Shown here in pieces: positions 1 through 64,000 of a DNA stretch of 64,000 bases. Every line of letters starts with the position of its first letter. Positions within the stretch are counted from its first letter, which is position 1. The position numbers and the translations under genes are program-made. Source of the DNA: Tardiphaga robiniae (GTDB lineage: Bacteria > Pseudomonadota > Alphaproteobacteria > Rhizobiales > Xanthobacteraceae); assembly GCF_001618955.1 (NCBI RefSeq), contig NZ_LVYV01000054.1, positions 124,001 through 188,000 on the forward strand, given 5' to 3'. The notes under the pieces are model-generated. The model worked only from the letters and a program-made list of their open reading frames with translations. It was not told the DNA's origin and ran no database searches.

Positions 1-955
1 AGAGCCGCTCGAACAGCGGCAGCAGCCCGCGCGGCGTGACCAGGATCACCGAGATCACGACGATGCCGTAGATGAAATAATGCAGGCCGGGCAGCGTGCT
101 GCCGAGCTTGCCGCGCAGGATTTCGCCAAGCGGCACCAGCAGCAATGCGCCGAGCGCGGGGCCATAGGCACGACCCAGACCGCCGACCGTTGCGAACAGC
201 ACGATCTCGATGGTGATCACGGGCGAAATCAGCAGATAGGGATCGGCAAAAGTGAGATAGCGCACATAGGCGGTGCCCACGACAGAGGCGAGCATCGCCG
301 AGATCACCATCGCGGTGATCTTGTAGCGCAGGATGTTGACGCCAATCGCCTGCGCCGCCTTCTCATTGTCGCGGATGGTGCGCAGATAGTAGCCAAGCGG
401 CGAATTGAGGATCGCGACATTGACCAGCACGCAAATTGCGGCCAGCCCCAGCATCATCCAGAACGCGCCGTGGCCACCGCCAAACTGGAACGCCAGGAAA
501 TTACCCGTGTCCTTCGGCAGCAGCAGCCCGGACGCACCGCCGAGGAAGTCCCAGCCTTCGACGACGATGCTGCCCATTTCCGCGAAGGCCAGCGTGATCA
601 ACACGAAAGAGAGATGGCCGAGCTGAAAGCGGAAGTCGATCCAGGCTATGACGGCACCTAGGATTCCGGAGATCACCGCCGAGATCACGAGACCCAGCCA
701 CATATTGATGCCGAGCTTGAGCAGCAATGCCGCGGAGAACATCGAGCCGATGCCGATGAACAGACTGTGTGCCAGCGAGATCTGCCCGGCCATGCCGCCG
801 ACGATGTTCCACGACGAGGCCAGCGCCACATAGACCAGCGCCAGCGTGAGAATGTGGACGTAATAGCTCGACAGCACGAAGGGCATGATGGCAGCGATGA
901 CCAGCGCGCCCCACCAGATCGGCGACGACAGCGTCTTGTAGAATTCCTCTCTCAT
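1..955 (-). CDS. livM: Branched-chain amino acid-type ABC permease LivM (3' end beyond window)
   Basis: Inner-membrane permease of a Liv/HAAT-family ABC importer, partner of the LivH-like protein encoded just upstream. About 318 residues are visible, starting MREEFYKTLSSPIWWGAL, with repeated hydrophobic helices and the family stretch SLAHSLFIGIGSMFSAAL near residues 58-75. The C-terminus lies outside the window. The start codon overlaps the livH stop in an ATGA arrangement, which indicates translational coupling. An antisense-looking frame over 501-914 is only an out-of-frame shadow of this gene. The family is clear. The actual substrate (branched-chain amino acid, amide, urea or aromatic acid) cannot be read from the permease. 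Confidence 0.9.
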   Translation of the reverse strand, partial: MREEFYKTLSSPIWWGALVIAAIMPFVLSSYYVHILTLALVYVALASSWNIVGGMAGQISLAHSLFIGIGSMFSAALLLKLGINMWLGLVISAVISGILGAVIAWIDFRFQLGHLSFVLITLAFAEMGSIVVEGWDFLGGASGLLLPKDTGNFLAFQFGGGHGAFWMMLGLAAICVLVNVAILNSPLGYYLRTIRDNEKAAQAIGVNILRYKITAMVISAMLASVVGTAYVRYLTFADPYLLISPVITIEIVLFATVGGLGRAYGPALGALLLVPLGEILRGKLGSTLPGLHYFIYGIVVISVILVTPRGLLPLFERL

Positions 956-1818
956 CGTGCCGAGCTCCAGGTCAGGCCCTTCGGGAGAAACAGCATGATC
1001 GCCACGAAGATGATGTAAGGCAGCAGCAACCCGATCGGACCATCGAGATAGATCGTGCCGAAGGCCTCGGCGATGCCGATGATCAGACCGCCGAGCATGA
1101 TGCCAACGAAATTGGTCATGCCACCGAGCACAACGACCAAGAGCGTGATCACGGTGTAACGCAGGCCCTGGGTCGGCTGGATCGGCGTCCCCGGCAGCAG
1201 CAGCGCGGCAGCCAATGCGAGAATGCCGATGCCGAGCGCGAAAGTGAGCACCTGGACGCGGCCGACATTGATGCCCATCAGCGCCGCGGCATGGGCATTC
1301 TGGTGCACGGCGCGGATCGAGCGGCCGAAATCGGTCGAGCGCAGCATGATGTAGAGGCCGATGGCCAGCGCAAAGGAGACGACGAAGGCCACGATATGCG
1401 GCACCCGCAGCACCACGTCACCGAGAATGATCAGCTTGGATTCGACGAAGGACGGCGTGCGCGCCGGCTCGCCACCGAACACCATCAGGATGCCGTTCTG
1501 CAGCACGAGGCTGAGCCCCAGCGTGAGCTGCACCACCATCAGGAACTGATGCCCGACCATCGGCCGTATCAGAAAGATGTAGACCAGCGCGCCGATGGCG
1601 GTCATCAGCGGCACGGTGATGATGATCGACACATAGGGGTCCATGGCGAAAGCCGAATACAGCGCGAGGCACATGAACATGCCGAGCGAGATGAAATCGC
1701 CATGCGAGAAGTTGACGACGCCCGAGACGCCGTAGACAAGACCCATGCCCAGCGCCAGCAAGCCATAGGTGGCGCCGATCAGAAGACCTTGGGCGAGAGC
1801 CTGATAAAGTTCGGTCAC
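952..1818 (-). CDS. livH: Branched-chain amino acid-type ABC permease LivH
   Basis: A 288-residue inner-membrane permease of the Liv/HAAT family. It opens MTELYQALAQGLLIGATYGL and contains the characteristic GLVYGVSGVVNFSHGDFISLG segment, followed by about eight hydrophobic helices; length is normal. It lies between livF upstream (12-bp gap) and livM downstream (4-nt overlap) in a minus-strand operon whose order is binding protein, livG, livF, livH, livM. The substrate is not determinable from the sequence. Confidence 0.92.
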   Translation of the reverse strand: MTELYQALAQGLLIGATYGLLALGMGLVYGVSGVVNFSHGDFISLGMFMCLALYSAFAMDPYVSIIITVPLMTAIGALVYIFLIRPMVGHQFLMVVQLTLGLSLVLQNGILMVFGGEPARTPSFVESKLIILGDVVLRVPHIVAFVVSFALAIGLYIMLRSTDFGRSIRAVHQNAHAAALMGINVGRVQVLTFALGIGILALAAALLLPGTPIQPTQGLRYTVITLLVVVLGGMTNFVGIMLGGLIIGIAEAFGTIYLDGPIGLLLPYIIFVAIMLFLPKGLTWSSAR

Positions 1819-1830
1819 ATCACTCTCCGA

Positions 1831-2535
1831 TCACAGACCAAGATAGGCGCTGCGGGTGCGCGGATCGTTTTTCACGGTGTCCGCATCGCCCTCGACCGCC
1901 ACCTGCCCGCGCTCCAGCACGTAGCAGCGCCTGGCGTGGCGCAACGTCAAATTCAGATTCTGCTCGACCAGCAGGATGGTCAGCCCGTCGGCATGCAGTC
2001 TGTCGATGATCTCGAAAATATACTGCACGAACAGCGGCGACAGACCGAGCGAGGGTTCATCGAGCATCAGGAGCTTGGCTTCCGCCATCAGCCCGCGACC
2101 GATCGCCAGCATCTGCTGTTCGCCGCCTGACAGTGACCCGGCGCTCTGGGTCAGCCGCTCGCCGAGCCGCGGAAACAACCCGATGACTTTTTCCATCTGC
2201 TGCGGACGATGCTTGCGCGCATGCGCATTGATGCCGCCAAGCAGAAGGTTTTCGCGGATGCTCATTTCCGGAAACACCAGGCGGCCTTCCGGCACCTGCA
2301 CGATGCCGAGCTCGACACGCGCCTGCGGCGTCAATTTGCTGATGTCCTCGCCGAGAAACAGAATGCGGCCGGATATCGGCTTGACCATGCCGGACAGTGC
2401 ATTGATCAGCGTGGTCTTGCCGGCATTGTTGGCGCCAAGCAGGCCAACGATCTCGCCTGCAGCGATCTTGGCGTTGACATCGCGCAGCACCGGCACACCG
2501 CCATAGCCTGCGACCAGATTATCGATCTCAAGCAT
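1831..2535 (-). CDS. livF: Liv-type ABC ATP-binding protein LivF
   Basis: One of two cytoplasmic ATPases powering the importer. From the chosen start MLEIDNLVAG the protein has 234 residues. Walker A is GANNAGKTT, with Asn where most family members have Gly but with GxxxxGKT intact. The signature is LSGGEQQMLA and Walker B is LLMLDEPSLGL. A longer frame begins at 2559 (MPISEIIS), but the MLEID start is the usual family start. It overlaps the end of livG by 8 nt, consistent with coupled translation. Confidence 0.92.
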   Translation of the reverse strand: MLEIDNLVAGYGGVPVLRDVNAKIAAGEIVGLLGANNAGKTTLINALSGMVKPISGRILFLGEDISKLTPQARVELGIVQVPEGRLVFPEMSIRENLLLGGINAHARKHRPQQMEKVIGLFPRLGERLTQSAGSLSGGEQQMLAIGRGLMAEAKLLMLDEPSLGLSPLFVQYIFEIIDRLHADGLTILLVEQNLNLTLRHARRCYVLERGQVAVEGDADTVKNDPRTRSAYLGL

Positions 2536-3247
2536 CGAGATGATCTCCGAAATAGGCATCGACGACGCGTTGATCCTTGAGAATCTCGTCGGGCGTGCCT
2601 TGCGCGATCTTCTCGCCGAAATTGATCACCACCATGCGCTGCGCCAGCCGCATGATGACCGGCATCACATGCTCCACCATCACGATGGTGACGCCCTGCT
2701 TGTTGAGCTCCTCGATGATCGCGATCGGCGCGGCGGTCTCGGCCATGGTCAGGCCGGCCATCACTTCGTCGAGCAGGATGCAGCGCGGATCGGTAGCAAT
2801 GCACTTCGCCAGTTCCAGCAGCTTCTTGTCCTGCAGCGACAGTGTCGCCGGCGTCTTGTGCTCCTTGCCGCCGAGGCCGACGCGCAGCAGCGCCTGTGCA
2901 GCATAGTCAATGGCCTCACGCATTGGCCGGCGTGTCAATGCTGCGGTCGTGACGACGTCGAGCGCCGTCATGTCGGCAAAGGACTGGACGATCTGGAACG
3001 AACGCATCAATCCGCGACGCACCAGCCGATCCGGCGACACCCCGATAATGCTTTCGCCGTCATAAACGACGTTACCGGAGCTCGGCGGAATGAAGCCGGA
3101 GATCACACCAAACAGCGTGGTCTTGCCGGCACCGTTCGGGCCAATGATGCCGAGAATTTCGCCCTTCTCGACGTCGAAGCTCACCGCGTTGAGCGCGACC
3201 AGCCCGCCAAACCGCCTGGTGATGTTGGAGACTTCCAGAAATGCCAC
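2528..3247 (-). CDS. livG: Liv-type ABC ATP-binding protein LivG
   Basis: Second ATPase of the importer, 239 residues. Walker A is GPNGAGKTT and Walker B is CILLDEVMAGL. The signature region reads LSLQDKKLLELA instead of a canonical LSGGQ. This LSLQD form recurs in a branch of Liv-like transporters and probably marks a substrate subgroup rather than an inactive protein. The gene follows the binding-protein gene after 45 bp and overlaps livF downstream. Confidence 0.92.
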   Translation of the reverse strand: MAFLEVSNITRRFGGLVALNAVSFDVEKGEILGIIGPNGAGKTTLFGVISGFIPPSSGNVVYDGESIIGVSPDRLVRRGLMRSFQIVQSFADMTALDVVTTAALTRRPMREAIDYAAQALLRVGLGGKEHKTPATLSLQDKKLLELAKCIATDPRCILLDEVMAGLTMAETAAPIAIIEELNKQGVTIVMVEHVMPVIMRLAQRMVVINFGEKIAQGTPDEILKDQRVVDAYFGDHLDA

Positions 3248-3292
3248 AGCCGTCCACTCTCTAGGTTGTGCTCAGTCTTACTACAGCGCCGC

Positions 3293-4537
3293 TCAGGACT
3301 TCGGCCGCGGCGGCACCTGGGCAAATTCCTTCGGGAATACGACCTGCTGATCCTGCTCGGGCGTCCATTGGACGAACATCGCAGAACCATCCTTGAGCAG
3401 ACGGTCTTCCGCGAATTGCAGACCCTTCGGCTTGGCGATGTAGAGGTTCGGATCGCCTGCGGGAATGTTGACGTTCTTCAGCGCCTCGAGCAATGCATCG
3501 CTCTGCAGCGACTTGGCATTCTCGAGCACCTGCTGCAGCACGCGCGCCGCCTGGGCGTATTGCACCGCGCCCTGGCCGATTTTGTCGAGCTTGGCGACAT
3601 CACGCAATTCCGTGACGATCTTCTGCATTGATTCGATCTTGGCGCCGGCGCTGAAGCCGGTCATGCCGAACAGGTTCTTCGTCAGCACGGCCTTGCCGAT
3701 CTCGGGGCCGAGATCCTTCCAGAGCGACAGATCCGAGTAGCCGCCAGTGCCACCGCAGAAGATGCTGCCGTGATAGTTCAGATTGTAACGCGCCTGATGC
3801 AGCAGAATGCCATCGCGCGGCGTCACGAGGCCGACAACGACGTCGGGCTTGAGCGAGCGAATGCGAACCATGGCCGCCGTCTGGTCCTGCGCACGAATAT
3901 CGAGCGCGGCTTCGCCGATGATCTGGATGCCGCTCGCCTTCAGCTTCTCGACCAGGAACTTGTTGGACTGCTGGCCGGCCTCGTAATTCGAATAGGCCAT
4001 GACGGCAGTCTTGATCGGAAACTTGAAATCGTCGCGCAATGAGATGACGAAATCATGCATGGTCTGCGCATAGCCGCGATCATACGGGTATCCCAGCGTG
4101 AACATATAGTTCGACTGCGACCCACCGGCCCAAACCGACAGCGTCGGAATCTTGGCTTCGTCGACCACCGGCGTCAGCGCCAGCATCTGTGCGCTGAGAA
4201 TGGTGCCGGTCAAAAGCTGCACCTTTTCCTCGGTGATCAGACGCCGTGCTTCAGCGGCAGTCCGCGCCGGCTGGCTGGTATCATCCGCCAGCACCAGCTC
4301 GATTCTGGCGCCGCCCTTACTCTTGATGCCGCCTTCGGCATTGATCTTCTTGATGATGTATTCGAACGCCGGCTGGCCTTCCTGCGCGTAAGCCGCAAGA
4401 CCGCCGCTCATCGAATTGACCATGCCGATGCGGATCGCCGGCTCGGCAGCACCTGCGCCGCGAATGAATGGCGCGGCGATCGGCCCTGCCAGAACGGCAG
4501 AGGCACCAAGTCCAAACGTGCGGCGGGTCATGGTCAT
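3293..4537 (-). CDS. Periplasmic substrate-binding protein of Liv-type ABC transporter (Tat signal)
   Basis: A 414-residue periplasmic ligand-binding protein of the LivJ/LivK-like Peripla_BP_6 type. The N-terminus carries a twin-arginine signal (MTRRTFGLGASAVLAG, then a hydrophobic stretch and AGAAEPAIRIG), so the folded protein is predicted to be exported by Tat. The mature part starts with IRIGMVNSMSGGLA, typical of this fold. It is the first gene of the operon livK-G-F-H-M. The ligand is unknown. The LSLQD-type LivG downstream suggests a branch other than the E. coli leucine system. Confidence 0.88.
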   Translation of the reverse strand: MTMTRRTFGLGASAVLAGPIAAPFIRGAGAAEPAIRIGMVNSMSGGLAAYAQEGQPAFEYIIKKINAEGGIKSKGGARIELVLADDTSQPARTAAEARRLITEEKVQLLTGTILSAQMLALTPVVDEAKIPTLSVWAGGSQSNYMFTLGYPYDRGYAQTMHDFVISLRDDFKFPIKTAVMAYSNYEAGQQSNKFLVEKLKASGIQIIGEAALDIRAQDQTAAMVRIRSLKPDVVVGLVTPRDGILLHQARYNLNYHGSIFCGGTGGYSDLSLWKDLGPEIGKAVLTKNLFGMTGFSAGAKIESMQKIVTELRDVAKLDKIGQGAVQYAQAARVLQQVLENAKSLQSDALLEALKNVNIPAGDPNLYIAKPKGLQFAEDRLLKDGSAMFVQWTPEQDQQVVFPKEFAQVPPRPKS

Positions 4538-4747
4538 GTCATATCCTCCGAATTCGCAGCGTCGCTGCTACGACGCGCTTTCTTGTTCTGTTGCTGTGCG
4601 CTGAAGTGTCGAGCATTGCTTTGCAGATTGGGAGTCTGCATGTCGCAGTCGGGCAACGTTTTTCGGACTTAGCCGCGTTTGCGCAGCTGCGTCAAATTGC
4701 GGCGTACGGAAATCGCGAATGAGGGCCATGCATCTGCGATAGGGCTT

Positions 4748-5695
4748 TCACAGTCGAGCAATCGCAAAGCCTGTACGCGGGAAATGTACAACCGTCGCGC
4801 CGACATCAGGATCGTTACGCCGCAAAGCGATGCTGTCATGACCCGCAGAAACAAACGCACCGATAACGGGATCAAAGCCCCAATCGGTCGGCGTGACCGA
4901 CACCATCGTGCCTTCCGTAAAAAGCTGATCCTGATCAGCGACAATATCGTTGTGAGCAGGATGAGGTGTCGCTACAGGTTGGCAAAACCGCGCCGTCTCC
5001 AGCGCCTGCTCGGGCGACAGCTCCTCAACCGTTCCGTGCCCGAGCGCGGCAACCCGGTCCATCCACGCGAGAACGCGCGGATGCTCGGCAAGGCCCTCGC
5101 TCTCGCCGAGATTGCCGCGCGCATACCAGAGCGGATGATGGACGGCGAGATCGGCAAGTGACGGCGCGTTGCCGAGCAGGAATGCGTCGCCATGCGTGAG
5201 CCAATCGTTGAGCCAGGCAAGATGAATGCGAAACTGGTCACGCAGCACGGGAAGCTGCGCGCGCATCTTCACGCTGTCCCAGCCATCGAACTTGCCTGAT
5301 GTGAAACTCGCGCGATCGGCATGCAACTCCGGCGGGAAACGGTCGCCGTTGATGCCGAACACGAGACCAAGCGCAGTGGCGAAGAGTGCGCGATCGGCCC
5401 AGGCCGCAATGATATCGGCCTGACCACGCGTGCCCGCCAGATAAAGCGTCGGCTCGGGAAAACGCCGCTCGAGTTCGGCCAGAATACGGCGGGTATCGCA
5501 ATAGATATCCGCGCCGACCTGCAGCACCGGAATGCGACGATAGCCTCCGGTAAGCGGCACAAGCTGTGGCTTCGGCGCGATCCGTGGCTGGATCACCGAC
5601 TGCCAATGCAGGCCCTTCAATCCGAAGGCGACGCGCACTTTCTCGGCAAACGGCGAACGAGGATAGTGATGCAGAACAAGATCGGTCGCCGTCAC
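4748..5695 (-). CDS. Glutathione S-transferase family protein
   Basis: A 315-residue protein with an N-terminal thioredoxin-like domain (residues about 5-85). It contains HHYPRSPFAEKVRVAF near the start, the cis-proline segment RRIPVLQVG, and CDTRRILAELERRF where many GSTs have an ES or DS pair. An all-helical C-terminal half follows. At 315 residues it is longer than a classical GST (about 200-230), as in a group of bacterial GST-like proteins of unknown substrate. It precedes a small protein gene and an MFS gene on the same strand. Physiological role unknown. Confidence 0.82.
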   Translation of the reverse strand: MTATDLVLHHYPRSPFAEKVRVAFGLKGLHWQSVIQPRIAPKPQLVPLTGGYRRIPVLQVGADIYCDTRRILAELERRFPEPTLYLAGTRGQADIIAAWADRALFATALGLVFGINGDRFPPELHADRASFTSGKFDGWDSVKMRAQLPVLRDQFRIHLAWLNDWLTHGDAFLLGNAPSLADLAVHHPLWYARGNLGESEGLAEHPRVLAWMDRVAALGHGTVEELSPEQALETARFCQPVATPHPAHNDIVADQDQLFTEGTMVSVTPTDWGFDPVIGAFVSAGHDSIALRRNDPDVGATVVHFPRTGFAIARL

Positions 5696-5714
5696 TGCAT
5701 CCCTTGCCTGTCAG

Positions 5715-5924
5715 CTATGTCGCATGCACCGCCGTCGTCGCGCCGGCGGAATACATCGCCTCGAATTCGGCAATCGGATGCGGAAGTCCATCCGGACCGG
5801 TGATCTCAACATCCCAGCTGCCGTCATCGAGCAGCTCCCTGGCCTTCTTGACAGCTCCGGCCGCGTTGTCGCGGCGGAGTGAAACAGTCCCTGACGTATC
5901 GGTTCCCCTGACGAAAAACGGCAA
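5715..5924 (-). CDS. Small conserved-type hypothetical protein (69 aa, TTG start)
   Basis: A small protein of 69 residues ending AEFEAMYSAGATTAVHAT. I chose the TTG at 5922-5924 because GGAGG sits seven bases upstream. A longer frame up to 6050 has no ribosome site and a Cys/Arg-rich, non-protein-like N-terminus. The visible part is balanced and soluble (RGTDTSGTVSLRRDNAAGAV, then KKARELLDDGSWDVEITGPD). It has no recognisable catalytic motif. It lies between the MFS gene (upstream) and the GST-like gene (downstream) on the same strand. Confidence 0.55.
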   Translation of the reverse strand: MPFFVRGTDTSGTVSLRRDNAAGAVKKARELLDDGSWDVEITGPDGLPHPIAEFEAMYSAGATTAVHAT

Positions 5925-6057
5925 GTCACGTCCTCCCTGTGTGAGGCGCCCCGCAATGCGAGACCGCGCGCGACATCTTGATCGCGTCACTCTACGCATC
6001 AGACCACAGGACTCACGGCAATTCCAGCAACTTGCCGTCGCAATCATCATGAACCTG

Positions 6058-7338
6058 TTATGCAGCCCCGCGCTGCGCTGCGGGACGCGTCAACACGAAG
6101 AAGATGAGCGTGCAGACGGTCAGGAATACCGCCATTGAGATTAAAACTGCGGGCAATCCCCAGGCGGCAGCGATCGGACTGGTAGCCGATTGCATCACGG
6201 CGGTGCCGAGGAAGAACGACAGGTTTGCCGCAGAGAGCGCTTTGCCAATATTCTCGGCAGCAACGACCTGGCGGATCATCGCATAGACGAGCGGCTGCAT
6301 CGCCACGAGAAGGCCGATGACCACAAGCAGGCCGGTATCGACTGCCACGGGCATCACTGGCAGGCCGAAAAGCGTGGCCAACGGATAGCCCGGTGCACCG
6401 AGCGCCATCATGAGCAGCAGCGCGGCGGCACACAAATGGACCGCAAGCAGCAGCACGCGGCGATGACCCAGCTTGCGATCGAGCAAGCCCGACAGCGTCG
6501 GTCCGATCACCAGCGCAACCGTAAACAACGCCAGCACATTGCCGGCCTCTATCCGCGACAGTCCCTTGACATTCATCAGCCAGGGGCCTGCCCAAAGCCC
6601 ACGCAACACAAGCTGAACCGCAAGTGACACGAAAGCGAGGATCACGATACCGCGCACCGCACGGGAGACACCGAGTTGCAAAACCGAAACCATCTCACCC
6701 AGAAGCGCGCGCGGTTGGCCTTCGGGACGCGACGACGGAACGATAACCGCGATCAGCATGGCCACGACAATAGCCGCGGCCGCCGCAATCCAGAAGCCAG
6801 CGCGCCAGCCCCAATGCTCGACGACGTAAGCAAGCGGACTGGCCGACAAAAGCAGCCCCGCATTGCCGAATGATAGAATGATGCCGGACCACAGACCGAA
6901 CTGCGCTGGTGTCAGTCGCTTGGCCGCGAGCGTCATCGGGCACATCAGCATGCCCGACGTCGCCATGCCGATCGTTGCCTGCGACACGAAGAACGAGAGC
7001 GGCCCGGTCGACAGCGCCGCGATCGCCGCGCCGCAGACCGTACCGGCGAACAGCACGAGCGACACCGTGCGGATGCTGTAGCGATCCAGCGCGACGCCGA
7101 CCGGAATCTGCAGGAGCGCGAAGAAAAAATGATAGGCCGAAGTCAGCGCGGCCAGCGTCTGCGGCGTAACGCCGAGATCGGCCGACATCAGGTCGATCGC
7201 GACCGCAGGCGTGGTGCGCAGCATGTTGGACAGTACATGCCCGCAGGTCAGAATGAGCATGGCGGCCACGAGCGCTACGCTCACGGGCGGATCGATGGCA
7301 ACGGGCTTGAAGGCAGAAGAGTCGGCAGCACTGGTCAT
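6058..7338 (-). CDS. MFS transporter
   Basis: A 426-residue major facilitator with twelve predicted hydrophobic helices. An N-half loop motif, VALDRYSIRTVSLVLF, corresponds to the MFS motif A position, and a central hydrophilic loop follows SSRPEGQPRALLGE. An export or uptake role cannot be decided. No dedicated regulator is adjacent; the genes downstream on the same strand are a 69-residue protein and a GST-like protein, so a role in handling a xenobiotic or conjugate is possible but only inferred. Confidence 0.85.
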   Translation of the reverse strand: MTSAADSSAFKPVAIDPPVSVALVAAMLILTCGHVLSNMLRTTPAVAIDLMSADLGVTPQTLAALTSAYHFFFALLQIPVGVALDRYSIRTVSLVLFAGTVCGAAIAALSTGPLSFFVSQATIGMATSGMLMCPMTLAAKRLTPAQFGLWSGIILSFGNAGLLLSASPLAYVVEHWGWRAGFWIAAAAAIVVAMLIAVIVPSSRPEGQPRALLGEMVSVLQLGVSRAVRGIVILAFVSLAVQLVLRGLWAGPWLMNVKGLSRIEAGNVLALFTVALVIGPTLSGLLDRKLGHRRVLLLAVHLCAAALLLMMALGAPGYPLATLFGLPVMPVAVDTGLLVVIGLLVAMQPLVYAMIRQVVAAENIGKALSAANLSFFLGTAVMQSATSPIAAAWGLPAVLISMAVFLTVCTLIFFVLTRPAAQRGAA

Positions 7339-7422
7339 GGCGCTCGCCTACGCGGAAACACGGCGCGCATCAACCGCCACGAAAGCCGTGGCGGTCATGC
7401 TCTCTCAATGCTGCGGTGCAGC

Positions 7423-9705
7423 TTAGGCGGCCGATGCCTCGATCCGGATCGGGATCGATTTGTAAGCCGGCGTTCCCGACTTCAAATCGTGCTGGTCGAG
7501 CGACACGAGCACATTGGCCTCGGGATAATAGGCCGCCACCGATCCTTGCGGAATGTTGTAAGCCACCGCCGTCACCCGACGCAGCGCGCGCGGCGCGCTG
7601 TCCGGACGGTCCAGCACGATGTCGATCAGATCACCGTGGCTCAGCCCGCGGCGGGCGAGGTCCTGCTCGTTGACGAACACCACATCGCGCCGCCCGGTGA
7701 TGCCGCGATAGCGATCGTTCATACCGTAGATCGTGGTGTTGTACTGGTCGTGGCTGCGCAGTGTGGTCAGCGTCAACGCGGTCTCGGCGGGGCCGTCCTC
7801 ATAGAGGCCGGAGAAAACCAGGAATTGCGCCTTCTTGCTCGGCGTCAGCCATTCCCGTTCCGAGGCGGCGTTGCGCAGCCGGAAGCCACCCGGCTTCTTG
7901 ATCCGCGCATTGTAATCCTGGAAGGCCGGAAAGACCGACTCGATGGCGTCGCGGATCTTGCTGTAGTCGGCGACGTAGTCGAGCCACTTCACCTTGGTAT
8001 TCGGCAAAGTCGCGATTGCCATATCGGCAACGATCGCAGTCTCGGACTTCAGATGCTCGGACGCCGGCTTCAAGCCGCCGCGCGAGGCGTGCACCATCGA
8101 CATCGAATCTTCTACCGTCACCAGTTGCGGTCCCGTCGCCTGCACGTCGATCTCGGTACGGCCAAGGCATGGCAGGATGATCGACTCTTTCGCGATCAGA
8201 AGATGCGAGCGATTGAGCTTGGTGGCGATATGCACCACGAGATCGAGGCTACGCATCGCCGGATAGGTCGCCTCAGGATCTGACATCGCGACCGCGAGAT
8301 TGCCGCCAAGACAGATCAACGCCTTCGAACGGCCATCGCGGATCGCCTTCACCGACGCGACGGCATCGTGACCATGCGCGCTCGGCGGCTTGAAGTTGAA
8401 GGTGCGTTCGATACCGGCGAGCAGTGCGGCGTTGGGTACTTCGGTGATCCCCACGGTGCGGTCGCCCTGCACGTTGGAGTGCCCGCGTAACGGCGAGATG
8501 CCGGCGCCGGGACGGCCGATGTTTCCGCGCAGCATCAGGAGATTGGCGATCTGCTGCACGTTACCGGTGCCGTGGCGATGCTGGGTGATGCCCATGCCGT
8601 AATTGATGATGACGCTCTTGGCCCCGGCGTAGATGTTGCCTAGGTTTTCGATATCGGCGCGCGGCAGGCCCGACGATTTCTCAATCGCCTCCCATGAGGT
8701 CGCGTCGAGATCCGCGAGCAGCGCCTCGATGCCGTCAGTGTGTTCTGCGATGAAGGCGCGGTCGAGCACACCGGGACCGCCCTGGGCCAGGCTCGCGGCG
8801 TCGAGCGCCACGACGGTCTTCATCATGCCCTTCAGCACCGCAATGTCACCGCCGACCTTGACCTGGTAATAGGTCGACGAGATCTGCGTGGAGCTCAACG
8901 TCAGCATTTCCGCAGGATGCTGCGGGGATGTGAATCGTTCCAGCCCGCGCTCGCGCAGCGGATTGATCGAGACGATGGCAGCGCCGCGCTTGGCGCATTC
9001 GCGCAGCGTCGTCAGCATGCGCGGATGATTGGTGCCGGGATTGTGCCCGATGCAGAACACCGCATCGGCATAGTCGAAATCCTCCAACGTCACCGTGCCC
9101 TTGCCGACGCCGATGGATTCCGGAAGGCCGACGCTGGTGGCCTCGTGGCACATGTTGGAGCAATCGGGAAAATTGTTTGTGCCGTATTCGCGCACGAACA
9201 ACTGATACATAAACGCTGCTTCGTTCGAGCAGCGGCCCGACGTGTAGAACTCGGCCATGTTCGGATCTGGCAAAGCGCGCAGGCCGGCACCTATCCGCGC
9301 CATCGCATCTTCCCACGAGATCGGAAGATACTTGTCGCTAGCCTGGTCATAGGCCATCGGATGGGTGAGACGTCCCTCGTTTTCGAGGTCGTGATCATGC
9401 CATTCCCAGAGTTCGCTCACCGTATGGGCCGCAAAGAATTCCGGCGTCGTGCGCTTGGCCGTTGCTTCCCACGACACCGCCTTGGCGCCGTTCTCGCAGA
9501 ATTCGAAGGACGATGTATGCTTTGGATCGGGCCAGGCGCAGCCCGGGCAATCGAAGCCGTGCGGCTGGTTCATCGTCAGGAGGCCATGCGTTTCGTTGAC
9601 TACCGCCAACTGTCCGCGCACCGCGTCGGCCACTGCTTTCAACGCGCCCCAACCTGCGGCGGCACCTTTATAGTCTTCGACGCCCTGAACGTGCTTCTTC
9701 GCCAT
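7423..9705 (-). CDS. FdhF/YdeP-family molybdopterin oxidoreductase
   Basis: A 760-residue bis-MGD molybdopterin oxidoreductase of the YdeP/FdhF-like family. An N-terminal cluster region carries FDCPGCAWPDP. The catalytic-domain stretch SGRCSNEAAFMYQ is followed by GTNNFPDCSNMCHE, whose Cys sits where formate dehydrogenases have the molybdenum-ligating Cys/Sec. The C-terminal molydopterin dinucleotide-binding domain ends near TPAYKSIPIRIEA. The start MAKKHVQGVEDY was chosen because GAAGGAC lies just upstream; a longer frame to 9735 lacks this. There are no adjacent electron-transfer subunits, as in E. coli YdeP, which is linked to acid resistance. The substrate is unknown. Confidence 0.88.
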   Translation of the reverse strand: MAKKHVQGVEDYKGAAAGWGALKAVADAVRGQLAVVNETHGLLTMNQPHGFDCPGCAWPDPKHTSSFEFCENGAKAVSWEATAKRTTPEFFAAHTVSELWEWHDHDLENEGRLTHPMAYDQASDKYLPISWEDAMARIGAGLRALPDPNMAEFYTSGRCSNEAAFMYQLFVREYGTNNFPDCSNMCHEATSVGLPESIGVGKGTVTLEDFDYADAVFCIGHNPGTNHPRMLTTLRECAKRGAAIVSINPLRERGLERFTSPQHPAEMLTLSSTQISSTYYQVKVGGDIAVLKGMMKTVVALDAASLAQGGPGVLDRAFIAEHTDGIEALLADLDATSWEAIEKSSGLPRADIENLGNIYAGAKSVIINYGMGITQHRHGTGNVQQIANLLMLRGNIGRPGAGISPLRGHSNVQGDRTVGITEVPNAALLAGIERTFNFKPPSAHGHDAVASVKAIRDGRSKALICLGGNLAVAMSDPEATYPAMRSLDLVVHIATKLNRSHLLIAKESIILPCLGRTEIDVQATGPQLVTVEDSMSMVHASRGGLKPASEHLKSETAIVADMAIATLPNTKVKWLDYVADYSKIRDAIESVFPAFQDYNARIKKPGGFRLRNAASEREWLTPSKKAQFLVFSGLYEDGPAETALTLTTLRSHDQYNTTIYGMNDRYRGITGRRDVVFVNEQDLARRGLSHGDLIDIVLDRPDSAPRALRRVTAVAYNIPQGSVAAYYPEANVLVSLDQHDLKSGTPAYKSIPIRIEASAA

Positions 9706-9891
9706 CGCGATCCGTCCTTCACCATTCCGGCCCATACGGCCTAATTCCGCCTCGTAGCATTAAAGGCTGCATTGCTGCGAATAGATGCCATCAACTTTGA
9801 TTGACCGAGGCTACGCTGTATTGAACGATACGAATGTCGCGACACCTCTAGTGAACGCTATCGCCCGATTGATATTTTGAATGGAGCGCCG

Positions 9892-11004
9892 ATGACGTCT
9901 TCTTCCCTGTTCCAGCCGCTGCAAGTCGGCCCGTATCGATTGAGCCACCGCGTCGCGATGGCGCCGCTGACGCGCATGCGCGCCGAGAAGACATCCCTCG
10001 CTGCGTGGACGCTCAATGCCGAATATTACGCGCAGCGCGCGACCGAAGGCGGATTGATTATCGCCGAGGCGTCGCAGGTCATGCAGGAAGGACAAGGCAA
10101 TCCGAACACGCCGGGCATCTATACGAAGGAGCAGATCGCCGGCTGGCGTCAGGTTACCGACGCCGTGCATGCCAAAGGCGGCATTATCTTCCTGCAGTTG
10201 TGGCATGTCGGCCGTGCCTCGCATTCCTCGTTCCAGCCCGGCGGCGGGCTTCCGGTCGCGCCGTCAGCCATTGCGATCAACGCCACCACGCGGACGGCTT
10301 CAGGCGAGACGGTATCTTACGAAACGCCCCGCGCGCTCGAGACCAGCGAGATTCCCGGCATCATCGACGCCTACCGACAGGCCACGCGCAACGCCAGGGA
10401 AGCCGGCTTCGACGGCGTCGAGGTGCACGGCGCCAACGGCTATCTGCTCGAACAATTTCTGCAGACCCGCAGCAATCGGCGCACCGACCAATATGGTGGC
10501 TCAATCGAGAACCGCGCTCGCCTGCTGCTCGAAGTGACCAATGCCGTCATCGGCGCCTGGAGCGCGGATCGTGTCGCCGTCCGCGTGTCGCCCTATGGTG
10601 TCTCGAATGACTCCGGCGAGGCCGATCCAATGCCGCTCTACAGCTATGTGGTCCGTGAGCTCGACAAGCTCGGCCTCGCTTACCTCCATTTCGTCGAGCC
10701 GCGCACCAGCGGTGTCGGCCGCGCGGAAGTGTTTCATAACAATGTGCCTAAAGCCTATGAGCTGTTCCGGCCGATGTGGAGCGGCGTACTGGTCACCGCC
10801 GGCGGATTCGACGGCACCTCCGCCGAGGAGGCCGTCGCTTCCGGCAATGTCGATATTATCGCCTTCGGCCGCCCGTTCATCGCCAATCCGGATCTGCCGG
10901 AGCGTATCAAGCGGAAGGCGCCCTTTACGCCTTATAACCGGGCGACGTTTTACGGCGGCGATGTGGCTGGCTACACCGACTACCCGGTGCTTGGCGCAGG
11001 CTAG
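9892..11004 (+). CDS. nemA: Old Yellow Enzyme family alkene reductase (NemA-like)
   Basis: A 370-residue FMN-dependent ene-reductase that would reduce activated C=C bonds or nitro/nitrate esters with NAD(P)H. The N-terminal strand LFQPLQVGPYRLSHRVAMAP, then LQLWHVGRASH, the substrate-binding pair in VEVHGANGYLLEQF (His and Asn), and SNRRTDQYGGSIENR are all hallmarks of the family. The ATG at 9892 follows GGAG at a good distance; a TTG start at 9877 is less likely. It is divergent from the YdeP-like gene, with about 190 bp between the starts. The symbol is by family resemblance. Confidence 0.88.
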   Translation: MTSSSLFQPLQVGPYRLSHRVAMAPLTRMRAEKTSLAAWTLNAEYYAQRATEGGLIIAEASQVMQEGQGNPNTPGIYTKEQIAGWRQVTDAVHAKGGIIFLQLWHVGRASHSSFQPGGGLPVAPSAIAINATTRTASGETVSYETPRALETSEIPGIIDAYRQATRNAREAGFDGVEVHGANGYLLEQFLQTRSNRRTDQYGGSIENRARLLLEVTNAVIGAWSADRVAVRVSPYGVSNDSGEADPMPLYSYVVRELDKLGLAYLHFVEPRTSGVGRAEVFHNNVPKAYELFRPMWSGVLVTAGGFDGTSAEEAVASGNVDIIAFGRPFIANPDLPERIKRKAPFTPYNRATFYGGDVAGYTDYPVLGAG

Positions 11005-11085
11005 TGCTGCGGATTATTCAATAGAAAGCACTTCTGGCGCGCTATAGTCTGTGTAGGGCCCGTAGCGGGTCAGGAGTATCGCCCC

Positions 11086-11277
11086 ATGGATTCCACCCTC
11101 TCAGCCGCCGAGCTCGACGATCGCATCGCCATCCTTCGCGACAATATCCGGCAGTTGATCGAGCAGGCCACCGCGGCTTCCGGCGAGAGCAACGAGGAGC
11201 GCACCGCGGATCGGCTGGCTCAGCAGAATGAGGAGCTGGACCGGCTGATCGCCCAACGCGACGCCCTGGGCAAATAG
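11086..11277 (+). CDS. Small coiled-coil hypothetical protein (63 aa)
   Basis: A 63-residue, highly charged protein with heptad-like spacing of Leu/Ile (LDDRIAILRDNIRQLIEQA, then RLAQQNEELDRLIAQRDALG), predicted to form a helical hairpin or coiled coil. ATG at 11086 is preceded by GGAG in the stretch caGGAGtatcgccccATG. It sits alone between the ene-reductase and a molybdenum enzyme gene. No function recognised. Confidence 0.7.
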   Translation: MDSTLSAAELDDRIAILRDNIRQLIEQATAASGESNEERTADRLAQQNEELDRLIAQRDALGK

Positions 11278-11373
11278 CCGAGAGGACTACGGACTGGAGG
11301 CCTGCCCGGTTGTCGGGCGGGATGCGTAAAACCACGGCTTTTCCTCCAGTAAACTTTTGGCTAGCTTGGCTTC

Positions 11374-13464
11374 ATGAACGTTCAAGCCAAGATCGACATC
11401 AAGCACTCCACCTGCCCGCATGATTGCCCCTCTGCCTGCGCCCTCGACATCGAGGTGATCGGCGGGAACACCATCGGCCGGGTCCGCGGCTCCAAGGAGC
11501 AAAGCTATACCGCCGGCGTGGTCTGCGCGAAGGTCGCGCGCTATGCCGAGCGCATCCATCATCCCGAACGGCTGATGTATCCGATGCGCCGCACCGGGCC
11601 GAAGGGCACTGGCCATTTCACCCGCATCACCTGGGACGAGGCGCTCGACGAGATCGCCACGAAGTTCGACGCGGCCGAGCGCGACTTTGGCGCGGAGTCG
11701 GTGTTTCCCTATTACTATGCTGGCACCATGGGTCTGGTGATGCGCGATGGCATCAACCGCCTCGCCAATGTGAAGAAATATTCGCGCTTCTACTCGACGA
11801 TCTGCGCAACCATTGCCTGGGCCGGCTTTGCCGCCGGCACCGGCAAGGTCGCCGGCGTCGATCCGCGCGAGATGGCGAAGTCGGACCTGATCGTGATCTG
11901 GGGTACCAATCCGGTATCCACGCAGGTCAATGTGATGACCCACGTCTCGCGCGCGCGAAAAGAACGCGGCACCAAGCTGGCGGTTGTCGACATCTACGAC
12001 AACGACACCATGAAGCAGGCCGACATCAAGATCCTGCTGCGACCAGGTACAGACGGCGCCTTCGCCGCCGGCGTGATGCATGTGCTGTTTCGCGACAACC
12101 TTGTAGATCGCGACTATCTCGCCAAATACACCGACCACTCGCCCGAGTTCGAGGCGCATCTGGCGGCGCGCACGCCGCAATGGGCCTCAGCCATTTGTGG
12201 TGTGCCGGCCGCCGAAATTGAAGCCTTCGCGCATCTCGTCGGCGAAAACAAACGCAGCTATTTCCGCCTCGGCTATGGCTTCACCCGCAGCCGCAACGGC
12301 GCCGCGCAGATGCATGCAGCGCTGTGCGTGCCCACCGTTACCGGTGCCTGGCAATATGAAGGCGGCGGCGCTTTCTTCAACAATGCCGCGATCTGGAAAT
12401 TCGACAAGACGCTGATCGAGGGCCTCGACGTGCTCGACGAGAGCGTTCGGCGCCTCGATCAGTCGAAGATCGGCCGCATCCTGACCGGCGATGCCGAGGC
12501 CTTGCATAACGGCCCGCCAGTGAAGGCGATGCTGATCCAGAACACCAATCCGATGACGGTGGCGCCCGAGCAGGCCTTGGTGCGGCAGGGCTTTGCCCGC
12601 GAGGACCTGTTTGTCGCGGTGCATGAGCAGTTCATGACCGAGACCGCCATGATGGCCGACATCGTGCTCCCCGCGACCATGTTCATGGAGCACGACGATC
12701 TCTATTACGCCGGCGGCAACCAGCATATCTCGGTCGGCGCCAAACTGATCGACGCGCCGGAAGAATGCCGCTCGAACCACGACGTTCTGCAGGGCATCGC
12801 CACCCGCCTCGGCGCGAAACACCGCGCTTTCGAGATGCATCCGCGCGACATCATCGACGAGACGCTGCAAGTCAGCGGCCGCGGTGGCATCGAAGGGCTG
12901 GAGGCCGACAAATGGCGCGATATCCAGCCGGATTTCCGCACCTCGCACTATCTCGACGGTTTCGCCCATGCCGACGGCAAATTCCACTTCAAGGCGGACT
13001 GGTCGAAAGTGCCGATGCCCAATGCCGGGCTGATGGGCGCATGGGACGAGATGCCGTCATTCCCCGACCACTGGGCGGTGATCGAACAGGTCGATGAGGC
13101 GCATCCGTTCCGTCTGGCCACCAGCCCGTCGCGCTCGTTCCTCAACACCTCGTTCAACGAGACGCCATCATCGCAGGCCCGCGAGGGTGCACCCAGTGTG
13201 ATGATGCATCCCGTCGACGCGGCCAAGCTCGGCATTGCCGATGGCGATGCCGTCACGCTCGGCAACACGCGCGGCGAGACGACCCTGACCGCGCGCATCT
13301 TCGACGGCCTGCGGCGCGGTGTGCTGATTGCGGAATCGGTGCACCCCAACAAGGCGCATATCGGCGGTCATGGAATCAATATGCTGACCGGCGGCGAAGC
13401 GGTCGCGCCCTATGGCGGCGCGGCGTTTCATGACAACAAGGTGTGGGTGAAGAAGGCTTCTTGA
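11374..13464 (+). CDS. Molybdopterin-dependent oxidoreductase with N-terminal 4Fe-4S cluster
   Basis: A 696-residue bis-MGD oxidoreductase of the DMSO-reductase superfamily. The N-terminus has STCPHDCPSACALDI and, about 35 residues later, VCAKVARYAERIHHPERL, giving the C-x3-C-x3-C...C pattern of a 4Fe-4S site. Pterin-binding segments include IVIWGTNPVSTQVNV and LIQNTNPMTVAPEQ. The C-terminal molydop_binding domain has TSFNETPSSQ and HPVDAAKLGIADGDAVTLGN. There is no Tat signal, so it should be cytoplasmic, and no adjacent Fe-S or membrane subunit. The substrate is not predictable. It is the second single-subunit enzyme of this kind within 6 kb. Confidence 0.87.
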   Translation: MNVQAKIDIKHSTCPHDCPSACALDIEVIGGNTIGRVRGSKEQSYTAGVVCAKVARYAERIHHPERLMYPMRRTGPKGTGHFTRITWDEALDEIATKFDAAERDFGAESVFPYYYAGTMGLVMRDGINRLANVKKYSRFYSTICATIAWAGFAAGTGKVAGVDPREMAKSDLIVIWGTNPVSTQVNVMTHVSRARKERGTKLAVVDIYDNDTMKQADIKILLRPGTDGAFAAGVMHVLFRDNLVDRDYLAKYTDHSPEFEAHLAARTPQWASAICGVPAAEIEAFAHLVGENKRSYFRLGYGFTRSRNGAAQMHAALCVPTVTGAWQYEGGGAFFNNAAIWKFDKTLIEGLDVLDESVRRLDQSKIGRILTGDAEALHNGPPVKAMLIQNTNPMTVAPEQALVRQGFAREDLFVAVHEQFMTETAMMADIVLPATMFMEHDDLYYAGGNQHISVGAKLIDAPEECRSNHDVLQGIATRLGAKHRAFEMHPRDIIDETLQVSGRGGIEGLEADKWRDIQPDFRTSHYLDGFAHADGKFHFKADWSKVPMPNAGLMGAWDEMPSFPDHWAVIEQVDEAHPFRLATSPSRSFLNTSFNETPSSQAREGAPSVMMHPVDAAKLGIADGDAVTLGNTRGETTLTARIFDGLRRGVLIAESVHPNKAHIGGHGINMLTGGEAVAPYGGAAFHDNKVWVKKAS

Positions 13465-13488
13465 GTCAAGAAGCACCGGCCGCGCGCT

Positions 13489-13687
13489 CCTTCTCCCCGC
13501 TCTGCGCGGGGAGAAGGGTGGGATGAGGGGCGTGGCACAAGGCGCAATACAATGGCGCACCATCGGGTCGGCATATGTGAGATCCGAGAGCTGAATGATA
13601 AGAGCAAGTTCAGTGGATGCCCCTCACCCGCCCGGCTTCGCTGCGCTTCGCCGGTCGACCTCTCCCCGCAAAGAGCGGGGCGAGGTT
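13489..13687. repeat. Composite palindromic intergenic repeat A (CTCCCCGC hairpins)
   Basis: Fills the gap between two convergent genes. Left end: a perfect hairpin, CCTTCTCCCCGC (13489-13500), loop tctgc, GCGGGGAGAAGG (13506-13517). Next to it GATGAGGGGCG is answered near the right end by GCCCCTCACCC. The right end carries a second hairpin, CTCCCCGC-aaaga-GCGGGGCGAG. The centre holds ATCGGGTCGGCATATG, closely matching the centre of repeat B. It resembles dispersed intergenic palindromes common in bradyrhizobia and may act as a bidirectional terminator, although there is no clear T tract. Confidence 0.75.
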
Positions 13688-15326
13688 AAGAACGGGCATC
13701 CCCCAGGATCATATCCGACGCCTTCTCGGCGATCATGATCACCGGCGCGTTGGTGTTACCCGACATCAGGTCCGGCATGATCGATGCATCGATGACGCGC
13801 AGACCTTCCAGCCCACGCACGCGCAGGCGCTGATCGACCACCGCCTTCGCATCGTTGCCCATCCGGCAGGTCGAGGTCGGGTGATAGACGGTGCTGCCGC
13901 GCTGGCGGCAATAAGCGAGCCATTGCTCGTCGGTCACAGTGCCGGTACCGGGCTCGACTTCCTTGGTCACGAAGGGATTCATCGCCGGCGCGTTCAGCAT
14001 CTTGCGCAGGATCTTGAGCCCTTCGACATTCGCCGTCCGATCCGTTTCCGTCGCCAGATAGTTGATGCGGATCGCTGGCGGCACCGAGGGGTCCGCGCTC
14101 TTAATACGCAGCGAGCCGCGGCTTTCCGGGCGCAACTGACAGACCGAGGCGGAGAAGCCGGAAAACGGATGCAGTTTCTCGCCCATCTTATCGGTGGAGA
14201 ACGGCAGGAAGTGGATCTGGATATCCGGCGACGCCATGCGCGGATCGGTCTTGAAGAAAGCTCCTGTGGTGCCGGCAGCATAGGTCAGCGGGCCGGTGCG
14301 AAACGCCGCGTATTGCAGCCCCATCATCGCCCTGCGAACCGGATGATTGACGAAGTCATTGAGCGTGATCTTCTGCGGACACTCCATCACCATGCGGACC
14401 TGCATGTGATCCTGCAGATCGCTGCCCACGCCCGGGGCATCGAGAAGGACCTCGATGCCGTGCTCCTTGAGCAGATCGGCCGGACCGACGCCGGAGAGCT
14501 GCAGCAGTTGCGGTGAATTATAGGCGCCGCTCGACACCAGCACTTCCTTGCGGGCGCGCGCCTTGCGCACCGCGCCGTGCTGCTTGAATTCGATGCCGAT
14601 GGCACGCTTGCCTTCGAACAGGATACGCTGCGCCAGCGCTTCGGTCTCGACGCGAACATTGCCCTGTTTCAGCGCCGGGCGCAGATAGGCTCGCGCCGTC
14701 GAGGCGCGACGGCCGCCCTTTGTCGTGGTCTGAAACCAGCCGGCGCCTTCCTGCGTGGCACCGTTGAAGTCGTTGTTCACCGGAATGCCCGTCTCGGCAG
14801 CTGCAGCGATGAAAGCTTCCGACAGCGGGTCGGGGCAGCGCGAATCGGACACCGGCAGCGGGCCGCCGACGCCGTGATACTCGCTCGGCCCGCGCGTCTG
14901 ATTTTCCGCCTTCTTGAAATAGGGCAGCACATCGTCATAGCCCCAGCCGGTGTTCCCCAACTGACGCCAGCGATCGTAATCCTCATGCTGGCCGCGCACA
15001 TACAACAGTCCGTTGATGGAGCTGGAGCCGCCGAGCACTTTTCCGCGCGGCTGAAACACTGAACGCCCATCGAGGCCCGGTTCGGGCTCGGTCTGATACA
15101 TCCAGTTGACGGTCTTTTCCTTGAACAGCTTGCCGTAGCCGAGCGGAATGTGGATCCAGATATTGCGATCCTTCGGGCCGGCTTCCAGCAGCAGCACCGA
15201 ATGTTTGCCGGATGCCGACAGGCGATTGGCGAGCACGCAACCGGCCGAGCCGGCGCCGACGATGATGTAATCAACCTCAATGGCATCAGCCGACGCGCGA
15301 TGCGTCGACGCAGTTTGACCGTTCAT
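13686..15326 (-). CDS. GMC-family FAD oxidoreductase (choline/alcohol dehydrogenase-like)
   Basis: A 546-residue flavoprotein oxidising a hydroxyl group to a carbonyl. The N-terminal FAD-binding motif is DYIIVGAGSAGCVLANRLS with LLLEAG after the second strand. GMC signature 1 is near GKVLGGSSSINGLLYVRGQ and signature 2 near SSGAYNSPQLLQLSGVG. The C-terminal catalytic His region reads HPTSTCRMGN. The start MNGQTASTH follows GGGGGAAAC; a frame extension to 15350 is less likely. There is no betaine-aldehyde dehydrogenase or betI nearby, so a true choline pathway is not supported. Other alcohols are equally possible. Confidence 0.88.
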   Translation of the reverse strand: MNGQTASTHRASADAIEVDYIIVGAGSAGCVLANRLSASGKHSVLLLEAGPKDRNIWIHIPLGYGKLFKEKTVNWMYQTEPEPGLDGRSVFQPRGKVLGGSSSINGLLYVRGQHEDYDRWRQLGNTGWGYDDVLPYFKKAENQTRGPSEYHGVGGPLPVSDSRCPDPLSEAFIAAAAETGIPVNNDFNGATQEGAGWFQTTTKGGRRASTARAYLRPALKQGNVRVETEALAQRILFEGKRAIGIEFKQHGAVRKARARKEVLVSSGAYNSPQLLQLSGVGPADLLKEHGIEVLLDAPGVGSDLQDHMQVRMVMECPQKITLNDFVNHPVRRAMMGLQYAAFRTGPLTYAAGTTGAFFKTDPRMASPDIQIHFLPFSTDKMGEKLHPFSGFSASVCQLRPESRGSLRIKSADPSVPPAIRINYLATETDRTANVEGLKILRKMLNAPAMNPFVTKEVEPGTGTVTDEQWLAYCRQRGSTVYHPTSTCRMGNDAKAVVDQRLRVRGLEGLRVIDASIMPDLMSGNTNAPVIMIAEKASDMILGDARS

Positions 15327-15456
15327 GTTTCCCCCAATTGTTTTAAGCAACTGAAAACGGAAATGGCGGGGATGTAAATGGGCGCGGCCGGAAGCATGGC
15401 ACGCATGCGGCTAGAATCGTCGCAATGCGAAAGCGGGAGACTGCGTGAGGTAAGCT

Positions 15457-15647
15457 CCCTCTCCCCGCTCTGCGCGGGGAGAGGGTTGGGGTGAGGGGCG
15501 AGGCACAAAGCCCCGAGACGGGGATGCTTTATCGGGTCGACATATGCGCGACCCGATAAATGGTGATTGAGGCTTCGTCCGAGACGGCCCCTCACCCGCC
15601 GCGAAAACGCGGCGACCTCTCCCCGCGCAGAGCGGGGAGAGGTTAAG
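15457..15647. repeat. Composite palindromic intergenic repeat B (CTCCCCGC hairpins)
   Basis: Occupies most of the 327-bp gap between the GMC and D-amino-acid dehydrogenase genes. Left hairpin CCCTCTCCCCGC (15457-15468) / GCGGGGAGAGGG (15474-15485); right hairpin CCTCTCCCCGC (15616-15626) / GCGGGGAGAGG (15632-15642), both with 5-nt loops. GGTGAGGGGCG and GCCCCTCACCC form an outer inverted pair, and the centre is TTTATCGGGTCG...CGACCCGATAAA. This is the same architecture as repeat A. No coding potential is seen in the gap. Confidence 0.78.
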
Positions 15648-15653
15648 CAAGCA

Positions 15654-16907
15654 TTAAGCGTATCGCGCGATCGCCAGATCCTTCACATCCAGCTCCGGTG
15701 CCTTGCCGGAGATCTGGTCGGCGAGCACGCGGGCGGTGCCGCAAGCCATGGTCCAGCCGAGCGTACCATGGCCCGTATTGAGATGCAGATTGCCTAGATG
15801 CGTTGGACCGACGATAGGCGGGCCATCCGGCGTCATCGGCCGCAAGCCACTCCAGAACGTCGAGCGCGACAGATCGCCGGCGGTCGGGAACAAATCGGTC
15901 ACTGATTTATCGAGCGGCATGCGGCGCGGTGCGGTCGGCACTGGGTGATAATTGCCGACTTCAGCGGTGCCGCCGACACGGATGCGGTCACCAAGGCGTG
16001 TGATGGCCACTTTGTAGCTTTCGTCCATGATCGTCGATTGTGGCGCAACACTCTCATCGGTGATCGGAACCGTGAGCGAATAGCCCTTCACCGGATAGAC
16101 CGGCGCATCGATGCCGAGCGGCCGCAACAGCAGCGGCGAGAAGCTGCCGAGTGCCATCACATAAGTATCCGCGGTGAAGACGCCCTTGTCGGTCATGACC
16201 TGTGCGACGCGGCCACCCGTGACATCCACCGACTTGATCGTGGTCTCATAGACGAATTTCACACCGAGCCCGGCCGTAATCTTTTCCAGCCGCTGCGTGA
16301 ACAGATGGCAGTCACCAGTCTCGTCCTCCGGCAGACGCAAACCACCGACGAACAGATCCTGCACACCGGCAAGACCCGGCTCATATTTCACGCAGCCGGC
16401 GCGATCCAGCACCTCATAGGGCACGCCATATTGCTTGAGCACGTCGATATCGCCGCCGGTGGCATCGAGCTGCGACTGCTTGCGGAACAGTTGCAGCGTG
16501 CCCTGGCTGCGCTCGTCATAGGTGATGCCGGTCTCGGCGCGCAGCGCGCGCAGGCAATCGCGGCTGTATTCGGCGATCCCCACCATGCGTGATTTGTTCA
16601 GCGCGTAGCGTGCGCTTGTGCAGTTGCGCAGCATCTGCAGCATCCAGCGCCACTGATGCGGATCGGCCTGTGGCCGCACCACCAGCGGACCGTATTTGTC
16701 CATGATCCAGCCGAGCGCCTTCTTCGGCACGCCGGGGCCGGCCCAGGGCGAGGCGTAGCCGGGCGAGACTTCGCCCGCATTGCCAAAACTCGTCTCCAGC
16801 GCGGGGCCGGGCTGGCGATCGATCACCGTCACCTCATGGCCGGCCTTGGCCAGATAATAGGACGTGGTAACGCCGATCACGCCCGCGCCGAGAACCAGAA
16901 CCTTCAT
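15654..16907 (-). CDS. dadA: D-amino acid dehydrogenase small subunit-type FAD enzyme
   Basis: A 417-residue FAD-dependent dehydrogenase converting D-amino acids (classically D-alanine) to 2-oxo acids and ammonia, feeding electrons to the respiratory chain. The N-terminus has the dinucleotide fold [19 protein letters not shown] with [20 protein letters not shown]. The C-terminus has [15 protein letters not shown] and [17 protein letters not shown], both typical of DadA. The start MKVLVLG follows GAGG and overlaps the stop of the racemase gene by 4 nt, so the pair is translationally coupled. With the racemase it forms the classical L-alanine catabolic unit. Confidence 0.92.
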
Positions 16908-18067
16908 CGCACCGTGCCTCCAGACCGAGCGGTCCACCGCACATCGATCTCATCCGAGTAAATTCTCTCATAGCGCTGACCCAACGAGGTCAGCATTTCA
17001 TAGCCAATCGTGCCCGCGGTTGCGGCCAGCGCGTCGAGCGACTGATGCCCGCCGATGATCTCCACTTGCGAGCCCCGTGCCAACATGCCGGGCGGCAGAT
17101 CGCCGAGATCGACGGTCAGTGAATCCATCGAGACACGTCCGGCAATCGCCAGCCGCCGCCCACGGAAATAGACCGCGCCGCCATTGCCGAAGGCGCGCTG
17201 CAATCCGTCGGCGTAACCAATGGCCAATGTCGCCAACCGCGTCGGCTTCGTCGCCTTGAAATTCCAGCCATAGCCGACATGGGCATCGGCTTCGATCTCG
17301 CGGGTCTGGATCACCTGCGCGGTGAGCCGCACCACCGGCAGCATCGGATTGCATTGCGCGGGATTGGGATTGAGACCGTAGAGCGCAGCACCAGGGCGGA
17401 CGAGATCGTGATGGTAATTACGGCCAAGAAAAATGCCTGAGGAGTTGGCGAAGGATTTTCGCGCACCGGGAAAGCGCTTCGCAAGCGTCTGAAACGCTGC
17501 AAGCTGATGCGCATTGGCCGGATGCTCCGGCGTATCGGCGCAGGCGAGATGGCTCATCACCACCTGGATATCGAGAACCGAGGTATCGTTGCCGGCAAGG
17601 TCGGCGATTTCGCGTGGCGACATGCCCAGTCGCGACATGCCGCTATCGACCTGAACGACTGCCGGCAGAATCCGGCCGCGTTGCCGCGCCTGATCAGACC
17701 AGGCTTGAAGCTGTTCGCGCGAATTGAGCACCGGAACAATGCCGGCTTCGACGCAGTCACGCTCGCCGCCTGAGGGCAGACCATTGAGCACATAGATCGC
17801 GACGTCGCGGGGCAGATGCGTTTGAAGGTCCAACGCCTCGTCGAGATGCGCCACGAAGAAGGTGCGGCAGCCGGCCCAATAAAGTGTCGGCGCGACGCGA
17901 TCGGCACCAAGGCCGTAGGCATCGGCCTTGACCACACCGGCACAGGTGACGCCGGGGCCGACCCGCTCGGCCAATAGCCGGTAATTGCGTGAGATCGCTT
18001 CGAGGTCGATGGTCAGCACCGCGCTCGCGTGCCGCGTGCCCGTTCCGCCTGTCCAAGGTGCCAGCAT
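16904..18067 (-). CDS. alr: Alanine racemase (catabolic DadX/Alr type)
   Basis: PLP-dependent interconversion of L- and D-alanine. From the chosen start [10 protein letters not shown] the protein has 387 residues, the usual length. The PLP lysine lies in [35 protein letters not shown] and the second-base region HVGYGWNF are visible. A longer frame reaches 18154 (416 residues), but GGGGG lies just before the ATG at 18067, which also leaves room for a promoter facing the divergent Lrp gene. Coupling with dadA indicates a catabolic role supplying D-alanine to the dehydrogenase. Confidence 0.9.
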
Positions 18068-18219
18068 CACATCCCCCGCCGCGAATGATCGCAACGGCAG
18101 TATCTCACCTTCCGCATGCCGCTTTACGGCGATTCCGGCCGCTGCTACGGTCATAAACGGTGATTATCGGCGTCAATTTACGTCCGCGTAGAGAAATCCT
18201 GCGAATTTTTGCGAGAACC

Positions 18220-18696
18220 ATGGCAAGCGACCTCGATTCAACCGACCGCAAGATCCTTCGCGAGGTCGTCCGGGATGCCCGGATCAGCCAGATGGCACTG
18301 GCGGAGAAAGTCGGCCTGTCACCCACCGCCTGTACCCGGCGGCTCACGGCCCTGGAAAAGAAGGGTGTCATCAAGGGCTATGCCGCCGAGATCGACGCAT
18401 CCGAGCTCGGCTACATGATGACGGTCCACGTCCACATCACGCTCGACAAGCAGAGCGAGGATGCGCTGTCAGCCTTCGAGCGCGAGATCGCCAAATGCCC
18501 GGATGTCGTGTCCTGCTACCTGATGTCGGGCAATGACGACTATCTCGTCCATGTGCAGGCGCGCGACATGGAAGACTATGAGCGCATCCACAAGCAGCAC
18601 CTCTCGCGGATGCCCGGCGTGGCGCGGCTGCATTCAAGCTTCGCGATGCGCAGCGTGGTGAAGCGCGGTGTCTCGGTGTCCGCGCTGACAGGCTGA
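18220..18696 (+). CDS. Lrp/AsnC-family transcriptional regulator
   Basis: A 158-residue regulator. N-terminal winged HTH: STDRKILREVVRDARISQMA followed by EKVGLSPTACTRRLTALEKKG. C-terminal RAM effector domain: YMMTVHVHITLDKQSEDAL and CYLMSGNDDYLVHVQARDME. The start MASDLDSTD is the family start; an upstream frame to 18160 is unlikely. It is transcribed divergently from alr-dadA, about 150 bp away, the usual position of a DadR/PutR-type activator responding to an amino acid. Regulation of alr-dadA is inferred from position. Confidence 0.9.
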   Translation: MASDLDSTDRKILREVVRDARISQMALAEKVGLSPTACTRRLTALEKKGVIKGYAAEIDASELGYMMTVHVHITLDKQSEDALSAFEREIAKCPDVVSCYLMSGNDDYLVHVQARDMEDYERIHKQHLSRMPGVARLHSSFAMRSVVKRGVSVSALTG

Positions 18697-18706
18697 GCTT
18701 GCTTAA

Positions 18707-18746
18707 CCTCTCCCCGCCTAGCGAAGCTTCGCCGGGCGGGGCGAGG
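18707..18746. terminator. Hairpin between convergent lrp and ABC-F genes (repeat C)
   Basis: CCTCTCCCCGCC (18707-18718) pairs with GGCGGGGCGAGG (18735-18746), with one mismatch, around an inner perfect palindrome GCGAAGCTTCGC (18721-18732). It lies between the stop codons of two convergent genes (18696 and 18760). It is related to the arms of repeats A and B. Probably a bidirectional terminator, although no T run is present. Confidence 0.55.
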
Positions 18747-18759
18747 GAAGCAGGCGCGC

Positions 18760-20385
18760 TTAATTCGGATGCAGCCCCGGCGCTTCCTGGCCGGTGCGTT
18801 CGACATATTCAGTATAGCCGCCGCCATATTGCTGGATGCCGTCCGGCGTCAGCTCAAGCACGCGGTTCGACAGCGCCGCGAGGAAGTGGCGATCATGCGA
18901 CACGAACAGCATGGTGCCTTCGTAATCGGCGAGCGCCTTGATCAGCATTTCCTTGGTGGCCATGTCCAGATGGTTGGTCGGCTCGTCGAGCACCAGGAAA
19001 TTCGGCGGATCGAACAGCATCTTGGCCATCACCAGACGCGCCTTCTCGCCGCCTGACAACACGCGGCAGCGCTTCTCGACATCGTCGCCGGAGAAGCCGA
19101 AGCAGCCGGCGAGTGCGCGCAGCGTGCCCTGGCCGGCCTGCGGGAATGAGTCTTCGAGATTCTGGAAGATCGTGCGCTCGCCATCGAGCAGATCCATCGC
19201 ATGCTGCGCGAAGTAACCGAGCTTGACGCTGCCGCCGATGGTGACGTTGCCGTTGTCAGGCTCGGCCGCGCCAGTGACCAGCTTCAGCAGCGTCGACTTG
19301 CCGGCGCCGTTGATGCCCATGACGGCCCAGCGTTCCTTGCGACGCACCGAGAAATCCAGCCCTTCATAGATGGTGCGGCTGCCATAGGCTTTGTGGATGT
19401 TCTTCAGGCTGACGACGTCTTCGCCCGAACGCGGCGCCGGCAGGAAGTCGAACGACACGACTTCACGACGCTTCGGCGGCTCGACGCGCTCGATCTTGTC
19501 GAGTTTCTTGACGCGGCTCTGCACCTGCGCAGCGTGCGAGGCGCGGGCCTTGAAGCGCTCAATGAACTTGATTTCCTTCGACAGCATCGCCTGCTGGCGC
19601 TCGAACTGCGCCTGCTGCTGCTTCTCGTTCATGGCGCGCTGCGCTTCGTAGAATTCGTAGTCGCCCGAGTAAGAGGTCAGCGATCCGGAATCGATCTCCA
19701 TGATCTTGGTGACGATGCGGTTCATGAACTCGCGGTCATGCGAGGTCATGAGCAGCGCGCCCTCGTAACCCTTGAGGAAGCCTTCGAGCCAGATCAGGCT
19801 TTCGAGATCGAGATGGTTCGACGGTTCGTCGAGCAGCATCACATCCGGCCGCATCAACAGGATGCGGGCCAGCGCCACGCGCATCTTCCAGCCGCCGGAC
19901 AGCTTGCCGACGTCGCCTTCCATCATTTCCTGCGTGAAGGACAGACCCGCCAGCACTTCGCGGGCACGGCCTTCCAGCGCGTAGCCGTCGAGTTCCTCGA
20001 AACGCGCCTGCACCTCTCCGTAGCGCTCGATGATGGTGTCCATATTGTCGGCCTGGTCCGGATCGGCCATCGCCGTTTCCAGTTCCTTCAGCTCGGTCGC
20101 GACCACGCTGACCGGGCCTGCGCCCTCCATGACCTCGGCGACGGCGCTGTGGCCCGCCATTTCGCCGACATCCTGGCTGAAATAGCCGATGGTAACGCCG
20201 CGCTCGACCACGACCTGGCCTTCATCGGGTAGTTCACGGCCGGTGACCATGCGGAACAGGGTTGTCTTGCCCGATCCGTTGGGGCCGACCAGCCCGATTT
20301 TCTCGCCCTTCAGCAGCGCGCCGGCGGCTTCGATGAAGACGATCTGATGACCGTTCTGCTTGCTGATATTGTCGAGGCGGATCAT
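18760..20385 (-). CDS. ABC-F family ATP-binding protein
   Basis: A 541-residue soluble protein with two ABC ATPase domains and no membrane segment, as in ABC-F translation factors (EttA, Uup, YbiT). Domain 1: GPNGSGKTT, LSGGWKMRVALA, MLLDEPSNHLD. A linker of about residues 230-320, rich in charged and Gln residues (NEKQQQAQFERQQAMLSKEI), follows. Domain 2: GINGAGKST, LSGGEKARLVMA, FLVLDEPTNHLD. It would act on the ribosome. The order and length fit the YbiT/YheS-like branch better than EttA, but I do not assign a symbol. Confidence 0.9.
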   Translation of the reverse strand: MIRLDNISKQNGHQIVFIEAAGALLKGEKIGLVGPNGSGKTTLFRMVTGRELPDEGQVVVERGVTIGYFSQDVGEMAGHSAVAEVMEGAGPVSVVATELKELETAMADPDQADNMDTIIERYGEVQARFEELDGYALEGRAREVLAGLSFTQEMMEGDVGKLSGGWKMRVALARILLMRPDVMLLDEPSNHLDLESLIWLEGFLKGYEGALLMTSHDREFMNRIVTKIMEIDSGSLTSYSGDYEFYEAQRAMNEKQQQAQFERQQAMLSKEIKFIERFKARASHAAQVQSRVKKLDKIERVEPPKRREVVSFDFLPAPRSGEDVVSLKNIHKAYGSRTIYEGLDFSVRRKERWAVMGINGAGKSTLLKLVTGAAEPDNGNVTIGGSVKLGYFAQHAMDLLDGERTIFQNLEDSFPQAGQGTLRALAGCFGFSGDDVEKRCRVLSGGEKARLVMAKMLFDPPNFLVLDEPTNHLDMATKEMLIKALADYEGTMLFVSHDRHFLAALSNRVLELTPDGIQQYGGGYTEYVERTGQEAPGLHPN

Positions 20386-20476
20386 TGGGGACTATGGGCT
20401 CACGGGACAGGGGATCGAGGCCTGCCAATAAGGCATCCGGCCCGCCCAAGGAAGGATATTTTGCACCGCAAAAGAG

Positions 20477-21385
20477 CTAAGTGCCTGCCCGCATCTCGCT
20501 CAGGCTCTTCATCAGGATTTCCGCGAAAGTCGCCGCGGCTACCGGTAGCGTGCGACCGCGCAGCTGGCACAGCACCAGATCGGCGGTGGGCACATCGCGG
20601 GTATCGATCGGGCGGCCGACCAGCCCCATGCCGAGGTTCCCGGTGGGGGCCCCTATCTCGATCTGGAACGAGATCATGTCGCAGCGAAACACCAGCCCGC
20701 GCAGCATCTCGAAGGAGTTTGATTCCGCGAGCATGTTGAGGCGCAGATCGCGCCGGGTCGTGACCTCATCGAGAATTTGGCGGCCGCTCAAGGTCCGATC
20801 CGGCAGGGCTGCGGGATAATCGACACAATCGGAGAGGCGCAGCATTTTCTTGGCCGCCAGCGGATGATCCGAGCGGGTGATCACCACGAGACGCTGGGGA
20901 AGGCTGGCGATGACGCGCAGTGACGGCCACATCGCCGGACGATGCACCAGAGCGAGATCGACGTCGTAAGCCGCCAGCGCGGCCAGCGCGCGCTCGTGAT
21001 CCATCACCTTGAGGTCGAACACCACTTTCGGATGCTTCTTCTGGAACGCAGCGACGCGCAGCGCCAGAAAATCCAGCGCCAGCGCCTGGCTGCAGGCGAT
21101 CTGGATCGGACCGCGCCGCAGACCTCTGAGATCCTCGACCTGCGATCTCATCCGCTCGGCATCGGCAATCTGGCTGCGCGCGTAGCGCACGAACATCTCG
21201 CCGGCGGTGGTCAGCTTCACGCCCCGCGGCCGGCGCTCGAACAAAGGCGTGCCGATTTCGGCTTCGAGGTCCTGAATGCGCCGGTTCATCGCGGAAGGCG
21301 TCAAGTTGAGCAGTTCCGCGGCGCGGCGGATCGAGCCGGTGCGAGCCACTTCGACCACATGGGTCAGTAACCGCAGATGCCTCAT
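20477..21385 (-). CDS. LysR-family transcriptional regulator
   Basis: A 302-residue LTTR. N-terminal HTH: RRAAELLNLTPSAMNRRIQD, then EIGTPLFERRPRGVKLTTAG; a periplasmic-binding-like effector domain follows. It is divergent from the binding-protein gene at 21551, with 165 bp between the starts. The first copy of a duplicated 58-bp block lies in that gap, so this protein is the natural candidate regulator of the cluster to 30330. The inducer would be the transported compound or a product; not determinable here. Confidence 0.9.
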   Translation of the reverse strand: MRHLRLLTHVVEVARTGSIRRAAELLNLTPSAMNRRIQDLEAEIGTPLFERRPRGVKLTTAGEMFVRYARSQIADAERMRSQVEDLRGLRRGPIQIACSQALALDFLALRVAAFQKKHPKVVFDLKVMDHERALAALAAYDVDLALVHRPAMWPSLRVIASLPQRLVVITRSDHPLAAKKMLRLSDCVDYPAALPDRTLSGRQILDEVTTRRDLRLNMLAESNSFEMLRGLVFRCDMISFQIEIGAPTGNLGMGLVGRPIDTRDVPTADLVLCQLRGRTLPVAAATFAEILMKSLSEMRAGT

Positions 21386-21406
21386 TGCTCTCGCCTCTCA
21401 AGTGAT

Positions 21407-21464
21407 GCCTTTTTCACACCGGTCACTGGAAAAGATAGCAGCAGATGTGACCACTCGAATAGGT
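21407..21464. promoter_or_regulatory. 58-bp regulatory block, copy 1 (candidate LTTR operator or structured leader)
   Basis: Lies between the lysR start (21385) and the binding-protein start (21551). It aligns without gaps to 24130-24187 at about 42 of 58 positions. Core AAAAGATAGCAGCAGAT (21430-21446) is identical in both. Here it is flanked by the 6-bp inverted repeat GGTCAC (21421-21426) / GTGACC (21447-21452) with a 20-bp spacer. The outer GCCT/AGGT can also pair. Length and position suit a LysR footprint; an RNA structure is an alternative. Confidence 0.55.
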
Positions 21465-21550
21465 CTATCCTGATTCACACAGGAAGATAGTCGCGAGAGC
21501 GACGTCGCCCACCGACCAATCATGTCACGTTTCGCAACAGGAAAGCATCG

Positions 21551-22603
21551 ATGACCGAACGCCGGGCACTTCGTGGATTACTGACGCTCGTGTTAGCCTT
21601 GGGCGTAGCCGCAGGAACACTCACTTTTGCCCAAGCTGCCGGGCCAACCAAGATCAAGTTTACCCTCGACTGGAAAATCCAGGGTCTCCATGCGTGGTAC
21701 TACTGGGCGAAGGCCAAAGGGTACTTCAAAGATGAAAATCTCGACGTGACGATCGATCAGGGCGAAGGCTCGGCGGCGACCGTCACGCGAATCATGTCAG
21801 GCGCTTATGACGCCGGCTTTGGCGATATCAACGCCATCATTCAGAACGCCGCCACCAAGCCGGACGATGCACCGGTGATGGTCTACATGATCTATAACAA
21901 GACGCCGTTCGCGCTGCTCAGCAAGGCGGATGGGCCGATCAAAACTCTCAAGAATCTCGAGGGATCCAAGCTTGCCTCGCCTTCCGGCAGCGCGTCGCTG
22001 AAACTACTGCCGCTGCTCGCCAAGCAGAACGGCATCGATTACAGCAAGATCAGCATTCTGCAGGTTTCTCCGGCCTTGCAGGAACAAATGCTGCTGCAGG
22101 GCCAGGTGGATTCGATCGCGGTGTTCGCGGCCACCAGCTATCTCAACCTGGTGTCGCTCAAGGTCGATCCCGACAAGGACTTCCGCTGGAATTTTTATTC
22201 TGACGCCGGCCTCGACCTCTATTCCAACGGCGTAATGGTGTCGCAGAAGCTGCTGAAGGGACATCCGGAGGCGGTGAAAGGTCTGCTGCGCGCCATTAAC
22301 CGCTCGATCAAGGAAACCGTCCAGGCACCGGACGCCGCCATCGACCTGCTCGCCACCGAGGAACCGCTGATCAAGAAGGATATCGAGAAGCGGCGCCTGA
22401 CCTACGTCTACAACAACTTCATCAACACGCCAGAGGTCGGGGATCTGGGCCTCGGCGAGCTCGATCAGAAGCGCCTGGGTTCGGCGATCTCCACCATCGT
22501 CACCTCGTTCGAACTGCCGCGCACGCCGAAGCCCGACGACGTGTTCAACAATACGTTCCTGCCGGCCAAGCCCGACCGGATGCCCCCGACCATCGCGCCG
22601 TAA
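21551..22603 (+). CDS. NMT1/SsuA-type ABC substrate-binding protein (first of two)
   Basis: A 350-residue periplasmic binding protein of the NMT1/THI5-SsuA-TauA type. A signal peptide of about 30 residues ends near TFAQAAGPTK. The mature domain begins KIKFTLDWKIQGLHAWYYWA and contains YDAGFGDINAIIQ, features shared with binding proteins for thiamine precursors, sulfonates and similar small organics. It is a paralogue of the protein at 24269. The stop overlaps the amidohydrolase start (TAATG). With the ATPase at 27753 and permease at 28592 it forms one importer. Confidence 0.88.
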   Translation: MTERRALRGLLTLVLALGVAAGTLTFAQAAGPTKIKFTLDWKIQGLHAWYYWAKAKGYFKDENLDVTIDQGEGSAATVTRIMSGAYDAGFGDINAIIQNAATKPDDAPVMVYMIYNKTPFALLSKADGPIKTLKNLEGSKLASPSGSASLKLLPLLAKQNGIDYSKISILQVSPALQEQMLLQGQVDSIAVFAATSYLNLVSLKVDPDKDFRWNFYSDAGLDLYSNGVMVSQKLLKGHPEAVKGLLRAINRSIKETVQAPDAAIDLLATEEPLIKKDIEKRRLTYVYNNFINTPEVGDLGLGELDQKRLGSAISTIVTSFELPRTPKPDDVFNNTFLPAKPDRMPPTIAP

Positions 22604-24060
22604 TGACAACGGCTCGCCCCACCGACGCGCCGCGTCGCTTCACCTGCGCTCATGTGCTTGGCCCGGACGGGCCGATGCCCGGCGCGCAGGTGATCGCGCT
22701 GCAGGACGGCAAGATCCAGTCGATCGCACGGACAGCTGAAGCAGCAGAGCCGATCATGGCGCTGCCCGCTTTGGTCAATGCCCACGACCACGGCCGCGCG
22801 GTCCGCACCAGCTCCATCGGCGCCGACGCCAAGCCGCTGGAGTCCTGGATCCACTATCTCGCATTGTTTCCTGCGGTCGATCCCTATGTAGCGGCCTGCG
22901 TCGCGTTCGCCAGCAGCGCGCTGGGCGGTGCCGGTATCGTCATGAACCATTACACCCGCGTGCAGGGCTTCACTGATCTGCCGACCGAACTGGCCGAGGT
23001 ATCGCGCGCGGCACGCGATGTCGGCGTGCGCGCCGGCCTCGCCGTGGCAATGAGAGATCGCAATCCTTTGGTCTACGGTCCCTCGGAACCTGTGCTGGCA
23101 GCGCTGCCGCCGGCCGTTCGGGCGGAGATCGCGCAGCGCTTCATGCGTCCGGCGCTGTCGCCGCGCGATTACATGACGCTAGTGGACGAGATTGTCTCCG
23201 CCGCCGATGGCCCGAAATTCGATGTGCAATATGGTCCCAATGGCGTGCAGTGGTGCGGCGACGCGCTGTTGCAGGCGATCGCTGAAGCCTCGGCACGCAC
23301 CGGCCGCCGCGTCCACATGCATCTGCTCGAGACCAAGTATCAACGCGAGTGGTGCGACGCCAATTATCCTGGCGGCGTAGTCCGCATGCTGGACGAGATC
23401 GGTCTGCTGTCCCCGCGGCTGACATTGGCACATTGCGTCTGGGCCCGGCCCGATGAACTCGAACTCATGGCCGAACGGGGCGTCGTCATTTCGGTCAATA
23501 CCAGCTCCAACCTGCATCTGCATTCGGGCCTGGCTCCCATGACCCGAATGTGGACCGCCGGATGCCGGGTCGCCCTCGGCATCGACAGCAAAGCACTCGA
23601 CGACGACAACGATGCACTGCGCGAGCTCCGACTGTCACATCTGCTTCATGCCGGCAGCGGTTTCGATCAAGTCGTGACCCGCCACCGTGCACTGCATGAG
23701 AGCGTAAGCAACGGCCGCTTCGCCGTCACCAATATCGCCAGCGACGGCGGCCTGCGCGACCGCGCCGATGCGGACATGCTGCTGCTGGACTGGAACGCGC
23801 TCAACGACGACGCGCTGCACAGCGATCTCGACCCGATCAATCTCCTGTTCTCGCGGGCAACCGCACGCCATATCCGGGAGGTGATCGTCGCCGGCCACAC
23901 GATCGTGCGCGATGGGCATGTCACCGGGATCGACTTCACGGCCGCGCGGCAGGAGATTCTGGCGCAGATGCGCGCCGGCATGCCCTCTGGCCAGAACCTT
24001 GCTGGGGCCCTCGCCGCGCTCGACGGCGTGATTACCGCAAGCTTTTGCGGATGCTGCTGA
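22603..24060 (+). CDS. Metal-dependent amidohydrolase, TRZ/ATZ (cytosine deaminase-like) family
   Basis: A 485-residue amidohydrolase-superfamily enzyme. Metal-site residues are visible: an HxH in ALVNAHDHGRAV, His in RVHMHLLETKY, His in TLAHCVWARPDE, and Asp in VALGIDSKALDDDND. This set fits the TRZ/ATZ group, which deaminates or dechlorinates N-heterocycles such as cytosine, guanine, 8-oxoguanine and s-triazines. The family is clear, the substrate is not. It is translationally coupled to the binding-protein gene before it, linking its substrate to the importer. Confidence 0.85.
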   Translation: MTTARPTDAPRRFTCAHVLGPDGPMPGAQVIALQDGKIQSIARTAEAAEPIMALPALVNAHDHGRAVRTSSIGADAKPLESWIHYLALFPAVDPYVAACVAFASSALGGAGIVMNHYTRVQGFTDLPTELAEVSRAARDVGVRAGLAVAMRDRNPLVYGPSEPVLAALPPAVRAEIAQRFMRPALSPRDYMTLVDEIVSAADGPKFDVQYGPNGVQWCGDALLQAIAEASARTGRRVHMHLLETKYQREWCDANYPGGVVRMLDEIGLLSPRLTLAHCVWARPDELELMAERGVVISVNTSSNLHLHSGLAPMTRMWTAGCRVALGIDSKALDDDNDALRELRLSHLLHAGSGFDQVVTRHRALHESVSNGRFAVTNIASDGGLRDRADADMLLLDWNALNDDALHSDLDPINLLFSRATARHIREVIVAGHTIVRDGHVTGIDFTAARQEILAQMRAGMPSGQNLAGALAALDGVITASFCGCC

Positions 24061-24129
24061 CGCGCCTGCGCCTCGCGGTTCTGCAAGCGCCGGCGCGAAC
24101 GACGCGTTATCTGGACGATTCCGAGTGAA

Positions 24130-24187
24130 GCCTTTTTTGCACCGCTTAAGCAAAAAGATAGCAGCAGATAAGCGCACTCCGATGGGC
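24130..24187. promoter_or_regulatory. 58-bp regulatory block, copy 2
   Basis: Second copy, 70 bp after the amidohydrolase stop and 82 bp before the second binding-protein start. It has the same 17-bp core AAAAGATAGCAGCAGAT (24153-24169), here flanked by CGCTTA (24143-24148) and TAAGCG (24169-24174), again a perfect 6-bp inverted repeat with a 20-bp spacer although the arm sequence differs from copy 1. The outer AAGCC (24128-24132) pairs with GGCTT (24185-24189). Suggests separate control of the second binding-protein gene. Confidence 0.55.
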
Positions 24188-24268
24188 TTAACTTTGCTCC
24201 TGAGGGCGGCCGCAGGCAGAAACACCCCACCGGTCGATCGTGTCACTCTTCTCAACAGGAACACACCG

Positions 24269-25318
24269 ATGACCGGATGCCATGCATTTCGTCGATTGCA
24301 GACGCTTGCCCTGACACTGATCGTGACGGCCGGATCGTTTGTCGCCGCGCAGGCCGACACCAAGATCAAGATGGTCCTGAACTGGAAGTACGAAGGTCCG
24401 CAGGGCATGTTCTTCCTGGCGCAGGATCGCGGCTACTTCAAAGCGGAAGGCCTCGACGTCAGTTTCGATCAGGGCAACGGGTCCGGCGCAGCAGTGCCGC
24501 AGGTCGCCAACGGCGCCTATGACATGGGGTTCGGCGACATCAATGCGCTGATCGAACTTGCCGCCAAGAAGCCAGACGAAGCGCCCATCGGCGTCTACCA
24601 GATGTACAACCGCCCGCCCTTCACGGTGGCGGTGAAAGCCGACAGCCCGATCAAGACCCCGGCCGATTTCGTTGGCCGAAAGCTCGGCGGCGCGGCCAAC
24701 GACGGCGCGCTGAAGCTATTCCCGGCGCTCTGCGCGGCGACCAAGATCGACTGCACCAAGGTCGAGGTGACCAACATGCAGCCGAACCTGCGCGAACAGA
24801 TGCTGATGAAGGATCAGGTCGACGGCGTGTTCGGCTACATCACCACCATCCGCTTCAGCGCCAGGCTGATCGGCATCGATCCTGAAAAGGAGATCCGCTT
24901 CATCAAATTCGGCGACTACGGTATGGATCTGTATTCCAACGCCATCATCGTCTCGCGGAAGTTTGCCAAGGAAAACCCCGACGCCGTGAAAGGCTTCCTC
25001 AAGGCGCTCAACCGTGGCGTCAAGGATGCCATGGCCGATCCGAAAGCCGCCATCGAGGCCGTGCAGAAGCGCGAACCGCTGATCAAGCCGGAGATCGAAC
25101 GCGCGCGCCTGGAAGCCACGCTGTCCGACGAAATGACTTCGCCGGAAATTTCAAAGATCGGCCATGGCGACATCAACGACGAACGCATGAGCAAGGCGAT
25201 CGATATCCTCGTCAGCGCCAAGGAGCTGCCACGCACGCCGAAGGTCGGCGACGTATTCGACCGCAGCTTCATGCCGCCGCTGGCCGATCGCCCAACGGCC
25301 ATCAAGGCCGCGATGTAA
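24269..25318 (+). CDS. NMT1/SsuA-type ABC substrate-binding protein (second of two)
   Basis: A 349-residue paralogue of the protein at 21551: signal peptide MTGCHAFRRLQTLALTLIVT to about AAQADTK, then KIKMVLNWKYEGPQGMFFLA and YDMGFGDINALIELA. The ATG at 24269 was chosen because the preceding CAACAGGAA...CGATGACC matches the start context of the first paralogue; a frame extending to 24125 runs through the regulatory block. Two binding proteins for a single ATPase/permease suggest a widened ligand range. Ligand unknown. Confidence 0.87.
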   Translation: MTGCHAFRRLQTLALTLIVTAGSFVAAQADTKIKMVLNWKYEGPQGMFFLAQDRGYFKAEGLDVSFDQGNGSGAAVPQVANGAYDMGFGDINALIELAAKKPDEAPIGVYQMYNRPPFTVAVKADSPIKTPADFVGRKLGGAANDGALKLFPALCAATKIDCTKVEVTNMQPNLREQMLMKDQVDGVFGYITTIRFSARLIGIDPEKEIRFIKFGDYGMDLYSNAIIVSRKFAKENPDAVKGFLKALNRGVKDAMADPKAAIEAVQKREPLIKPEIERARLEATLSDEMTSPEISKIGHGDINDERMSKAIDILVSAKELPRTPKVGDVFDRSFMPPLADRPTAIKAAM

Positions 25319-25354
25319 CGACGAACCGGCCCCTCAGCATCATCGCCTCTCAAC

Positions 25355-25472
25355 CGTCATTGCGAACGAAGCTAAACAATCCAGTCTTCCTGCGCTCGTG
25401 GCTTCTGAATTGCCGCGTCGCGTCGCTAAGGGGAAAGCCGGTAAGCCAGCTTTCCCTCACCTCGCAATGACG
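25355..25472. repeat. Palindromic intergenic repeat CGTCATTGCGA...TCGCAATGACG
   Basis: Perfect 11-bp terminal inverted repeats, CGTCATTGCGA (25355-25365) and TCGCAATGACG (25462-25472), bound a 118-bp element. The left arm continues ACGAAGCTAAACAATCCAGT, the well-known bradyrhizobial repeat family with AGCAATCCAG. It sits in the gap between the second binding-protein gene and the SDR gene and has no coding content. In an mRNA it would fold into a long stem and may reduce read-through. Confidence 0.75.
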
Positions 25473-25511
25473 TCGAGGGGCCAGAGCAAACGACCCAAGA
25501 AAGACAATAGC

Positions 25512-26306
25512 ATGAAACTCTCCCTAGAAAACCGCGTCGTCATGATCACAGGCCCCGCCAAGGGTATGGGCGCCTCCATCACCCACGCCTTTGCCGAACA
25601 AGGTTGCAAGCTGGCGCTGCTGGGCCGCGATACCTCGGCGATTGAGCCGGTTGCCGCCGAGGTGAAAGCCAAGGGCAGCGAGGTGATCGTCATTCCCTGC
25701 GATCTCACGAAGTCCGACCAATGCGAGGCCGCGGCGGAGAAGACCAAGGCGGCGTTCGGCGGGCGCATCGACATTCTTGTCAATGTCGCCGGCGGCTCCG
25801 GACCGATCGGTAAGACCGGCGTGCAGACCACGCCGGAGGAATTCGACGAGATCGTCACGCTCAATATGAACGGTTGCTTCCACTCCATGCGCGCGGCGTT
25901 GCCGACCATGATCGATCAGCGCTACGGCAAGATCGTCAATGTTGGCGGCACCTTCGGCATGCGCGGCCGCGCCGGCCGGATGGCTTACTCGGCCTCGAAA
26001 TGGGGTCTGCGCGGCATCACCAAGAGCTTCGCGCTCGAGGTCGGCCCGCACAACATCAACGTCAATTGCGTCGCGCCTGGCATGGTGGACGGCCCGCGCT
26101 TTCGCGACAAGGTATGCCGCGACATGGCGCTGAAGCTCGGCATCACCGAACAGGAAGCCGCCGAGCGCCACGCCATGGACTACGCGCTGCGCCGCGTCAC
26201 CGTGGATGCCGACGTCGCCAATGCCTGTCTCTTTCTGGGCAGCGACGTCTCGCGCCAGATTACCGGCGTCGACCTGCCGGTCGATGGCGGTTGGGCAATG
26301 CTGTGA
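25512..26306 (+). CDS. Short-chain dehydrogenase/reductase
   Basis: A 264-residue NAD(P)-dependent SDR. Cofactor motif MITGPAKGMGASI; NAG-like VNVAGGSG; active-site YSASKWG (Tyr and Lys); C-terminal GVDLPVDGGWAML. The usual catalytic Ser region reads VGGTFGMRGRAGRMAYSASK, where the Ser position appears occupied by Thr or Gly-rich sequence, so the proton relay may differ. The start MKLSLENRV is the standard family start; the frame to 25398 crosses the repeat element. It lies among hydrolases of a presumed N-compound pathway and may oxidise or reduce an intermediate. Confidence 0.86.
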   Translation: MKLSLENRVVMITGPAKGMGASITHAFAEQGCKLALLGRDTSAIEPVAAEVKAKGSEVIVIPCDLTKSDQCEAAAEKTKAAFGGRIDILVNVAGGSGPIGKTGVQTTPEEFDEIVTLNMNGCFHSMRAALPTMIDQRYGKIVNVGGTFGMRGRAGRMAYSASKWGLRGITKSFALEVGPHNINVNCVAPGMVDGPRFRDKVCRDMALKLGITEQEAAERHAMDYALRRVTVDADVANACLFLGSDVSRQITGVDLPVDGGWAML

Positions 26307-26320
26307 GCGAGGGGACTAAC

Positions 26321-27748
26321 ATGGGCGACAAGGTTGATCTGGTCATCAATGGCGGCACCATTGTATCACCCGATGCAAGTTACAAAGCCAGCATCGCCAT
26401 CAAGGACGGCGTGATCCACGCCATCGGCGCGCCGGAGGCGATGCCGCCGGCGACGCAGATACTCGACGCCACGGGACTTCATATTCTGCCCGGCGCCATC
26501 GACGTGCACGTGCATTTCCGCGACCCCGGCTATCCGCAGAAGGAAGACTTTGCCAGCGGCACCGCCGCGGCGGCCTTTGGCGGCGTCACCACCGTGTTCG
26601 ACATGCCCAACACGCTGCCCACCATCAACAATGCGGAAGCACTGGCCGACAAGCACAAGATCGCTTCTGCCAAGGCCTATGTCGACTACGGGCTCTATGC
26701 GGTGCTGGGCGAAGACAGCATCGAACATGTCGACGCGCTGATCGATGGCGGCGTGATCGGCTTCAAGCTCTATATGGGCAACACTTTCGGCCGCATCCCC
26801 TCGCCGACCACCGGCGCGATGCTCGAAGCCTTCGAAGTGGTGTCCCCAACCGGCAAGCGCATCTCGCTGCATGCCGAGACCAATTCCATCATGGAGCGCC
26901 GCGAAGCGCGGCTGCGTGCCAGCGGACGCATCGAGCCGATCGCGCATCTGGCAGCACGGCCCGCCGTCGTCGCCGTCGAGGCCGTCGCTCGCGCGGCGAT
27001 CCTCGCCGAATGGACCGGCGCGCGCATCCACGTGCTGCACATTTCCTCCGCTGCCGAACTGCAGCCGCTGGCCGAAGCCAAGGCGCGGGGTGTCGACATC
27101 ACCGGCGAGACCTGCCCGCAATATCTCCTTCTGGACGAGACCGATTACGACAAATTCCGTGGCGTCGTCCGCGTCAATCCGCCCGTGCGCGAGAAGGCCA
27201 ACCAGCAGCCGCTGTGGAACGCGCTGATGGATGGCACGGTCGACATGATCGCCACCGACCATGCGCCACATGCACCGGACGAGAAGACCCGGCCGGACAT
27301 CTGGACGGTCGACTGCGGCTTTCCCGGCGTCGAGACCCAGATGCCGCTGATGCTGACCGAGATCAACAAGGGCCGCGCCACCATCAACGACTACGTGCGC
27401 TGGAGCGCCGAGAGTCCCGCCAAGATCTGGGGCCTGTATCCGCGCAAGGGCACGCTGACGGTGGGGTCCGATGCCGATATCGTCATCGTCGACCTCAAGC
27501 GCGAATGGACTGTCGACGACGCTATGATCCAGTCGCGCGCGAAGATTTCGCCGTGGCATGGCCGCAAGGCCTCGGCACTGCCGATCCATACCATCGTGCG
27601 CGGCCGCTTCGTGATGAAGAACCGGATCTTGCAAGAGAAAGCCCGCGGCACCGGGCAATCGGTGCATGCGATCCAGCAGATGCCGCCGGCGATGCCGGCC
27701 AACACCGACTCGACCATGGCCGCGATCACCTCCGTGCAGAAAGCCTGA
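26321..27748 (+). CDS. Dihydropyrimidinase/allantoinase-like cyclic amidohydrolase
   Basis: A 475-residue amidohydrolase opening a cyclic amide ring (dihydropyrimidine, hydantoin, allantoin or similar). Metal motif DVHVHFRDPGYPQKEDF, carboxylated-Lys region GFKLYMGNTFG, His in ISLHAETN and VLHISSAAE, and the catalytic Asp in IATDHAPHAPDEK. The RDPG and DHAPH pattern is closest to allantoinase/dihydroorotase. It is unlikely to be pyrimidine-biosynthetic PyrC/PyrX given the catabolic neighbours. The start follows the SDR stop by 14 bp. Confidence 0.86.
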   Translation: MGDKVDLVINGGTIVSPDASYKASIAIKDGVIHAIGAPEAMPPATQILDATGLHILPGAIDVHVHFRDPGYPQKEDFASGTAAAAFGGVTTVFDMPNTLPTINNAEALADKHKIASAKAYVDYGLYAVLGEDSIEHVDALIDGGVIGFKLYMGNTFGRIPSPTTGAMLEAFEVVSPTGKRISLHAETNSIMERREARLRASGRIEPIAHLAARPAVVAVEAVARAAILAEWTGARIHVLHISSAAELQPLAEAKARGVDITGETCPQYLLLDETDYDKFRGVVRVNPPVREKANQQPLWNALMDGTVDMIATDHAPHAPDEKTRPDIWTVDCGFPGVETQMPLMLTEINKGRATINDYVRWSAESPAKIWGLYPRKGTLTVGSDADIVIVDLKREWTVDDAMIQSRAKISPWHGRKASALPIHTIVRGRFVMKNRILQEKARGTGQSVHAIQQMPPAMPANTDSTMAAITSVQKA

Positions 27749-27752
27749 CCCG

Positions 27753-28595
27753 ATGAACGCACCGCTCGCCCACCCAAAGCCCCGCGCTGCGGACAATGTG
27801 ATCGAGCTCGAAAAGGTGCGCGTCACTTTCGGCACGGCGAAGAACGCCGTGACCGCGCTGGCCGAGACGTCGCTACGCATAGACAAGGGCGAATTCGTCG
27901 CGCTGGTCGGTCCGTCCGGCTGCGGCAAGTCGACGATTCTGAAACTGGTGGCCGGCACGCTCAATGCGACCCAGGGCAACGTGTTCGTTGCCGGCCGCGA
28001 AATCGGCGCGGGCGCGGCACGGATCGGCATGGCGTTCCAGAACCCGACATTGCTGCCGTGGCTGAACATACGCGACAACGTCATGCTGCCACTCAAGATC
28101 GTGCCGCCGTTCAAGGAAGCGTTCGGCGCCAAGCGCAAGACCGAATATCGCGACCGCGTCGAGGCATCGCTCAAGCAGGTCGGCCTCGGCGGTTTCGGCG
28201 ACAAGTTTCCCTGGCAGCTGTCCGGCGGCATGCAGCAGCGTGCCTCGCTGTGCCGGGCGCTGATTCATGATCCGACCTTGTTGCTGCTCGACGAGCCATT
28301 CGGAGCGCTCGACCAGTTCACCCGCGAGGAATTATGGGAGATCATGCAGAATCTCTGGATCGAGAAGCGCCCGACGGTGCTGCTGGTCACTCACGACCTC
28401 AAGGAAGCCGCCTATCTGGCGTCGCGCATCTGCGTGATGCAGGCGCGGCCCGGTCGCATCGTCGATGACAGCCCGGTGCCGTTCGCGCGGCCGCGCACCA
28501 TCGACGTGTCGTTCGAGCCGGATTTCGTCACGCTGACCCAGCGCCTGCGCCAGCGCATCGTCGCGGCTCGCGCCGTTCAGGAGATCGTGTCATGA
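27753..28595 (+). CDS. ABC transporter ATP-binding protein (SsuB/TauB/ThiZ type)
   Basis: A 280-residue ATPase for the NMT1-type importer. Walker A GPSGCGKST, Q-loop FQNPTLLPWLN, signature LSGGMQQRASL, Walker B LLLLDEPFGALD, and H-loop LLVTHDLKEAAYL. The start MNAPLAHPK lies 4 bp after the cyclic amidase stop; an overlapping Arg-rich frame from 27666 is not the real N-terminus. It overlaps the permease gene by 4 nt. One ATPase must serve both binding proteins. Confidence 0.92.
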   Translation: MNAPLAHPKPRAADNVIELEKVRVTFGTAKNAVTALAETSLRIDKGEFVALVGPSGCGKSTILKLVAGTLNATQGNVFVAGREIGAGAARIGMAFQNPTLLPWLNIRDNVMLPLKIVPPFKEAFGAKRKTEYRDRVEASLKQVGLGGFGDKFPWQLSGGMQQRASLCRALIHDPTLLLLDEPFGALDQFTREELWEIMQNLWIEKRPTVLLVTHDLKEAAYLASRICVMQARPGRIVDDSPVPFARPRTIDVSFEPDFVTLTQRLRQRIVAARAVQEIVS

Positions 28596-29368
28596 GCGAA
28601 CGCGTCCGCCGCCAAGTCATGTCCACCGCCTGCATCATCGGCTTCTTCGTACTGTGGGAATTGTTGTGCTTGATGTTCCATGTCTCGGACATCGTGCTGC
28701 CGCGGCCGAGCCAGGTGCTTGCGACGCTCTGGACGCGCTTCCCCGCGATCTGGCCGCATGCACTGCAGACGCTATATACAACCATGGTTGGGTTCGGCTT
28801 CGGCATCGCGATCGGCATTCTGCTGGGCATGCTGATCGGCTCGTCGAAGCTGGCTTATGACGTCGCCTATCCGATGCTGGTGGGATTCTCGTCGATCCCG
28901 AAAGTCGCGGTGGTGCCGATCTTCGTACTGTGGTTTGGCGCGGGTACCGTGCCGGCGATCCTCACCGCGATGATCATGTGCATCTTCCCGATCGTCGTGA
29001 ACGTCGCCACCGGCCTTGCGGCGACAGAGCCCGAATTGCAGGATGTCATGAAGACGCTGCGCGCGACCAAGCTGGAAATTCTGTGGAATGTGGGCCTGCC
29101 GCGCACCATGCCGTACTTCTTCGCCTCACTAAAGGTGGCTGCGACGCTGGCTTTCGTCGGCACGGTGATTTCGGAGACCGTGGCCTCCAATCGCGGCATC
29201 GGCAATCTGATGATGATCGCGTCATCCAGCTTCGATGTGCCGCTGGTGTTCGCCGGCCTGTTCATTCTGGCTGCATTGGGCGTCGGTTTGTATATTGTGT
29301 TCTCGCTGATCGAGGCGCGCGTCACCGGCTGGGCCGTGCGCAGCGACAGTTTCGCCGCCGGCGGCTGA
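28592..29368 (+). CDS. ABC transporter permease (SsuC/TauC/ThiX type)
   Basis: A 258-residue inner-membrane permease with about six helices. The ATPase-coupling EAA loop is visible around MKTLRATKLEILWNVGLPRT. The N-terminus is MSERVRRQVMSTACIIGFFV. It overlaps the ATPase gene (ATGA), and the formamidase-like gene follows after 14 bp. It is the only permease of the cluster and probably works as a homodimer with the ATPase at 27753. Confidence 0.92.
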   Translation: MSERVRRQVMSTACIIGFFVLWELLCLMFHVSDIVLPRPSQVLATLWTRFPAIWPHALQTLYTTMVGFGFGIAIGILLGMLIGSSKLAYDVAYPMLVGFSSIPKVAVVPIFVLWFGAGTVPAILTAMIMCIFPIVVNVATGLAATEPELQDVMKTLRATKLEILWNVGLPRTMPYFFASLKVAATLAFVGTVISETVASNRGIGNLMMIASSSFDVPLVFAGLFILAALGVGLYIVFSLIEARVTGWAVRSDSFAAGG

Positions 29369-29382
29369 ACACAGGACATTCC

Positions 29383-30330
29383 ATGACGCAGACACTGCTT
29401 CCGAGCCCAACGACCGTTCATTGGGGCTATTTCGACGCCACGCTGAAGCCGATCGCCACCATCGATCCCGGTGAGACGGTCACAATCACAAGCGTCAGCG
29501 GCACACGCGAGAACCTTCCGACAGAAGCGGACATGACCGTCCGCCCCGAACTTGTCGCCATCCTGGATGCCGTCACGCCAGAACTCGGGCCGCATATCCT
29601 CACCGGGCCTGTCGCCGTGCGCGGCGCCCAACCGGGTGACGCATTGCGTGTCGAGATCCTTGATGTCCAGCTCACGGATGACTGGGGCTATACGCTCTTC
29701 AAGCCCGGCATGGGCACGCTGCCCGACGACTTCGACTATTTCCGCCGCGTCCATATCGGACTTGATCGGGCCAATGGCGTGGTGAAGACGCCATGGGGCA
29801 TCACGCTAAAGGCGCGGCCGTTCTTCGGCGTGATGGGCACCGCGCCGAAACCCGCGGTTGGCCGGGTCAGCACGACCATGCCCTCGCATTTCGGCGGCAA
29901 TATCGACAACAAGGAGCTCGGCGCAGGCTGCGTTCTCTATCTTCCTGTCTGGACCGAGGGCGGCCTGTTCTCCTGCGGCGACGGTCACGCCGTGCAGGGC
30001 GATGGCGAAGTCTGTGTAACTGCCGTCGAGACCGGCCTCACCGGCACGTTCAAGATCGATCTCGTCAAGAATGCGCAGTTGGAGGCCCCCTATGCCGAGA
30101 CGAAGGATCATCTCATCTCGATGGCCTTCGATCCCGATCTCGACGAAGCCGCGCGTATCGCGCTCCGCCGGATGGTGAGCATGATCGTCGCACGCACGAC
30201 GCTGACGCCCGATGATGCCTATATGCTCTGCAGCCTCGCCGCCGATGTCCGCGTCACCCAGCTAGTCAATCTCGACAAGGGCATCCATGTCATGATGCCA
30301 CATGCGGTTCTGAACCAGTCTAAGCGCTAA
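29383..30330 (+). CDS. Acetamidase/formamidase family protein
   Basis: A 315-residue FmdA/AmdA-family amidase, predicted to release ammonia from formamide or another short amide. Typical features are VHWGYFDATLKPIATIDPG near residues 10-30, HILTGPVAVRGAQPGDALRV, MPSHFGGNIDNKELGAG, and GDGHAVQGDGEVC. The ATG at 29383 begins MTQTLLPSPT. It is the last gene of the plus-strand operon; its stop overlaps the stop of the convergent nitrilase gene. It would complete nitrogen release from an open-chain amide. Confidence 0.88.
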   Translation: MTQTLLPSPTTVHWGYFDATLKPIATIDPGETVTITSVSGTRENLPTEADMTVRPELVAILDAVTPELGPHILTGPVAVRGAQPGDALRVEILDVQLTDDWGYTLFKPGMGTLPDDFDYFRRVHIGLDRANGVVKTPWGITLKARPFFGVMGTAPKPAVGRVSTTMPSHFGGNIDNKELGAGCVLYLPVWTEGGLFSCGDGHAVQGDGEVCVTAVETGLTGTFKIDLVKNAQLEAPYAETKDHLISMAFDPDLDEAARIALRRMVSMIVARTTLTPDDAYMLCSLAADVRVTQLVNLDKGIHVMMPHAVLNQSKR

Positions 30331-31346
30331 ACCGCGCGTTCGGCCGGCTCAAACGCGACCTCTTCGTCGTCGATCTTGTCGACGAAGGTTGCCGGTACGA
30401 GGCGCTTGCGATTGATGGTCAGATCGAACACGTCGAAACGATTGTAGTAGCCGACCACGTCGTGGAACTGCTTCGGCTCGATGCAGCGGCGCAGGTCGAA
30501 TTCGGCATAGGCGATGCCTTCCTCGTCCTGCAGCATGTCGCCGAGCACTTCGCCGGTCGGGTCGACGAAGAAGCTGGCGGCACGCTGCGTGCGATCGATC
30601 ACATCGACCACATCGGGATCCCGCGCGATCAGGAAGTCGCGCATTGCCTTGTCCATATAGCCGGCGGTGACGATGCCGAAGGCCTTGGCCTCGAACGAAT
30701 GCGCGCTGGCACGAATGCGATTGGCTGCAACATTGTTGAAATTTCCACCGCTGCTCGGGCGGCGCGTTGGCCACATCGGCGGCCAGCTCGAAATGTGAAT
30801 CTGCTCAGCCTGCGCCATCAGCGTATAGCGTGCCAGCGGATTGGTATTCTCGCCACAGATGAGATTGCCGACACGCCCCACAGGCGTATCGGCGACACGA
30901 AGGCCCGCGCCATCGCCGGCAGCCCAGACCAGCTTCTCATAGAAGGTCGGCACCAGCTTGCGGTGATGATTGAGAATGTTGCCGTCGGGCCCGATCAGGA
31001 CATTGCTGTTCCAGATCAGGCCGACGCTGACCGGCGAGCTCTCGCTGATCCCCATCGAAACCGTCACGCCAAGCGCCCGCGCCTCGTTGCGCAAGGCGGC
31101 CATTTCCGGACCTGCAATCGACACCGACTGCTCCGCCATCGTCACGAACAGATCGTGATTCTCGATCGGCGCCCACAATGCCGCCCAGACCGGAAATGCC
31201 GGGATATAGGTTTCAGGAAAGGCAATCAGCCGCGCGCCTGCGGCAGCAGCCTCGCGAATGATCGAAATCGCCTTCGCCGTGGTGGCCGCGCGATCGAGAA
31301 ATACGGGCGCAGCATGGACCGCAGCGACTTTAACCTGTGACGACAT
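30327..31346 (-). CDS. Nitrilase (carbon-nitrogen hydrolase family)
   Basis: A 339-residue nitrilase-superfamily enzyme with the full catalytic triad: Glu in IAFPETYIPAFP, Lys in HRKLVPTFYEKLVW, and Cys in ICGENTNPLARYTLM, followed by EQIHISSWPP. The CxENxxPLAR and IHxxxWP patterns are those of true nitrilases (nitrile to acid plus ammonia) rather than ureidopropionases or amidases. Of two close ATGs, MSSQVKV at 31346 is better spaced from AAGGA than the ATG six bases upstream. It is transcribed toward the formamidase gene, the stops overlapping by 3 bp. Confidence 0.88.
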   Translation of the reverse strand: MSSQVKVAAVHAAPVFLDRAATTAKAISIIREAAAAGARLIAFPETYIPAFPVWAALWAPIENHDLFVTMAEQSVSIAGPEMAALRNEARALGVTVSMGISESSPVSVGLIWNSNVLIGPDGNILNHHRKLVPTFYEKLVWAAGDGAGLRVADTPVGRVGNLICGENTNPLARYTLMAQAEQIHISSWPPMWPTRRPSSGGNFNNVAANRIRASAHSFEAKAFGIVTAGYMDKAMRDFLIARDPDVVDVIDRTQRAASFFVDPTGEVLGDMLQDEEGIAYAEFDLRRCIEPKQFHDVVGYYNRFDVFDLTINRKRLVPATFVDKIDDEEVAFEPAERAV

Positions 31347-31535
31347 CGTCATTCTTCCTTTTGCATCGATGCGGCGACCTTTCCGGCCAATCGGAACGGC
31401 CCGGAAATATCGCTGAACCATGTTGAGGAGGAACCTATCCATTCAGGGCCGCGGGACCACGGGGCATTTCTGCAACCCGGGGTGCACGGACCACCATGCT
31501 TCGAAGATCGACCGGGCCTGGCCGAGCGCCTCGCT

Positions 31536-31850
31536 TCACCACGTCTGATTGCGGGAGTTGTCGCCGATGCCGTAGCCATAGCTGGTCGGCGCACTCGCAT
31601 AGGAATCCATCGGCCGCACCGGCGGAGCAACGGAAGGAACAGTCACGCGGACCGCAGCATGGACACGCCGCTGCTGTACGCGGCGGGCTGCGCTGATATC
31701 GGTGGAGAGCCGGGGGTCGCCGATCCAGCGATAGGCCTTGTCGGATGCCGCCGAGCTCTCCGCCATGGAGGTCCACAACACGAAAGCCACGGACGCGGGC
31801 ACCAAGAGCCACCGCCGGGCCGATTTCATCATCGTCTTGCGCGCAGACAT
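31536..31850 (-). CDS. Small exported hypothetical protein (104 aa)
   Basis: A 104-residue protein with a Sec-type signal peptide (KSARRWLLVPASVAFVLWTS, likely cleavage near ESSAASDKA) and a Pro/Val-rich mature part ending SYGYGIGDNSRNQTW. No cysteines and no known domain. It is single and isolated between the nitrilase and AraC genes, with no clear operon partner. The overlapping frames on both strands are Arg-rich shadows. Function unknown. Confidence 0.65.
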   Translation of the reverse strand: MSARKTMMKSARRWLLVPASVAFVLWTSMAESSAASDKAYRWIGDPRLSTDISAARRVQQRRVHAAVRVTVPSVAPPVRPMDSYASAPTSYGYGIGDNSRNQTW

Positions 31851-31982
31851 TTGAGCGATCCTTTCATAGTGGTTGGGGTAGCGAGATATCTTCGGGTGGT
31901 TCGTCGATGCGAACTATTCGTCAAAGGCGGGGACGATCATGCAAGCGTCCGTAGCCCATTTCTGGATACTCCCCGAGGAGCG

Positions 31983-32540
31983 TCACTGCTGTGTTGCTAG
32001 TGCGGACATCATCATGTTGTCGCGGCGCCAGGCGTTGGGGCTGACGCCAGTTGCGCGCCGAAACTGGCGGCACATGTGGGCCTGATCGGAGAAGCCGCAA
32101 TCGATGGCGATCTCGCAGAGTGACTTGCTGCTGGACGTCATCAACTCCATCGCGCGTGTCAGGCGGCGGGAAACGATATAGGTATGGGGAGACTGGCCGA
32201 ACGTAGTCTTGAACGCATTTGAGAAGTAACCGCAACTCAGGCGAGCGAGACTCGCGAGATCCGATACTTGGATCGCTTCATCCAGATTTGAATCAATGTG
32301 GCACTTGATCCGCTCCGCCTGCCAGCGTGCGAGGCCGCCCCTCGCGGGGCTGACGGGCGACGGTTGGGAGGGCGCCTCGAGCAGCGATGCAGCCTGCCTG
32401 ATGCAGCGAAGAGCCGCACCGACATCCGATCCAATCGCCTGCCGTGCATCTAGCAGGAGCTGGGCGACCGTCGTAGAACCTGCGTCAGACAATACACCGG
32501 CAAACGAGTCAGAATTCTGGGACTGTGAATCGAGCAGCAT
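31983..32540 (-). CDS. AraC-family transcriptional regulator
   Basis: A 185-residue regulator: a short N-terminal region of about 75 residues without a cupin domain, then a double HTH AraC domain (IKCHIDSNLDEAIQVSDLAS, LSCGYFSNAFKTTFGQSPHT, CGFSDQAHMCRQFRRATGVS). The start MLLDSQSQN follows AAAGGAG at ideal spacing; a frame to 32597 lacks this. It is divergent from the sensor-kinase gene by about 225 bp, so it may be linked to it. Target genes unknown. Confidence 0.87.
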   Translation of the reverse strand: MLLDSQSQNSDSFAGVLSDAGSTTVAQLLLDARQAIGSDVGAALRCIRQAASLLEAPSQPSPVSPARGGLARWQAERIKCHIDSNLDEAIQVSDLASLARLSCGYFSNAFKTTFGQSPHTYIVSRRLTRAMELMTSSSKSLCEIAIDCGFSDQAHMCRQFRRATGVSPNAWRRDNMMMSALATQQ

Positions 32541-32764
32541 ATCGGTCTCCTTTGGGTGGTGAATGCCATCGACATCGCGATGACTTCGACGATCCAAGGA
32601 TGAGAGATTCCGGCCGCGCTAACCATTCTACGAGGATAGAGATTCAAGAAACGAAGGTAATCCCGCCCTATACCAAGGTTTATCCCGGGCGAGACGCCAC
32701 CGACTTCGGACGACTTTACCATTCCCTGCAGGACGCATGCCCTGCTTCCTATTTTGCGGCTCAA

Positions 32765-34312
32765 ATGACCAATTCTGATCGGGTGCAACGACCCTCACAG
32801 CTGCCCATGGCCATTGCGACAGCTATCCTTGCCGCAGGTATTTTCGCGTTCGACGCCTTCAGCACATTCGAGATCGCCGTCGCGGCGCTTTATATCGTCG
32901 TGCTGCTGATGGCGCTCCGTTTCACCAATGTCACGGGCATCATCCTGATCGCCCTCGGTTGCATCGGCCTGACAATCCTCGGTTATCTAATCGGCCACGC
33001 GAACGACCCCAATGAGGGAGCAATGCTGCGCGGCGCCGTCAGCGCGCTCGCCATTGCCATCGCGGCGGTGCTCTGCGTCCAGATCAGGATGTCGGACGCA
33101 AGGCTTCGGCGGAGCGAAGAGCGCTATCGCAACATCTTTCAGGGCACGAGCGTTGCCATCTGGGAGCAGGACTTCACGGAAGCGGCCAATGCCTGCGCGC
33201 CGATCCTGCAACAAGGCATTCCCCGATTGCGCGACTATCTCACCGCCAATGAGGGCTTCCTCAAGCATTGCCTGTTTCTCGTCCGGACCCTCGACGCGAA
33301 TGACGCCGCGAAGCAATTGATCGGCGATCTCGACCAGAAGAACGTTCAGCAGTCCTGGGATGCAGCACTTGAGCCGGAGACTTTGGTCGCCTTTCGCGAA
33401 ATCCTGCTCGCATTTCTTGCGGGAGAAAGCTCATTCACGATTGAAGCAGCCATCCGTGCCGTCAACGGCGAGTTGCGCACCACCATCGTCACGGCAACCT
33501 TCCCCACCGATCGATCTCGTTCCGTCTTGATCAATTCGCTTGATGTCACCGCCAAGATCGCAGCCGAGCAAGCACTCCAGCAGAGCATCGCAGAACTCAC
33601 CCGCGTGTCGCGCATCGCGACCTTGGGTGCCCTGACGGCATCGATCGGCCATGAGGTCAACCAGCCACTTGCCGCCGTGGTGACCAATGCGGAGGCGGCC
33701 TTGCGCTGGCTGTCGCGGGAACGGCCCGATCTCGGCGAGACCACGGCCTGTCTTAAGGAAGTCGTGCAGGAGGGGCGCAGGGCCGGCGGCATTATTCACC
33801 GGCTGAGGTCGCTCGCCGTGAAGGGCGAGTTGGCGCGCGGTCCGGTCGACGTCAACGCCATCGTCACGCAGGTACTGGCGATGGTTCAGCGCGATCTGGC
33901 ACAGCACCAGATTTCAGCAGTCCTCGACCTGACACCCGATCTACCCACCATCGCCGGCGACGAAGTGCAGCTTCAGCAGGTGCTGATGAATCTCGTCAAC
34001 AACGCCGTCCACGCCATGAAGGCGACCGCGACGAAAGAGCTGAGGGTGTGGTCGGCATTCGACGCGACGCGGGGAATTCTCGTCTCGGTGCGCGATTCAG
34101 GATCGGGTATACCGGACGACCATATGCAACGCCTGTTCGCGCCGTTCTTCACGACAAAGGCCGAGGGGATGGGCATCGGCCTCTCGATCTCCCGATCCAT
34201 CATCGAGTCGCATCACGGGCGCATCTGGGCGGAACGAAACGAGAGTGGTGGAACCACCTTTCATTTCATGATACCGACGGCCACCGCAGAAGGATCCGGC
34301 AACCTTGCCTAA
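32765..34312 (+). CDS. Membrane-bound PAS sensor histidine kinase
   Basis: A 515-residue kinase. Three to four hydrophobic helices occupy residues about 13-110. A PAS-like sensory domain (from RYRNIFQGTSVAIWEQDF to VLINSLDVTAKIAAEQ) follows, then a HisKA domain with phospho-acceptor His296 in SIGHEVNQPLAAV, and an HATPase_c domain (VNNAVHAM N box, RDSGSGIPDDHMQRLF G1/F box, GMGIGLSISRSI G2). The domain plan is that of FixL/DctB-like kinases, but there is no visible haem-PAS signature. It overlaps its cognate response-regulator gene by 8 nt. The ATG lacks a strong ribosome site, so the start is moderately certain. Confidence 0.87.
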   Translation: MTNSDRVQRPSQLPMAIATAILAAGIFAFDAFSTFEIAVAALYIVVLLMALRFTNVTGIILIALGCIGLTILGYLIGHANDPNEGAMLRGAVSALAIAIAAVLCVQIRMSDARLRRSEERYRNIFQGTSVAIWEQDFTEAANACAPILQQGIPRLRDYLTANEGFLKHCLFLVRTLDANDAAKQLIGDLDQKNVQQSWDAALEPETLVAFREILLAFLAGESSFTIEAAIRAVNGELRTTIVTATFPTDRSRSVLINSLDVTAKIAAEQALQQSIAELTRVSRIATLGALTASIGHEVNQPLAAVVTNAEAALRWLSRERPDLGETTACLKEVVQEGRRAGGIIHRLRSLAVKGELARGPVDVNAIVTQVLAMVQRDLAQHQISAVLDLTPDLPTIAGDEVQLQQVLMNLVNNAVHAMKATATKELRVWSAFDATRGILVSVRDSGSGIPDDHMQRLFAPFFTTKAEGMGIGLSISRSIIESHHGRIWAERNESGGTTFHFMIPTATAEGSGNLA

Positions 34313-34946
34313 CGACGCAGAAGCACCTTTGGTCGTCATCGTGGACGACGAAGCGGCCATCCGCACTGCGGTTGGCAGTCTGCTGCGTTCGGTCGGATAT
34401 GAAGTCAGCTTCGCCTCCTCTGCGGTCGAGCTTCTCGAGAGCGACATTCTCACCAAGGCCAGCTGCCTTGTCCTCGATATTCGGCTGCCGATCGTTAGCG
34501 GCCTCGATTTTCAGAAGCGTCTTGCGGATCTCGGCGGCAATACGCCTATCGTCTTCATGACCGGCCATGCCGATGTGCCGATGACGGTACGCGCCATGAA
34601 GGCCGGCGCCGTCGATTTTCTCGCCAAGCCGTTTCGCGATCAGGAAATGCTCGATGCCGTCGCCGGCGCCGTGGAACGCGACCGCAAGGCGCGGCAGGAG
34701 CGCGATGGACTGGCCGATATCAAGGCGCGTTTCGGCACCTTGAGTTCACGAGAACGCGAGGTGATGGAATTTGCCACCGCGGGGCTGCTGAACAAGCAGA
34801 TCGCCGCAAAGCTGAACCTCAGCGAAATTACGGTTAAGATCCACCGCGGCAAGATGATGAAGAAGATGGACGCCAAATCCTTCGCCTCTCTGGTGCGCAT
34901 GGCCGAAGCCATTGGCATGAAACCAGCCTCGGTTACCTCCCGATAA
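34305..34946 (+). CDS. FixJ/NarL-type response regulator (REC-LuxR HTH)
   Basis: A 213-residue two-domain regulator: receiver domain with acidic pair VDDE, phospho-acceptor Asp58 (CLVLDIRLP), Thr in FMTGHADVP and Lys in FLAKPF; then a LuxR-type HTH (LSSREREVMEFATAGLLNKQ, LNLSEITVKIHRGKMM). It starts with TTG inside the end of the kinase gene. It is the cognate output of the adjacent kinase by overlap and orientation. Confidence 0.9.
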   Translation: MPNDAEAPLVVIVDDEAAIRTAVGSLLRSVGYEVSFASSAVELLESDILTKASCLVLDIRLPIVSGLDFQKRLADLGGNTPIVFMTGHADVPMTVRAMKAGAVDFLAKPFRDQEMLDAVAGAVERDRKARQERDGLADIKARFGTLSSREREVMEFATAGLLNKQIAAKLNLSEITVKIHRGKMMKKMDAKSFASLVRMAEAIGMKPASVTSR

Positions 34947-35045
34947 ACCTCAGTATGATTTCGCTGCACGGCGATATTTGACAATATTCTGGGCGAAACG
35001 GCTCAACACTGGGGTCGCTGTCAAAGCCGCCGTGTGGAGATTGCG

Positions 35046-35411
35046 TTGAACTCTAAACATGCCATTGCCATCATCGACGATTCCTCGTCGGTTCGCCGCG
35101 CGCTTGAAAGCCTGCTGCGATCGCTGGGCTTCGTTGTCCTCAGCTTCGAATCCGCCGAAGCGTTTCTGACCTCGCCCGTGGTCCGCGAGACGTCATGCGT
35201 GGTGACCGACGTCGAAATGCCCGGCCTCACCGGCATCGATCTCTATGAGAGCATGCGCTCGGACAAGAACCAGACGCCGGTCATTTTCATCACGGCCAAT
35301 TCCGAAGAGAAAGTGCGCGCGCGACTGGGCAGCATGCCCTGCGTCCTCAACAAGCCGTTCGAAGTCGACGAACTCGCCGCCTGCATCAACCAGGCCATCG
35401 CGGCGCCATAG
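35046..35411 (+). CDS. Single-domain response regulator
   Basis: A 121-residue stand-alone receiver domain: acidic pair IIDDSS, phospho-acceptor Asp55 in CVVTDVEMPG, Thr in FITANSE, Lys in VLNKPFEVDE. There is no output domain. The TTG at 35046 was chosen because GGAG lies six bases upstream; a GTG at 35034 is possible. It lies 100 bp after the FixJ-like gene and could be a phosphate sink or diverted output for the same kinase. Confidence 0.82.
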   Translation: MNSKHAIAIIDDSSSVRRALESLLRSLGFVVLSFESAEAFLTSPVVRETSCVVTDVEMPGLTGIDLYESMRSDKNQTPVIFITANSEEKVRARLGSMPCVLNKPFEVDELAACINQAIAAP

Positions 35412-35547
35412 CCGCCGGCACCGCCCCGATCGTCATGGCGCCGATCCCCCATGAATGACGGGCTCGCATGCCCTATACGCCGTCACGCAACGGTTTTAAC
35501 CCGCGTAGGTGTCGGATAGTGTGCGCGCAATCGAATGGGGGAATGAC

Positions 35548-36852
35548 ATGAGCTTGTCCGGAATATTTGCGCGCGTTGTCGCGGTGATCGGTGGCGCGGC
35601 GCTGCAATGGCGCCGCCTGCAGGGCAACGTGCACGCGCCCGCCTGGGGCAGCGCGCCGGTGGTGCCGGAAGCCAAGCCGCAAGGCGCCATCCCCACGCTG
35701 AAGATGCCGACGGCCCAGGGATGGGCCGTGGGACAGAAGCCCGTGGTCGCGCCCGGGCTCAAGGTCAATGCCTTTGCCTCCGGGCTGAAGCATCCGCGCT
35801 GGATCAATGTTTTGCCCAACGGCGACGTCCTCATCGCGGAGGCGACGCAGGTCGCAGGCCCAGTGCGTAACATGTTCGGCTATGCGATGCAGGCGACGAT
35901 GCGGCGGGCCGCGGCGCTCGGCGTCAGCGCCAACTGCATCACGCTGCTGCGTGACCGGGATGGCGACGGTGTCGCCGAGACCAGCCAGACCTTCATGGAG
36001 GGACTGAACCAGCCGTTCGGCATGGCGCTGCTGAGCGACACGTTCTATGTCGGCAATGTCGATGGCGTGGTGGCCTTCCCCTATGTGGCGGGCGCGGATA
36101 GCATCACGGCGCCGGGCAAGAAACTCACCAATTTCAAATCCGGCGGCCACTGGACGCGCAGCATCCTGCCGAGCCCGGATGGCAGCAAGCTCTATATCGG
36201 CGTCGGCTCGCTGAGCAATATCGCCGAAGGCGGCATGGAGGTCGAAGAAGGCCGCGCGGCCGTCTATGAGCTCGATATTGCCAGTGGCAAGAGCCGCATC
36301 TTCGGCGCCGGCTTGCGCAACCCCGTCGGCCTCGCTTGGGAGCCGACGACAAACGCGCTGTGGACGGTGGTCAATGAGCGCGACGGCCTCGGCGACGAGA
36401 CGCCGCCGGACTACCTGACCTCAGTGCGCGATGGCGGCTTCTATGGCTGGCCCTATTGCTACTGGGGCAAGACCGTCGACGACCGCGTACCGCAGGATCC
36501 GGCGCTGGTCGCCACCGCGATCACGCCCGACTACGCGCTGGGCGGCCACACCGCCTCGCTCGGCCTGTGCTGGCTGCCCGCCGGTACGCTGCCGGGATTT
36601 CCGGACGGCATGGTCATCGGCCAGCACGGGTCGTGGAATCGCAGCACGCTCAGCGGCTACAAGGTCGTCTTCATCCCGTTCGTGAACGGCAAGCCGTCCG
36701 GACCACCGCGGGATATCTTGTCGGGCTTCCTCGCACCCGACGAGAAAGTGTCCTATGGACGCCCTGTCGGCGTCACCCTCACCCCGGACGGTGCATTGCT
36801 GGTGGCCGACGATGTGGGCGACGTCATCTGGCGTGTAACGGCCGCGGCCTAA
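35548..36852 (+). CDS. Sorbosone dehydrogenase-family beta-propeller protein
   Basis: A 434-residue protein of the soluble PQQ glucose/sorbosone dehydrogenase fold. The N-terminal hydrophobic segment SGIFARVVAVIGGAAL suggests export or anchoring. Propeller blades are visible as VNAFASGLKHPRWINVLPNG, GLNQPFGMALLSDTFYVG, GAGLRNPVGLAWEPTTNALW and YGRPVGVTLTPDGALLVADD. The start ATG at 35548 follows a GGGGGAA site. PQQ-dependent oxidation of an aldose or similar compound is the family role. No PQQ genes are in the window. The substrate is not predictable. Confidence 0.82.
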   Translation: MSLSGIFARVVAVIGGAALQWRRLQGNVHAPAWGSAPVVPEAKPQGAIPTLKMPTAQGWAVGQKPVVAPGLKVNAFASGLKHPRWINVLPNGDVLIAEATQVAGPVRNMFGYAMQATMRRAAALGVSANCITLLRDRDGDGVAETSQTFMEGLNQPFGMALLSDTFYVGNVDGVVAFPYVAGADSITAPGKKLTNFKSGGHWTRSILPSPDGSKLYIGVGSLSNIAEGGMEVEEGRAAVYELDIASGKSRIFGAGLRNPVGLAWEPTTNALWTVVNERDGLGDETPPDYLTSVRDGGFYGWPYCYWGKTVDDRVPQDPALVATAITPDYALGGHTASLGLCWLPAGTLPGFPDGMVIGQHGSWNRSTLSGYKVVFIPFVNGKPSGPPRDILSGFLAPDEKVSYGRPVGVTLTPDGALLVADDVGDVIWRVTAAA

Positions 36853-36877
36853 GGGCGCGGAATAGTCCGGCAGGCTC

Positions 36878-36906
36878 GTGGAGCACGCGTTAGTCGCGCG
36901 CTCCAC
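36878..36906. terminator. Hairpin between convergent sorbosone-DH and mmsA genes
   Basis: GTGGAGC (36878-36884) pairs with GCTCCAC (36900-36906). The inner CGCG/CGCG extends the stem after a single mismatch, leaving a TTAGT loop. It sits exactly between two convergent stop codons (36852 and 36915), suiting a bidirectional terminator. Confidence 0.6.
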
Positions 36907-36914
36907 GCTTCGAT

Positions 36915-38408
36915 CTACTTCATTGTCGGCATCACGAATTCCGGCCCCTGCGCAATACTCGTCGGCCAGCGGCTAGTGACGGTCTTGAGCCGGGTATAGA
37001 AGCGGACGCCTTCGGGACCGTGCATCGAATGATCGCCGAACAGTGAGGCCTTCCAGCCACCGAAGGAGTGGAAAGCGACCGGCACCGGAATCGGCACATT
37101 GATGCCGACCATGCCGACGCGGATGCGATGAGCGAATTCACGCGCGACGTCGCCGTTCTGCGTGAAGATGGCCGTGCCGTTGCCGTATTCGTTGTCGTTG
37201 ATCATGCGCGCTGCCGTCGCATAGTCCGGCGTGCGCACCACGGCGAGCACCGGCCCGAAGATCTCTTCCTTGTAGATCTTCATGTCCGGCGTGACGTGAT
37301 CGAACAGCGACCCACCAATGAAATAGCCGCCTTCGTTGGACCGGAAGTCCCGGCCATCGACGATCAGCTTCGCGCCCTGCTCGACGCCGGAATCCACATA
37401 GCCGCGCACCTTGTCGAGATGCTGCTGGGTGACCAGCGGGCCCATTTCGGATTCGGCGTTGAAGCCCGAGCCGACCTTCAGTGCACGGATCTTAGGCTCG
37501 AGCTTGGAGATCAGGGCGTCCGCGGTCTTCTCGCCGACCGGCACTGCGACCGAGATCGCCATGCAGCGTTCGCCGGCCGAGCCATAGGCAGCGCCCATCA
37601 GCGCATCGACCGCCTGATCGATGTCCGCGTCCGGCATTACGACCATGTGATTCTTGGCGCCACCGAGCGCCTGGCAGCGCTTGCCGGTGCTGGTAGCGGT
37701 CGAATAAATGTAACGCGCGATCGGAGTCGATCCGACGAAGCTGATCGCTGCAACATCGGGATGATGCAGCAGCGCATCGACGGCTTCCTTATCGCCATGC
37801 ACGACGTTGAAGACGCCGGCCGGCAGACCGGCTTCTGCGAGCCATTCGGCAATCAGGAGCGGCGCCGATGGATCACGCTCGGAGGGCTTCAGCACGAAGG
37901 TGTTGCCGCAGGCCAGCGCCACCGGGAACATCCACATCGGCACCATGACCGGGAAGTTGAACGGCGTGATGCCCGCGACCACACCCAGCGCCTGACGGAC
38001 GCCGTAGCTGTCGACACGCGTGCCGACATTCTCGCTGACTTCGCCCTTCAGCAACTGCGGCGCACCGACGGCGAATTCGACGACTTCGAGGCCACGCTGG
38101 ATCTCGCCCTTGGCGTCCGACAGGGTCTTGCCGTGCTCCGAGGTGATCACCGCCGCGAGATCATCGATGCGATCTTCACAAATGCGCAGGAATTTATTGA
38201 GAATGCGGGCGCGGCGCAGCGATGGCGTATCGGCCCAGCTCTCTGCAGCCGCGTGTGCGGCTGCAACTGCAGCACCGACTTCGGACGTGCTCGCGAGGCT
38301 CACCTGAGCGGTCTGCTCGCCGGTGGCCGGGTTGAAAACCGGCGACGTCCGGCCGCTGCGACCCGCCACCTGTTGCCCGCCGATATAGTGCTTGATTTCC
38401 GAAGCCAT
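36915..38408 (-). CDS. mmsA: CoA-acylating methylmalonate-semialdehyde dehydrogenase
   Basis: A 497-residue aldehyde dehydrogenase converting methylmalonate semialdehyde (valine, inositol or beta-alanine routes) to propionyl-CoA or malonate semialdehyde to acetyl-CoA. ALDH landmarks: [54 protein letters not shown] and the catalytic Cys in [24 protein letters not shown] and [11 protein letters not shown] are typical of MmsA. The start MASEIKHYI follows AAAGGAG. It is divergent from a LysR gene about 100 bp away, which probably controls it. Confidence 0.9.
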
Positions 38409-38506
38409 CGAACTCTCCTTTGATGCTCCGGCGGTCATGCGCCGCTTCCCAGCCCCGGACAACGCGAAGTATTGCGGCTTCGATGTGCAGCAAATAGAGT
38501 CCGGCG

Positions 38507-39394
38507 ATGGATTGGGACAAAGTTCGGATTTTCCTGGAAGTCGCCCGTACCGGCCAGATTCTGGGCGCCGCCAAACGGCTGAAACTCAACCATGCAACGG
38601 TGGCGCGCCAGCTTACGGCCCTGGAGAACGACCTCAAAACCAAGTTGCTGAACCGGCAGACGACCGGGTCATCGCTGACGCCATCAGGGGTCGCTCTTCT
38701 CGCAGCGGCCGAGCGCGCCGAATCCGAACTGCTCAAGGTTGGATCGCAGCTCACCTCGGCCGCGGACAAGGTGGCGGGCACGGTGCGGATCGGCGCGCCG
38801 GACGGGCTCGGCAATTATTTTCTGGCTGACAAGCTTGGCGGCTTTGCCGCAGCCAATCCGGATCTGATCGTCCAGCTCGTGGCTTTGCCCCGCACATTTT
38901 CGCTAGCCAAACGCGAGGCCGATATCGTCGTGACGCTGGAGCGCCCGGATGAGGGCAAGCTGATCTGCACCAAGCTTACCGACTACACGCTGAGCGTCTA
39001 CGCGTCGGAAGATTATCTAGCCCGATCAACACCGATCCGCGAGCCCGGCGATCTCACCGATCACCTGCTGATCACCTATATCTACGATATCATCTATAGC
39101 CGCGCGCTGGACTATGCATCGACCTTCAGCGAACTGATCACCCGCCGCTTCGAATGCGGCAGCGTGGTCGGCCAGCTCGAAGCGGTTCGCGCAGGTCATG
39201 GCGTCGGCATCCTGCACGACTATGCCGCACAGCTTTATCCCGAGCTGAAGCGCATCCTGCCAGCCAGCCGCTTCACGCGAAGCTACTGGCTCGTGTCACA
39301 TCCCGATACGCATGACACCAGCCGAGTCCGCGAAGTGCGTCGTTATATCGTCGCCAAGGTCCGCGAGGCCCGCTGCCAGTTCGTCGTGCAATAG
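38507..39394 (+). CDS. LysR-family transcriptional regulator (mmsA-linked)
   Basis: A 295-residue [27 protein letters not shown] then [20 protein letters not shown], followed by the effector-binding domain ([20 protein letters not shown] near the C-terminus). It is transcribed divergently from mmsA across roughly 100 bp, the standard arrangement for a regulator of the neighbouring dehydrogenase. It is convergent with coxG. Effector unknown. Confidence 0.9.
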
Positions 39395-39406
39395 CGGGCG
39401 TCACAC

Positions 39407-39853
39407 TCAGCTTGCGGAAACGACCGCGCCGAATTTGGTGAAGAACTCGCCCGCGAGCTTCTTGGCTGTGGAGTCGATCAAGCGCCCACCGAGTTGCGCC
39501 AGCTTGCCGCCAATCTGGGAATCGACCTCATAGTGTAGGATCGTTTCGTCGTCACCCGCGGCCTCAAGCCTGATCGCCGCGCCGCCTTTGGCGAAGCCGG
39601 CAACGCCACCAGACCCCTCCCCCGTGATCTTGTAGCCATTCGGCGGGTCGAGATCGCTCAGCGTCACCTTGCCGCCGAACGTCGCTTTCACCGGGCCCAC
39701 CTTGATCACTACCGTCGCGGTCATCTCGGTCGGGGACGTCATGTCCAGCACCTGGCAACCGGGGATGCACTGCTTCAGCACAGCGGGATCGTTGAGTGCG
39801 GCCCAGACCTTGTCGCGTGACGCCGGGACGGTCTGGCTGTCTTTCATCTGCAT
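39407..39853 (-). CDS. coxG: CoxG-family carbon monoxide dehydrogenase subunit G (SRPBCC)
   Basis: A 148-residue SRPBCC-fold protein starting MQMKDSQTVPASRDKVWAAL, with PAVLKQCIPGCQVLD and GGKLAQLGGRLIDSTAKKLA, the typical CoxG pattern. In CO-oxidising bacteria CoxG helps anchor the molybdenum hydroxylase to the membrane. It lacks a long C-terminal membrane helix, so here it is a soluble form. It is the last gene of the minus-strand operon beginning with the CoxM-like gene at 48240. Confidence 0.88.
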   Translation of the reverse strand: MQMKDSQTVPASRDKVWAALNDPAVLKQCIPGCQVLDMTSPTEMTATVVIKVGPVKATFGGKVTLSDLDPPNGYKITGEGSGGVAGFAKGGAAIRLEAAGDDETILHYEVDSQIGGKLAQLGGRLIDSTAKKLAGEFFTKFGAVVSAS

Positions 39854-39880
39854 GAGATCACCTGTCTGCGAGCATACGCG

Positions 39881-40591
39881 TCAAACCGCGCAATAACGTT
39901 CCTGAATTTCCTTGTCGGCCAGCAATGCCGCCGAGCTGCTCTCATAGACGACCTCGCCCTGATCCATGATGACCGCACGATCGGCGAGACGTAGCGCCCA
40001 TTCCACATTTTGCTCGACCAGTAACAGCGTGACGCCCTGATCACGCAGCTTGCGGAACAACACGCCCATCTCCTCGACGAGCACCGGCATGATGCCCTCC
40101 GACGGCTCGTCGAGCAGGATCATCTTGGGCTTGGCGATGGTCGCGCGCGCGATGGCCAGCATCTGCTGCTCGCCGCCGGACATGGTAACGCCTTCCTGAT
40201 CGAGACGCTCCTTGAGGCGCGGAAAGCTCTCTGCGATTTCCTCGATGGCTTCGCGCTCGTCGATCTTCCCGCGGCTGGCAACGAGACCAAGCTGGAGATT
40301 TTCGCGCACAGTGAGTCCCGGAATGATCCGGCGCTCTTCGGGCACATAAGCAAGGCCGAGCCGGAAACGATCATGCGCGGGCATCGACGTCAGGTCGTTG
40401 CCGTTGAAGGTCATGCTGCCTGTGGTTTTCGACATTAACCCCATGACCGAACGGATCGTGGTGGTCTTGCCGGCGCCATTGCGGCCGACCAGTGCGACGA
40501 TTTCGCCCTGCGCCACCGAGATCGAGACCCCATGCAGCGTATGGCTGGCGCCGTACCAGGCGTTCAGGTCTTTGGTTTCAAGCATAGCCAT
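39881..40591 (-). CDS. livF: Liv-type ABC ATP-binding protein LivF (cox operon)
   Basis: A 236-residue ATPase: Walker A GRNGAGKTT, signature MSGGEQQMLAIARA, Walker B MILLDEPSEGI. The start MAMLETKDL was chosen by family alignment; ATG two codons later is possible, and an upstream frame to 40660 is not. It overlaps livG. Part of the complete importer inside the cox-like operon. Confidence 0.92.
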   Translation of the reverse strand: MAMLETKDLNAWYGASHTLHGVSISVAQGEIVALVGRNGAGKTTTIRSVMGLMSKTTGSMTFNGNDLTSMPAHDRFRLGLAYVPEERRIIPGLTVRENLQLGLVASRGKIDEREAIEEIAESFPRLKERLDQEGVTMSGGEQQMLAIARATIAKPKMILLDEPSEGIMPVLVEEMGVLFRKLRDQGVTLLLVEQNVEWALRLADRAVIMDQGEVVYESSSAALLADKEIQERYCAV

Positions 40592-41333
40592 CGTTCTGTC
40601 CCAGATAGACGCGACGAACCTCGGGGTCCGTCTGAATGTCGCGCGGTGAGCCGTCCGCAATCAGCCGGCCATGATGCAGCACCAGAATCCGGTCGCTGAG
40701 GCCGAGGATCATCTTCATCTTGTGTTCGACCAGGAGGATGGTGCGTTCCGCCGCCAGCTTCTCCAGCAGCGCCACCATTTCCTTGGTCTCTTCCGGGCCC
40801 ATGCCTGCGGTCGGCTCGTCCAGCAGCAACACTTCCGGATTGGAGATCAGCGCGATGGCAATCTCCAACGCACGCTGCTGGCCATGAGCCAGAAACTTCG
40901 CGGTCTCGTCGCGCTTGGCGACCAGACCGACAGCCTCCAGCGCCGCATCGGCTTTGGCATCCAGCTCCGTGAACTTGTTGCGGTTGGTCCAGATATTGTA
41001 GCGCGAGCGACTGGCCTGCGCAGCGACACGAACGTTCTCGTGGACGCTCAGATCGGGAAAGATGTTGGTGATCTGATAAGAGCGCGCGATGCCGCGATGC
41101 ACGAATTCGTGCTGCTTCGTGCCCTTGAGATCGTCGCCCTTGAAGCGGATCGAGCCGCTGGACGGCGTCAGTACGCCGGACAGCACGTTGAAGAACGTGC
41201 TTTTTCCTGCGCCATTAGGGCCAATGATGGAGGTGACGCGGCCCGGCCGGAACTCCGTCGTCACGCCTTGCAGCGCGACGAAGCCGCCGAACCTCACTCC
41301 GATATCGTTAACGGCGAGAAGCGGCGCGTTCAT
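40578..41333 (-). CDS. livG: Liv-type ABC ATP-binding protein LivG (cox operon)
   Basis: A 251-residue ATPase starting MNAPLLAVNDIGVRFGGFVA. Walker A GPNGAGKST; the signature region reads LAHGQQRALEIAIAL (LSGGQ replaced by LAHGQQ, usual for LivG); Walker B VLLLDEPTAGMG. The ATG overlaps the livM stop (ATGA). An upstream frame reaching 41750 is a shadow of livM. Confidence 0.92.
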   Translation of the reverse strand: MNAPLLAVNDIGVRFGGFVALQGVTTEFRPGRVTSIIGPNGAGKSTFFNVLSGVLTPSSGSIRFKGDDLKGTKQHEFVHRGIARSYQITNIFPDLSVHENVRVAAQASRSRYNIWTNRNKFTELDAKADAALEAVGLVAKRDETAKFLAHGQQRALEIAIALISNPEVLLLDEPTAGMGPEETKEMVALLEKLAAERTILLVEHKMKMILGLSDRILVLHHGRLIADGSPRDIQTDPEVRRVYLGQNDGYA

Positions 41334-42322
41334 CGCATGACCTTTGTGAGAAATGTGCCCCAGATGCCCTTGGGCAGGAACAGCACGAACAGCACGAAGA
41401 TGGATCCGACGATGATCTGCCAGTGCGACGTCCACAGCGAGAACACGTCCTCCATCACCAGGAACACCAATGCACCGATGAACGGGCCGAAGAAGCTGCT
41501 GGCGCCGCCCAGCAGAGTCATCATCACGATCATGCCGGAGGACAGGTAGTGCAGCGAATCCAGCGCCACGAAGGCCAGATGCAGTGCTGACATGGTGCCA
41601 CCGAGGGCGCAGATCGTGCCAGACAGTGTGAATGACAACAGCTTGGTGCGCTCGACATTGTAGCCGCAGGTCCGTGCACGACGCTCGTTCTCGCGGATCG
41701 CCTCGATGGCTGCGCCGAATGGCGAGTTGAGAATGCGCGAGACGAGCCACAGCGCCAGCGCTGCGAACATCATCAGCACGTAGTATTTGTTGACCGGATC
41801 GAGAAAATTGATCTCGAATCCGAACAGATTGATCTTGTTGACGGTGAAACCGCGCAGTCCGTTCTCACCACCCGTCCAGGACGGTGTCTGGAGCGCCACG
41901 TAATAGACCAGCTGCGCGAGAGCAAGCGTCACCATCGAGAAGTAGATGCCGCGCGTGCGCGTGGACAGCGCGCCCATGACGAAGGCCAGCAGCGCACCGC
42001 CAATAACACCCATCAGCACCGCGAGATACCAGGGCACACCGAACTGGCCGATGGCGATGCCGGTGATGTACGCCCCGGTGCCGACAAAGGCCGCGTGGCC
42101 GAACGACAGCAAACCGGTATAGCCGAATAGCAGATTATAACCGACGGCGACCGTGCCGTAGATCAGGACGTTCACCGCCAGCGCCTTGGACGGCAGCAGC
42201 CACGGCAGCAGGCATAGCGCGAGGATCGACAGCGGGACGCGATATTTGGTCACGAGCGATTTGAAGCGCGCAGGCTTTCGCGCACTGGCGGAAGGAGAAA
42301 CGGTGAGCGCCGGTGATGTCAT
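41330..42322 (-). CDS. livM: Liv-type ABC permease LivM (cox operon)
   Basis: A 330-residue permease with about eight to ten hydrophobic helices. The family segment YNLLFGYTGLLSFGHAAFVG and the EAA-like loop EAIRENERRARTCGYNVERT are visible. Its N-terminal 40 residues are hydrophilic (SPSASARKPARFKSLVTKYR). It is coupled to livG by overlap and 11 bp from livH. Confidence 0.92.
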   Translation of the reverse strand: MTSPALTVSPSASARKPARFKSLVTKYRVPLSILALCLLPWLLPSKALAVNVLIYGTVAVGYNLLFGYTGLLSFGHAAFVGTGAYITGIAIGQFGVPWYLAVLMGVIGGALLAFVMGALSTRTRGIYFSMVTLALAQLVYYVALQTPSWTGGENGLRGFTVNKINLFGFEINFLDPVNKYYVLMMFAALALWLVSRILNSPFGAAIEAIRENERRARTCGYNVERTKLLSFTLSGTICALGGTMSALHLAFVALDSLHYLSSGMIVMMTLLGGASSFFGPFIGALVFLVMEDVFSLWTSHWQIIVGSIFVLFVLFLPKGIWGTFLTKVMR

Positions 42323-42333
42323 GGTCCGCTCCG

Positions 42334-43200
42334 TTACGCGAGTTTGCCGAACAGGCCCTGCGGCCGGATCATAAGAACGATGGCCATCAATGCGAACATC
42401 ACGATAGTCGCCATTTCCGGTGCGAACAGCGCGGTCATGCTGATCACGACGCCGACCAGAAGACCCGCGATGATCGAGCCGACCAGCGAGCCGAGGCCGC
42501 CGATGACAGTTACGACGAAGGCTTCGGCCAGCACTAAGGCGCCCATCTCGGGATTAACTGACCGCATCGGGCCGGAGAGCACGCCGCCGAGCGAGGCGAG
42601 ACCAACGCCGAGCCCGAACACCAGCAACCAGACTTTGCTAATATCGACGCCGAGCACCTTCATCATGGCCGGATCGCGCGCGCCGGCGCGCACGATCAGG
42701 CCGAATTTGGTCTTCTCCAGCCCCAACCACAACAGCACCACGACCAGGAAGACGACGCCGACAACGAAGATGCGATAGATCGGAAAGAAACCGACGCCGA
42801 GATCGACCACGCCGGTCAGTGACGACGGCGTGGGAAACGGAATGCCGTCACTGCCAAATACAATGCGAACACCTTCGACCAGCACGTAACTGAGACCGAA
42901 GGTCAGCAGCAGCGGATCGTCGATCGAACGGCCGTAAAGCGGGCGTATCAGGACATATTCGATCGCCATCCCGAACACGCCGATCATGATGGGGGCAACG
43001 AGCAGCCCCCACCAGAAACTGCCGGTCAATGAGGCGACCCAAAGCCCGGCATAGGCGCCGACCATGAACAGCGCGCCATGCGCGAAGTTCACCACACCCA
43101 GCATGCCGAAAATGATCGACAGGCCGAGCGCGGTGATCACGAGGATCGCACCGAGGGCAACTCCGGAGAAGAGTTGCATCAGAATGAGTTCTGTATCCAT
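42334..43200 (-). CDS. livH: Liv-type ABC permease LivH (cox operon)
   Basis: A 288-residue permease: MDTELILMQLFSGVALGAIL, the signature GLSIIFGMLGVVNFAHGALF, and an EAA-like loop around GAGARDPAMMKVLGVDISKV. Normal length. It lies between the binding-protein gene and livM in the operon. Confidence 0.92.
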   Translation of the reverse strand: MDTELILMQLFSGVALGAILVITALGLSIIFGMLGVVNFAHGALFMVGAYAGLWVASLTGSFWWGLLVAPIMIGVFGMAIEYVLIRPLYGRSIDDPLLLTFGLSYVLVEGVRIVFGSDGIPFPTPSSLTGVVDLGVGFFPIYRIFVVGVVFLVVVLLWLGLEKTKFGLIVRAGARDPAMMKVLGVDISKVWLLVFGLGVGLASLGGVLSGPMRSVNPEMGALVLAEAFVVTVIGGLGSLVGSIIAGLLVGVVISMTALFAPEMATIVMFALMAIVLMIRPQGLFGKLA

Positions 43201-43218
43201 GGACGGCGAATGCTTTCG

Positions 43219-44469
43219 TTAGGCCGGGAAGCCGAGTTCAGTGCAGCCGCGCAGTACGTTTTCCGAAGCCGGCTCATTGGCCACGATACTGAACAGATCG
43301 CTGTCGCCCTTCATATCGGCCTTCTTCTTGGACTCGAGCACGAGAACCGACTGGACCGACTGGTGATCGCATTTGCGATAATATTGCGGGCCCTTGGCGA
43401 CATCGTATTTCAGGCCTTCCAGCGCCGCGATCACCTTGTCGGTGTCGGTACCGCCAGCCACCTGCATCGCCTGCAGCAGCGACGAGACGCCGGTATAGCC
43501 ATAGGCGCCGTAGTCGGTCGGGATCGCGCCGCCATTGGCCGCGCGATAGGCGTCGTTGAACGCCTTTGCGCTCGGCAACTGGCTCTCAAGGCCCCAATAG
43601 TAGTTAGAGCCGCCAACGACCCCTTCGAACACTTCCGGGCTCACCGCCAGTCGCTGATTATGCAGCAATACCGGCACGACTATCTTGGACTGTTGCTTCA
43701 AGCCGAAATCAACCGCCTGCTTGATGGAATTGGCCTGGTCGCGGCCGAAATTGCTGATGCACAGGATGTCCGGACGCATCGAGCGCAGACGCGGCATGAA
43801 AGTCGAGTAATCCGCGGCGCCGAACGGGTGCATGATCTCGCCGACGGTCTCAGCACCGATTACGGCCTGCGCACGCTTGAAGCCGCGCAGCATTTCATGG
43901 CCATAGGCATAGTCGGCCACCAGATGCGCGACCTTGGTACCCTTCTTGAACGCGTGGCGCGCGACGGCACCGGCGGTCATGGTCGGGTTAAGGGCCTCAT
44001 GGAAGGTGTATTTGCTGAAGTCCTTGACCTCGTTGATCGTGTCGGACTGGCTGATCGAGACATAGAGCACGCCGCGCGCACGCGTCACTTCGTTGACCGC
44101 GAGCTGCACGGCGCTGGACAGCGAGCCGACGATGGCATGGACCTTGTCCTTCTCGATCAGTTCGAGCGTGCGGGTCGCCGCTTCGCCGCCGTTGAGCTTG
44201 TCATCGCGCACCAGCAATTCGACCTTGCGGCCGTTGACGCCGCCCTTGTCGTTGAACTGCTTGACGGCGAGCTCTGCGCTCTTGACCTGGTCCTTAGCTT
44301 CGGCGGCGAACGGGCCGGTCAGCGGCGTCGGAAAGCCGATGCGGATTGTGTCATCGGCAGCGCGTGCGATCCACGGCATGGCGACAACGCTCGCGCCGGT
44401 GCCGAGCGCAGCCAGCACATGGCGGCGCGAAATATGATTGCGTTTGGTGTCTCGAATGTCCTTCGTCAT
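43219..44469 (-). CDS. Liv-type periplasmic binding protein (Tat signal, cox operon)
   Basis: A 416-residue Peripla_BP_6 protein. The N-terminus has a twin-arginine signal (NHISRRHVLAALGTGASVVA, cleavage near ARAADDT); mature start IRIGFPTPLTGPFAAEAKDQ. Located between coxL and livH in one operon, it is the specificity component of the importer. The likely ligand is the organic substrate, or a precursor, of the adjoining molybdenum hydroxylase; this is inference from gene order only. Confidence 0.88.
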   Translation of the reverse strand: MTKDIRDTKRNHISRRHVLAALGTGASVVAMPWIARAADDTIRIGFPTPLTGPFAAEAKDQVKSAELAVKQFNDKGGVNGRKVELLVRDDKLNGGEAATRTLELIEKDKVHAIVGSLSSAVQLAVNEVTRARGVLYVSISQSDTINEVKDFSKYTFHEALNPTMTAGAVARHAFKKGTKVAHLVADYAYGHEMLRGFKRAQAVIGAETVGEIMHPFGAADYSTFMPRLRSMRPDILCISNFGRDQANSIKQAVDFGLKQQSKIVVPVLLHNQRLAVSPEVFEGVVGGSNYYWGLESQLPSAKAFNDAYRAANGGAIPTDYGAYGYTGVSSLLQAMQVAGGTDTDKVIAALEGLKYDVAKGPQYYRKCDHQSVQSVLVLESKKKADMKGDSDLFSIVANEPASENVLRGCTELGFPA

Positions 44470-44498
44470 GATGTCCTCCGTTTGATTTCTTTTATGGG

Positions 44499-46871
44499 TC
44501 AGATGTGTCCAAGCGCCTTGAGTATTCGTGCAGGTGTCATCGGCACCTGTGCGACCGTGCCTCCGAATGGCTTCATCGCGTCATTGATCGCATTAAGCGC
44601 TGCTGCCGATGCCGCAGCCGTACCGGCTTCGCCGACGCCCTTGGCGCCGAGCTGGGTATCCAGCGTCGGCGTCTCGACATGTCCGATTTCGATATCCGGC
44701 ATCTCCACCGCCATCGGCACGAGATAGTCGGCGAGCGAGCCGTTGGTGAGCTGACCGTTGTCTCCGTAGACGCATTCCTCGAAGAACGCCGCGCCGAGCC
44801 CCTGCACGACGCCGCCGCGGATCTGCTCATCGACCAGCAGCGGATTGATGACCCGGCCGCAATCCTCGACCACCCATAGTTTGAGGATCTTGACCAGACC
44901 TGTCTCAACATCGAGTTCGAGATGACAGGCCTGGACACCATTGGTGAAGGCAAAAGGATAACCCTGCGGCGCATAATGATGCGCGACCGACAGTTGCGCC
45001 TGCGTGCCGGGCGGCAATGTATCCGACCGGAAGTAAGCGATACGCGCGATCTCGGAGAGCTCCATGCGCTGCTGCGCCGTCGCGGCATCGACGATCCAGC
45101 CACTGTGGATGTCGAGCTTCTCCGGCTCGTCCTGCAGGATGGCCGCAGCCACGGCCAGCACATTGGCCTTCAGCTTCTTGGCGGCCTGCAACGCCGTTTC
45201 GCCGCCGATGCCGGCGCCACGGCAAGCATAGGTCGCACCGCCATGCGGGGTGGTGTCCGTGTCGCCTGTCATCACCTTAATGCGATTGCTGTCGACGCCG
45301 AGATGTTCGGCGACGATCTGCCCGATGATGGTCTCGGTGCCCTGCCCGAGTTCGGTCACTGAAATCGAGCAATGAACATCCCCCGACGGCGTGATCTTGA
45401 TGATGGCGCCATCCTGCGACGAGATGCGCGCACCGCCGACGCCATAGAAGGCAGGACCAGGATTGGTGATTTCCACAAAGGTCGCAATGCCGATACCGCG
45501 ATGAATGCCTTTAGTGCGCAGCTCCGCCTGCTCGGCGCGCAGCCTGTCGTAGTCCATCATCGCCTTCAGCTTGGCGAGACAGGCATGATGCGACAGTGCT
45601 TCGAACTGATAGCCGGTCGGCGACGTGCAGGGATAGGCATCATCCGCAATCATGTTGCGGCTGCGGATGTCGAACACATCCAGCGCCGTCTTGTCGGCGA
45701 TCATGTCCACCAGCCGCTCCGTCACAGTGCAGGCGACGGGATGCCCGACGGCCCGGTACTGGCTCATCTGCACCTTGTTCTGGAACACCACCTGCAGATC
45801 GGCGCGGTAGTTCCTGAATGTGTAGGGCGCACCCATCAGGCGATAGACCTGATTACCTTCGACCACACTGGTGCGCGGATAGGCCGAGAACGCCCCGATG
45901 CCTGTAACGTCCTCCACATCCATCGCCAGGATGTTGCCCTCTGCATCGGCCGCCATGCGCGCGCGGACGCGGTGATCTCGCGCGTGAATGTCGGACACGA
46001 AAGATTCGATACGATCAGCGACATATTTGACGGGACGGCCAAGCATCATGCTGAGCCCGACCACCGCCATGTCCTCGTGATACATGTGCAGCTTCATGCC
46101 GAACGAACCGCCGATGTCCGGTGCGATCACGCGCACGCGGGATTCGGGGATACCGTAGTGGCGTGAGTAGATGTCCTGAAACTGATAAGGCGTCTGCGTG
46201 GCATGATGGACCGTCAGCTGTCCCTCACTGGCATCGTAATCGGCGATGATCGCGCGCGGCTCCATGGTGACCGCCGTATGGCGGCCGAAGTGAAACTCCT
46301 CCTCCACCACATATGCGGCGCCTGTGAAAATCTCGTCGATGCCGCCGGTATCGATCTTGCCGTGGAAACAGAGATTGCTGCCCAGCTCGGGGGAGATCAC
46401 TGGCGCATCCGGTTCACGCGCGGCGTCGATATCGACGACGGCAGGCAATTCGTCGAATTCGATAGTGACCGCCTCGGCGGCATCCTCGGCCAGCGCCCGC
46501 GTATCCGCCACGACGGCAACCACCGCCTGGCCGGACCACACTACCTTATCGATGGGCAGCGGCAGCTGCGGCGGCGACTTCATGCCCTTGAAGTGATCCA
46601 TGGTGCCGACCCATGGCGTGCACAGCTTGGCAAGGTCTTCGCCGGTGGCCACCAGCCGCACACCAGGCATCTCGCGCGCGGCCAGCGCGTTAATCGAGAC
46701 GATACGGGCATGCGCATAAGGGCTGCGTACATAGGCGACATGGAGCATGCGCGGCAGCGTAATGTCGGTGACATAGCGTCCGCGGCCGGCCAAGAGCCGC
46801 TTGGCATTGGGGCGCGGTACCGACCGGCCTATATAGGAGTTTGGACGATCGAGCGGGGTCAGTGCGCTCAT
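44499..46871 (-). CDS. Xanthine/CO dehydrogenase-family molybdenum hydroxylase, large subunit
   Basis: A 790-residue Mo-MCD catalytic subunit of the xanthine oxidase family. N-terminal domain IGRSVPRPNAKRLLAGRGRY; molybdenum-cofactor regions PDIGGSFGMKLHMYHED and TDTTPHGGATYACRG; C-terminal catalytic Glu in LGAKGVGEAGTAAASAAALN. The loop that reads AYxCSFR in form I and AYRGAGR in form II CO dehydrogenases here reads QYRAVGHPVA, so CO oxidation is unlikely. Partner genes for the Fe-S and FAD subunits lie directly upstream with 4-nt overlaps. Substrate probably an aldehyde or N-heterocycle. Confidence 0.9.
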   Translation of the reverse strand: MSALTPLDRPNSYIGRSVPRPNAKRLLAGRGRYVTDITLPRMLHVAYVRSPYAHARIVSINALAAREMPGVRLVATGEDLAKLCTPWVGTMDHFKGMKSPPQLPLPIDKVVWSGQAVVAVVADTRALAEDAAEAVTIEFDELPAVVDIDAAREPDAPVISPELGSNLCFHGKIDTGGIDEIFTGAAYVVEEEFHFGRHTAVTMEPRAIIADYDASEGQLTVHHATQTPYQFQDIYSRHYGIPESRVRVIAPDIGGSFGMKLHMYHEDMAVVGLSMMLGRPVKYVADRIESFVSDIHARDHRVRARMAADAEGNILAMDVEDVTGIGAFSAYPRTSVVEGNQVYRLMGAPYTFRNYRADLQVVFQNKVQMSQYRAVGHPVACTVTERLVDMIADKTALDVFDIRSRNMIADDAYPCTSPTGYQFEALSHHACLAKLKAMMDYDRLRAEQAELRTKGIHRGIGIATFVEITNPGPAFYGVGGARISSQDGAIIKITPSGDVHCSISVTELGQGTETIIGQIVAEHLGVDSNRIKVMTGDTDTTPHGGATYACRGAGIGGETALQAAKKLKANVLAVAAAILQDEPEKLDIHSGWIVDAATAQQRMELSEIARIAYFRSDTLPPGTQAQLSVAHHYAPQGYPFAFTNGVQACHLELDVETGLVKILKLWVVEDCGRVINPLLVDEQIRGGVVQGLGAAFFEECVYGDNGQLTNGSLADYLVPMAVEMPDIEIGHVETPTLDTQLGAKGVGEAGTAAASAAALNAINDAMKPFGGTVAQVPMTPARILKALGHI

Positions 46872-47380
46872 GCGCCAACCTCCTCGTTTTGCGGCGCAGC
46901 CGCGCCGTCATGGCGCTTGCGTGCAACCATCTCGATCGCATCGACGATCGCTTCATAGCCGGTGCAGCGACAGTAATTACCGGACAGCGCGTCGCGAATG
47001 TCCTCGCGCGACGGCACACCCGGCTGCGACAGCAGGCTGTGTGCTGTCATCAGCATCCCGGGAGTACAGAATCCACATTGCAGCGCATTGCGCTGATGAA
47101 ACGCCTCCTGCAGATCGGCAATCGCCGCACGTTCCGACAGGCCCTCGACCGTCTCGATGGTCGAGCCGCTTGCCTGCACCGCGAAGGTCAGACAGGAATG
47201 CACGACGCGGCCGTCCAGCACGACGAGGCAGGCGCCGCAGACGCCCATTTCGCAGCCGGTATGGGTGCCGGTGAGCTCCAGTGTCTGGCGCAGGAAATCT
47301 GCAAGCGTATTGCGCGGCGCGATTGCATGCGACACGTCGGTGCCGTTGACCTTCATCGTGACATTGACGACATCGCTCAT
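46868..47380 (-). CDS. Molybdenum hydroxylase small subunit, 2x[2Fe-2S]
   Basis: A 170-residue iron-sulfur subunit carrying electrons from the Mo centre to FAD. The plant-type [2Fe-2S] site is HTGCEMGVCGACLVVLDGR plus VVHSCLTFA; the second cluster is CGFCTPGMLM and GNYCRCTGYEAIV. All eight cysteines are present. It overlaps both neighbours by 4 nt. Although homologous to CoxS, the accompanying large subunit argues against a CO dehydrogenase. Confidence 0.92.
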   Translation of the reverse strand: MSDVVNVTMKVNGTDVSHAIAPRNTLADFLRQTLELTGTHTGCEMGVCGACLVVLDGRVVHSCLTFAVQASGSTIETVEGLSERAAIADLQEAFHQRNALQCGFCTPGMLMTAHSLLSQPGVPSREDIRDALSGNYCRCTGYEAIVDAIEMVARKRHDGAAAPQNEEVGA

Positions 47381-48240
47381 GGCGCCTGCCTCGCGATCTG
47401 GCCAAGCAGGCGCCCAAGGAGCACGCGCGCGAGATGGCGCTTCATCGCCGGCGGCACGTGCTCATCCTCGGACGGGTCGAGATCATCGCCAGCGACGGCC
47501 TGCGCCGCAGCGATGGTGGCCTGATCCAGCCGCTTGCCGATCAGGATGTCCTCCGCCTGCTGCGCACGGATCGGTGTGCTGCCGACGGCGAAGAACGCAA
47601 TACGGATTTGCGCGACCGCGTCATCCACGAATTCAGCGAGAATCCCGCAACCAACCAGCGCAAAATCGCCGCGGCGGCGCGCAAGTTCATGAAAGGCCCA
47701 GCGATGGCCGGGCCTGACCACCGGCACATGAATGGCAACGAGAAGCTCGCCAGGCTCGATCGCGGTCTGAAACAGATCGACAAAGAAATCATCGGCGGCA
47801 ACGCGGCGCGTGCCGTCGCGATTGGCGATTTCAAGCTCGGCACCCAGCGCCAGCGTCATCGCGGGAAATTCGGAGGCCGGATCGGCATGCGAGATGCTGC
47901 CGCCGATGGTGCCCTTGTTACGGATCGCCGGATGCGCCACATGCGGCGCAGCGTCGCTGTAAAGCGGCGCGTGCGTGCGGATCAAAGGATCGGCCAGCAC
48001 TTCGCAATGGCGCGTCAATGCGCCGATCCGCAGCCAGTCGCCCTGCAGCTCAACGCCACGCAACGTCTCGATATGAGCAATGTCGATCAGCAATTGCGGC
48101 GCCTGCAGACGCAGAGCCAGCGCAGGCACAAGACTCTGGCCGCCCGCGATATAGCTCGCGTCCTCGCCAGAACTCTCAAATGCGTCCAGCGCCTCCATCA
48201 CCGTGGAGGGCCTCGCATAGCTGAATGCCCGCGCCTTCAA
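47377..48240 (-). CDS. Molybdenum hydroxylase medium subunit, FAD-binding
   Basis: A 287-residue FAD subunit of the CoxM/CutM type. FAD motifs: SYIAGGQSLVPALALRLQAP and NKGTIGGSISHADPASEFPA. It is the first gene of the nine-gene minus-strand operon (M-S-L-binding protein-H-M-G-F-CoxG). About 110 bp upstream are two identical palindromes and the divergent tetR gene. Confidence 0.91.
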   Translation of the reverse strand: MKARAFSYARPSTVMEALDAFESSGEDASYIAGGQSLVPALALRLQAPQLLIDIAHIETLRGVELQGDWLRIGALTRHCEVLADPLIRTHAPLYSDAAPHVAHPAIRNKGTIGGSISHADPASEFPAMTLALGAELEIANRDGTRRVAADDFFVDLFQTAIEPGELLVAIHVPVVRPGHRWAFHELARRRGDFALVGCGILAEFVDDAVAQIRIAFFAVGSTPIRAQQAEDILIGKRLDQATIAAAQAVAGDDLDPSEDEHVPPAMKRHLARVLLGRLLGQIARQAP

Positions 48241-48277
48241 GCCTCAACTCCCGACCGCTTCACCCATCCCAAATTTG

Positions 48278-48291
48278 TGACCATTTGGTCT
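48278..48291. promoter_or_regulatory. TetR-type operator, copy 1
   Basis: TGACCATTTGGTCT contains the inverted repeat GACCA-tt-TGGTC. The identical 14-mer recurs at 48332. It lies 37 bp upstream of the CoxM-like gene start. Just after it, AGACCA forms a further half site. Likely bound by the divergent TetR protein. Confidence 0.7.
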
Positions 48292-48331
48292 GAAATCTAG
48301 ACCACGCGAAATTCCTGCGGTCAACTAAAAA

Positions 48332-48345
48332 TGACCATTTGGTCT
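48332..48345. promoter_or_regulatory. TetR-type operator, copy 2
   Basis: A second exact TGACCATTTGGTCT, starting 54 bp after copy 1 and ending 46 bp before the tetR start. Two sites between divergent promoters allow repression of the operon together with autoregulation. Confidence 0.7.
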
Positions 48346-48391
48346 CATTTTCAAATTGGGCTATTCAGAAGTTCCGCAATGCGAAGCCAAA

Positions 48392-49063
48392 ATGGCCAAG
48401 AAGCCCGTCAAATCCGCCAAGAGACCACCGCGTCGCAACATGCGCGCAGCGGAGCGCGAGCGCTTCATCGTCGATGAAGCCGTGAAATTCTTCGCCGAAC
48501 ACGGCTTCGGCGGGCAGACGCGCGAACTGGCGAAACGCATGGGCATCACCCATTCGGCGATCTATCGGCACTTCCCGAGCAAGGAAGCGCTGATCGAGCG
48601 TGTCTATGAAGAGATCTATCTCAGCCGCTGGTCACCCTCGTGGGCCGGCCTGATCCAGGATCGCACGCTCTCGCTGCAGGCTCGGCTGTCGCGCTTCTAT
48701 CTCGAATATGTCGAGCAGGTCTTCGAATATAACTGGGTGAGAATCTTCGTCTTCTCCGGCATGAAGTCGTTCGACATCACCAAGCGCTATCTTCAGATCG
48801 TCCGCGACCAAATCATCGAGCCCGCCTGCCGCGAGCTTCGTCACGAGTTGAAGCTGCCTTCAAGCGACCAGGTGCCGCTGTCGGAGCGCGAAGTCGAAAT
48901 GTTCTGGGGTTTGCACGGCCGCATCTTCTATATGGCCATCCGGCGTTTCGTCTACGACACGCCGACACCGGAGCGACTGGACGACATCGTCAACGACGCA
49001 GTGAGGGTGTTTCTCGATGGCTCAAAACAGCTGATGCCTGAGCTTGTACAATCGGCATCATGA
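48392..49063 (+). CDS. TetR-family transcriptional regulator
   Basis: A 223-residue regulator. The basic N-terminus MAKKPVKSAKRPPRRNMRAA is followed by the TetR HTH (GFGGQTRELAKRMGITHSAI, YRHFPSKEALIERVYEEIY) and an all-helical ligand-binding domain. The start MAKKPV was chosen because GAAG precedes it; a frame to 48356 would run toward the operators. It is divergent from the molybdenum hydroxylase/transporter operon and almost certainly regulates it through the two palindromes. Confidence 0.89.
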   Translation: MAKKPVKSAKRPPRRNMRAAERERFIVDEAVKFFAEHGFGGQTRELAKRMGITHSAIYRHFPSKEALIERVYEEIYLSRWSPSWAGLIQDRTLSLQARLSRFYLEYVEQVFEYNWVRIFVFSGMKSFDITKRYLQIVRDQIIEPACRELRHELKLPSSDQVPLSEREVEMFWGLHGRIFYMAIRRFVYDTPTPERLDDIVNDAVRVFLDGSKQLMPELVQSAS

Positions 49064-49081
49064 CGTTTGTAGCACAGCCAC

Positions 49082-49195
49082 GCCGGCAGATTGATCAAGT
49101 TGATCGAGCACATGAAGTGCATTGACGGAGCCAGGTTCTGCCGCGGCATTGATGTGACCCGGCACTGGCGCAAGCATTTTCCGCCGAAAGAGTGA
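49082..49195 (+). pseudogene. 3' remnant of a polysaccharide deacetylase/PuuE-type gene
   Basis: An open stretch of 38 codons, preceded by an in-frame TAG at 49070-49072, reads AGRLIKLIEHMKCIDGARFC then RGIDVTRHWRKHFPPKE before a stop. The spacing GR...L..L..H......V/F..R.ID..RHW matches the C-terminal end of polysaccharide deacetylase / PuuE-type proteins from memory of the family. No start, catalytic NodB motifs or upstream part remain. Probably a decayed gene tail left at a rearrangement point next to the tetR end. Confidence 0.45.
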
Positions 49196-49548
49196 GATCG
49201 CGCCACGCCGACATTACGGGCTTTCCGAAGCGCGACGCTCGAAATGGGCATTGCCGAGGTCGGAGAGAAGCTTGCTGTCATTGTCGCGGGTGCAACTGCA
49301 GCAGAGGAAACCGAAACGCGCGTCATCGAGCATCATTTCTCTCAGCGATACTTATGCGCGCGTTTGTGTAGTTCCTTCACCGTATCGGGACTATTGAAAA
49401 GTACCGTTGCGAACAGATTGAATCGTTACGTACCGTGCCACCACTTCTCTGATACCAGCCTCCAAGTTTTAGCACAATAAACTCACCGTTTTGCCCAGCG
49501 CCGCGCCAAACTCCCGCCTCAAACGTAAACAAACGTTAATCCATGGGC

Positions 49549-49562
49549 GCTTCGATCGAAGC
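49549..49562. promoter_or_regulatory. 14-bp perfect palindrome
   Basis: GCTTCGATCGAAGC, a perfect palindrome 85 bp upstream of the chosen start of the secreted protein gene. Could be a regulator site for the type I secretion locus; no regulator gene is adjacent. Confidence 0.35.
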
Positions 49563-49600
49563 TAATGCAGAACTGTAGTTACGTACCTGCACTTTCTTTT

Positions 49601-49623
49601 ACGAAGATTCTTGGGGGCTTCGT
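49601..49623 (+). promoter_or_regulatory. Leader hairpin before the secreted protein gene
   Basis: ACGAAG (49601-49606) and CTTCGT (49618-49623) are complementary around an 11-nt loop, ending about 12 bases before GGGGA and the TTG start at 49647. It could influence ribosome access; not strong enough to be a terminator. Confidence 0.35.
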
Positions 49624-49646
49624 CAACACAATACAGGGGAACGGTA

Positions 49647-51086
49647 TTGGCAACATTACACTACGCATCCGGAGATAACATTGACTCACAAGGTAACTTC
49701 ACTCCAGCTCAGGCAGGCTTCAATCTTGCCGACGTTTCGTCGGTAGACCAATTGAATGCTTTGCCGGCAGGTGTGAAGGGCCTCGTCTGGCTCGATCAGG
49801 GTGATGGCGTCACCCAGAGCTTCATCGACGCTGTGAAACCTTACATCGGTAATCCCAACGTCTACGGTTTCTTCCTCAAGGACGAGCCAGATCCCACGGG
49901 GCAGTGGAATACCCTCGTGACCGCTGCAAACCTGAAGGCTGAGTCCGATTGGATTCACGCCAACGTTCCGGGCGCGAAGACGTTCATCACCATGATGAAC
50001 ATGGGATCTTCAGATAATCCCAGCTTCGCGAATACGTACACTCCGGAAAACACCCACATCGATCTCTTCGGAATCGATCCGTATCCGGTGCGGTCGGATA
50101 GTGGGACAGTCGACTACAGCATGATTGACAAGGCTGTAGCTGCGGCTGAGGCTGCCGGGATTCCGCATGCCAGCATCGTTCCGGTCTTTCAGACGTTCGG
50201 TGGCGGCAACTGGGTCACCGATTCGGGAGGCCACTACGTGATGCCGACCGCTGCACAGGAGCAGCAAATGCTCGACCATTGGGCGGCGGCGGTCCCGAAT
50301 CCGGCTTTCGACTACGCTTATGCCTGGGGTTCGCAGAACGGAGACCAGGCGCTCGAGAGTTCGCCAGCGCTCCAGAACGTTTTCCTGCAACACAATACGA
50401 GCGGGAACACCACGACGACGGGCTCAACGCCGTCGGATGGCAGCACGCTACCGGTCGAGCCCCCAAGCGACAGCACGACAACGCCGGTCGATACCTCAAG
50501 CGGCAGCCCGACGACGCCGGTCGATACTTCCAATGACGGTTCGACGTCGCCGAGCAATCCGTCGACTCCTCCTGTCGTCTCCCAACCAGCGACGACGGAT
50601 CCGACAACATCTCCGGATACGGATGTCGGCAATTCCAGACACGACCATCATCACAGGCTGGATTTCTCACATCTCACAGATGGGAACACATCTTCCTGGG
50701 GCGGACATCATCACCGTGGATCTGCTTCGCAGACTGCAAGCGAGGCAGTGAGTACTGCAACGGATACGGCTTCGACTCCGCCCGTCGCCTCCCAACCAGC
50801 GACGGCGGATCCGACAACGTCTCCGGATACGGATGTCGGCAATTCCAGACACGACCACCATCACAGGCTAGATTTCTCACATCTCACAGATGGGAGCACA
50901 TCTTCCTGGGGCGGACATCATCACCATGGATCTGCAGTGGCTGCTGCGATCGCGGCTGTGAACACTGCAACGGACACGATTGCGAGCGGCATCTCCGATG
51001 CAACTCTGGCGCCGTATCTCGATCAGATCAGTCTCCACGGTTCGCATCATTCGAACCACGCGGATCACCATTCGTGGCACTGGTAA
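49647..51086 (+). CDS. Predicted type I-secreted glycoside-hydrolase-like protein with His-rich repeat tail
   Basis: 479 residues from a TTG at 49647, chosen because GGGGA lies seven bases upstream. There is no Sec or Tat signal. Residues about 1-255 look like a (beta/alpha)8 barrel of glycosidase type, with acidic residues in YGFFLKDEPDPTGQW and IDLFGIDPYPV and a strand DYAYAWGSQNGDQAL. Then comes a Ser/Thr/Pro linker with PVDTS repeats, two near-identical copies of a 70-residue period with GNSRHDHHHRLDFSHLTDG and SSWGGHHHHGS, and a His/Ser-rich end HHSNHADHHSWHW. No GGxGxD RTX repeats are present. ABC and HlyD exporter genes follow, so export by them is inferred. The His clusters may bind metal. 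Confidence 0.75.
   Translation: MATLHYASGDNIDSQGNFTPAQAGFNLADVSSVDQLNALPAGVKGLVWLDQGDGVTQSFIDAVKPYIGNPNVYGFFLKDEPDPTGQWNTLVTAANLKAESDWIHANVPGAKTFITMMNMGSSDNPSFANTYTPENTHIDLFGIDPYPVRSDSGTVDYSMIDKAVAAAEAAGIPHASIVPVFQTFGGGNWVTDSGGHYVMPTAAQEQQMLDHWAAAVPNPAFDYAYAWGSQNGDQALESSPALQNVFLQHNTSGNTTTTGSTPSDGSTLPVEPPSDSTTTPVDTSSGSPTTPVDTSNDGSTSPSNPSTPPVVSQPATTDPTTSPDTDVGNSRHDHHHRLDFSHLTDGNTSSWGGHHHRGSASQTASEAVSTATDTASTPPVASQPATADPTTSPDTDVGNSRHDHHHRLDFSHLTDGSTSSWGGHHHHGSAVAAAIAAVNTATDTIASGISDATLAPYLDQISLHGSHHSNHADHHSWHW
50580..50725 (+). repeat. 146-bp direct repeat, copy 1 (in-frame)
   Basis: Matches 50790-50935 at all but six positions (about 96%). The 210-bp offset is a multiple of three, so it duplicates a 70-codon period of the secreted protein, including the HDHHH and GGHHH clusters. 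Between the copies lies an Ala/Ser/Thr spacer. Confidence 0.9.
50790..50935 (+). repeat. 146-bp direct repeat, copy 2 (in-frame)
   Basis: Second copy. Of the six differences from copy 1 (for example GACGAC to GACGGC and CACCGT to CACCAT), several are third-position changes. A recent tandem duplication that could still vary by slippage or recombination. Confidence 0.9.
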
Positions 51087-51153
51087 GCCTCGGGGGCTGA
51101 TTTCGTGACAAGGCAGGACATACGGCGGTCCGCCACGCGTATGTAAGCGACTT

Positions 51154-51174
51154 GGGGGTCCCTTGGGGACCCCC
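51154..51174 (+). promoter_or_regulatory. RNA hairpin 1 of 4 between cargo and exporter genes
   Basis: GGGGGTCCC (51154-51162) pairs perfectly with GGGACCCCC (51166-51174) around a three-base loop. It starts 68 bp after the cargo stop. A very stable 9-bp GC stem likely protects the 3' end of the cargo mRNA. Confidence 0.65.
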
Positions 51175-51185
51175 TTGGGGATTAT

Positions 51186-51203
51186 CGCGGCAAGTGTGCC
51201 GCG
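51186..51203 (+). promoter_or_regulatory. RNA hairpin 2 of 4
   Basis: CGCGGCA (51186-51192) pairs with TGCCGCG (51197-51203) around a 4-nt loop; seven perfect pairs. Confidence 0.55.
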
Positions 51204-51215
51204 AGGGGAGTGCCG

Positions 51216-51232
51216 TCTCGCGCAGTGCGAGA
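51216..51232 (+). promoter_or_regulatory. RNA hairpin 3 of 4
   Basis: TCTCGC (51216-51221) pairs with GCGAGA (51227-51232) around a 5-nt loop; six perfect pairs. Confidence 0.5.
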
Positions 51233-51243
51233 TGTGTTGAGTA

Positions 51244-51267
51244 CGAGTGCCGTCGCACTCGCTTTTT
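51244..51267 (+). terminator. Rho-independent terminator between cargo and exporter genes
   Basis: CGAGTGC (51244-51250) pairs with GCACTCG (51255-51261) around a CGTC loop and is followed by CTTTTT. This is a standard intrinsic terminator. It should make cargo mRNA more abundant than exporter mRNA, leaving exporter expression to read-through or a promoter in the next 55 bp. Confidence 0.75.
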
Positions 51268-51324
51268 CGCATGTAATTTCTCTAACCGTTTGTGCCGTCC
51301 GATCCGGGCGGCCTGGATGCACAC

Positions 51325-53124
51325 ATGTATACTTCAGCAAGACCGCCCGCGCTTGCGGACGCTTTCCGCCAGATACGTCCGGGCCTGCTTGCCGCTGGCG
51401 GGCTGTCTATCTTCATAAATCTCTTGGTGTTCGTTTCGCCGCTTTATACGATGCAGATCTACGATCGCGTGCTGACGAGCCGAAACGCGATGACGCTGTT
51501 GCTGCTTTCGCTGATCGCGCTCGCGCTTTTCATCAGTTACGCAGCACTTGAGCACTTTCGCAGCCGCGTTCTCGTGCAAACCGGAATCCGCTTCGACCAT
51601 TTGCTGTCGGGAGAAGCTTTTGAAACGGCTCTCGCGCAGGCGGTGCGCACGGGAAGCTCGCATCATGTTCAGCTGTTGCGCGACGTCGATACATTGCGCG
51701 ATGTTCTGTCCGGCGGCGTGATCACGTCTCTGATGGACGCACCCTGGACTCCGATTTTTCTCGGCATGTGTTTTCTGCTTCATCCATCGATCGGCATGGT
51801 TGCTCTGACAGGCGCGCTGGTCATCCTTGCGCTCGCCTTTCTCAATGAGCGCGCCACCAAAGCGCCGCTGATGGCGGCTTCGTTCAAGAATCTCCACGCT
51901 CTGGACCGATTGACGTCCTCGCTTCGTAACGCGGAAGCGATCCGTGGTCTCGGAATGGGGCCTGCCGTACGCGCCGCCTGGGGCGTCACGCATGGACAGG
52001 CGCTCGTTGAAAGCGCCAAAGCTGGAGAACGCGGCGGAACGCTGCTCGCAATCTCGAAATTTCTGCGGATGGCGATTCAAGTGGCGATTATGGGCGTCGG
52101 GGCCTACCTGGCAATTCATCAGGAGATCTCGGGAGGCGTTCTCTTCGCTGCCTCCCTGATCATGGGGCGTGCGCTGGCACCGGTTGAGGCGGCTGTCGCG
52201 CAATGGAGAGCGTTCGTGTCAGCGCGCACGTCTTTTTCCCGCCTCGACGAAGCTCTGCGGACGCGGGCTACAGAAAGACAACCGACGCGATTGCCGCCCC
52301 CCGTCGGCAACATCTCCGTCGAGGCTTTGACCGTTATGGTGCCTGGATCGCAGTTGGCGGCGATTTCCGATGTCAGTTTCCGGCTGTCACCTGGCGAAGT
52401 TGTTGCGATCGTCGGTGCGTCCGGTTCCGGCAAATCTTCCCTGGCGCGCGCGCTGGTTGGAGCCTGGCCAGCCGCACAGGGTTGCGTACGCGTCGATGGA
52501 AATGACATCCGGCATTTCGAGGCCAGTTTCCTTGGGCAAAGTTTCGGTTACCTGCCGCAGGATGTTGAATTATTCGCCGGGACCGTCCGCGACAACATCG
52601 CTCGCTTTCGTGACGGCGCCTTGGATGAACAGGTTGTCGAGGCGGCGCAACTGGCTTCGGCGCATGCCATGATCCAGCGGCTGCCGCAGGGCTACGACAC
52701 TGTCATCGGGGAAAACGGGGCGGGTCTTTCCGGCGGCCAGCGACAACGCATCGGATTGGCTCGCGCGCTTTTTGGAAGGCCCGTCTTCGTCGTACTCGAT
52801 GAACCAAATGCCAACCTGGACGGCGACGGCGACCGCGCCCTGGCTGATGCCATCCAAATGCTCCGTCAACAGCGCGTAACGATCGTGATCATCAATCACA
52901 GACCCAATCTCCTTTCATTGGTGGACAAGATTGTTTTCATGCATGACGGTCGCGTCGGGCGCGCGGGGACCCGCGAAGAGCTTCTTCCGTTGCTTCTTGG
53001 CGACACGGTCGCTCCCAAGCGCCACGAACCGCGGGTCGCGGCGGAAGGTCACCGAGTTGATCGGGTCTCGCGCCATGCGCCGTTTTCAAATTCGATGCGG
53101 CCTGTCCATGTGACGAGGCAATGA
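51325..53124 (+). CDS. Type I secretion ABC permease/ATPase (PrtD-like)
   Basis: A 599-residue inner-membrane exporter. Transmembrane domain at residues about 20-300 (GLSIFINLLVFVSPLYTMQI, ITSLMDAPWTPIFLGMCFLL); ATPase domain with GASGSGKSS, Q-loop GYLPQDVELFAGTV, signature LSGGQRQRIGLA, Walker B VFVVLDEPNANLD and H-loop INHRP. It has no C39 peptidase domain, so cargo is not cleaved by it. The APWTPIF motif is typical of PrtD/LapB-like exporters. The start MYTSARPP was preferred to a GTG at 51292. It overlaps the adaptor gene by 4 nt. Confidence 0.9.
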   Translation: MYTSARPPALADAFRQIRPGLLAAGGLSIFINLLVFVSPLYTMQIYDRVLTSRNAMTLLLLSLIALALFISYAALEHFRSRVLVQTGIRFDHLLSGEAFETALAQAVRTGSSHHVQLLRDVDTLRDVLSGGVITSLMDAPWTPIFLGMCFLLHPSIGMVALTGALVILALAFLNERATKAPLMAASFKNLHALDRLTSSLRNAEAIRGLGMGPAVRAAWGVTHGQALVESAKAGERGGTLLAISKFLRMAIQVAIMGVGAYLAIHQEISGGVLFAASLIMGRALAPVEAAVAQWRAFVSARTSFSRLDEALRTRATERQPTRLPPPVGNISVEALTVMVPGSQLAAISDVSFRLSPGEVVAIVGASGSGKSSLARALVGAWPAAQGCVRVDGNDIRHFEASFLGQSFGYLPQDVELFAGTVRDNIARFRDGALDEQVVEAAQLASAHAMIQRLPQGYDTVIGENGAGLSGGQRQRIGLARALFGRPVFVVLDEPNANLDGDGDRALADAIQMLRQQRVTIVIINHRPNLLSLVDKIVFMHDGRVGRAGTREELLPLLLGDTVAPKRHEPRVAAEGHRVDRVSRHAPFSNSMRPVHVTRQ

Positions 53125-54608
53125 TGAATATACCCAAGCTGCGAGCAAAGACTGCCCCTCAAGACGAATTGGCGCGCCTCCTCAGGCGTTTGAGCCATGG
53201 CGGTCGCGCGCCTGATGTCCTGCAACGATTCATGGAGATCAAGGCGCAGTCGCTGACCTGGCTATCGAGGGCGTGGCTGTCGATATTCCCGAAGCGCGAC
53301 GCCGGGAACGCAAATGGCGACCCATCGGGCGATTGGCGAACTCCGGCGAGACGGGGCTTTGGTATCGTGTTCCTGACCTTCGTAGTGTTTGGTGGTTGGG
53401 CTGGCCTGGCCTCCATCGATGGTGCCGTCGTGGCTGCAGGCTCGATCGTCGTCGAGAGCGACCGTAAATCCGTTCAGCACCTGGAAGGTGGCATCGTCCA
53501 AAGCCTGATGGTGAGGGGCGACGCGCATGTCGAACAGGGACAGGTGCTGTTGCGACTCGATCCAACGCAGGACCGGGCACGGGAGGAGATGGCGCGTTCG
53601 GCCGTGTATTCGGCAATCGCGGAAGAGGCGCGCCTGCTTGCGGAAGCCGATGGGGCCGATACGATCACGTTTCCATCCGAACTGACGCAGAAGGCCTCCG
53701 ATCCCTCTGCGCAGCGTGCCATGGGCGACCAGAAGCGGCGGTTCGAGGAACGCCGCGTCGCGCGAAAGATCGAGGTTTCGATCCTTGAAGAGAAGATCGG
53801 ACAGGCGCAGCGCCAGATCCAGGGAAACGCTGCGCAAAGCAAGGCTGCACGCGCGCAGTTCGACAGCATGGCGCAGGAATATACCAAGCTCAAGCCGCTC
53901 GCCGACCAGGGGATCGTTCCGTTCGCGCGGATTGCGACTCTGGAGCGTTCCAAATCCGACCTTGAGGGCCGAATTGGTTCATACGACGCCGACATCGCGC
54001 GCTTCGGACGGATCATCGACGAAGCACGGTTACAGATCAATCAGGTCGGGCAGAAAGTTCTGGAGGAAGCCACCGGTAAGCTTGCCGACACCCGCGCTCA
54101 GCTCGCCGACGCGCGCGAGAAGCTGCGCATGGCCGCAGACGTTCTCGGTCGGATGGACGTTCGCGCATCTCGCTCCGGACGTATCGTCAATCTGAAAGTC
54201 CACACGGTCGGCGCGGTGATCAAGCCGGGCGACGTCTTGATGGAGATCGTGCCGGACAACGACGTCCTCGTGGTTGCCGCGAAAATATCCTCTCTCGACG
54301 TCAATCACGTACAAATCGGCATGCCCACGGAAGTTCGGCTTCCCTCGTTCAAGGCTCGCTCGACGCCGATCGCCATCGGCGAGGTTCTCTCGGTGGCAGC
54401 CGATGCGCTTCGCGACGAAGCCACGCACCAGCCTTACTATGAAGTCAAAGTTTCAGTACAAGTGACAAAATTTCCCGACAAAATTCGCGAGAAGCTCAAA
54501 CCCGGCATGATGGCCGACGTCCTGATCGCGACTGGTGAACGCACCGTTCTTGCCTATCTCATGCAACCGATGACCGATGCGATACGGCGTGGCATGCGGG
54601 AGGACTAA
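53121..54608 (+). CDS. HlyD/PrtE-family type I secretion periplasmic adaptor
   Basis: A 495-residue membrane-fusion protein: cytoplasmic N-tail of about 75 residues, one helix (GFGIVFLTFVVFGGWAGLAS), lipoyl-like half IVVESDRKSVQHLEGGIVQS, a long alpha-helical hairpin rich in Ala/Gln/Arg, second lipoyl half RASRSGRIVNLKVHTVGAVI and a beta domain to YEVKVSVQ. It links the ABC exporter to a TolC-like outer-membrane channel. No tolC gene is in the window, so the channel must be encoded elsewhere. Confidence 0.9.
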   Translation: MMNIPKLRAKTAPQDELARLLRRLSHGGRAPDVLQRFMEIKAQSLTWLSRAWLSIFPKRDAGNANGDPSGDWRTPARRGFGIVFLTFVVFGGWAGLASIDGAVVAAGSIVVESDRKSVQHLEGGIVQSLMVRGDAHVEQGQVLLRLDPTQDRAREEMARSAVYSAIAEEARLLAEADGADTITFPSELTQKASDPSAQRAMGDQKRRFEERRVARKIEVSILEEKIGQAQRQIQGNAAQSKAARAQFDSMAQEYTKLKPLADQGIVPFARIATLERSKSDLEGRIGSYDADIARFGRIIDEARLQINQVGQKVLEEATGKLADTRAQLADAREKLRMAADVLGRMDVRASRSGRIVNLKVHTVGAVIKPGDVLMEIVPDNDVLVVAAKISSLDVNHVQIGMPTEVRLPSFKARSTPIAIGEVLSVAADALRDEATHQPYYEVKVSVQVTKFPDKIREKLKPGMMADVLIATGERTVLAYLMQPMTDAIRRGMRED

Positions 54609-54789
54609 GGAGGCCAACCGGCATCGCGACTTGCCGACGCCTCGCCGGCGGCTTGATTCAGTTCAGCATAACCGTCGTTGCCGCAATGCCAAGACATTGC
54701 AGATGTTGGAGCGTTGAATGGACGAGCGGGTGCGAGGGGCAGCTGCGAACGGGTCGCGTTGTCCTGCACTCGTTTAGCATCTGCGTCGG

Positions 54790-55410
54790 TCAGGGCGCGG
54801 GCCAGTTGCATGCTGTCGCTATCTTGCGTCGGACTGAATCCAAGCCGACCAATTGAAACGTACTTTCATATGGCAGACCTTTCCCAACGCGGACCTTAAC
54901 GAGAAGTTGGCTGCCCTCCGGCATTGAGCGGAGCAAGCGAACAACGTCGCCTGGAAAGGCAAGACCTTTCCCCGTTTCTAAAGCCCGCCAGCGCTGTTCA
55001 ACAACTGGCTCTTCGTTGATCCGGTGCGCGACCTTCACCTCGCCATCCGGGACCTGCTTCCAGGATCCCGTTGTGGAAATTATCAACTCCGTGCGATGGG
55101 CGCGACAATGGATGGCGAGCGCGGAGGCAGCATTTTGCGACGCCGCGCGCGCTATCATCAGTGCCTCAATCTGCGGCTGATAATCCACCGGCGAGGTCGT
55201 CTCGCTGATGATCCAGTTCGGACTTTGAGACAACGCGGTATCGGGGGTTTCAGCCATCTCCCCCAACAGCTCGTCGACGCATTTCAATCGCTCCATACCT
55301 TCAAACTGTGAGCAAATCTTCAGACGATCGATGGCGCCACCGGTTTGAGCAAACACCGCCTGGCTCAGAGCTAAGAGCACAGTCAGACCGAGAGCACCCA
55401 CATCCTTCAT
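54790..55410 (-). CDS. Exported VasI/TagO-like protein
   Basis: 206 residues with a Sec signal (ALGLTVLLALSQAVFAQTGG). The mature part begins with a Cys pair in CSQFEGMERLKCVDELLGEM, then IHCRAHRTELIISTTGSW, HRINEEPVVEQRWRALETG, PEGSQLLVKVRVGKGLPYES, and ends IATACNWPAP. This order (CxxxxxxxRLxCxD, RTELxI, RWxxxxxGxxxxFPG, SRLLV) resembles VasI/TagO of type VI secretion loci. No other T6SS gene is in the window, so a different envelope role is likely. Its start overlaps the stop of the gene upstream. Confidence 0.68.
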   Translation of the reverse strand: MKDVGALGLTVLLALSQAVFAQTGGAIDRLKICSQFEGMERLKCVDELLGEMAETPDTALSQSPNWIISETTSPVDYQPQIEALMIARAASQNAASALAIHCRAHRTELIISTTGSWKQVPDGEVKVAHRINEEPVVEQRWRALETGKGLAFPGDVVRLLRSMPEGSQLLVKVRVGKGLPYESTFQLVGLDSVRRKIATACNWPAP

Positions 55411-56429
55411 TGGGATCGTCCCGCTGTTACGGCTTGCGGAAGATCAAGCCATTCCTGCGCCGGCTTAAACCGGCTGAGACTCGGCACGCTGGCGCGCAGG
55501 TTGACCTCTTTCCATTTCGGATCGAAACCGGGGGACTGCAACCGGTCGAGGCGACTAAACAGGTGATCTACAAGGCGCGCCACGCGCCGGTATCGGTCGG
55601 ACTGTTGTGGCCAGTTGTAGGCCGCAAGGATGGTGGGGACTGCAATCGTCGCTATCCGCTCACCCTTCGGCACCAGACTCGGATAGTCCGTCGCGTCGAT
55701 AGACGAAGGAAGATAGTAGTCCTCAAATTTGGCGCCGTATTCGACTGCGAGGAACCTAAATCCGGGATCCCAGCGTCCCTTCAGAAAAGCGTCGACGGGC
55801 TTTGACGTCACAAACACAACGGCTGCGATTTCTCCGCGCTTCATTTGCTCCAATGCTACCTGGTGCGGAATGAACATCTTTTCCACGTTTAGTCCCAGCC
55901 GGCTGAAGATCAGCGGACCGGAATAGGCGGCTGCCGTACCTTGCGTATTGAAATTCACCTTTTTGCCCTTGAGATCTTCGAGCGACCGGATCTCGGGGCG
56001 GACGAATATGTGCAGTTCGGACGGAAAGAGGCTCAGAACGTAGACGATGCGCCGTTCGATAGACGGGACTTGAGCTCTATATTCGTCAAGAGCATCCGTG
56101 TTGATGATCGCCGCATCAACGCCTCTAAGATACAGCAGCGAATTGACGTTTTCCGTTGCTCCGCGCGTCACGATCGGGAGGACGTGAAGCTTATCCTCCT
56201 CGTTTACGACGCGAGCGATCTCTGCTGCGAGACGAAGCGGAGCCCCTTCAATGAGCCCGCCGGCGAGGCCGACAGTCCATGCATTGATGCGCTCTTTCGC
56301 GGCCGTTTCGGTCCTTTTCACCGCCGCCATAGCCTGCGTCTCGCGCGTCGGGAGAGATTGGGCATTGGCGGCCAGTTGCAGCCCGAACGCCGCTAATGCC
56401 ATAGCAAATGAGAACTTGATGAGCGACAT
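55407..56429 (-). CDS. TAXI-family periplasmic solute-binding protein
   Basis: A 340-residue protein with a signal peptide (MSLIKFSFAMALAAFGLQLA, cleavage near NAQS). TAXI-like features: INAWTVGLAGGLIEGAPLRL, LHVLPIVTRGATENVNSLLY, DAAIINTDALDEYRA and LEDLKGKKVNFNTQGTAAAY. TAXI proteins normally feed TRAP transporters, but no TRAP permease is encoded nearby, so this may be an orphan binding or sensing protein. The start MSLIKF was preferred to a frame reaching 56456. It is coupled by overlap to the VasI-like gene. Confidence 0.82.
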   Translation of the reverse strand: MSLIKFSFAMALAAFGLQLAANAQSLPTRETQAMAAVKRTETAAKERINAWTVGLAGGLIEGAPLRLAAEIARVVNEEDKLHVLPIVTRGATENVNSLLYLRGVDAAIINTDALDEYRAQVPSIERRIVYVLSLFPSELHIFVRPEIRSLEDLKGKKVNFNTQGTAAAYSGPLIFSRLGLNVEKMFIPHQVALEQMKRGEIAAVVFVTSKPVDAFLKGRWDPGFRFLAVEYGAKFEDYYLPSSIDATDYPSLVPKGERIATIAVPTILAAYNWPQQSDRYRRVARLVDHLFSRLDRLQSPGFDPKWKEVNLRASVPSLSRFKPAQEWLDLPQAVTAGRSQ

Positions 56430-56477
56430 GCGAGTCTCCATTCTCGGAATGACCATCTACGCGTCACGAGCTGGCTG

Positions 56478-58172
56478 CTATTTCAGCGACTCAATCCTCG
56501 CCTTCGCATCCTCAATGCCGCCCGCCTGTGCCTTTTCATACAGTTCGAGTGCCTTTCTGGAATCACCGAGGACCCCACGTGCGCTCCACGATTTCAGCAC
56601 GCGGGCGTCGTAGGTCTCCGCGAGCATAAAGGCGGCTCGCGCGCTGCCATGTCCAAGAGCGTGTTCAAGCAATGGGCGCGCCCCGCTGATGTCAGCTTGC
56701 CGGAGCAATGCGTTCGCCCGAACAAGCAGTCTCTGTTCGTCCGCCACAGAATAGGGAGCGACACTCGCCAGCACGGTTGCCTCTGATGCCACGGGGACTT
56801 TCGGCTCCACACTTGGCACGGCTTCGCGAGCGGTCGACCGTGCTTGCGGTGGCGTTTCCAACACGGACGATCGTTCCGCATATGAAGCGACGGCCTGAGT
56901 GGAAGCCCACTGCGGCAAGGCGCTCTTTCCCTCGGTCGTCTTCGCACGGGGCTCCGCCGCGCCTTCGTTCCGGCCAGTAGGGGCGGGTTGGCGCGAAGCG
57001 AGAGTCTGAGAAGCACTCACGGCAGCAAGCTGCTGGTTTCGAGCCTCCAGTTGGTTCTTAACAAGAGCAAGCTCCTGCACAAGTGCGTCAGCACGCTCGC
57101 GCTCGCTGGCAAGAGCTCGCTTCTGCTCTGCTGCCGTGGTGTTGCTGGCCTCCGTCACCCGAAGCACCTCAGCGTGTGCCGCCGCGAGACGGCTGGCATG
57201 CTCCTCGATCTGCTGACGCGCCGAGGAGAGCTCGCGGACGACTGCCTCGGTCCGGCTGCGCTCCTTTGCAGATGCGCGCTCTTGTTCGACCTTCGCAGCC
57301 TCGACGATCCGCGCAGCCTCCGGCGTCGCGGCACGCGCCGCGTCGAGTTCGGTCCGGAGAGAGATCAATTCACGCTTGAGGGCTTCCGTGCCGTCTTGCT
57401 GCTGTTTGAGCTGCTGTTCGAGCGCCTGCTTTTGCTCGATCTCTGCCGCGGTGGCTTTTGCGGCGTCCGAAGCTGCGATCCGCACCGTATCGAGTTCCGC
57501 TTGAAGGGAAGCAAGGTCATGGGCGGGCGCGTCTGCCTTCCGCCGCTCCTGCTGTTCGAGCGCCTGCTCTTGCTTGATCTCTGCCTCGGTGGCTTGCACA
57601 GCTTTCGAAATCACGATCCGCGCCGCGTCGAGTTCCGTCCGAAGGAAGGCAAGCTCACGCATAAGGTCGATTGTTTTGTCTCGCTCCTGTTCGAGCGCTT
57701 GCGTTTGCCTGATCCCTACCTCGATGGCCTGGGCAGATTCCTTGCCTGCCACCCGCGCCGTCTCGAGTTCCGCCCGGAGGGTCGCAAGTTCACCCGCAAG
57801 GGCGTCTGCCCTAGCTCGCTCTTGATCAAGCGCGTGTCTTAGCATGGTGTTGGCCGCTTCAGCCGTCGACTGCACCGCATTGAGTTCTGCTCGGGGGGGC
57901 GCGACAAGCGTAGGTGCAAGGGCCTCAGCCCTGTTCCGCTCCCGTTCAACGACCAGCCCCCGCTCCCGTGTTTGAGGGGATTCGGAGGCCTGCGCGCGGA
58001 ATTGGCTTTCACCGCATAGTCCATCCTCCGCAGCCCCAATGAAGACCCACAGGATGCAAGCTCCCGCTGCAGACGAGGCACGCGCAACAGTTCTGCTTGT
58101 TACGCGGGAGCCCTCAACAACTTTGGATCGCGGTAGCCAATGCGATGCTACCTCAATTGCCTGTGACCACAT
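56478..58172 (-). CDS. Long coiled-coil protein with C-terminal Sel1/TPR-like tail
   Basis: 564 residues. A hydrophobic segment at about residues 30-50 (SSAAGACILWVFIGAAEDGL) suggests a membrane anchor or signal. Residues about 70-385 are a repetitive coiled coil rich in Ala, Glu, Gln and Arg, with recurring units such as ELATLRAELETAR, ELAFLRTELDAAR, DLASLQAELDTVR and ELISLRTELDAAR at roughly 40-residue spacing. A Ser/Pro/Ala-rich linker follows, then a C-terminal Sel1/TPR-like helical region (ANALLRQADISGARPLLEHA, SRKALELYEKAQAGGIEDAK). It is the first gene of the three-gene envelope set. Structural or scaffolding role inferred. Confidence 0.78.
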   Translation of the reverse strand: MWSQAIEVASHWLPRSKVVEGSRVTSRTVARASSAAGACILWVFIGAAEDGLCGESQFRAQASESPQTRERGLVVERERNRAEALAPTLVAPPRAELNAVQSTAEAANTMLRHALDQERARADALAGELATLRAELETARVAGKESAQAIEVGIRQTQALEQERDKTIDLMRELAFLRTELDAARIVISKAVQATEAEIKQEQALEQQERRKADAPAHDLASLQAELDTVRIAASDAAKATAAEIEQKQALEQQLKQQQDGTEALKRELISLRTELDAARAATPEAARIVEAAKVEQERASAKERSRTEAVVRELSSARQQIEEHASRLAAAHAEVLRVTEASNTTAAEQKRALASERERADALVQELALVKNQLEARNQQLAAVSASQTLASRQPAPTGRNEGAAEPRAKTTEGKSALPQWASTQAVASYAERSSVLETPPQARSTAREAVPSVEPKVPVASEATVLASVAPYSVADEQRLLVRANALLRQADISGARPLLEHALGHGSARAAFMLAETYDARVLKSWSARGVLGDSRKALELYEKAQAGGIEDAKARIESLK

Positions 58173-58324
58173 CGTGACAACTCAGGTGAGCTTTTATGTG
58201 TGACCATTTTCATGACACAGCCTTCATCGACCGTTTGTCGATGTAGCAATGGAAGTAGTCACAATGAGGTAGGCGCACCATCGCGGCAATTAAGTAGATC
58301 ACGCCTGCATTGCCTGAACTATTC

Positions 58325-58354
58325 TTGACCCGCTTGTTCGCGCACGATTACGCT
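58325..58354 (+). promoter_or_regulatory. Possible sigma-70-type promoter for the DsrE-like gene
   Basis: TTGACC (58325-58330), 18-bp spacer, TACGCT (58349-58354), 46 bp upstream of the ATG. It lies in the 228-bp divergent gap to the coiled-coil gene, where I saw nothing else. Confidence 0.4.
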
Positions 58355-58400
58355 GTAGCGCACACTTGAGCCAGCACTCCAGCACACTCAAGGAAACAAC

Positions 58401-58928
58401 ATGAACAGATCACTCGTCGTCTTCGCCAGCGTGGCCGCCGTTGGGAGTATCTTGGTGCTGAGCACTCAAACCAGCGGCGCTGTAGAAATCAATACTTCTG
58501 CCAAGACTTCTGCCAAAATGAACGTTAACGCCAAGATGACGACTGCGGCCATCCGAACGCAGCCACATCGGCTCGTTGTACAGGTTAACGTCAATGACCC
58601 CGCAACAATGAATCTCGCTCTCAATAACGTCAGCAATGCAGCTCAGCACTACAGCGAGATCGGTCAAAAGGTTGGGATCGAAGTGGTCGTTTTTGGACCC
58701 GGACTGCATATGCTGCGAGATGACACCTCTCCCGTCAAAGCGCGCATCAAATCCATGAGCGAAACCATGCCACAGCTGACCTTTTCAGCATGCGGGAACA
58801 CCCGCGAGAATATGGCAAAAGCTGAAGCGAAAGATATTCCTCTTATCCCGCAGGCCAAGGTCACCAAATCCGGAGTGGTACGGCTCATGGAGCTGCAAGA
58901 GCGAGGCTGGAGCTACTTGCGACCTTGA
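58401..58928 (+). CDS. Exported DsrE-like protein
   Basis: 175 residues: signal peptide (LVVFASVAAVGSILVLSTQT, cleavage near SGAVE), a short Lys/Asn/Thr-rich spacer with repeated AKTSAKMN-type units, then a DsrE/DsrF-like fold (RLVVQVNVNDPATMNLALNN, VGIEVVVFGPGLHML, LTFSACGNTRENMAKAEAKD, PQAKVTKSGVVRLMELQERG). The Cys in FSACGNT is at the usual DsrE position. A role in sulfur chemistry is not established for exported forms. It is convergent with the adenylation-protein gene. Confidence 0.8.
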   Translation: MNRSLVVFASVAAVGSILVLSTQTSGAVEINTSAKTSAKMNVNAKMTTAAIRTQPHRLVVQVNVNDPATMNLALNNVSNAAQHYSEIGQKVGIEVVVFGPGLHMLRDDTSPVKARIKSMSETMPQLTFSACGNTRENMAKAEAKDIPLIPQAKVTKSGVVRLMELQERGWSYLRP

Positions 58929-58983
58929 TCCAGAGGGGGCCTTTGCGATCTGCATCGCCTCGTTCCAATCTGTTGGTCGAAGA

Positions 58984-61713
58984 TCAGGAACAGGACGACG
59001 TGATCGCTCGTTCGATGACCGGTCGGTTGACGGTCAAATGCGGGTCGATAACGAGATCGAGATGGCCGCCAGCAATCGGAATAACCTCCAGTTTTGCAAA
59101 CAGAGAGTCCCATCCGAGGTGTGCTGGTGACCCTCGCCGGTTGCAAAGGAATAGCGTTCCGGTAATTGGCAAGCGAGGTTTGGCACTCGCCACCCAGCGG
59201 CCGAATTCCTGCATCCGGAGAATCTCCTCAAGCTCCAACTTGAGCATGAAGCGGGTGCCGGCCAGGTGCGTCCAGATCCTCGCATCGAGAATTCGGCAGA
59301 ACTTCACCTCCCAGTGAAGTCGAGCAACACATTTTGCGATAGCGCGACACAGCATTCGGTACATCGTAACCCGGTGTGATCTAACTCGCTGCAGCGTACG
59401 TGACAGGGTCTCCCGATAGTCACTCCTGCGGGGGCCGATATTCGTGTCAAGAATGCCCAGAAATTTCACCGACCGGCCTTCCGCAATCAGCCGGGCTGCC
59501 ACTTCAAATGCGACGCCGCCACCCAGTGAATAACCGATTAGACGTATGTCGCCGCGGGGATGAACGGCGTTGATCTGTTCCAGCGCCAACGTCGCCATGT
59601 GGTCAACCGAACCGCATCCAGTCAGGGCGGACGTCAGATCCGGGTAACGGATCGGGATCACGTGAGCCGTCTTGCTCAGCTGTGCCCCGAACGCCGCCAG
59701 ACTCGGGCCGTAACCTATCGAGCCCGGCAACATCACCAGATGAGGCAGGAGTTCCCCGGCGACTTGTTGCCGCTGCGACCGGCCACCTGCAGCGACGATC
59801 TGAATCATATCGGCTGCGCTCATGTCCACCGTGAAGGCTTCCATGTTGAGCTCTTGGCCAACCAGCTCTTCCAGCTCCATCACGCATCGCAGAAGCTTGA
59901 GGGAATCGCCACCTGCCTCGTCCCAGCGGCTGGCAACGTCGGTCGTACCTAGGATCCGCGTCCATACCTGCGCCACCATTTTTTCGGCTTGCTTCACTTC
60001 ACCCGCCCCTGGGGGCTGAGGTGGGCCTGGACCTCTTCGGCTCTCGGTATCCAGCACCTTGAGTTTCGCGACGTCTATCTTTCCGCCGGCGAGGCGCGGA
60101 AGCTCTGCGATTTCATGCAATCTGGTGGGATGCAATGCGGTCGGAAGCGTCTGCCTGATAACGTCCCGAACGTCAGCCGTGAATGTTGCCTTGGCCTCGA
60201 CACCTGGCGATGCAAAAATAATCAGCTCGCTTGAATCGGTGACGATGGCGACGGCGTCGCTCACATAGGGAATTCTGCGTACAACAACCTCGAGTTCAGC
60301 CGGTTCGACACGCCGTCCATTGATTTTGAGCTGACGCCCCTTTCGTCCCAGCATCTGCATCAATCCGCGCGCATCAACAGTAACAAGGTCGCCTGTCGGG
60401 AAGATGCGGCAGCGGTCGTCATCCGGGTCAGGTAATGCAGGGAGCACCTGACCGTTCTCCCAGTAGCCAAGCAGCACATGCACGCCCTTGATGATCAGCT
60501 CCCCAACCTCGCCGGTGGGCACAGGCACTCCGTTGTCGTCGACGACGGCAAACGACATTCCGGGAAGCAAATAGCCAACCGGGGGTATGCTGAAATCGCC
60601 TTCTTTGCAGTCGTCGGGAAGAAACCACTGCGTGCCGGTGGTTTCGGTCGACGAATAGCTGATCTGAATGAAGCAGGAGGGCTTCACGACCTTTCGGACG
60701 AGTGCGACATCCGTCCACAACACCTTCTCGCCGCCGATGCGGACAACCCGAAGCGATTCGAAATCACCGGTATCACTCGCGGCAACCACTGCCCGCAGGA
60801 GAGCGGGAACGATATACGTGATCGTTATCTGCTGCGATCGGATCTGACGCAACACGCCGCGAAGGCCAAGGGCCTCGACATCCGCCATATGCAATCTTGC
60901 GCCGGTCAACAAGGCCGTGAGCATCTCTCTGGTGCCCGCAATGGTCGTAGGGCCGCTCAGAGGCATGAAGACGTCAGTGGCGTCTATGTGGCATGCATCC
61001 GCATATTGCTGGACGCGCTGGAGCAAGCTGCGTTGGCTATTCACAACACCCTTTGGCTGTCCGGTGCTGCCCGAGGTGTAGAGCACGAGGGCAGGTGCAT
61101 CTACCGAGATCGACTCAAGCGATGCGGTATCGCCGGAAAATTCGTTGGCGCGCGTAATATCGATCCAGCGCAGGCCGTCTTCATCGATCCATTTGGTCGA
61201 GCTACTGTCGCCCTGGCCGATCAGTACAGAAATCTGCGCATTTGCAACGATGTGGGCAAGTCGCTGATCCGGATCGCGCGGATTGAGCGGCACCAAGGGG
61301 CGCCCTGCGGCCATACATGCAAGCATGGCGATCGGATGCCAGATCGAGTGGCGCAACAACAGGCCGACGGCTCGCCCTTCGGGAGTCACCGCTGCAATCG
61401 CCCGGGCCAGCGTCAGAACTCTGATCAGAAAATCCGAATATGTGATTTGGCGGGTGTCGTCGCTGATGGCTACGTTGTTCGGAAATCTCCTTGCCACCGC
61501 ATCCAGATGCGTAATCGCGGGCACGCCGGCAAATTCACCCCCCATACGATTGAACGGGCGATCGACAGGCCCGCCCACGTCAAGGGGCAATTCGGGGGGG
61601 GGCATCCAGAGGGCTTCTGCAGGCTCCCTTAAATCTCCGGAAAGTGCGCGCCCGCCAGCGAACGTCTTCGCGCGTTTCGCCAAGGATCCATCGGGAAATC
61701 TCTGAAGTTGCAT
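58984..61713 (-). CDS. NRPS-like adenylation-carrier-thioesterase protein
   Basis: 909 residues from ATG 61713 (a GTG at 61752 is possible). Adenylation domain at about 60-570: LYTSGSTGQPKGVVNSQ, YSSTETTGTQW, PTGDLVTVDARG, GRKGRQLKINGRRVEPAE, and the catalytic Lys in LAGGKIDVAKL. Carrier domain about 600-670 with phosphopantetheine Ser in WDEAGGDSLKLLR. Thioesterase about 680-905 with GYSLGGGVAFE, Asp in GILDTNIGP and His in AGGHLDLVIDP. There is no condensation domain, so it would adenylate, load and release one substrate. The Asp that holds the substrate amine in amino-acid-activating domains aligns with Ile in my hand alignment, suggesting a non-amino-acid substrate. It lies downstream of the kinase-flippase gene on the same strand. 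Confidence 0.85.
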   Translation of the reverse strand: MQLQRFPDGSLAKRAKTFAGGRALSGDLREPAEALWMPPPELPLDVGGPVDRPFNRMGGEFAGVPAITHLDAVARRFPNNVAISDDTRQITYSDFLIRVLTLARAIAAVTPEGRAVGLLLRHSIWHPIAMLACMAAGRPLVPLNPRDPDQRLAHIVANAQISVLIGQGDSSSTKWIDEDGLRWIDITRANEFSGDTASLESISVDAPALVLYTSGSTGQPKGVVNSQRSLLQRVQQYADACHIDATDVFMPLSGPTTIAGTREMLTALLTGARLHMADVEALGLRGVLRQIRSQQITITYIVPALLRAVVAASDTGDFESLRVVRIGGEKVLWTDVALVRKVVKPSCFIQISYSSTETTGTQWFLPDDCKEGDFSIPPVGYLLPGMSFAVVDDNGVPVPTGEVGELIIKGVHVLLGYWENGQVLPALPDPDDDRCRIFPTGDLVTVDARGLMQMLGRKGRQLKINGRRVEPAELEVVVRRIPYVSDAVAIVTDSSELIIFASPGVEAKATFTADVRDVIRQTLPTALHPTRLHEIAELPRLAGGKIDVAKLKVLDTESRRGPGPPQPPGAGEVKQAEKMVAQVWTRILGTTDVASRWDEAGGDSLKLLRCVMELEELVGQELNMEAFTVDMSAADMIQIVAAGGRSQRQQVAGELLPHLVMLPGSIGYGPSLAAFGAQLSKTAHVIPIRYPDLTSALTGCGSVDHMATLALEQINAVHPRGDIRLIGYSLGGGVAFEVAARLIAEGRSVKFLGILDTNIGPRRSDYRETLSRTLQRVRSHRVTMYRMLCRAIAKCVARLHWEVKFCRILDARIWTHLAGTRFMLKLELEEILRMQEFGRWVASAKPRLPITGTLFLCNRRGSPAHLGWDSLFAKLEVIPIAGGHLDLVIDPHLTVNRPVIERAITSSCS

Positions 61714-61825
61714 GACGGTACTCACCGTTGCGGGATGGAGATCGTAGGCCACACGTCGGCTATTGACGTCCTTCGAGTGAATGATAGGGCTGCACCAATT
61801 TTCCTGCCTCTATCCAATTACCAGG

Positions 61826-63991
61826 CTATTCGGCGGCGGCGGGCCGACGAAACTCCACAAAGGCAAAGAGCAGACCGGCCGTCATGTTCACGCGTTTGTA
61901 GATGTAGATCGCCATTGCCGTGTTCCAGGCCACATTCGTCACGGCCGTCGCAACGGCGGCACCCATCACGCCAAAGAAAGCAATGCCGATCGCACAGGCG
62001 ACGACGTTCATGACGGCTCCGATCGCCGTGATTGCGGCTGCTGCCCGCTCATGCCCTGTCATGGTCAGAAGATTTTGCTGCGGACCAGTAGCAGCAGCAA
62101 AGATCTGTCCGACGACGAGAATTTGGGCGACCGGAGCTGTTGCAACGAATTCCTCGCCGAAAAAGCGGAGTAGCGGTACCGTCAGCAACAAAAGTGGAAG
62201 TGCCAGCACGACTGTTCCAGCCAGCGACAGGACAGTTGCTCGGGCAAACAGACTCTGAAGCGCTGCCTCATTCCGATGAGCGTGAAGCTTCGAGACGTTT
62301 GGCGAAAAGAACGTCCCTACTGCCATACGCGGGAGAACAAGAAAAAGAGCTAAATTCAACCCCAGTGCGAAGATGCCGGCCTCGTGGGCATCGCCGGTCC
62401 AGCCGAGGATAATCACGCCGGCGCGGCTCATGAGAACCTCAACTCCAATCAAGATCATGACAGGACAGGCAAGATGCCACCAATCGCGGGGCGCATAAGC
62501 CGGCACCGCCGAGCGTAGTTGTGGCGGCCAAAGCTTCCGCATGCTCAGTCCAACGATGGCCGCTGTGACGGCAGAGCTTGCCATCAAAGCGATCAAAACC
62601 GTTGTCGCATCGATTGGCGTGACGTTGAGTGCCACGGCAAGCAGAAGCAGCACAACCATAAGGCCGTCCCGAACGAAGCGTTCGGGCGCAATTGCCGAAA
62701 TGACGCCACCCAGCGCGCGTACCGTGGCAGAACCGAGAACGTAAAGCGCTACCAATGGGACGGTCGCCATGCCAACCGCCAGACTGACAGTCAGCTCCCG
62801 ATGAAGCGTCTCCGACAGGAATAGTGCGATGGCGACTCCGCAGATCGCAATCAACATCCCAACCAACAATGATCGTCCGAATGCAAATTGAATGACTCCG
62901 CGCGCCAATGGCCACTTTCCGGTCGCGCTATAGGCCGGCACATATCGCAGCAGAACCGTGTTGAACCCGAGTCCCGCGATGTAGGAGAGAAGGGTCGTCC
63001 AGGCCAGGACGTATGAGTAGATGCCGTAACTCGTCGCTCCTATCGTACGGGCAATGACAAGTTGAGCTACGCACGTCAGCCCGGCGCCGCCAACATAGAT
63101 AACGAATGCCCACAGGCTTGCGCTGGCCATGCGCCGAGCCAGCTCGGGTTGAGCCTGAGCTGTGAAAGTTCCGATCGTCTCGGGCGCCGGCAAAGGTGGC
63201 GTGAACTTCTCCGCACAGCGCTCAAAGCTGTCGTCCCCTGCCCCAGGTGACAAACCGACCGCTCCGTCGGGCCTGAACTTGCTGGAGACTTCCTCTTCGA
63301 TACGATCGAGAGCCTTGGACATCAGGCCGGGATCGAGCGAGTTGATGCAGATCATCTGTTGATGCTCGGCCGCGAGCAGCGAGCCAACGTAGTCAGTAAT
63401 CGGCTTTGCCTTGAGAAAGGTACCTACATCGGGTTCGAACCATTTCTCCATGTACGTTTTCTGGCGTACTCGCTCATGGAGGCGCTGCTCCAACAATTCC
63501 GCCGGAGCATCAAAGCGGATCAGCAGATCTGATCGCGTCCTCATACCGATTGCATGAGCGATCGTCTTCTCGTCTGCTCGGCTAAACAGAGCCAAGGTGC
63601 AAACGATCTGCACAAAGCCCTGGTCGAACAAGACGATGCGATCGGGCTTGTGCGAATCTCTCCATATGCAGGAAAACCGGACGACGTATTGGCTAAGCCT
63701 GATCCACCAGACGGGATTGCTGGGTGGCATCAGTCGGAGCAAATCCTTCGCCAGACGCAGCCCTCGGGCATTTGCGACAGGACGGCACAAGATTGCGATG
63801 GTGGCGAAGATCGCAAGAGTGACGCGCTGCAGCGCTGGAAGAAATCCACCAAAGTTTAGAAGATGATTGGATAGATGCGGCAACGTAAGTACGAGGTCGA
63901 CTTCATACCCACGGTCACGCAGGCGTTGAGCGAGTGCCTCACTAAAGGTTGTTTTGCCAGCGCCTGGTGGACCGAAAGTCTCGATAATCAT
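61826..63991 (-). CDS. P-loop kinase-like domain fused to a polysaccharide flippase (Wzx/MATE-like)
   Basis: 721 residues. Residues 1-240 form a P-loop kinase-like domain: Walker A GPPGAGKTTFSEALA, a Walker B-like DRIVLFDQG, and LLIRFDAPAELLEQRLHER resembling the lid region of nucleotide or small-molecule kinases. After a hydrophilic linker (about 240-285), residues 285-715 are a 12-14 helix oligosaccharide exporter of the MOP superfamily (VAQLVIARTIGATSYGIYSY, LGFNTVLLRYVPAYSATGKW, FFGVMGAAVATAVTNVAWNT). The start has GAGGG nine bases upstream. Fusion of a kinase domain to a flippase is unusual. The NRPS-like gene follows after about 110 bp, suggesting a joint role in making and exporting a modified glycan or lipid-linked product. 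Confidence 0.83.
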   Translation of the reverse strand: MIIETFGPPGAGKTTFSEALAQRLRDRGYEVDLVLTLPHLSNHLLNFGGFLPALQRVTLAIFATIAILCRPVANARGLRLAKDLLRLMPPSNPVWWIRLSQYVVRFSCIWRDSHKPDRIVLFDQGFVQIVCTLALFSRADEKTIAHAIGMRTRSDLLIRFDAPAELLEQRLHERVRQKTYMEKWFEPDVGTFLKAKPITDYVGSLLAAEHQQMICINSLDPGLMSKALDRIEEEVSSKFRPDGAVGLSPGAGDDSFERCAEKFTPPLPAPETIGTFTAQAQPELARRMASASLWAFVIYVGGAGLTCVAQLVIARTIGATSYGIYSYVLAWTTLLSYIAGLGFNTVLLRYVPAYSATGKWPLARGVIQFAFGRSLLVGMLIAICGVAIALFLSETLHRELTVSLAVGMATVPLVALYVLGSATVRALGGVISAIAPERFVRDGLMVVLLLLAVALNVTPIDATTVLIALMASSAVTAAIVGLSMRKLWPPQLRSAVPAYAPRDWWHLACPVMILIGVEVLMSRAGVIILGWTGDAHEAGIFALGLNLALFLVLPRMAVGTFFSPNVSKLHAHRNEAALQSLFARATVLSLAGTVVLALPLLLLTVPLLRFFGEEFVATAPVAQILVVGQIFAAATGPQQNLLTMTGHERAAAAITAIGAVMNVVACAIGIAFFGVMGAAVATAVTNVAWNTAMAIYIYKRVNMTAGLLFAFVEFRRPAAAE

Positions 63992-64000
63992 GCTGCCCTC

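Follow-up and report, generated by a model that had tools for sequence, protein, structure and literature searches.

The window analysed here, a stretch of 64,000 nucleotides, ends with two neighbouring minus-strand genes: P0002 (61826–63991; 721 amino acids), which encodes a fusion of a P-loop kinase with a flippase, and P0001 (58984–61752; 922 amino acids, GTG start), which encodes an enzyme with adenylation (A), carrier (T) and thioesterase (TE) domains. A preliminary description had presented the pair as same-strand neighbours with a short gap, the flippase fusion coming first, and this arrangement holds: both reading frames are open and intact at these positions, P0002 precedes P0001 in transcription, and the gap is 73 bp, which would grow to about 100 bp with the GTG at codon 10 as the real start. 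A scan for terminator-like sites made no call between the two genes, although the scan itself is weak (1 site in the region against 4.8 expected by chance). Orthologues of the pair are 93–96% identical and occur in unchanged order, indicating that the reading frames are not due to chance; the match to P0001 in the nearest named record, Tardiphaga robiniae LMG 26467, is at 96%.

The preliminary description had also anticipated further genes past the window edge and a glycan export setting. Extending the sequence by 14 kb revealed both, as Wzx/Wzy-type genes lie directly beyond position 64000. P0002 and then P0001 are the last members of a 13-gene minus-strand run, which is transcribed in the order NTP transferase, DegT aminotransferase, phosphoglycosyltransferase (PGT), LegB-like dehydratase (SDR), beta-propeller-like protein, Wza-like protein, LuxR-like regulator, GT4 glycosyltransferase, Wzy (a Wzy_C protein), AsnB-type amidotransferase, Wzc-like protein, P0002 and P0001. 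The Wzc-like gene ends at 63999–64000 on the minus strand, with its remainder outside the window, and the other genes follow on the same strand, from AsnB to the beta-propeller-like gene and then, in the far part, from the LegB-like gene to the NTP transferase gene, up to 78005 in extended coordinates. Nine of the 12 intergenic gaps measure −58 to 11 bp, and those from the GT4 gene to P0002 are −4, 3, 11 and 7 bp. The LuxR-like gene is flanked by gaps of 370 and 170 bp, so the run may comprise two transcription units.

Family matches agree with this picture to differing degrees. The initiating phosphoglycosyltransferase matched PF02397 (E 3e-47), the Wza-like protein matched Poly_export (PF02563), and Wzy matched PF04932 with 45.7 bits (cut-off 31.7), a model that does not separate ligase from polymerase. 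The Wzc-like protein matched AAA_31 and scored 22.4 bits with Wzz (PF02706), under the cut-off of 25.5. The AsnB protein begins with MCGI, which provides the glutaminase Cys2, and matched PF00733 (E 1e-116). The beta-propeller-like and LuxR-like proteins have no Pfam match, and their identities are our own reading. No acetyltransferase domain was found among the Pfam matches of the run. It is nearly certain that P0001 and P0002 belong to this Wzx/Wzy-type exopolysaccharide gene run.

Domain architecture of the A-T-TE protein

The adenylation domain of P0001 (about residues 84–565; 60058–61503) matched AMP-binding PF00501 over residues 84–431 (E 3e-64) and contains the catalytic Lys558. It is followed by the carrier domain (about residues 583–656; 59785–60006), with Ser617 in a GGDSL motif, and by a type I thioesterase domain (about residues 668–920; 58993–59751), with Ser742, Asp769 and His897, which matched PF00975 over residues 671–771 (E 7e-16); all three lie on the minus strand. 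The carrier domain has no Pfam match and was assigned by its motif and by a structural match, which gives the order A-T-TE without a condensation domain. The GGDSL motif between A and TE was identical in 30 of 30 aligned sequences, and Lys558, Ser617, Ser742, Asp769 and His897 were likewise kept in all 30. The predicted structure of P0001 (mean pLDDT 69.5) had SrfA-C (E 2e-44) and EntF (E 2e-43) as its best fold matches; the TM-score by query was 0.37, from which it follows that the domains are placed differently in the model than in those two proteins.

The adenylation pocket comprises Ile271, Ala272, Arg275 and Tyr313. According to HMMER alignments to LgrA and to 8xjz, a peptide synthetase chain, Ile271 occupies the place of Asp235 of GrsA and Arg275 that of position 239, in what we take to be the GrsA numbering. 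The Ile, Ala and Arg did not vary across the 30 aligned sequences, the most distant of which are 32% identical, and Tyr313 was kept in 29. We know of no substrate code that matches this combination. Because the Asp to which an alpha-amino group would bind is missing from the domain, the sequence speaks for a predicted substrate acid that has none, and perhaps one with an anionic or polar side that would be held by Arg275. The unusual acid suggested in the preliminary description is thus supported by the residue at position 235, an Ile throughout the alignment.

The kinase–flippase fusion

P0002, the likely Wzx of the run, combines an N-terminal P-loop kinase domain (residues 1–240; 63272–63991, minus strand), which carries the motif GPPGAGKTT, with a MOP-type flippase domain (about residues 283–720; 61832–63145, minus strand). 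The latter matched PF01554 and Polysacc_synt PF01943 (E 3e-11, residues 293–549; 43.6 bits against a cut-off of 28.2). The P-loop part scored below threshold with AAA_33 (24.9 bits, cut-off 27), and residues 1–240 gave no match to thymidylate kinase (PF02223) at E 0.001, nor did P0002 match any chain in a PDB sequence search. The predicted fold of the first 240 residues is thymidylate-kinase-like, with chain 4qgh_B as best match (E 1.6e-5, TM-score by target 0.66, rmsd 6.4). As the model (mean pLDDT 43.8) is of modest confidence in these residues and poor in the flippase part, its interpretation is confined to residues 1–240.

Kinase and flippase form a single gene in 14 of the loci read, and the kinase gene followed by a separate flippase gene was found in nine others (G358, G038, G343, G150, G087, G258, G680, G751 and G290), the flippase frame of G087 being interrupted by a stop. 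In six of these nine unfused loci, a protein with weak likeness to NTP_transf_5 (19.3 bits, cut-off 31.2) and to kinases precedes the kinase and flippase. The existence of both adjacent and fused forms argues that kinase and flippase would act together. To our knowledge, how Wzx flipping is driven or regulated is an open question, and a kinase fused to Wzx would offer a handle on it.

At least three kinds of flippase, with no mutual blastp match, occur by A-T-TE genes: the P0002 kind in 14 loci; a second kind in G335, G268, G195 and on plasmid pMLb of M. japonicum; and a third in G193, which scored at the cut-off of PF01943. The Wzx-FkbM-GT2 trio of the type found in G335, G268 and G195 also lies by the A-T-TE gene on pMLb (62, 70 and 67%).

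Distribution and gene order

Within the genus, 5 of 18 genomes carry P0001, and the same five carry P0002 and the NadE-like gene of a second cassette (see below); the other 13 have none of these three genes at the limits used. Searches of the family (391 genomes) and the order (397 genomes) were made on even draws. In the family, P0001 at a level of at least 50% occurs in nine genomes and the full-length fusion at a level of at least 50% in nine, both being present in six (Fisher 1e-9, kinship ignored); G193 has an A-T-TE copy at 34%. In genus g25, three genomes hold P0001 without the fusion and three others the fusion without P0001. This genus is probably Bradyrhizobium, since G335, G268 and G195 cluster in the tree with named loci of Bradyrhizobium. 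A-T-TE profile matches were obtained in 14 of 397 genomes of the order, and in the class the enzyme was found in 2 of 357, namely the window's own genome and G778, the sole one beyond the order.

Altogether, 23 distinct loci, from four families of one order, have an A-T-TE gene of the P0001 clade beside an exopolysaccharide run like that described here: five of Tardiphaga, G045, nine of Bradyrhizobium (G335, G268, G195 and six named ones) and eight of other families. This count omits the sister-clade copies (G012 C21, G694 C7, G599 and G618), a second copy in G597, whose open frame as found comprises the A part only, the second copy in G268, the copies of G193, G712 and G778, and five plasmid matches. 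The tree was built from 30 sequences, namely the 23, the four sister-clade copies, the G268 second copy, G193 and G712. GT4, Wzy, AsnB and Wzc were present in all 23 loci (tblastn, bit limits set by us). AsnB was found in 4 of 8 like runs without A-T-TE versus 23 of 23 with it (Fisher p 0.002, kinship ignored; G343, at a contig end, and G290, which has diverged, were left out of the eight).

A flippase of the P0002 type is present in 14 of the 23 loci. It lies directly before the A-T-TE gene in nine, including G597, where the kinase part is lacking; an OafA-like acyltransferase gene stands between the two in G680; and in G694, G529, G464 and G751 flippase and A-T-TE occupy opposite ends of the run. 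The type is missing in the nine Bradyrhizobium loci, three of which (G335, G268 and G195) were read far enough upstream to reveal a different Wzx in the locus. A looser search of the nine genomes returned only flippases of 26–29% identity located elsewhere in the genome.

The preliminary description had treated the pair as a two-gene unit, which as a self-standing system would serve to acylate a lipid or to export a small acyl product. The two genes co-occur beyond chance in the 391 genomes, but each also occurs without the other. The same-strand flippase directly before the A-T-TE gene in nine of 23 loci could be read as further evidence of such a unit. However, every one of these nine adjacent pairs terminates a larger gene run, the search of the 23 A-T-TE loci defined by gene run returned no flippase of this kind at nine, four have the two genes at the two far ends of the run, and three g25 genomes hold the fusion and no A-T-TE gene. 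The self-standing unit was thus rejected, and we regard it as highly improbable.

Some A-T-TE copies lie away from glycan genes: the G268 second copy (50%), that of G778 (38%) and, as far as an incomplete gene table shows, the B. elkanii pUSDA76 copy (48%). The A-T-TE gene of G712 (35%) lies near genes for a polysaccharide deacetylase, a GT4 and a Wzy_C protein.

A second cassette accompanying A-T-TE genes

In G335, G268 and G195, a run of genes for a thioesterase, a NadE-like protein (NF002048, 487 bits), AsnB, an AMP ligase and a carrier lies upstream in the A-T-TE locus, the carrier in G268 and G195 having been located by tblastn. The lone thioesterase of this cassette is 48–49% identical to residues 669–922 of P0001. 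In the window's own genome, the cassette is on another contig (C2). A full A-T-TE gene stands beside the cassette in G012, whose cassette genes are at two contig ends that are not joined, and in G694, G599 and G618; these four A-T-TEs branch separately from the 23, as a clade of their own (support 100/100). On a plasmid of Mesorhizobium sp. AR07, the public annotation gives nadE, asnB, an AMP-binding protein, an acyl carrier protein and a methyltransferase after an A-T-TE match (53%) at which no gene is listed. A PrmC-like methyltransferase gene is near in several loci (177 bits with TIGR03534, cut-off 199).

Of the 391 family genomes, 16 have the NadE-like gene, among them all nine with an A-T-TE at a level of at least 50% (Fisher 2e-14, kinship ignored). 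Where the A-T-TE is defined by gene run, the NadE-like gene is present in 19 of 23 genomes. The other four, G680, G529, G464 and G751, gave no match at E 1e-60, for which reason the cassette was rejected as an obligatory partner; it is a frequent companion of the A-T-TE gene. Its probable role is to assemble a related acyl group or to amidate one.

Discussion

Considering these results, we propose the following scenario. The A-T-TE protein may serve a Wzx/Wzy-type exopolysaccharide gene set as its acyl-loading enzyme, the thioesterase domain passing a non-alpha-amino acid to the lipid-linked unit before flipping; we give this reading a probability of about 0.55. The presence of the LegB-like, DegT and PGT families suggests that the first enzymes of the run would make an NDP-4-amino-4,6-dideoxy sugar and place it on undecaprenyl phosphate. 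The A domain would adenylate a carboxylic acid without an alpha-amino group and load it onto the carrier of the same protein. Transfer to an amine or hydroxyl group on the lipid-linked repeat unit, at the inner face, would be the task of the TE domain, with the 4-amino group as the obvious candidate acceptor. The flippase half of P0002 would then carry the unit across the membrane for Wzy, and the kinase half may phosphorylate some partner, perhaps the glycan or its lipid. The sugar and export gene content, the tight spacing and the constant company of GT4, Wzy, AsnB and Wzc in all 23 loci support this reading, whereas runs with like sugar genes and no A-T-TE gene (G307, G358 and G150) and the copies in G268, pUSDA76 and G778 that lie away from glycan genes count against it. 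Glycan acylation, which the preliminary description had put forward, is the most sensible role; the acyl transfer to the repeat unit itself we infer, and the TE domain could merely hydrolyse the thioester.

The copies on pUSDA76 and in G268 (second copy) that lie away from glycan genes would fit an alternative in which the A-T-TE protein condenses two acids to a small diffusible product and is only co-expressed with the polysaccharide genes. The architecture is shared with fungal and Streptomyces non-reducing NRPS-like enzymes that condense aromatic keto acids in this way, and the use of alpha-keto acids by those enzymes, as given in the available part of one account (PMC9047271), fits the missing Asp235. 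However, the four glycan genes kept beside the A-T-TE gene in 23 loci of four families make a condensing role rather unlikely, and the replacement of the A-T-TE by a lone TE beside the cassette in G335, G268 and G195 is less readily reconciled with condensation by a self-contained enzyme. That replacement, together with the sister-clade A-T-TEs found within the cassette, as on the AR07 plasmid, may instead suggest that the A-T-TE is one station of a carrier pathway comprising the NadE-like protein, AsnB2, the AMP ligase and the ACP, in which the TE moves or edits acyl groups and the product goes onto the polymer. The association of the NadE-like gene with A-T-TE genes in the family and in 19 of the 23 genomes also favours such a pathway, but the four genomes with an A-T-TE and no NadE-like match, and the placement of the cassette on a separate contig in the window's own genome, leave it doubtful. 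A more speculative combination, which we consider similarly doubtful, is an NRPS/polysaccharide hybrid in which the A-T-TE and the cassette would put an acyl group on each lipid-linked unit and export would be gated by the flippase-fused kinase phosphorylating the unit or its lipid.

The acyl-loading reading combines parts that are of known kinds, namely Wzx/Wzy sets, A-T-TE enzymes and NRPS components that join an acid to an amino sugar. Wzx/Wzy-dependent exopolysaccharide sets of alphaproteobacteria share with the present run the PGT, GT4, Wzy, Wzc-like and Wza-like proteins and a MOP flippase, but here the run includes an NRPS-like A-T-TE gene and a flippase with a fused P-loop kinase domain. 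The text of a review of rhizobial exopolysaccharide synthesis (PMC5748678) makes no mention of adenylation, thioesterase, ribosomal peptide, acyl carrier or asparagine synth. The non-reducing NRPS-like enzymes (AcyN, EchA; quinone and furanone synthetases) share the A-T-TE order and have no condensation domain, according to the part of PMC9047271 available, whereas P0001, likened to them by domain order, stands among polysaccharide genes; its missing Asp235 would allow an aromatic alpha-keto acid as substrate. Lincosamide synthetase uses NRPS components to link an acid with an amino sugar (PMC4351081, in the part available). The acid there is an amino acid and a separate condensing protein is expected, whereas here Asp235 is missing from the A domain and a TE alone is available. 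What appears new is the combination of these parts in one gene set and the kinase–Wzx fusion, as the matches listed in the open-licence literature included no NRPS-like step of acyl loading among exopolysaccharide genes and no Wzx coupled to a kinase. Rhizobial exopolysaccharides matter in legume symbiosis. If an NRPS-like enzyme does decorate the polymer, the set of acids on bacterial glycans would be wider, and genome mining may misfile such genes as secondary metabolism.

The run also bears some likeness to XrtA/PEP-CTERM loci, as AsnB scored 553 bits with TIGR03108 and the cassette AMP ligase has the XrtA ligase TIGR03098 (487 bits) as its nearest model. Both scores are under the curated cut-offs of 817 and 592, however, and here the A-T-TE occurs besides, or replaces, a separate ligase and carrier. 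No match to XrtA (TIGR03109) was obtained at E 0.001 in the one genome searched, a search that had no positive control because none of 14 control genomes scored over the cut-off either. As AsnB fell under the TIGR03108 cut-off and this search gave no XrtA, the run was rejected as a member of the XrtA system. An AsnB-type amidotransferase by wzx, and an N-acylated amino sugar, are also features of the Wbp/Vim linking sugar of Porphyromonas (WbpS, VimA/VimE), for which the available part of the source, unlike the run described here, names no NRPS-like enzyme (PMC7468200). The WbpS-type AsnB protein converts a sugar uronate to the uronamide in Porphyromonas, according to the same available part (PMC7468200). 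By its sequence, the AsnB of the run is of the amidotransferase family of WbpS.

Many of the relatives read carry, next to the exopolysaccharide locus, type I secretion genes (HlyD, PrsD-like) together with a 538-aa protein that has no Pfam match; the positions are 53121-54608 of the window and 17135-22285 of the DNA stretch L015. Positions 54790-56456 of the window encode two proteins that are conserved beside the exopolysaccharide run: a TRAP solute-binding protein of the TAXI family (47.5 bits against a cut-off of 84) and a VasI-like protein (PF11319, 28.5 bits).

On contig C2 of the window's own genome, the second acyl cassette (L066:4710-10519) comprises the ACP, the ligase, AsnB2 and the NadE-like protein, and is accompanied by a decayed A-T-TE gene in which the open frame left covers the thioesterase part only; its counterpart in genomes G003 and G017 is an open frame of 379 aa. 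In several genera, proteins of approximately 370-398 aa adjoin this cassette (L118:9189-10301 and L115:9678-10793), and the one searched, that at L118:9189-10301, had no match in Pfam or NCBIfam.

Contig C12 of the window's own genome carries two more P-loop kinase genes (L067:9674-13898), the products of which share 41% and 28% identity with the kinase half of the kinase-flippase fusion P0002.

In the RYN_492 MAG, the A-T-TE gene is directly followed by a short stretch (L017:13008-13106) that again matches the C-terminal residues 885-917 of the A-T-TE (82%) and may represent a partial duplication. Plasmid pUSDA76 of B. elkanii USDA 76 encodes a 48% A-T-TE (L155:14881-17616) in an insertion-sequence-rich stretch away from any listed glycan genes.
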